A stretch of DNA of 23,235 nt from a virus. The notes beneath the pieces were generated by a model. The model saw only the letters and a program-made list of their open reading frames with translations, made no database searches and was not told where the DNA came from. The position numbers and the translations under genes were made by a program. Positions 1 through 23,235 of the stretch are shown here, one piece after another (position 1 is the first letter of the stretch; every line of letters starts with the position of its first letter). The DNA lies in IMG/VR virus record IMGVR_UViG_3300023178_002147, positions 1 through 23,235 of that record, one strand, 5' to 3'.

Positions 1-539
1 AATGTATCGATATTCCAACCAGTAATTATTGTAGGTTCATCTTCTAAATAAACCTGAAGAAATCTTTTGAATAACTCTAACTCATTGTCAAAGCTTTCTA
101 TTACAATATTGTCTTTTGATTTTAGTCTGAGTTTATCCTTTTCGTCTAATACAAAAGCGTAGTATGTATCGGTGGATGATAAATATATAGCGATAGAGGT
201 TATCTTATTCGTTGCTTTCTTATGGTCTGGGAAGCCATCTGTAACCTCAACCTCAATATCGATGTTCATTAGTCTATGATTATTTGACAACTCTTCAGAC
301 TCAGCATACTTATCAACCAACACACGAGTCTCTACTGGAACATCTGATTCAAATAGGTTAGGTGTGTTTGGATTGAATTGAGTAACCTTTTTTAGTTTGT
401 CTCCATACAAAGAAATGTGTTGTCCGTTTCTATCTTTTACATAAGCGTATGGTTTGTAAGGGATTGTGTAATAACCAAGTTCATCATCCCAAATATGAAC
501 CCTTCGTTTTTTGTTTTCGTAATATAAATTTTGGTACAT
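1..539 (-). CDS. Family B DNA polymerase, N-terminal part (T4 gp43-like), cut by window edge
   Basis: Partial gene of about 179 codons; the rest lies beyond base 1. Family B polymerases copy the phage genome and proofread with an N-terminal 3'-5' exonuclease. The translation begins MYQNLYYENKKRRVHIWDD and carries an Exo I-type motif (MNIDIEVEV, the Asp-Ile-Glu pair near residue 93) and an Exo II-type motif (ITGWNID) at the window edge, in the order and spacing expected of a T4 gp43-like polymerase. No polymerase motif is visible because the gene is truncated. The ATG at 539 is fixed by an in-frame TAA immediately upstream. There is no good Shine-Dalgarno sequence at normal distance, only GGGG about 16 bases upstream, which is unusual among its neighbours. 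A strong terminator lies between this gene and the receptor gene upstream, so it probably has its own promoter. Confidence 0.88.
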   Translation of the reverse strand, partial: MYQNLYYENKKRRVHIWDDELGYYTIPYKPYAYVKDRNGQHISLYGDKLKKVTQFNPNTPNLFESDVPVETRVLVDKYAESEELSNNHRLMNIDIEVEVTDGFPDHKKATNKITSIAIYLSSTDTYYAFVLDEKDKLRLKSKDNIVIESFDNELELFKRFLQVYLEDEPTIITGWNIDT

Positions 540-543
540 TTAG

Positions 544-600
544 ATTATAGAATCCCCATTATCAACATATAAAGCTACAAAGAATTTTGCTAAAAGTCAA
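544..600 (-). promoter_or_regulatory. Candidate promoter region for the family B polymerase
   Basis: A terminator at 611-637 sits upstream of the polymerase gene, so a promoter is expected in the short gap. Two weak candidates are visible on the minus strand: TTGACT (600-595) followed after 17 bases by TAGCTT (577-572), and a perfect TATAAT (549-544) with no good -35 element, which would give an almost leaderless transcript. The location follows from the layout; neither candidate is confirmed. Confidence 0.3.
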
Positions 601-610
601 GCTTTTTTTG

Positions 611-637
611 GAAAAAATGGGGGGAAATTTTCCCCCC
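611..637 (-). terminator. Strong intrinsic terminator after the TonB-dependent receptor gene
   Basis: On the minus strand, six G's and an A run are followed by a T run and six C's, giving an 8 bp stem with a 3-base loop, then ATTTTTT. It lies about 12 bases after the receptor stop codon. The U tract follows only in the minus direction, so the terminator serves the receptor gene and separates it from the polymerase gene. Confidence 0.85.
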
Positions 638-648
638 AAATTTACCTT

Positions 649-3378
649 TTAGAAATTGACAGATAGTCCTAAGTTGAAACTTCTTGGTGTACCAAGAAAT
701 ACTTCAGCGTTATGAGCAGCGTGAACTTTGTCACCATACCCATTGTATTGACTATTGTCTACCGCATCTTGAACATAAACATCGTCAAGTGCGTTGAAGA
801 TATGTCCACTAAGTGTCATATCTAAACCAGCGATTTCTGGTAGTTTATAAGATAGATGTAAGTCTAACTTTCCATAGGATGGAGATTTCCATACCTGTGC
901 TCTGTCAGCATCACCATCAACCTCACGAGAATCAGGACTCCAATCAGCGTAATGGTTATCATACCATCTGTAAAGTCCTTGTACACTCAATCCTTCGATT
1001 GGTTTTACTGTAAGTCCACCAACATAAGATGTCTGTGGCATATCACCAACTTTTAGATTAGCAAGAGCATACTCATACTCAGTAGATGTTTGTCCAATGA
1101 TTTGGTTATCATCATTGTATTCCATCTCTGTGTAATCACCTTTAGCATCTCCATCAAAATACCAATCTCCGATACTAACAGCGACATCTAAGTCTACCAT
1201 TTCGTGTAGAGCAACTTTAGACTCTATCTCAAAACCACTATGGCTTTGATTCACACCAGTTAGATAAATGATGTCTGTATCGCCTGAATCACCTTGACCT
1301 GATGTTACAGATTTAGTAAGGTTTCTATCCTTCCACTGTGTGTTATAGTAGCTACCTTTAATAGCAACCAACTCACTTCTGTATTCACCACCGATTTCAT
1401 TAGATATGAATTTCTCATTGTCTGGATTCTGTGATACATTTCCATCATAGTCAATTACATTATCTAAGATTGGTGGTTTTTGAACATACCCCATATTAGC
1501 AAATGCTGAGAGTCTGTCGTCAAGATTATACCTAGCTCCACCCTTTACCTGAAAGGTTGTGATAGCGTCAGCTTCTACAAGTTCTTTCTCTACTGAAAAG
1601 AAATCTTTGTAAGTATATCCGATGGTTGAAATACCACCCATACCATAAAGGTTTATCTTTTCTGTATTGTAATTACCCTGTAAGAAAGCACCAAACCAAT
1701 CAACTGTGGTTTCGTTGTGATAGGCGATGATGTCACCTAAACGAACTACTTTACCATCAGGTGCGTTATCATCGGCATAGTCTACATAGTAGTCTCCACC
1801 TAATAAATCACGAACCTCACGGGCGTGTTCTATACCAGCAGTTCTCCAATCGATACCAATCTGAACCTCAAGTTCATCTGATACATCATAGTTTAACTTT
1901 GAAATCAAACCATATGTATTCTGTCTATTGATTGAGTTTCTTAGGATACCAGTAGAACGATTTTCAGAATCAGAGAAAGCAGAATCTACATTAGATGAGT
2001 TCTGAGCAATCTCAGCATCCCAATCCCACATCCAAGGTGAACTTGCGTACCAAGCATTTCCTTCGATAGCAGGTTTTCTACTGACACTACCATATGTACC
2101 AGTTCCACCACCTGAACCACCACTCCAATATAATACTGAAGATAATCTCATATCATCATTTATATCATAGAAATGGTTTAGGTTTACCAATGGCTTATGA
2201 AAGAAGTTTTCTCTTTCATTCAACATACCAGCATTCTTTCTGTCTGTTGTTCTAGCGCCATACATATACCAATATTGTTGTCCTTTGTAATCAGAAGATA
2301 CTGGAGCCCAATTTTGGTTGAAGAACCTACCAGCCTCATACTCAAACTTCTCTCCTTCAACATAAGCTGAATCATTGTATCCATCGATATCTCCAGCTAA
2401 CTCTTGAGAGTAGGTTGCTATGTTCTGTTTGTATAGGTTCTGTCCGTGCCTTTGTGGAGCACCGATAGCGTATAACTCAAATCGTTGTTTGTCTGATACA
2501 GCGTAAGATGTACCTAAATAATAAGCCCAAGCATCTGTCCACGTTCCGTCAATAAAACCATCACCAGTTTTACGAACAATCGTTCCACTTATTGCCAACT
2601 TATCATTAATTAGACCTGAGTTATAGTTCAAGGTGGTTTTTAGAAATCCACCTTCACCGACTTCTTGTTTAAACTTCCCACCTTTTTCGTGAGCAGCAGG
2701 GTCGGTGATAATGTTCATAGTTCCACCAATAGATGGTGTTGCTAGATTTACGGCTGATAGACCTCTTTGCATCTGAATGGAAGAAGTAGCATCACCTACC
2801 CCATCCCAATTAGACCAATAAACCCATCCGTTCTCCATATCATTTTGGGGAACACCATTAATCATCACAGCAACATTTCGTTGGTTGAATCCACGAACAT
2901 TGATACGAGCATCGCCCGCACCACCACCTTGTTGTGTAGCATATACCGATGGTGTAGTATTAAGAATCATTGGAATGTCTTGTGAACCAAGTCTAATTTC
3001 CATCTCTTTCTTATCCACAGTAGTATAGGCAACAGGTGTTGTTTCATCGGCACGAGAAGCAAGAACTTCAAGTGCTGTGAGAGCAACAACATCAGTTTCT
3101 AAATCGAAACTAATACTCCCAACTATATCCCCAACTTCAACTGATTTAGTTTGGGATATGTAACCGATGTATGAAGCAGTAATATCGAAAGTACCAGTAC
3201 CCGTCTCAATGACGAATTTACCCTCAGCGTCTGTTACGCCACCGAGTTCAGTACCTTCTACAACTACATTTGCTCCAACAAGTGGTTCTTCGCCAGTTCC
3301 AACGAAACCAGTAACGGCTTGTCCGAAAACAATACCAACTGACATCATTAGAGTGACGATAAGATTACGATATTTCAT
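649..3378 (-). CDS. TonB-dependent outer-membrane receptor with N-terminal carboxypeptidase-regulatory-like domain
   Basis: Predicted outer-membrane active transporter that uses energy from host TonB-ExbB-ExbD to import a ligand such as a metal chelate, a vitamin or a glycan. Length is 909 residues, normal for the family. Visible parts are a signal peptide (about 1-20, positive start, hydrophobic core), a beta-sandwich carboxypeptidase-regulatory-like domain (about 20-97, with the PLVGANV and GVTDAEGKF signatures), a TonB-box-like stretch (LEVLASRAD, 103-111), a plug domain (about 113-230, with INVRGF, VMINGVPQNDMENG and PSIGGTMNIIT), then a long beta-barrel region ending in the typical terminal Phe (SVNF). 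The ATG has an AAGGAGA site 7-8 bases upstream. The gene is uninterrupted and follows the class II ribonucleotide reductase by 76 bases. Sampled lines run about 40-43% GC against roughly 23-37% for several phage genes here, which suggests acquisition from a cell. The substrate cannot be read from sequence. Presence in a phage replication operon is odd. Confidence 0.95.
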   Translation of the reverse strand: MKYRNLIVTLMMSVGIVFGQAVTGFVGTGEEPLVGANVVVEGTELGGVTDAEGKFVIETGTGTFDITASYIGYISQTKSVEVGDIVGSISFDLETDVVALTALEVLASRADETTPVAYTTVDKKEMEIRLGSQDIPMILNTTPSVYATQQGGGAGDARINVRGFNQRNVAVMINGVPQNDMENGWVYWSNWDGVGDATSSIQMQRGLSAVNLATPSIGGTMNIITDPAAHEKGGKFKQEVGEGGFLKTTLNYNSGLINDKLAISGTIVRKTGDGFIDGTWTDAWAYYLGTSYAVSDKQRFELYAIGAPQRHGQNLYKQNIATYSQELAGDIDGYNDSAYVEGEKFEYEAGRFFNQNWAPVSSDYKGQQYWYMYGARTTDRKNAGMLNERENFFHKPLVNLNHFYDINDDMRLSSVLYWSGGSGGGTGTYGSVSRKPAIEGNAWYASSPWMWDWDAEIAQNSSNVDSAFSDSENRSTGILRNSINRQNTYGLISKLNYDVSDELEVQIGIDWRTAGIEHAREVRDLLGGDYYVDYADDNAPDGKVVRLGDIIAYHNETTVDWFGAFLQGNYNTEKINLYGMGGISTIGYTYKDFFSVEKELVEADAITTFQVKGGARYNLDDRLSAFANMGYVQKPPILDNVIDYDGNVSQNPDNEKFISNEIGGEYRSELVAIKGSYYNTQWKDRNLTKSVTSGQGDSGDTDIIYLTGVNQSHSGFEIESKVALHEMVDLDVAVSIGDWYFDGDAKGDYTEMEYNDDNQIIGQTSTEYEYALANLKVGDMPQTSYVGGLTVKPIEGLSVQGLYRWYDNHYADWSPDSREVDGDADRAQVWKSPSYGKLDLHLSYKLPEIAGLDMTLSGHIFNALDDVYVQDAVDNSQYNGYGDKVHAAHNAEVFLGTPRSFNLGLSVNF

Positions 3379-3408
3379 AATCTGTCTCCTTGTGTTTGTT
3401 TGTGAATA

Positions 3409-3444
3409 GACACATTTTTAATTACAGGTGTGTCGTCTGCCTGT
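3409..3444 (-). promoter_or_regulatory. Possible H-type RNA pseudoknot in the receptor gene leader
   Basis: In the 76-base leader of the receptor gene, ACAGG (3444-3440) can pair with CCTGT (3428-3424). The loop between them contains GACACA (3434-3429), which can pair with TGTGTC (3414-3409). This gives stems of 5 and 6 bp, a 5-base first loop, no gap between stems, and an A-rich 9-base third loop, AATTAAAAA. This is good H-type geometry. It ends about 18 bases before the Shine-Dalgarno sequence. The pairing is seen in the sequence; a regulatory role is inferred. Confidence 0.4.
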
Positions 3445-3454
3445 CCGCATTTCA

Positions 3455-5464
3455 TTAGTTAGCATACTCCTGGTCATCATTGTCACCAGTCAATGGTACG
3501 ATTTCACAACTATCGTTGTTACAGAACTTATCGACTTCCGCCTCTTCGTTCTTTATCACACCAAAAGATAGCTTACCTAATTTTTTTGTTTGTTTATTAT
3601 ATTCTTTCTCATCAATAGCCTCATATGGCATTTGTTGATAAGCACCATAATCGTGTCTTGGTAATAAACTAATACCTTTCAAATGATATTGATAGTAATT
3701 TAAACACGGAGCAATTTGATTTGCTTCTGTTTCAGGATTGAATGTAACCGTACAACTTACCTGATTGTCTGCCCAATGTCTTTGTAAGAAAGCGGCTAAA
3801 CCGAATTGTTCCCAAATCGAAAGTTCAGCCGCTGTTCTAATCCCCTCACCGACATCTACAGGAATTTCTACAACACTTGTAGTATCTTCAGAACCAAATG
3901 CTGGTTCTATTTTGTAACCTGCTTTTTTCAAAGGTTCTAATAATTCTGAATGTTTGGACAACCTAATTCTTCTAATATAAAATCTACTTTCGGGATAATG
4001 TAAACCTGGAGTAGCACCAGCCAATAATGAAACTGTACCACTTGGTTTAACCGAAGTAGTCTTGATTGAGTTTGGTACAGCAAACCAATCAGAGTACATA
4101 TCATCCCATTTCTGAATGACATCATATCCATCATTTAACCACTCCTTTAGTTCATTGATTCCTCTATGTGTAATGAACTGAGCAACACCACTTACAGAGC
4201 AACCTATTCTTCTGTTTCTTAACATAACCCTATTGGTATCACTCCAATGAGTCCTTCCTAATGTAACTGTTTTAGCATACAGATAAGCATACTTTAGTGT
4301 TCTCGCATAATCTTCAAAGTCATCGTGGTTGTCGGGAAATGTCTCTACTAAACAACACAACTCGTATGATTCCAATGATTGTTCTAAACAAGGATTACCA
4401 CCCATAACTCTGTGGTCTTTGTTGTCTCCACCATTCTTCATACGAGAATACTTTCTCATATTATCTAACCACGCAAATCCAGGCTCACCATTATCCACAA
4501 TTCGTTTTGCAGCCTCATCATAATCCATACCCAATTCTGCGAATATACTATTATTACTAGTCCATCCATATGTTTCCCTATGTGGGTTTACTTTATAATT
4601 CTTTAAGTCTAAATACTCTTCTGAATGAGGATCTCCAAATACAATCTCAGCAGTTCTTCTAACATTACCTGCAACAACACACTTACCAATTAGATTCATT
4701 ATATCTACGATTGTTGTGATTGTGATTGGTTCTCCACTATTCTTTTCTAATACCTTTCTGATATCTTCATGCACTTCCATAAGAGGTTCAGCACCACTAC
4801 TAACTCCACCAAACCCACTTATTGGTTCGCCAGCAGGCCTTATCTTTGAGTAGTCAAACTTCACTGGTGCTTGTCCGTGAAAGTAACTTTCCAATAATAA
4901 CTTTAGAGATTCTACCCAACCCTCACGAGTATCTGGTATTTCAAACAATTGTTCTTCTCTTTTCTTCTGTATACCTTTGATTTCTATTTCACCAGCACCT
5001 TTTGTATCAAATCCTACACCGACACCTAACATACTAGCATCCATAAGGAAACAAAAAGGTTTAGAATAATCTTCTTTTAGTGTTTTCGTAGATACGAAAG
5101 CACAATTGTTTAGGGCAGCGTATAAACCTTTCTTTTCTGTGATTGCAGTTCCCATAGCCCAAAGTCCTCTACCAGGTGGTAAAAACTTCATCGTAAAAAT
5201 ACGCTCATACATATCTTGAGCACTCTTCTGAGCCTGCCACGCGTTCCACCCTAATTGATGTGACTCAATCCAATTCTTTTGCATGTTGTATGTACCTTCT
5301 ACAACCCGTTGTACTGTCTCCCACCATCTTTCATTTTTTCCATCTTCTTTAATTCTTGAATAAGTTCTCATATAAACCAACTCACCTAATCCATTAAAAC
5401 CAAACGGCGGTTTTTTTCTTCGAAACTTATTTATAAAATTCTCTGACAATTCAAATCTGTCCAT
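3455..5464 (-). CDS. nrdJ: Adenosylcobalamin-dependent (class II, monomeric) ribonucleotide reductase
   Basis: Reduces ribonucleotides to deoxyribonucleotides for phage DNA synthesis, using coenzyme B12 to generate the thiyl radical; the characterised monomeric enzymes act on triphosphates. It resembles the Lactobacillus-type monomeric reductase: PPGRGLWAMGT near residue 96, first active-site Cys in NNCAFVS (C121), radical site NPCLE (N357, C359, E361), partner Cys C370 at the expected 11-residue spacing, and a C-terminal CxxxxC shuttle pair (C648, C653). At 669 residues it is somewhat shorter than the 739-residue Lactobacillus enzyme. There is no N-terminal ATP-cone and no small-subunit gene in the window, both consistent with class II. 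The ATG has AAGGAG 6 bases upstream. The 57-base leader is very AT-rich and can form an imperfect AU/GU-rich hairpin (5486-5512). It lies between the helicase and the TonB-dependent receptor, in the same direction. The enzyme needs cobalamin from the host or its surroundings. Confidence 0.95.
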   Translation of the reverse strand: MDRFELSENFINKFRRKKPPFGFNGLGELVYMRTYSRIKEDGKNERWWETVQRVVEGTYNMQKNWIESHQLGWNAWQAQKSAQDMYERIFTMKFLPPGRGLWAMGTAITEKKGLYAALNNCAFVSTKTLKEDYSKPFCFLMDASMLGVGVGFDTKGAGEIEIKGIQKKREEQLFEIPDTREGWVESLKLLLESYFHGQAPVKFDYSKIRPAGEPISGFGGVSSGAEPLMEVHEDIRKVLEKNSGEPITITTIVDIMNLIGKCVVAGNVRRTAEIVFGDPHSEEYLDLKNYKVNPHRETYGWTSNNSIFAELGMDYDEAAKRIVDNGEPGFAWLDNMRKYSRMKNGGDNKDHRVMGGNPCLEQSLESYELCCLVETFPDNHDDFEDYARTLKYAYLYAKTVTLGRTHWSDTNRVMLRNRRIGCSVSGVAQFITHRGINELKEWLNDGYDVIQKWDDMYSDWFAVPNSIKTTSVKPSGTVSLLAGATPGLHYPESRFYIRRIRLSKHSELLEPLKKAGYKIEPAFGSEDTTSVVEIPVDVGEGIRTAAELSIWEQFGLAAFLQRHWADNQVSCTVTFNPETEANQIAPCLNYYQYHLKGISLLPRHDYGAYQQMPYEAIDEKEYNKQTKKLGKLSFGVIKNEEAEVDKFCNNDSCEIVPLTGDNDDQEYAN

Positions 5465-5521
5465 CGTAACTCCTTATCATTTTTTGTACACAATATTAAA
5501 TATAATATATACTCATTCTTA

Positions 5522-6892
5522 TTACTCAAATCCCTCAGTTTTTGGCTTTAAGTCATTATATTTTTTAGATAATGTCTGCCTTAAATATTCCTCTGAGTTA
5601 TCCATCTTTCCCTGCGTCTGCTTACCACCGACAGTAGATGCCTCATAAACATCAATCTTACCAGTATTTGTATTTATTTCCGCAGGAAAAGTAATTCCAT
5701 CTACACCGAATCTATTTTTGATTACATGCACTCTACCAGTGTTAGCAATCTTATCTTCCACCTTACGACTTACTGACATAACAAAGTCAGCAGTCATCAC
5801 CTTACTATAATCTTCAGCTACTTTACTAGCATCAATAACATCTTCTTCTAATGAACTACGATTAGCCTGAGAAGCTGTCCATATAGGAATATCAAACTCA
5901 CCAGCAAGTCCTCTCAAATGTTCATAAGTTTCACCAGTAGAAAATCTTTTTTCTTTGTAAAGAGTTATTGGTTTTAGTATGTCAGCGTAATCAACTATGA
6001 CAGCATCAGGTTTTATTTCCTGTATCTCCATTTGTTTTAGGTGAGCTGCTATAGTATTTACTGTAGCTGAACGAGTAGGGTAATATTTTATAATCAACTT
6101 ACCTGTCAATCCATCTATAACCTTTTGAACATCTTCTTGATAGAACTTTATATTAGCAGTTGGTGTTCCACTAAATACTGTATCATATCTCAAACCAACA
6201 TAGTTAGCGTTAAGTTCTAAAGTATAATGAACTACAGTCTTACCCTCTTTTACTAAATGAGCACCCAATGATTGTAAACACCAAGTCTTACCAATACCAG
6301 CAGGTGCAACTAACACACCCAACTCACCACCAGCTAATCCACCATCCATAACATTTGTAACAGCATCCCACGGAGTAGGCAAAGTGGCTCTTACAGATTC
6401 AGTAAGTCTATCTTCTAAAGATATAATGTAATCGTGACCTAAATCTCTTTCACTACCAGCCTTCATAGCAGCATCAATTATTTCTTTTATTTCATCATAC
6501 TTTTTTTGTTCTAACAAATCCACAGCATCTACTATAGCACCTTTTAGAACTTGATTCTTACAAAAGTCTAAAGCCTCCTTTTTTATAAAATCTAAATCAG
6601 TAGCTTCTATGTTTCTCCAAGCATCTTTTAGATTTTCTATAACAGACACTTTTAGAATATCATCATCCATTTGATTTATTTTTATCTTTAGAACTTCTAA
6701 TGTAGGAGCTTTTCTAAACTCCATAAAGTATTTACTGATTTCTTTAGACAACCACTTATTAGCATCTGAATCAAAATATTTTGGTTCTAATATGTCACTA
6801 ATAGTTTGTATGAATTTATTATCTGATAAAAGCGAAGATATTATTTTGGCTTGAAATGTGGGGCCAAACTGATTAAAATTTTCACTCGCCAT
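5522..6892 (-). CDS. Replicative DNA helicase, DnaB / T4 gp41 type
   Basis: Hexameric ATPase that unwinds DNA 5'-3' ahead of the replication fork. Its 456 residues match gp41-type helicases in size. The N-terminal helical domain (about 1-120, starting near FGPTFQAKIISSLL) is followed by a RecA-like motor: Walker A APAGIGKT (196-203), catalytic Glu region LELN near 225, Walker B VIVDYADIL (D301), and the WTASQANRSS sensor motif near 340. The start codon lies inside the end of the small upstream gene (11-base overlap), so translation is probably coupled. It sits in the cluster RecA, 5' nuclease, small basic protein, helicase, reductase. No separate primase or helicase loader is recognised in the window. 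Confidence 0.93.
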   Translation of the reverse strand: MASENFNQFGPTFQAKIISSLLSDNKFIQTISDILEPKYFDSDANKWLSKEISKYFMEFRKAPTLEVLKIKINQMDDDILKVSVIENLKDAWRNIEATDLDFIKKEALDFCKNQVLKGAIVDAVDLLEQKKYDEIKEIIDAAMKAGSERDLGHDYIISLEDRLTESVRATLPTPWDAVTNVMDGGLAGGELGVLVAPAGIGKTWCLQSLGAHLVKEGKTVVHYTLELNANYVGLRYDTVFSGTPTANIKFYQEDVQKVIDGLTGKLIIKYYPTRSATVNTIAAHLKQMEIQEIKPDAVIVDYADILKPITLYKEKRFSTGETYEHLRGLAGEFDIPIWTASQANRSSLEEDVIDASKVAEDYSKVMTADFVMSVSRKVEDKIANTGRVHVIKNRFGVDGITFPAEINTNTGKIDVYEASTVGGKQTQGKMDNSEEYLRQTLSKKYNDLKPKTEGFE

Positions 6893-7061
6893 AAAGTTCC
6901 TTTAATTGTTTTTCTTTCAATTCCATTTGTTTCTTTTTACGATATCGCTCTTTAGCTTTCTTTTGTAACTTTTCTCTATTTCTATGATAGTATTCCATAG
7001 ACCATCTTCGTTGAGCCTCTTTTCTTTCTTCTTCAGAATTATATTTACGATTTCTTCCCAT
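6882..7061 (-). CDS. Small basic, Lys/Arg/Glu-rich protein of unknown function (59 aa)
   Basis: A 59-codon reading frame fills the gap between the 5' nuclease and helicase genes. Its start (ATG at 7061) overlaps the end of the nuclease gene by 17 bases and its TGA stop overlaps the helicase start by 11 bases. The product begins MGRNRKYNSEEERKEAQRRW and ends KELYGE. It is highly charged, predicted mostly helical, and contains YYHRNREKLQKKAKERY in the middle. The tight overlap on both sides and the absence of any other use of this stretch support a real gene. Basic helical proteins of this kind could bind DNA or RNA or contact the helicase, but no family is recognised. It is far shorter than the T4 helicase loader gp59. 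Confidence 0.7.
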   Translation of the reverse strand: MGRNRKYNSEEERKEAQRRWSMEYYHRNREKLQKKAKERYRKKKQMELKEKQLKELYGE

Positions 7062-8091
7062 AAGTCTTCTCAGCCATTTGATTTAGTCTGGCAAAACATT
7101 GAACTAACCAACTGTCCATATTAGGTAATGTAGCAAATAATCTATCCTCTATGAATCTCTTTTGAAATTGTATTTTATTTAGTCTACTGATTGGTTCTCT
7201 AACCTTATCTAAGATTTTAGTTTTAGCAGAAGCGCTGATGTCTACTTCATCTAATTGCATCAACATATAATTTCTTTTCAATAACTCTTCACTATCTTTA
7301 AGTTTTTCATCTTCTTTAACAATATCCTCTATATTAAGTATATTGTCTTCGAGCAAAAGTGGTAATTTTTTTTGAATAGTTTTCAATCCCCATCCACGAA
7401 CTCCATCTATGTTATCAGACTTATCTCCATCGATTGCTCTGTAGACAGCGAAGTTGTGAGATGGAATACCATAGTCCTCTAATACCTTTGGAGGATCGTA
7501 CATCTTCTTTTTTGTAGGAGACCAAACAGATACTCTGTGATTTACCAACTGAAGAAAGTCTTTATCTGTAGACATCAAAACTATATTAGATGTCTTTAGA
7601 ATCTGTTTAGTGATATAAGCCATCGTATCATCAGCTTCTATGTTCTCTATTGTTATTGTTGTTATTGGAAGATAATCCAAATAGTCAATAACTCTCGTCA
7701 ATTGCATAATCATAGATTGATGTTCATCTTCTTTAGTATTAAAATCATATGAACGATTTAATCTTTCAGACATATTTCTACCAGCTTTGTACTGAGGAAA
7801 TACTTTCTTTCGGCGGTTAGACCCACCTTTACCATCAAATACGATAATGGTTCGGGTAGGTCTGATAGTCTTAATAGCGTATCCGATTGACCTAAGAAAA
7901 CCAACTATTCCCCCAACATGAGCTCCGTCATCATTGAGAGTTGGTATAGCGCTGAAACATCTTATGAATGTATTCAAGCCATCTATAATCAATACTTTGT
8001 CGTTAGGTTCTTCTGAATCTAACTCACCACCTTTTTTCTTTATTTCCTGAAGTATTGATAAATACTTACCATTACTCACCGACCACCTCAT
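7045..8091 (-). CDS. FEN-type 5'-3' exonuclease (T4 RNase H-like)
   Basis: Structure-specific 5' nuclease that removes RNA primers and flaps from lagging-strand fragments, as T4 RNase H does. The 348 residues show the family pattern: VLIIDGLNTFIR (D37) for the first metal site, IIVFDGKGGSNRRK (D86) with the following basic helical arch, IENIEADDTMAYI and LMSTDKDFLQL for the central acidic cluster, and a helix-turn-helix-type DNA-binding segment DGDKSDNIDGVRGWGLKTI. The N-terminal 30 residues before the nuclease core are unusual. The ATG at 8091 lies inside the recA-like gene; an alternative start is the GTG at 8079, which has GAGGTGG just upstream and would give a 4-residue shorter product. 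The stop overlaps the small basic gene. Confidence 0.9.
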   Translation of the reverse strand: MRWSVSNGKYLSILQEIKKKGGELDSEEPNDKVLIIDGLNTFIRCFSAIPTLNDDGAHVGGIVGFLRSIGYAIKTIRPTRTIIVFDGKGGSNRRKKVFPQYKAGRNMSERLNRSYDFNTKEDEHQSMIMQLTRVIDYLDYLPITTITIENIEADDTMAYITKQILKTSNIVLMSTDKDFLQLVNHRVSVWSPTKKKMYDPPKVLEDYGIPSHNFAVYRAIDGDKSDNIDGVRGWGLKTIQKKLPLLLEDNILNIEDIVKEDEKLKDSEELLKRNYMLMQLDEVDISASAKTKILDKVREPISRLNKIQFQKRFIEDRLFATLPNMDSWLVQCFARLNQMAEKTYGKKS

Positions 8092-9169
8092 TTGTCATCT
8101 CAACATCATCAATACCTAATTCAGCTTTTGAATATTTAAGTATTACTTTATCACATATTAGTTCGTAACAATGTTGTTTAAACTCTTCATCCTCTAACTT
8201 TTCAGACCAATCTTTAGATTGAAACTTAATCTCTTCACCATTATGGTCTTTCATAGTATACCAAGCACCACCAACTTTGGCAATATTGTGCTCTTTGAGA
8301 ACTTGTAGCCAACTACCCTCATCATCTATACCACTTTCAAAGTAGAGTGGAAACTCTGCTTTTCTAAGTGGAGGACCCAAACGATTCTTAATTACTTGTG
8401 CCAGAATAGTCATACCAATAACATTCTTTTTAGAATCTTTTATCTGTCCTTTATTCTTTAGACGAATACGAGTCGATGCGTGAAATGGAAGAGCTTTACC
8501 ACCTGATGTAGTCCACGGGTCTCCAAACATTACACCGAGCTTTTGTCTGAGTTGATTTGTAAAAACTAATCCGATTCTCTGTCTTCCAATCATCTGAGTA
8601 ATCTTTCTCATAGCTTTACTAATCACAATAGCCTTTGAAGTAGCCCAACCATCTTTGTCGTAGTCTGCGTTTAACTCAACTTTAGTTGTGGCAGCTGCCA
8701 ATGAATCTACTAAGATAGTTACTAACCTATCTTTATCTGATTCACGAACTTTAGTAACAATCTCTTCGATAGCTTCGAATATATCTTCTACTGTTTCTAA
8801 GTGTAAGTATAACATCTTATTTATATCTACACCTATGACACCTAAGAAATCTTCACTAACAGCAGTTTCAGTATCTATATAAACTGCGACACCACCTTTT
8901 TTCTGAGTCTCTGCTAGTAGATGAGCACCGATTAGAGATTTACCACTACTTTCTAAACCATTGAGTTCTGTGATTCTACCAACTGCAATACCACCATTAG
9001 GGCGATTAGAAATAGCCAAATCCAACATAGTTGAACCTGTTGAAACAAATTCCTTAACATCTGTGGGTGTACTGTCTGTACCATCTAAGAAGTAAGCAAC
9101 TTTGTAATCTTTGAATTTCTTATTTAGAGAGTCGGCTAGAACCCCAGCTAAATCATCTTTAACTGACAT
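8072..9169 (-). CDS. RecA/UvsX-like recombinase
   Basis: ATP-dependent strand-exchange protein for recombination-dependent replication and repair. The 365 residues are close to T4 UvsX (391) and RecA (about 350). Walker A is GLESSGKS (71-78). The next strand, VAVYIDTET, carries the expected Glu, Walker B is TILVDSLAA (D155), and the DNA-binding loop region reads FTNQLRQKLGVMFGDPWTTS followed by GGKALPFHAS, closely matching RecA. The ATG has TTAGGAGA about 7 bases upstream. It follows the gp32-like gene, with a hairpin terminator in between that leaves no space for a separate promoter. It therefore probably depends on read-through. It overlaps the 5' nuclease gene at its 3' end. Confidence 0.93.
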   Translation of the reverse strand: MSVKDDLAGVLADSLNKKFKDYKVAYFLDGTDSTPTDVKEFVSTGSTMLDLAISNRPNGGIAVGRITELNGLESSGKSLIGAHLLAETQKKGGVAVYIDTETAVSEDFLGVIGVDINKMLYLHLETVEDIFEAIEEIVTKVRESDKDRLVTILVDSLAAATTKVELNADYDKDGWATSKAIVISKAMRKITQMIGRQRIGLVFTNQLRQKLGVMFGDPWTTSGGKALPFHASTRIRLKNKGQIKDSKKNVIGMTILAQVIKNRLGPPLRKAEFPLYFESGIDDEGSWLQVLKEHNIAKVGGAWYTMKDHNGEEIKFQSKDWSEKLEDEEFKQHCYELICDKVILKYSKAELGIDDVEMTNEVVGE

Positions 9170-9187
9170 ATATTTCTCCTAATTAAA

Positions 9188-9209
9188 AGTGGGGGCAAAA
9201 GCCCCCACT
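9188..9209 (-). terminator. Hairpin terminator (probably leaky) between the SSB and RecA genes
   Basis: A perfect stem of 8-9 bp, GTGGGGGC / GCCCCCAC, with a 4-base loop lies about 10 bases after the gp32-like stop. On the minus strand it is followed by TTTTAATT, a short U tract. Only about 18 bases separate it from the recA-like start, and these hold the ribosome site. It could reduce downstream transcription or protect the 3' end of the SSB message. Confidence 0.8.
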
Positions 9210-9217
9210 AACTTTAT

Positions 9218-9976
9218 TTACTTATTGAACAACTCATCGAAAGCAGCGCTGGCATCTTCAACTTTAGCCGAATCAGCAACAACTGCCGAAACTGGCTTTT
9301 CAGTTTCTTCATCACTACTATCATCAGAACTTGGATTCAACCACTCATTAAGAACATCTGTTAGTTCCTCATAAGATAGTTCCTGATATAGTTCAGTAAT
9401 ATCTTTCTGATTTTCTAACAAAGCCTCTAATTGAGCTTTATCTTCTGTGATAGGAGTTTGGTTTGGCTTTACACGAATTGAAGTAGATGGAAAAGATTTT
9501 CCTGTCTCTTCAGCTGTTTTGAACTCTACAGAAACATCACGACCATTGACAGCATCTGTGATATCACCATAGTCTGGATCTGCAATTACAGAAAGTAATT
9601 CCTGATAAACAGTCTTACCAAAACCCCAAAAACGAACACCTTGAGTTTCTTCACCTCTAACAATGATAGGAGCAAAAGTTCTCATCTTTGACTCTAACTT
9701 ACGAGCCATCTGATACTCTTCTCTGTTACCACTTGTTTTAAGTTTTTGAGCAAACTCTTCAATTGGGTCTGGACGACCAAAAGTGATTGGTGACAAATAG
9801 GTTTTGTTATTCAAACCAAAATGAAAGAACAATTCAATAAAAGGATTATCCTTATTGTGTTTGTAAGGCAATACTCTTATGATTTGTTTTCCTGGTTGAG
9901 GTTTCCATAGGTTTGAAGTCCTATTGTTTGTTGTTTGAAGCTGATTAAGACGCTTACGAATAGAATTAATATCCAT
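9218..9976 (-). CDS. Single-stranded DNA-binding protein, T4 gp32-like
   Basis: Coats single-stranded DNA at the fork and coordinates helicase, polymerase and recombinase. The 252-residue protein has a basic N-terminus (SIRKRLNQLQTTNNRTSN), the gp32-type segment LWKPQPGKQIIRVLPYKHNK, then PFIELFFHFGLNNKTYLSP, and a central OB-fold region. The C-terminal tail is acidic (SSDDSSDEETEKP, residues about 216-228, ending FDELFNK), as in T4 gp32, where the tail binds partner proteins. The zinc-binding Cys/His set of T4 gp32 is not seen. The ATG has AAGGAGAATAAAAA upstream. The leader between this gene and the 133-residue gene has two hairpins and may control translation, as known for T4 gene 32. A terminator follows the gene. 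Confidence 0.88.
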   Translation of the reverse strand: MDINSIRKRLNQLQTTNNRTSNLWKPQPGKQIIRVLPYKHNKDNPFIELFFHFGLNNKTYLSPITFGRPDPIEEFAQKLKTSGNREEYQMARKLESKMRTFAPIIVRGEETQGVRFWGFGKTVYQELLSVIADPDYGDITDAVNGRDVSVEFKTAEETGKSFPSTSIRVKPNQTPITEDKAQLEALLENQKDITELYQELSYEELTDVLNEWLNPSSDDSSDEETEKPVSAVVADSAKVEDASAAFDELFNK

Positions 9977-9984
9977 TTTTTATT

Positions 9985-10063
9985 CTCCTTATTAGTTAAT
10001 TTGCATTTGTTAGTTACCATAGTAACCATTTGATAATAAGTATCTGACACTTTTGCCAAATAC
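9985..10063 (-). promoter_or_regulatory. Structured leader of the SSB gene, possible translational operator
   Basis: Reading the minus strand: hairpin 1 is GTATTTGGC / GTCAGATAC (10063-10040, 9 bp with two G-U pairs, 6-base loop). Hairpin 2 is TGGTTAC / GTAACTA (10028-10011, 7 bp, 4-base loop). The linker CTTATTA (10040-10034) is fully complementary to TAATAAG (9994-9988), which includes the first part of the Shine-Dalgarno AAGGAG (9990-9985). A closed form masking the ribosome site is thus possible. T4 gene 32 is autoregulated through a folded leader; the same role here is inferred. Confidence 0.45.
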
Positions 10064-10072
10064 AATTTTATT

Positions 10073-10474
10073 TTATTTTTTTGTATCAACAATCTTATAT
10101 ATTTTAGTAGGTATTTTGTTTAATCCATTTTCATTTGTTAACAACAAGCTATTCTGATAATCTCCCCACGGTATAGGAAATCTCTTATCCAACACGCCAT
10201 TATTCAAACTTCTTATAACTTCGTTTAATGCGTTGATTGTATACAATGTGTTACTCTGTTTCTTTCTATGTAATGATATGGTGTTTGGAATGTCTTCGGG
10301 ATGATTTTCTTCATCGTATTCTACATTGTAAGTACATATCAATTGATTTCTTTCTTTTAGATTCTGAAATACATATATCTTCTCATACAGAATATCATTA
10401 CATAGCTCTATTAATTCTAATATATCGTCAAGTTTATCAACTTGAGTGAATGTGCAAAGCAGTTGAGTTTTCAT
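10073..10474 (-). CDS. Conserved-looking phage protein of unknown function (133 aa)
   Basis: A 133-residue soluble protein starting MKTQLLCTFTQVDKLDDILE. The N-terminal half looks like an alpha/beta domain: MKTQLLCTFT strand, a helix, then KIYVFQNLKERNQLICTYNV. The C-terminal half contains NTLYTINALNEVIRSLNNG and FPIPWGDYQNSLLL. There is no signal peptide, membrane segment or known catalytic motif. It starts 2 bases after the stop of the 700-residue gene and lies just upstream of the gp32-like gene, so it probably shares their transcript. Its position suggests a role in replication or gene control, but no function can be assigned. Regular codon structure, tight packing and a Shine-Dalgarno-like AAAGG support it as a real gene. 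Confidence 0.8.
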   Translation of the reverse strand: MKTQLLCTFTQVDKLDDILELIELCNDILYEKIYVFQNLKERNQLICTYNVEYDEENHPEDIPNTISLHRKKQSNTLYTINALNEVIRSLNNGVLDKRFPIPWGDYQNSLLLTNENGLNKIPTKIYKIVDTKK

Positions 10475-10475
10475 A

Positions 10476-12578
10476 TTAACCTTTAATTTCTGGCTTCTTC
10501 GCTTTAATTTCAGATGGATTTCTGTTAGTAGGAGTAGCTGTTACACATCCTTTCTTTGTTTTAGAGAAACCATAACCTGGATCATCTTTAAAGTTCATAT
10601 AACAAGGCTTCTTAATACCATCGATTTCTTCTGAATATGCTTTTCCAGGTTTACCATCTTTCAATCCTATTTTTTGATTACTGTTTCCGAACTTGGTATA
10701 CTCTAAATCATTGTTATTCACTGCTTGCATCATTTTCATCTCTCGTAAATACTGTTTAATAGATTCTTTATATCTTTCTTTTTCTTTATCATCCATACAA
10801 TTACCAGCACCTTTAGCTAAAAACTTTTTATAGAGAGTCTCACCTCTACTCTCAGCATAAGATTCAATATTTTGTGCTTCTTCTTCTGATATTATATTAT
10901 TTTCTAGAGCCCAATTTTTAGTGTCATCGTATTCATCTCTTCTTTCTTTATTTTTTTCATCCGAAGGTGGGTAATCTGGAGGATCTCTATCCTCTGGATA
11001 AAGTGTATAGTAACCATCAAGTAGAGAATTTAACCTTCTTCTTGTTTCCTTACCTTTGTAAACAGTAAGTCTTACTTTATCATCGCTCATTCCTGCACCA
11101 CCACCTTTGTATTTAACACTTTCACCGCCGACAAATTCTAAAGCTACATTTAGATACTTCAAACTTTCGCTTAACTCATCGGCATCATCTAATCCTAAAT
11201 CAGATGTATCTATTGCATTAACAATTATAATATCTGATATTTTAAATGTTTCGCTTGATGGCGCATATACTGAATTTCCTTGACTTAATTTTTCCAACAT
11301 AACCTTTACTTCTGCAAAATCTGCTACGGAATCTTTAAAATCAACACTACTAGCCATATCGACTAAAAGTTGATTCAGTAGTTCATTATATTCTTCCCTA
11401 TCTTTTTCATTACCTTCGGGATCTTTTATTTTCTTCAGTTTTTGTAAAGTGTCAAATACCTTTTTATTTTCAGGTTTATTTTCAGCACCTGCTTTTGACA
11501 GTAAGTATCCAAACCTTTCTTCTGTAACATTAATTATATTTAATGCAGTTTCTCTTCTATCTTCAGGTGATTGCACAGGTCCATAATCAACATATTCAAA
11601 ATCTTCAGAGTTTGCTAAATCATCTATTTGATCATTATATCTAGCTATTTGTCTGCTAATGACGCTAGCTCTTTTCTGTACTTCTTCTTCAGTCATATTA
11701 GGATTATTTTTCCTTACGGCCTTCAGTAGAACATCGTTATCAGGTTGTTTTATTTTTTTCATAGGTTTACCATTAAATTTAATTGAACCATCACTTTGCT
11801 TTTCTATCTTAGCAGTTTTTCTTTTATCTGTTAACTTGTTAGGAACTAAAACTTTTTTACCGACAGCGCCCTCAGAAGATCCTCCAACGAAAACATCATA
11901 TTTTGTTTCCAAATTATTCACCCAATTTTGAAAGGCTGGTGTTTTTACGCTAGTTTTTGTTTGTCCAGGTGGTGGAAATAAACTAACTTTATTTCTAGAA
12001 GGATACCACACTTTTGGTTCGTTGATAGCCAAGTATATTTCAGTTCTACCACTTTCTGTACTTATGAATTTTAAATAATTTTGTGCTAACTCTAGCTCTT
12101 CAGAAGTTAAATCCTCACCTCTAAACATTTTTTCTATTGTGGTAGAAAGATTTTTCTTTATTTCTTTAGTTAGATGTGGTGGATTATCAGGTGCATTTTC
12201 TAATTGTCCATTTACATTTACCATTCTACTTTTTATCATTTTTTCCGGCACCGGAGAAAATGTATCTTCTTTTTCTTCTTCATCTTCTCCTGATTTTACT
12301 TTCTCTATTTCGTCATCAGAAGCATTTTTTGTAACTAAGTCTTGTTTGTCTGGATTATGTTTCTGAACAACATATGTATTTCCACTCTTTTTGTTTTTAA
12401 CAATATCATCTTCATTTACAATGTTATTTAGAAACTCAGCTCTGGCTTCTGAAGCCCATCCAAAATCTACTAATACAGATTCTAACTTCAGTAATTTAGA
12501 TTTACTACTAACATCTGGTTTCCCGTCTGATGTTCTGTAAGCCCACTCTACTAATATTTTATTTAAGTCTGTAATCAT
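10476..12578 (-). CDS. Large charged phage protein of unknown function (700 aa)
   Basis: A 700-residue protein without a recognised enzyme motif. It starts MITDLNKILVEWAYRTSDGK; a short N-terminal module with the pattern EW-YR-DG-P followed by two helices occupies about the first 55 residues. A very acidic/lysine stretch follows (about 86-107, SGEDEEEKED). The rest is hydrophilic, rich in Lys, Glu, Asp and Asn, with predicted helices, and includes GGGAGMSDDKVRLTVYKGKE and, near the end, PCYMNFKDDPGYGFSKTKKG. No signal peptide or membrane segment is visible. The start overlaps the polymerase-like gene by 4 bases (ATGA) with GGAGAAG upstream, indicating coupled translation. The size and modular composition would suit a virion or ejected internal protein, but its neighbours are replication genes. 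Function is not assigned. Confidence 0.8.
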   Translation of the reverse strand: MITDLNKILVEWAYRTSDGKPDVSSKSKLLKLESVLVDFGWASEARAEFLNNIVNEDDIVKNKKSGNTYVVQKHNPDKQDLVTKNASDDEIEKVKSGEDEEEKEDTFSPVPEKMIKSRMVNVNGQLENAPDNPPHLTKEIKKNLSTTIEKMFRGEDLTSEELELAQNYLKFISTESGRTEIYLAINEPKVWYPSRNKVSLFPPPGQTKTSVKTPAFQNWVNNLETKYDVFVGGSSEGAVGKKVLVPNKLTDKRKTAKIEKQSDGSIKFNGKPMKKIKQPDNDVLLKAVRKNNPNMTEEEVQKRASVISRQIARYNDQIDDLANSEDFEYVDYGPVQSPEDRRETALNIINVTEERFGYLLSKAGAENKPENKKVFDTLQKLKKIKDPEGNEKDREEYNELLNQLLVDMASSVDFKDSVADFAEVKVMLEKLSQGNSVYAPSSETFKISDIIIVNAIDTSDLGLDDADELSESLKYLNVALEFVGGESVKYKGGGAGMSDDKVRLTVYKGKETRRRLNSLLDGYYTLYPEDRDPPDYPPSDEKNKERRDEYDDTKNWALENNIISEEEAQNIESYAESRGETLYKKFLAKGAGNCMDDKEKERYKESIKQYLREMKMMQAVNNNDLEYTKFGNSNQKIGLKDGKPGKAYSEEIDGIKKPCYMNFKDDPGYGFSKTKKGCVTATPTNRNPSEIKAKKPEIKG

Positions 12579-13879
12579 TCAAACTTCTCCGTAATATCCC
12601 TCATTGTATGATAATCAGATCCTTTTGATACTTTAACAGGATACTTTTTATTTTGTTCTATTACTTTCTTTACCATTTTTACAAATTTCAATCCATCGTC
12701 TATATGAAAGTCAAATAAAAATGAATCATAGTTATACAATACTAATTTACTATTAAAATTCTGAATTTTAGGTAAAAGTTTGCTTAACATTTTCATATTA
12801 TTTTCTGTTTCCATTAACTGAATAAGATAGTTAAATACCTTATTTTTGTTCATATCAGACAGATTCTTCCTATATATTCTCTTACTATAAATATCAGATT
12901 CTATGAAATTATTGGATTTATATCGCTTCCAAACATCATCAATATATACTTGAACTTTAGCAAAAAATGGATTGGTTTTTATTACTTCATCGGGTATGTG
13001 TCCATACAAATACTGAAATGAAAGTCCTTTAGCTTCATCATAACTTGTATTATACAGTTTAGCCATATGTTTGTGAACAGAACCTTTTGGAAATTTGTAG
13101 TCAACCACATCCCCAATTAGACGAAGATGATAAGCGTCATAGTCCATCTCTACTAACATTCCCTTTTCACCAAACCTACTAATGAATTGCTTTCTACTGC
13201 CATCCTTTTTGTTAAGAGCAGCAAAGTTCAAACCACCGAATCTATTTGATGGGCGGCCTGTAGCTGTGTAAGGATTGTATTCTGAATATACCATACCATT
13301 GGTTGTCTGTAGCCCATTACTCTCTATAGTTTGTAGTGACTCCAAAACATCTTCGTTATATATTTTGAACACAGAATCATTTTCTTTACGACCAGCAAAT
13401 ATAGATAGTTTTATTTTTTCAACCATTTTTCTACACCACTCTAAATGTTTCATAAGTGGTATCACACAGTTTATATTTGACTTTTTGTAGTATTGTCTGG
13501 CAAAAAACTCGTGAGAATTTGTTGTTACTCCTTCTAAATCTATAGTATCATTTTGTTCTAAATAGTATCTCATATTAACATCAGATACATTTTTCCAATC
13601 AAAGAATGATAATAACTTTTTCTTATCATATGTAAATACTGTTTTAGAAGTCCAAATATTTTCTAATTTAAGAGAACTTAGATTTAAAGCATCCGCATGC
13701 CTAAATGGTAGAATAAACTCTTTACTGTTTTCCGATATAGTCTTTACAAAAAGTAAACAAAGGTTTGTATCTTTGGGATGCTTATTGAAATCACATTCTA
13801 TTGGAATAACTATAGAATCAAACTCTGAAAAGGATTTAGCGAATGATTCAAACTCTTTATCTGTTTCAACTACTACCAA
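12575..13879 (-). CDS. Short divergent family A DNA polymerase-like protein
   Basis: A 434-residue protein with the motif order of PolA-type enzymes but much shorter than the roughly 605-residue Klenow region. Residues 20-115 resemble a degraded 3'-5' exonuclease fold: IPIECD near 26, TVFTYDKKKLLSFF near 80, then VSDVNMRYYLEQND. The polymerase part has TGR (207-209), motif A VEMDYDAYHLRL with the catalytic Asp (D246), motif B AKGLSFQYLYG with the K-x3-F-x3-Y-G pattern intact (K284, F288, Y292, G293), and motif C YNYDS with the second catalytic Asp (D385). Differences are His at the usual Glu after motif A (H251), Tyr in place of the motif B Arg, and Ser after the motif C Asp. The exonuclease acidic residues look mostly lost. 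The likely start is TTG, overlapping the thyX stop by 7 bases with GGAG upstream. It may be a specialised or weakly active polymerase. Confidence 0.78.
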   Translation of the reverse strand: MVVVETDKEFESFAKSFSEFDSIVIPIECDFNKHPKDTNLCLLFVKTISENSKEFILPFRHADALNLSSLKLENIWTSKTVFTYDKKKLLSFFDWKNVSDVNMRYYLEQNDTIDLEGVTTNSHEFFARQYYKKSNINCVIPLMKHLEWCRKMVEKIKLSIFAGRKENDSVFKIYNEDVLESLQTIESNGLQTTNGMVYSEYNPYTATGRPSNRFGGLNFAALNKKDGSRKQFISRFGEKGMLVEMDYDAYHLRLIGDVVDYKFPKGSVHKHMAKLYNTSYDEAKGLSFQYLYGHIPDEVIKTNPFFAKVQVYIDDVWKRYKSNNFIESDIYSKRIYRKNLSDMNKNKVFNYLIQLMETENNMKMLSKLLPKIQNFNSKLVLYNYDSFLFDFHIDDGLKFVKMVKKVIEQNKKYPVKVSKGSDYHTMRDITEKFE

Positions 13880-14565
13880 TTGTGCGCTTCACTCCATAGT
13901 TCTGTTGTTTTAGGATACACTTCTTTCATCTGTTCTAACAGTACCTTAGCATATTCTTGTATCTCCCATTGAGATGTCTTTTCATTTCTTAATTCTATGA
14001 AGTTCATAATTGCTTGAAACGATGCTGTCCAATATACTTCGGTATATTGATTCAATGGAAGTATTGCTCTTGCTTGTTCTTTACCAACTCCCATCTGTAA
14101 TAGATATTTGTATTGTTCTTTTGCGTGAAACACAGCCATATCCCAATGATGTTTTGCAGAACTCTGATTCTCAACTGCTCCCTCTGTTGCTTGTTTGTTA
14201 TCTTCTGATTGTTGTCTAAAAACTTCTGGTGTATAAAAGTCTTCAACTACAACATACCTACCACTAATCTCATTCCAAGCGTGATCTTTAGTAGAAGAGT
14301 TAGATGTTGTCTCTATTCCAACCACGTGTTTATACCATTGTCTCATAACAAACTCAGGAGCTTTTATATGGAACTGAACTTGTAAATGTCTGAATGGAGA
14401 ATAGTGTTTATATTTTGCTAAATAACGAACTAATCTTTCGTCTGATTTATCAAATTTTGTTTTTCTTTTTCCGAATGATACTCTAGCAGAATTGACGACA
14501 GTCAAATCGTTACCTAACGAATCGACAACCTCAATAAAGCCTTTATCTAAAACTTTACTTTTCAT
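13873..14565 (-). CDS. thyX: FAD-dependent thymidylate synthase ThyX
   Basis: Makes dTMP from dUMP with methylenetetrahydrofolate, FAD and NADPH, supplying thymidine nucleotides for phage DNA. The 230 residues carry family hallmarks: VNSARVSF near 24, HYSPFRH (54-60), FVMRQWYKH (73-80), WNEISGRY (97-104), and the C-terminal ARAILPLNQYTEVYW followed by a helix ending in ELR. The usual RHR-x7-S signature is altered: the RHR position reads KHV and about 12 extra residues (TTSNSSTKDHAW region) lie before the ISGRY Ser (S101). AAGGG lies upstream of the ATG. It overlaps the polymerase-like gene by 7 bases. No folate reductase is in the window. It works together with the ribonucleotide reductase further along. 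Confidence 0.92.
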   Translation of the reverse strand: MKSKVLDKGFIEVVDSLGNDLTVVNSARVSFGKRKTKFDKSDERLVRYLAKYKHYSPFRHLQVQFHIKAPEFVMRQWYKHVVGIETTSNSSTKDHAWNEISGRYVVVEDFYTPEVFRQQSEDNKQATEGAVENQSSAKHHWDMAVFHAKEQYKYLLQMGVGKEQARAILPLNQYTEVYWTASFQAIMNFIELRNEKTSQWEIQEYAKVLLEQMKEVYPKTTELWSEAHNW

Positions 14566-14616
14566 ATATAACCCTTATTTGTATATAAATATTAGAGACT
14601 AATCTCAAAATGTAAA

Positions 14617-15516
14617 TTAATATCCACTAGCGCCACCTGCTCCGCCAGTCATTACTCCTGGTGGAGGACCTGTTGGTGCACTTTGTTGTTGTGTTTGAGT
14701 CTGTGTTTGAGTCTGTGTTTGCGTTTGAGTTTGTGTTTGTTGTTGTGTTTGTTCTTGTGGAATGTAAGAACTTAACCTTTTTTCAACTTCCTCTTTTGGT
14801 GACAAAACTTCAACAGCCCTAAAGTATTGAAGTGGACTGTTAAACAAACCTCTGATATTTGGCCATTCATCGGTAGCTAATTCTATAGACCTATTATTAG
14901 CAAACTGAACTTGTTCTAAAATACCTGATATGTACCATCTAAGAGATGTATATTCATACAATGGAGATGTTCCAACCATTTCTGATGCTATCTCAAATGG
15001 TAAAACTTTTTGTTCATTAGCTTTTCTAGCAAAATATCTTACAAAAAAACCTGCTTCGTAATCTTTATCAGTAGGTAGTTTCTTTTCAGATTTCAATACT
15101 ATTGGTTCTTGTATATTTAGAGTATTGTAATACTCTATTAAGTTTTCTTGATTATCTACTGGAAAAATAAGTTCACTAAAAGCATCGTGTTGTGTGTTTG
15201 TCATATAATGTACACTCAAATCTTTTGTGTAGTGTATGTGATATGGCGTTCCCTCTTTTATAAAGATTCTTTTTCTATTTCTAAATTGATTCTTTTCAGT
15301 TCTAAAACCTCTCTCTACTCTCTCTGTTTCTCTTACTATTCCATCAATTATAGGATTAGAAACATAAGCACCTTTACTAACCTTTCTAGAATCATTTAAT
15401 TTTTTCAGTAAAAGATTGTACTCATTAGGTGTGTTACTAGTTTGTATTTCTGCTTGCGCAGTTTGTTGTGCTTCTTGAGTTGTCATATTAGATAAACTTT
15501 CAGCTGAAATAGCCAT
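14617..15516 (-). CDS. Probable virion protein with C-terminal Gln-Thr repeat (299 aa)
   Basis: A 299-residue protein of unknown fold in the structural block, last of the virion-type genes before thyX. The N-terminus (1-30) is rich in Thr, Gln and Ala. The middle (about 35-250) is a mixed alpha/beta region with GTPYHIHYTKDLSVHYMTN and SLRWYISGILEQVQF. The C-terminus has an almost pure Gln-Thr tract (about 254-277) followed by a Pro/Gly tail (SAPTGPPPGVMTGGAGGASGY). There is no signal peptide or membrane segment. The ATG has AGGAG at good spacing and lies 9 bases after the 1337-residue gene, so the two are probably co-translated. A role in the virion is inferred from position and the flexible repeat tail; no family is recognised. 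Confidence 0.75.
   Translation of the reverse strand: MAISAESLSNMTTQEAQQTAQAEIQTSNTPNEYNLLLKKLNDSRKVSKGAYVSNPIIDGIVRETERVERGFRTEKNQFRNRKRIFIKEGTPYHIHYTKDLSVHYMTNTQHDAFSELIFPVDNQENLIEYYNTLNIQEPIVLKSEKKLPTDKDYEAGFFVRYFARKANEQKVLPFEIASEMVGTSPLYEYTSLRWYISGILEQVQFANNRSIELATDEWPNIRGLFNSPLQYFRAVEVLSPKEEVEKRLSSYIPQEQTQQQTQTQTQTQTQTQTQTQQQSAPTGPPPGVMTGGAGGASGY
14683..14755 (-). repeat. In-frame tandem repeat encoding Gln-Thr
   Basis: Two exact 12-base copies of GTGTTTGAGTCT (plus-strand reading, 14691-14702 and 14703-14714) are followed by degenerate copies of the same TG-rich unit. On the coding strand they give alternating Gln and Thr codons. The tract keeps frame and is a likely site of length change by slippage. 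Confidence 0.85.
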
Positions 15517-15525
15517 TACAATCTC

Positions 15526-18500
15526 CTATTTATAATCTCTTAAATCATATTGTTTTAAATACACAGAACTAAAGTATTTTCCTGTTGAAACTAAAAAATC
15601 TCTAGCTCTATTTACCACATCAGGATTAGATATTTTAGAAGTATTTCTAGGTTCTATGTTAGAATCCCAAAAAGCTTTTCTAACCTTAAATGGTACTTTA
15701 CCTTCAGGTATAGTATCAGTACCCCATCCGTATATAACTTTTTGTTTGTAATCACCATCTTCTCTTTGTTTATTTGTACTAGCAAGCTTAGTTCTCCAAT
15801 TCGGTATTATCTGATAGAGTATAGTGTTTTGTGCTGAAGTACCTCTGTATGTAGAGAATGTAGGTTTAGGTTTGGTTTGTTCTTTTCTCTTTTTATTTAA
15901 TTGTTCCAACATAACTAAATTAGGTGTTGATTTAATTCTCTGTCCTTGCCTTTTTGGTGGCTTTGGCTTTGGTTTTGTTGTTGGTTTAGGTTTTGGTTTT
16001 GGTTTTGGTGGTGGTATCGTAGCTTCTGTTACCTGTCCAGCATCCTTAAACTCAACTTCTTGATTACCTGTTTCTGGTGGTTCAACAACACCAACCTCTT
16101 TTTTCACAACTAGAGCTGGTTGTCCTGGACTAGTTTTGGTAACTTTTATTATTTCTACGGGTGGTGGAGGATCTGTCTTTTGTTCCTCTAATACTTTAGG
16201 AAGAGGATCTGGTGGAAGATTTGGTTCAGCGTCACCAGTCTTCTGTGATTCGTAAAGTGTTGATGTGTCTACTTCAACTTCCTCTTCTTCTTGTTTTGGT
16301 TCTTCTACAGGAAGTTCATCTTTAGGTGGTTTTCCTGCAGGAATATCTTCTAAGTCTGGTTTAGGTTTCCAAGTTTCTAATGGTGGCAAAGTAAATTCAT
16401 TGTCTAACTGAAATCCGCTGTAAGCAGAGTCGGGACCAAGTACACCTGGTTCTTCAATTGGAGTTGTGTCTACTTCAGGAGTTGGTGCTAAAGTATCTGC
16501 AGGTGATGGTGATTCTTTATCTAAACTAAATACAAGTTCATCAGGAATAGAATTGTATCTCATTAAAGAAATTAAAACAGTATCCCATTTATCAGCTGCT
16601 ATTTCTTGAGTAACATTCGTAACTTGAAAGTAAACTTGAGGACCTAAACTCCTTCCCTCAAAATTTATAGAAGCATTGTACTTTGGTTGAATGTAATCTG
16701 TTTGAACTATATCACCAGGAAGAAGTCCACCTGTACCATCTATTGTTAGTCCTAAAGTAGCTGGTATTAAATCATCAGTAGCAAATCCTTTTCTTGCAGT
16801 AGAATTATGTAAGTGTGATCTGATACTATGTTTTGCAGCTGGAAGTAATGTTATCTCTCCATTCTCTGAATCAACTTCATAAAATCCATTTTTTCCTTTT
16901 TTTCTATCACTAGCTAAAAATTTTCCACTACCTGCTTCTTTTTCAGTAACCCAAACAAGTGTTTCTTTCTTTGTATCTTCATCGTACTTTACTATAACAA
17001 TTTCAGTTGGTTCTTCTTTTTTTTCTACTGGTTTACCATCTTTATCTACAACTGTAGCTTGTTCCCTATTTCCAGAAACCCATCTTCTCCACCATTGTGT
17101 TATGTTAGGGTTGAATCCTAAAGATGAAACGCCACTACTTGATTTTGTCTTTAGTATTTTAGACAGAAAGCTGGCATTCTCACTTCCAATAGTAGCTGCT
17201 AGAGGTAATGATGGAGCTGATATTTTCTGTCCTTTTTCTGTGTATAAACTTTGGTACGCCTTCTCAACATCTCTCAAATACTTATCCTCAAAAGAAACAT
17301 CATCATCACTCCTAAATAATTTTGATATGTTTGAACTATTTAATTGTGGACTGGAGCTAGTTCCTTTGGTTTTATTATTTGCGTACATAGCAGTGACAGC
17401 CATAGCATCTGGAATCTTAAACTCTAAAGTTTGATTTTTAACAATACTGCCTATTCTAAAAGATGGAAATCTGTAAATACCTAAATCACTAACTTTGTGT
17501 GAATTTTCTTCGTGTTGAGTGTAAGTAGGATTAGTAACATTTGAAGTTTTTTTATCTACTACTTTAACATTAGTAGTGTCGTGCATATCAGCTGTTATCT
17601 CAAAATTCCAAGGACTTCCAAATGTTTGATTCATTTGACTAAGAAGATTTTTTACCCCATTCTCTAATTTTCCTGGTGGTCTAACATTACCCTCATCTTG
17701 AAATTGAGCTTCAGGTTTACTAATACCAAAAGCTTTCTGAATTTCTTTAACATTAATCCATATATTTCTTAAAGCTCCCCTATTGTCACCTTGATCAAAT
17801 TCTCTGACATTACTTGTTCTTATTGCTTCATACATAAGACTTCTAGTTTTAGCTTCTTTATACTTTTCAGGATATATCTTTTTTCCAGCTTGACGGCTAC
17901 TATCTCTAGTCTTATATGGTTCTTTTTCGTAATTCATTTGTTCGAGAGTAGGAAGTGTCTCTTTTATAAAAAATCTATCTGGATTATGTGATTTGAGAAG
18001 AGGGGGATTTCTAATTAAAGACGGCCTTTTCAATGTATCCGATAAATTTTCAGTCGATACTATAGAATCTAAAACTATTCCAAATTGCTTAAGTATTCTT
18101 GTTTTTAAAACTTTAAAATCAACACTACCTAAAGCATTTACAAATGATTCATATTCTGATTTTTCTACTGGTTCTCCTACTTTTTTGTCGTTTGACTCTT
18201 TTGTATGTAATACAGTCTCAATACTTCTAAAAGTCATCTTTACTTCTCTGTCATCACCACCTATGTAAGAAGTGTACCTACTTAATATGTTGTCTTCAAA
18301 CCATCCCATTGTAACAAAAAATTCTAATTTTGGTGCAGTTCTGTGTAATTGTACCATTACATTTGGATAATCCTTACTATCTAAAAAGACACCGATATTA
18401 CCGAATGCTTGATTTGATTTGTATAGTTCTCTTTCAACTGAGTTTGGTAAGCCGTTTTTTCCATTTGGAAAAATATTAGCGACATTTTGAACTTTACCTT

Positions 18501-19539
18501 TTATTTTAGATTCAGCTAAACGAAAACCATCTTTACCTAAAAATGAATAATACTCTAATGTTTTTCTACTCAAACCAAAATCAGCAGCTGTATTAACTCC
18601 ACCACCACTAAAAGTCGCTGTGTAACCAAGACCCATTCCTTTTACATCGGTTTCATTCAATACACCATCTGAAATATAACTTCCTCCTGTACCTGCGAAG
18701 AAAACATTGTGATACAATATATCTCTTAAATTTATAATAGTATTAATTAAATTTTCAGGAGGAACAAATACACTATCTGAATTTGGTTTACCAGTTTCCC
18801 CTTTGACAACAACCGATTCAGCTAAATTATGACCTTTGTCTATTGGAATGTTAAATAGATTGACACCTAAAGATGATATAACAGTTGTACAATCAAATCC
18901 ACCATCATTCCTAAGATTGTATGAAAAGTTTTTCACAACACCGCCAATAGCATCGTAGTCTCCTTTAGATTCTAAAATTTTTAATTGTGGATTTCTAAAT
19001 ATAGATTGGTCTACTACATAATTACCATCTTTAAAAGTTATAAATGGAGTATTTTCAAATCTTTTAGTATTTGAGTTAACCCACCCAAAATCAACAACCA
19101 CTGTTTTTCCAACTGTTAAAAAGTATGGAGTCAAAAATTCTAAATCACCCAATGAATTTACAATCCAATTTACAGTGCATTCTCTTAAAGCTTTGTAACC
19201 ACCTTTGTATTCAACTCTCACATCTTTTATACCAGCTCTTGGTTTTAATCTAGTATCATTTGAAAGTTGTCTTGATGTGTACATATCTGTACCAAATCTT
19301 ATTTGTCCGTTCTCATCTCTCTCACCGCCACTTATCAAAACATTATTAACGCTATCTACTTTATTAGAACACATTCTCAAAAATACAGTTCTGCTCATTA
19401 TGTCTTTTGGTCTAAGTGTAGATATGTTAGAGTTAGCTGGCTTTGATGGTTCAGAAGAGTTTACTTCCGACCAACCTAAAGCTCTTTCTTTAGCTTTCAA
19501 TTTCTCTTGTATATTGTGAGGTATAAACTTTGTAAACAT
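15526..19539 (-). CDS. Large baseplate/tail structural protein (1337 aa)
   Basis: Very large virion-type protein. The N-terminal part (about 40-240) has a beta-rich module with RPKDIMSRTVFLRM, RAGIKDVRVEYKGGYKALRE and TPYFLTVGKTVVVDFGW. This is the kind of segment I associate with baseplate-type proteins of large myoviruses, recalled rather than checked. A second beta-rich region around 940-1010 includes GLLPGDIVQTDYIQP. Residues about 1013-1203 are a low-complexity linker rich in Pro, Glu, Asp and Lys, ending in a Pro-Lys repeat (KPKPKPKPTTKPKPKPPK). A compact C-terminal part (about 1204-1337) follows. There is no signal peptide. The ATG has no good Shine-Dalgarno sequence and lies one base after the stop of the 97-residue gene, so translation is probably coupled. 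The neighbours are a LysM/gp53-like protein and a 1009-residue structural protein, supporting a baseplate location. The exact T4 counterpart is not recognised. Confidence 0.75.
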   Translation of the reverse strand: MFTKFIPHNIQEKLKAKERALGWSEVNSSEPSKPANSNISTLRPKDIMSRTVFLRMCSNKVDSVNNVLISGGERDENGQIRFGTDMYTSRQLSNDTRLKPRAGIKDVRVEYKGGYKALRECTVNWIVNSLGDLEFLTPYFLTVGKTVVVDFGWVNSNTKRFENTPFITFKDGNYVVDQSIFRNPQLKILESKGDYDAIGGVVKNFSYNLRNDGGFDCTTVISSLGVNLFNIPIDKGHNLAESVVVKGETGKPNSDSVFVPPENLINTIINLRDILYHNVFFAGTGGSYISDGVLNETDVKGMGLGYTATFSGGGVNTAADFGLSRKTLEYYSFLGKDGFRLAESKIKGKVQNVANIFPNGKNGLPNSVERELYKSNQAFGNIGVFLDSKDYPNVMVQLHRTAPKLEFFVTMGWFEDNILSRYTSYIGGDDREVKMTFRSIETVLHTKESNDKKVGEPVEKSEYESFVNALGSVDFKVLKTRILKQFGIVLDSIVSTENLSDTLKRPSLIRNPPLLKSHNPDRFFIKETLPTLEQMNYEKEPYKTRDSSRQAGKKIYPEKYKEAKTRSLMYEAIRTSNVREFDQGDNRGALRNIWINVKEIQKAFGISKPEAQFQDEGNVRPPGKLENGVKNLLSQMNQTFGSPWNFEITADMHDTTNVKVVDKKTSNVTNPTYTQHEENSHKVSDLGIYRFPSFRIGSIVKNQTLEFKIPDAMAVTAMYANNKTKGTSSSPQLNSSNISKLFRSDDDVSFEDKYLRDVEKAYQSLYTEKGQKISAPSLPLAATIGSENASFLSKILKTKSSSGVSSLGFNPNITQWWRRWVSGNREQATVVDKDGKPVEKKEEPTEIVIVKYDEDTKKETLVWVTEKEAGSGKFLASDRKKGKNGFYEVDSENGEITLLPAAKHSIRSHLHNSTARKGFATDDLIPATLGLTIDGTGGLLPGDIVQTDYIQPKYNASINFEGRSLGPQVYFQVTNVTQEIAADKWDTVLISLMRYNSIPDELVFSLDKESPSPADTLAPTPEVDTTPIEEPGVLGPDSAYSGFQLDNEFTLPPLETWKPKPDLEDIPAGKPPKDELPVEEPKQEEEEVEVDTSTLYESQKTGDAEPNLPPDPLPKVLEEQKTDPPPPVEIIKVTKTSPGQPALVVKKEVGVVEPPETGNQEVEFKDAGQVTEATIPPPKPKPKPKPTTKPKPKPPKRQGQRIKSTPNLVMLEQLNKKRKEQTKPKPTFSTYRGTSAQNTILYQIIPNWRTKLASTNKQREDGDYKQKVIYGWGTDTIPEGKVPFKVRKAFWDSNIEPRNTSKISNPDVVNRARDFLVSTGKYFSSVYLKQYDLRDYK
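15930..16500 (-). repeat. Low-complexity Pro/Lys/Glu-rich coding stretch
   Basis: This part of the 1337-residue gene encodes long runs dominated by Pro with Glu, Asp and Thr, then alternating Pro-Lys near 15,950-16,010. On DNA it shows as repeated GGTTTTGG-type units. It probably forms an extended, disordered linker between the main body and the C-terminal domain. Confidence 0.75.
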
Positions 19540-19540
19540 T

Positions 19541-19834
19541 TTATGAATTACTTAATTGAACTGCTTCTAATATATCATCTATTACTATTGGTATTCTAAT
19601 TTTTTTTCCAGATGGTGGAGATAACTTACCATCACTAAATTCATTAGCTTTAGCTATAATCCACCACAAATTTGAGTCTCCATAATATCTGTAAGCTATG
19701 GAATCAAATCTATCTTCTTCAAATGGATAGATAAATATATCAGAATCTTTTATAGGTATGTTAGGAACTATAGTTGGTCTATAGTATCTAACATCATTCT
19801 TATCTTTTAATATCTTAGCGTTTTCGTATCTCAT
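19541..19834 (-). CDS. LysM-like / T4 gp53-like baseplate protein (97 aa)
   Basis: A 97-residue protein with a LysM-type core: DRFDSIAYRYYGDSNLWWII, AKANEFSDGKLSPPSGKKIR and IPIVIDD. In contractile tails, proteins of this type (gp53 in T4, LysM tail proteins in other phages and injection systems) join baseplate parts or contact cell-wall glycan. It is shorter than T4 gp53 (196 residues), with only a 25-30 residue N-terminal extension before the core. The start lies a few bases after the stop of the 1009-residue gene, whose last codons supply GGAG. Its place between two large structural genes supports a baseplate role. The LysM pattern is clear; identity as gp53 is inferred. Confidence 0.8.
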   Translation of the reverse strand: MRYENAKILKDKNDVRYYRPTIVPNIPIKDSDIFIYPFEEDRFDSIAYRYYGDSNLWWIIAKANEFSDGKLSPPSGKKIRIPIVIDDILEAVQLSNS

Positions 19835-19838
19835 CTAA

Positions 19839-22800
19839 TTAAGCTCCTTCTACTTGTCCTAAAGCCTCAAAGAATTTTCTAAAATCTGTAGTAACTTCAT
19901 TATCTCCAACTTTGCGTTTTTGCTCTCTGTTTGGAAAGTTGTTAAATCCTAAACTCTTTGTGTTTGTAAATCTATTGGCATCTCCGTTACCATCAGGCAA
20001 CCAATTGAGTCCATAATGTTTTCCTTTAGAAGCTAATGCACTATTACCAATGTATTTAAATTCACAAGCAACAGTTATAAAGTGTGGAAATTGTAAACCC
20101 TCTTCTATTTCCCAAGTAGATGCGTCTTCTACATTTACAGTTATAGATTGTAGTAAGCCTGTAGCTCTGTCAAACATATCTCCCATTGTTAAAGATATTA
20201 AAGGTGTTATCATTCTTTCTTCGGGTGTATATGATGGGTAACATAATCCAACTAAATAGTTTAACTTCTCCATAACAACAGGAAGTTCTTGAACTGTTTT
20301 GGGATATATTTTGAATGTAAAACTGACATTTCTATCTGCACCTTGGTAAACATAAACTTTGTCTGGCCTTCCGATATATCTTTCTTCTCCATAATCAGCA
20401 GTTATACTATCCGATATACCTTCTAATATAGCTCTGAAAACTAAGAACTTATTGTTAACTAAATCGTGAAATCTAAATTTTATGTAATCTCTTACAGGTT
20501 GTCCATTTATTACAAAGTCTTTCGTTCCATAAGGCAATAAGTTTACTTTATCAGTAGTATTTCCAGTTAAAGCTCCATTACCTGTAGCTTGGGTTTTATC
20601 TATCATAACTGCTTTTGCACCGATTTGACCAGCTAAATTTTTAGCTTTTTCTATTCCCTCATCTGATAACTCAGCTAAGTTACCTATAGCACCAACTCCC
20701 ACATCTCTCGTAACTTTCATTTTATTACTTGTATTGAATTGTGTTGTTGTTACCTCTCTTATTGGAGACTGTTTAGCCATTTTGGCACTATCAAATCCAT
20801 CCGGAACATATCTTTCTGCCTTCGTTAGTTCAGCGTAAGTAGAAGTGTAGTAATGTGTAACTGGGTCACCGCTTGTTTTTGTAGACATTTCTTTATTAAA
20901 AGTAACACCACCCTGAGTTTGTCCTAATTTATACTTGTCTGTTACTTTATCTGCATCTTTTTGAGCTAAATCTCTTCCACTAAAGAAAGTTGGAATACCA
21001 TTCTCTATAGAAATAGGTGCTGATGAAGCTGGAATTAAATATTTGTTTGGATTCATTAAAAACAATCTGTCTTTTAATTCTAAATCTACTGTAACATCAC
21101 CTAATCCTATATTTATTGTTTCTGTCATAGGAGCTTGTGCGCGCAATCTACTAAAACCACCTACTTCATCTATCCTCTGATTTATTTTGTCAAAAAGTTT
21201 ATTGCCTACAAGTGGTATAGATTTAATCTTTTCACCAAGTCCACTATCTTCTTCTAATTTATTAAGTGGATTAACATCTCCATATTTTATACCACCCACG
21301 TGTCTATCGACATGCGTTATTGGTAGAGCAAAACCAGCTAATAATGTAGATATGTCTGTTAGACTACCAGCACCACTTAAATCAGAAGGATCTGTTATAG
21401 AACCAAGTGGTAAGTTAAGAACAGAAAGTGGGTTATATAACTTAGTTTCTATGGTAGGATTCAAAGCTTGTAAAACGGCTTGTTTTCCTATGAATCCTAT
21501 ACCCTGCGGAGTTAGTAAGAACTTTGCTATTCTAAATTTATCAGCAAAATTTCTTTCTACCAAACCAGTAAATGTAGGAGCTCCTCTTACAAAGCCACCT
21601 AAAAATCCATCAATACCAGCTGCTAGTTGTCCAAGAAATCCTGTTTCTGAGTTTGAAGCGTCTAATCCCCATCTACCATTTCCAGGTGCACGATTACCAT
21701 CATCTTCAGGAATTTCTCTTAGTATAAAAGGTTGAGCAAAGCCTGTATAATTAAAGGGATCGGCAACTGCTCTGTAATCTTTAGTACCTTGTAAGTTATT
21801 TTCATTTATACCTGATGGTACATTCTTAAAAGTGTTTCCACTAGTAGCTGAACCAAATTTGAATAAATCACTAATGTAATCTGAATCTTCGTATTTACTT
21901 CTTATAACAGCTGGATTATGAAAAGAATCTACGAATACATCGTTTACCTCAGTATCAGTTTTTCTGTGTGCTTCTCTTGGTAAATTGAGAGTTACCTGTG
22001 ATGGTAAACCTGTTGGTGTCTGATATATTCCTACTTGAAATGGTGTTTCATCAGAAGAGAAAACAGATTGTCTCGCAGCTAATGGAGTTAATGTGGCAAA
22101 CTCAGTTACATCACCACCGATTGGTGACTTTAAATCCGTACCAAGTATATGTACTGAACCATCTTTGTATCTATCTCTAACATTTTTTCCTGCAGCATTT
22201 TTACCAAACACCACATCATATTTACCTCTTAAAAATGGTGATGGTGGGCCATCATTACTAAATGGAGCTGCTATAGAAGAATGAAAAGGAGCTGGTTCTG
22301 TAGATCTTGCTCTAGTTCTAAATGCTGTAAAATCAAACTGATTATCTGCATTTGGTAATAAATTACCACCATGCGCACCTTCAAGTTGTGGTGTGTTATC
22401 AAATGGTTGTATTGTAAATTGTTCAGGACCTGTTGATGTATGTTGTTGTACACTAAAAGTTAATGAATCGTTTTCTGGAGGAAAAAATCTACTGGTGTAA
22501 TCTGCTAAAGGAGTAGTCATAAAATCAGATGTAAATTGTGGTTGTTCTTTTATACCTAATATAGTATCACTGTTAAATATAAACTGTGGTATAGCTCTAC
22601 CAGTTACTTCATCAATATCATACTCCCCAAATGTACCATAACCACTTCTTGTTTTAAAATTTTCAGGAGCTGCAGCAGGCCATTCTTTTGCATATGGTGG
22701 CTTTACACTATTATATAAAGACTCTAAATCTGTCTTTGGTGTAAAACCTTGAGCATCATCATTTGGAAAAAAGTCTACACCCTTTTCTATCTGATTGTCA

Positions 22801-22868
22801 ACTCTATCAGGAGAAGACATACCATACTTAAAGTTTTCTAAATTAGATAATAAATCTTTTAATGCCAC
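19839..22868 (-). CDS. Large tail/baseplate structural protein (1009 aa)
   Basis: A 1009-residue virion-type protein. The start is GTG at 22868, supported by TAGGAGATTGAA just upstream. The N-terminal 400 residues are hydrophilic, rich in Pro, Asn, Asp and aromatic residues and low in helix. The middle (about 400-520) has small hydrophobic stretches such as GLVERNFADKFRIAKFLLTP. The best-formed module is near residues 785-945, with YIKFRFHDLVNNKFLVFRAI, DSITADYGEERYIGRPDKVY and STWEIEEGLQFPHFITVACE. This looks like the beta-rich core of a tail-tube or baseplate-hub protein. Its position between a probable tape-measure gene and a LysM baseplate gene recalls the T4 order 29-48-54, so a tube-initiator role is possible but not shown. 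No enzyme motif was found. Confidence 0.75.
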   Translation of the reverse strand: MALKDLLSNLENFKYGMSSPDRVDNQIEKGVDFFPNDDAQGFTPKTDLESLYNSVKPPYAKEWPAAAPENFKTRSGYGTFGEYDIDEVTGRAIPQFIFNSDTILGIKEQPQFTSDFMTTPLADYTSRFFPPENDSLTFSVQQHTSTGPEQFTIQPFDNTPQLEGAHGGNLLPNADNQFDFTAFRTRARSTEPAPFHSSIAAPFSNDGPPSPFLRGKYDVVFGKNAAGKNVRDRYKDGSVHILGTDLKSPIGGDVTEFATLTPLAARQSVFSSDETPFQVGIYQTPTGLPSQVTLNLPREAHRKTDTEVNDVFVDSFHNPAVIRSKYEDSDYISDLFKFGSATSGNTFKNVPSGINENNLQGTKDYRAVADPFNYTGFAQPFILREIPEDDGNRAPGNGRWGLDASNSETGFLGQLAAGIDGFLGGFVRGAPTFTGLVERNFADKFRIAKFLLTPQGIGFIGKQAVLQALNPTIETKLYNPLSVLNLPLGSITDPSDLSGAGSLTDISTLLAGFALPITHVDRHVGGIKYGDVNPLNKLEEDSGLGEKIKSIPLVGNKLFDKINQRIDEVGGFSRLRAQAPMTETINIGLGDVTVDLELKDRLFLMNPNKYLIPASSAPISIENGIPTFFSGRDLAQKDADKVTDKYKLGQTQGGVTFNKEMSTKTSGDPVTHYYTSTYAELTKAERYVPDGFDSAKMAKQSPIREVTTTQFNTSNKMKVTRDVGVGAIGNLAELSDEGIEKAKNLAGQIGAKAVMIDKTQATGNGALTGNTTDKVNLLPYGTKDFVINGQPVRDYIKFRFHDLVNNKFLVFRAILEGISDSITADYGEERYIGRPDKVYVYQGADRNVSFTFKIYPKTVQELPVVMEKLNYLVGLCYPSYTPEERMITPLISLTMGDMFDRATGLLQSITVNVEDASTWEIEEGLQFPHFITVACEFKYIGNSALASKGKHYGLNWLPDGNGDANRFTNTKSLGFNNFPNREQKRKVGDNEVTTDFRKFFEALGQVEGA

Positions 22869-22877
22869 TTCAATCTC

Positions 22878-23235
22878 CTAGCTTTGCATCGACAAGTCGT
22901 TGATTTTTTGATTCATTGTATTTAATTGGTTTACCATAGTAGATAAGTAACCCTCTGTTTTACTCATATCAGCACCAAATCCCATTTGATTTTTAGTGCC
23001 TGAAACTGCTTCACCTTTGTGAACTTCAGCTATACCACTCTTTGTAACTATACCACCAGTATCTAATGCGGGTGGAGTTTTTCTTAGTAGTTTGTAACCA
23101 GCCAAACCTACACTTGCTAAAGCAGCTAATGCTAAACCTGGTCCAATAAATGGAACTTTAGAACCACTGGCTGCAGCAGTTGAAGCAGCGCTTGCTATAG
23201 AACCTATAGCTCCTTTTTTCTTTTCCATAGTAGCT
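22878..23235 (-). CDS. C-terminal end of a probable tape-measure protein, cut by window edge
   Basis: The visible 116 residues from ATG 23228 include an Ala/Ser-rich segment (SIASAASTAAASGS), a hydrophobic Gly/Ala stretch (VPFIGPGLALAALASVGLAG), the motif DTGGIVTKSGIAEVHKGEAV, and a C-terminal helix (EGYLSTMVNQLNTMNQKIND). A Gly/Ala hydrophobic stretch followed by TGGIV...E-HKGEAV is typical of the C-terminal end of tape-measure proteins, which set tail length. The reading frame stays open to the window edge and no Shine-Dalgarno sequence precedes the ATG in the 7 available bases, unlike most neighbours, so the gene very likely begins outside the window. It ends 10 bases before the GTG of the 1009-residue gene. 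Confidence 0.65.
   Translation of the reverse strand, partial: ATMEKKKGAIGSIASAASTAAASGSKVPFIGPGLALAALASVGLAGYKLLRKTPPALDTGGIVTKSGIAEVHKGEAVSGTKNQMGFGADMSKTEGYLSTMVNQLNTMNQKINDLSMQS

Follow-up and report, generated by a model that had tools for sequence, protein, structure and literature searches.

Genetic context of the receptor gene

We analysed a 23,235-bp IMG/VR virus record, hereafter referred to as the window. Nearly all of its large open reading frames lie on the minus strand, and its content reads as a myovirus module. Besides tail and baseplate genes, including a baseplate wedge subunit (19541–19834) that points to a myovirus context, the minus strand encodes the thymidylate synthase ThyX (13873–14565), a gp32-like single-strand DNA-binding protein (9218–9976), a UvsX/RecA-like recombinase (8072–9169), a 5′–3′ exonuclease (7045–8091) and a DnaB-like replicative helicase (5522–6892). 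These are followed by nrdJ (3455–5464), a class II adenosylcobalamin-dependent ribonucleoside-triphosphate reductase that passes the TIGR02505 cut-off, by a TonB-dependent receptor (649–3378) and by the N terminus of a family B DNA polymerase, polB (3–539), truncated at the window edge. The receptor thus has nrdJ immediately upstream and polB downstream, all on the minus strand. Nucleotide-metabolism genes around it comprise nrdJ and ThyX, with a dUTPase in some relatives. The window also encodes a 434-aa protein (12575–13879) with a weak match to the C terminus of PolA, in a phage that has PolB too.

The signals around the receptor gene agree with an earlier note on this DNA, which had described a good ribosome-binding site and a dedicated terminator. 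The leader between nrdJ and the receptor (3379–3454, minus strand) carries AAGGAGA just before the ATG; it has no Rfam match, and hence no cobalamin riboswitch. The stop codon is followed by a strong intrinsic terminator (618–638, minus strand; TGGGGGGAAAATTTCCCCCCA-TTTTTT), with a 9-bp G-C-rich stem and a T run (z = −2.5), which is kept in relatives, including one that has lost the receptor (L203, see below). Between this terminator and polB lies a promoter-like element read by eye, TTGACTT-N17-TAGCTTTA (550–605, minus strand), also present in L203, which we take to resemble Bacteroidota-type promoters. Since a terminator and then a promoter-like element precede polB, the receptor is probably the last gene of the nrdJ-side unit, probably with no read-through to polB. 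The placement of the receptor inside a replication operon holds as regards its position between nrdJ and polB on one strand, but the receptor probably ends one unit instead of lying within it.

An intact TonB-dependent receptor

The gene encodes 909 aa from an ATG start, without an internal stop. The protein is laid out like the full-length receptor claimed earlier: a signal-peptide-like N terminus (residues 1–19, MKYRNLIVTLMMSVGIVFGQA, read by eye), a CarbopepD_reg domain (residues ~20–98), a TonB-box-like segment, LEVLASRAD (residues 103–111), a plug (residues 112–225) and a barrel (residues 226–909) whose last residue is Phe. In Pfam, CarbopepD_reg_2 matched residues 28–100 above its cut-off (E = 2.9e-14) and Plug (PF07715) matched residues 112–220 (E = 1.1e-13; 52 bits against a cut-off of 23.9). 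No Pfam barrel model scored; the barrel is seen in an AlphaFold2 model built with 48 homologs as input (pLDDT 82.7, pTM 0.78) and in its fold matches. The 50 best PDB matches listed by Foldseek for this model are all TonB-dependent transporters, including PqqU, Fiu, FhuA, FecA and BtuB.

The fold search did not discriminate between substrates, as PqqU, Fiu, FhuA and BtuB match alike. A sequence search of solved structures matched only the N-terminal part of the receptor and gave no pointer to a substrate. Assignment to the SusC/RagA family was rejected, with TIGR04056 scoring 53.1 bits against a curated cut-off of 368.25 and aligning the N-terminal part alone. No SusD gene lies beside the receptor, the adjoining genes being nrdJ and polB. 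One PHROGs family of unknown function, phrog_5687, matches part of the protein.

The receptor resides in a group of T4-like phages

Scanning 2.9 million viral contigs, we identified 325 viral stretches that encode relatives of the receptor, of which the best 80 are 75–100% identical to the window protein. A small number of unannotated contigs from gut phages also code for relatives, these ~31% identical. In the viral loci, the exonuclease gene is followed by helicase, nrdJ, receptor and polB on a single strand, and both this order and the nrdJ–receptor adjacency are kept across independent assemblies. The receptor lies between its flanks in 70 of the 74 loci that contain both, most of which were selected via the receptor itself. 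In a sample chosen via the helicase, it is present in 36 of 40 decidable loci and absent in 4 (absence requiring at least 1.5 kb read beyond nrdJ); 40 further loci end too early to decide. Of 25 long viral records, which reach 165 kb, 23 hold a single receptor copy each, and the 165-kb record encodes T4-type terminase, portal, major head (capsid) and baseplate proteins. Two phage records contain nrdJ without a receptor, and nrdJ is joined directly to polB in 4 loci from 2 lineages.

These data bear on whether the gene is an assembly chimera or a host contaminant, which the earlier note had considered unlikely. Its proposed search of viral genomes for receptors beside nrdJ or polymerase genes found them in many contigs. 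As a sign of contamination, it had named direct nrdJ–polB junctions in related phages combined with a receptor restricted to bacterial contigs. Direct junctions do exist, but the receptor is found on more than 100 viral contigs at recurring junctions, and one of the empty sites is itself a deletion scar of the receptor, which turns this test in the receptor's favour. Moreover, the same junctions, at varying sequence divergence, turn up in numerous independent metagenomes. The viral copies also group in a clade separate from the bacterial SAR406 genes, barring one cellular copy. We therefore consider a chimera or contamination to be exceedingly improbable.

The region between nrdJ and polB is a cargo hotspot that, in other phages, houses genes for dUTPase and peroxiredoxin as well as DNA methylase-like and glycosyltransferase-like ones. 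A glutamine synthetase gene (PF00120/PF03951) lies beside the receptor in nine loci (L012:7337–8314, L015, L016, L036, L038, L044, L049, L077 and L184). A small putative lipoprotein with a lipobox-like LLFGC motif and no Pfam match directly follows the receptor in L002 (12789–13292) and eight other loci; it may serve as a partner to the receptor or else as a lipoprotein involved in superinfection. One relative carries a manA RNA (RF01745, 73 bits) upstream of gp32 (L009:2826–3026). In two others, nrdJ is interrupted by a ~1-kb insert (L048, 2789–6284; L312, 3387–7926), likely an intron or an intein/homing element, and the helicase of L312 is split too.

Exchange, relocation and loss among phages

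Pairwise distances of the backbone genes (gp32, UvsX, helicase and polB) agree with each other (rho = 0.7–0.8). Receptor distances do not follow those of the backbone genes (rho = −0.03 to 0.10) and follow those of nrdJ weakly (rho = 0.28). This independence from the backbone indicates that recombination carries the receptor from phage to phage while its genomic position stays fixed.

Other phages have a second receptor site. There, the receptor follows a gene for a 280-aa membrane protein, itself located after hsp20, and lies upstream of a module containing peptide deformylase and queuosine-type genes (these two named by eye). The pair of phage Hsp20 and 280-aa membrane protein before this site spans 372–1921 in L294 and 5922–7888 in L339. 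The second site is empty in G253, which has its receptor at nrdJ instead, and in G263, which has no receptor in 96 kb.

The receptor is also dispensable in some relatives. In L203, whose relative L031 bears the receptor, nrdJ is fused to the final ten codons of the receptor (SFNLGLSVNF-stop), followed by the receptor terminator. At this junction (4380–4560) we found an 8-bp microhomology, ACCAAGAA, which occurs in both genes of L031. The L203 junction is a deletion scar of the receptor, which marks the gene as accessory and able to be lost. We count the two alternative sites and the exchange between backbones in favour of selection for having the receptor.

Descent from SAR406 and probable exchange with cells

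The earlier note had called for a tree with cellular receptors to identify the donor lineage. In this tree, the viral receptors are nested among those of SAR406 (Marinimicrobia; Candidatus Neomarinimicrobiota, Fidelibacterota), which identifies SAR406 as the donor; the best cellular identities to the viral receptor are 66–71%. The receptor is intact, phage-borne and cellular by origin. SAR406 is also the probable host of the receptor-bearing phages, a reading drawn mainly from the receptor itself. A search of SAR406 genomes for phage genes found no close nrdJ or UvsX, the best UvsX being 50% identical, and so gave no direct link to the host. One SAR406 contig (G144 contig C100; L277, L374) carries, arranged as in the receptor-bearing phage group, a distant phage-like UvsX (50%) and nrdJ (~30%).

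An early tree, limited to the closest viral copies, had pointed to a clade of viral genes alone. With broader sampling, one cellular copy fell within this clade, and a viral-only clade was rejected (AU test, p = 0.0002). This copy lies at 986–3736 on a small contig of a single SAR406 metagenome-assembled genome (G001:C59; L082/L254). On one side it is flanked by a DegT-type gene 84–87% identical to that of three other SAR406 genomes (G062, G055 and G058), and on the other by the start of a native SAR406 receptor, which continues on contig C47 (L387) before DnaG. At the same locus, the three other genomes hold the native receptor alone. The phage-type copy has a host-type leader and signal peptide, and more than 50 identical bases run around its start. 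The simplest reading is a phage-to-host transfer, which we regard as probable from this arrangement. Less simply, phages may have captured the gene several times from a SAR406 lineage that is missing from the sample.

Purifying selection and conservation of the transport parts

dN/dS among viral copies, a measurement that the earlier note had proposed, indicates purifying selection, with a median omega of 0.14 for the receptor (Nei–Gojobori; 2461 non-independent pairs with dS 0.1–1.0), compared with 0.08 for nrdJ and 0.07 for UvsX. As a host-derived gene stably carried by phages under purifying selection, the receptor is a candidate auxiliary metabolic gene. Across 105 viral copies, consensus identity is 0.95 in the plug, 0.84 in the TonB-box-like segment, 0.833 in the barrel strands and 0.815 in the non-strand residues of the barrel. 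This pattern indicates that a transport-competent protein is being kept, and phages quite probably retain it to change uptake.

The earlier note had offered three roles. The one with the best support is to feed the infected cell, given the conserved TonB-box-like segment and plug; replacement of a degraded host receptor found no specific support. The third, superinfection blocking, emerges as a weaker rival. Here, the phage receptor would displace the host's own receptor on the cell surface, or compete with it there or for TonB, and thereby keep rival phages that use the host receptor from adsorbing, comparable to phage porins or to the action of T5 Llp and N15 Cor on FhuA. TonB receptors commonly serve as phage receptors. 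Both phi80 and N15 encode Cor, which inactivates FhuA (PMC11436027). Swapping of the receptor among backbones is expected for a host-matching or competition trait, and the small lipoprotein-like gene directly after it in 9 loci would suit the same role. However, a decoy would need neither a conserved TonB-box segment nor a conserved plug, and both are conserved. The non-strand regions of the viral barrels are barely more variable than the strands and score above those of cells (0.722), which argues against an arms-race decoy; arms-race hypervariability of the loops was not seen in the 105 viral copies. The window phage also has no lipoprotein gene beside its receptor. We consider superinfection blocking or surface remodelling rather unlikely as the main role.

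Cobalamin is an unlikely cargo

Because NrdJ requires adenosylcobalamin, on which the earlier note had not remarked, vitamin B12 import for the adjacent reductase was examined first. The case for it is the position of nrdJ, directly upstream at almost every locus, together with its score above the cut-off for adenosylcobalamin-dependent reductases. The presumed host lineage points elsewhere. Exactly one cobalamin riboswitch was found in 10 of 14 SAR406 genomes, and the gene under its control, where readable, is a different, BtuB-like TonB receptor of ~660–705 aa, whose plug is at most ~25% identical to that of the phage receptor. This riboswitch-linked gene is not orthologous to the phage receptor. 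An Rfam search detected no cobalamin riboswitch in the window, in five phage loci or in seven loci of cellular orthologs. Furthermore, the receptor lies away from nrdJ in the phages that use the alternative site, and the two nrdJ-bearing records without a receptor also argue against a strict partnership. On these grounds B12 appears quite unlikely as the cargo.

Cellular neighbourhoods hint at nucleic-acid products as a possible cargo

Outside SAR406, the cellular orthologs are followed in 17 loci, directly downstream and on the same strand, by a gene for a secreted nucleotide pyrophosphatase/phosphodiesterase (PF01663). These loci come from six phylum-level groups: Bacteroidota, Ignavibacteriota, Calditrichota, Chlorobiota, Balneolota and KSB1. 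Among 38 SAR406 genomes that hold both the ortholog and an S1/P1 nuclease gene (PF02265), the two lie at most 6 kb apart in 14, with 13 of these pairs on the same strand. The 38 genomes were compiled manually and include several close relatives; some of their orthologs are only ~35% identical, and assembly fragmentation reduces the count. Where it was read, in G004, G122 and G137, the nuclease has a PF01663 gene next to it, and G038, G122 and G137 are among the cells closest to the viral clade in the early tree.

The proximity of cellular orthologs to pyrophosphatase and S1/P1 nuclease genes favours import of nucleotides or nucleic acids. As a tentative lead, not proof, the cargo may thus be nucleotide or nucleic-acid breakdown products, in keeping with the position of the phage gene amid genes of nucleotide metabolism. 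Other evidence tempers this reading. No PF01663 gene lies next door in 53 of 69 cellular loci with readable downstream sequence, none was found in three large phage records, and the nuclease linkage in SAR406 may be a single inherited arrangement. The other SAR406 neighbours of the orthologs are mostly housekeeping genes (SRAP, DnaG and GalE). Our literature search returned nothing useful on TonB receptors linked to nucleic-acid uptake.

The receptor could instead import another scarce nutrient, such as an iron-siderophore, peptide or saccharide, or replace a host receptor lost in infection. Siderophore and PQQ receptors are among its fold matches, and a SusC-like receptor of the megaphage Mar_Mega_1 has been proposed to raise carbohydrate uptake (PMC9723777). 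Yet no siderophore or polysaccharide-degradation genes recur beside the cellular orthologs, and the receptor falls short of the SusC family cut-off. These options are improbable, to about the degree of superinfection blocking.

A model for phage-directed uptake

We propose that a lineage of T4-like marine myoviruses captured the receptor gene from a SAR406 bacterium and that phages keep it as an accessory infection gene, mostly between nrdJ and polB. The receptor would be expressed with the DNA-precursor genes during infection. As known for its family, it would be exported by its own signal peptide via the host Sec/BAM route and its nutrient import powered by host TonB. Judging by the neighbourhoods, the most likely cargo (nucleotides, oligonucleotides or other phosphodiesters from nucleic-acid breakdown) would provide the bases and phosphorus from which phage DNA is made. 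We give this explanation as a whole, a captured and retained SAR406 receptor importing nucleic-acid products for phage DNA synthesis, a probability of roughly 0.5. A broader version is slightly more doubtful than the cargo assignment itself: in marine SAR406 phages, a mobile nucleic-acid or nucleotide importer derived from hosts and linked to ribonucleotide reductase, by which the infected cell would scavenge extracellular DNA and RNA products, including those of lysed neighbours, and whose gene would return to host chromosomes.

TonB receptors are a main gate for scarce nutrients in the outer membrane and also a main doorway for phages. A SAR406 receptor that is kept by phages under selection, swapped among them and apparently returned to cells makes re-equipping of the cell surface by lytic phages a testable question, and suggests that phages remodel what an infected cell can import. 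The receptor-bearing myoviruses are a common ocean group, and SAR406 is abundant and uncultured. If the cargo were nucleotides or nucleic acids, products of viral lysis would be linked to viral replication in the nutrient-poor ocean.

Comparison with known systems

The openly accessible journal literature that we searched does not describe this receptor family from any phage, the nearest being the different, SusC-like TonB-dependent receptor of the marine megaphage Mar_Mega_1 (PMC9723777). In BFVD, the single named TonB receptor match is SusC-like (A0A8D9FQQ5, 'uncultured marine phage') and is probably this Mar_Mega_1 protein. Both are TonB-dependent receptors of marine phages. However, the Mar_Mega_1 receptor is 12% identical to ours over the fold alignment, belongs to another subfamily and occurs in one megaphage family, whereas the window receptor is a full-length SAR406-type protein found on more than 100 T4-like contigs beside nrdJ.

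The cellular SAR406 receptors with CarbopepD_reg and plug domains have the same domain order and ~60–71% full-length identity. They differ in location: their genes lie on the chromosome, in the vicinity of those for SRAP, pyrophosphatase, S1/P1 nuclease or primase, and outside a phage replication module. The cobalamin receptor BtuB shares the TonB-dependent fold, and the neighbouring NrdJ lends it a B12 logic, but it is not orthologous, and SAR406 keeps a separate, riboswitch-controlled BtuB-like gene.

Lytic cyanophages keep pstS, a host-derived uptake gene for a periplasmic binding protein. The shared feature is a phage uptake gene of host descent; the window phage instead supplies an outer-membrane transporter, predicted to be energised. 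Phage-encoded outer-membrane porins are exemplified by Lc/NmpC of PA-2, and 'OmpC porin' entries from Caudovirales are among the BFVD matches. Like the receptor, these are outer-membrane barrel genes that may alter uptake and superinfection. They are passive and belong to temperate coliphages, whereas the window receptor is predicted to be TonB-coupled and belongs to marine T4-like myoviruses. What sets the present gene apart is that it encodes a host-derived outer-membrane receptor, predicted to be energised, that is widespread and mobile among phages and apparently exchanged with their hosts.
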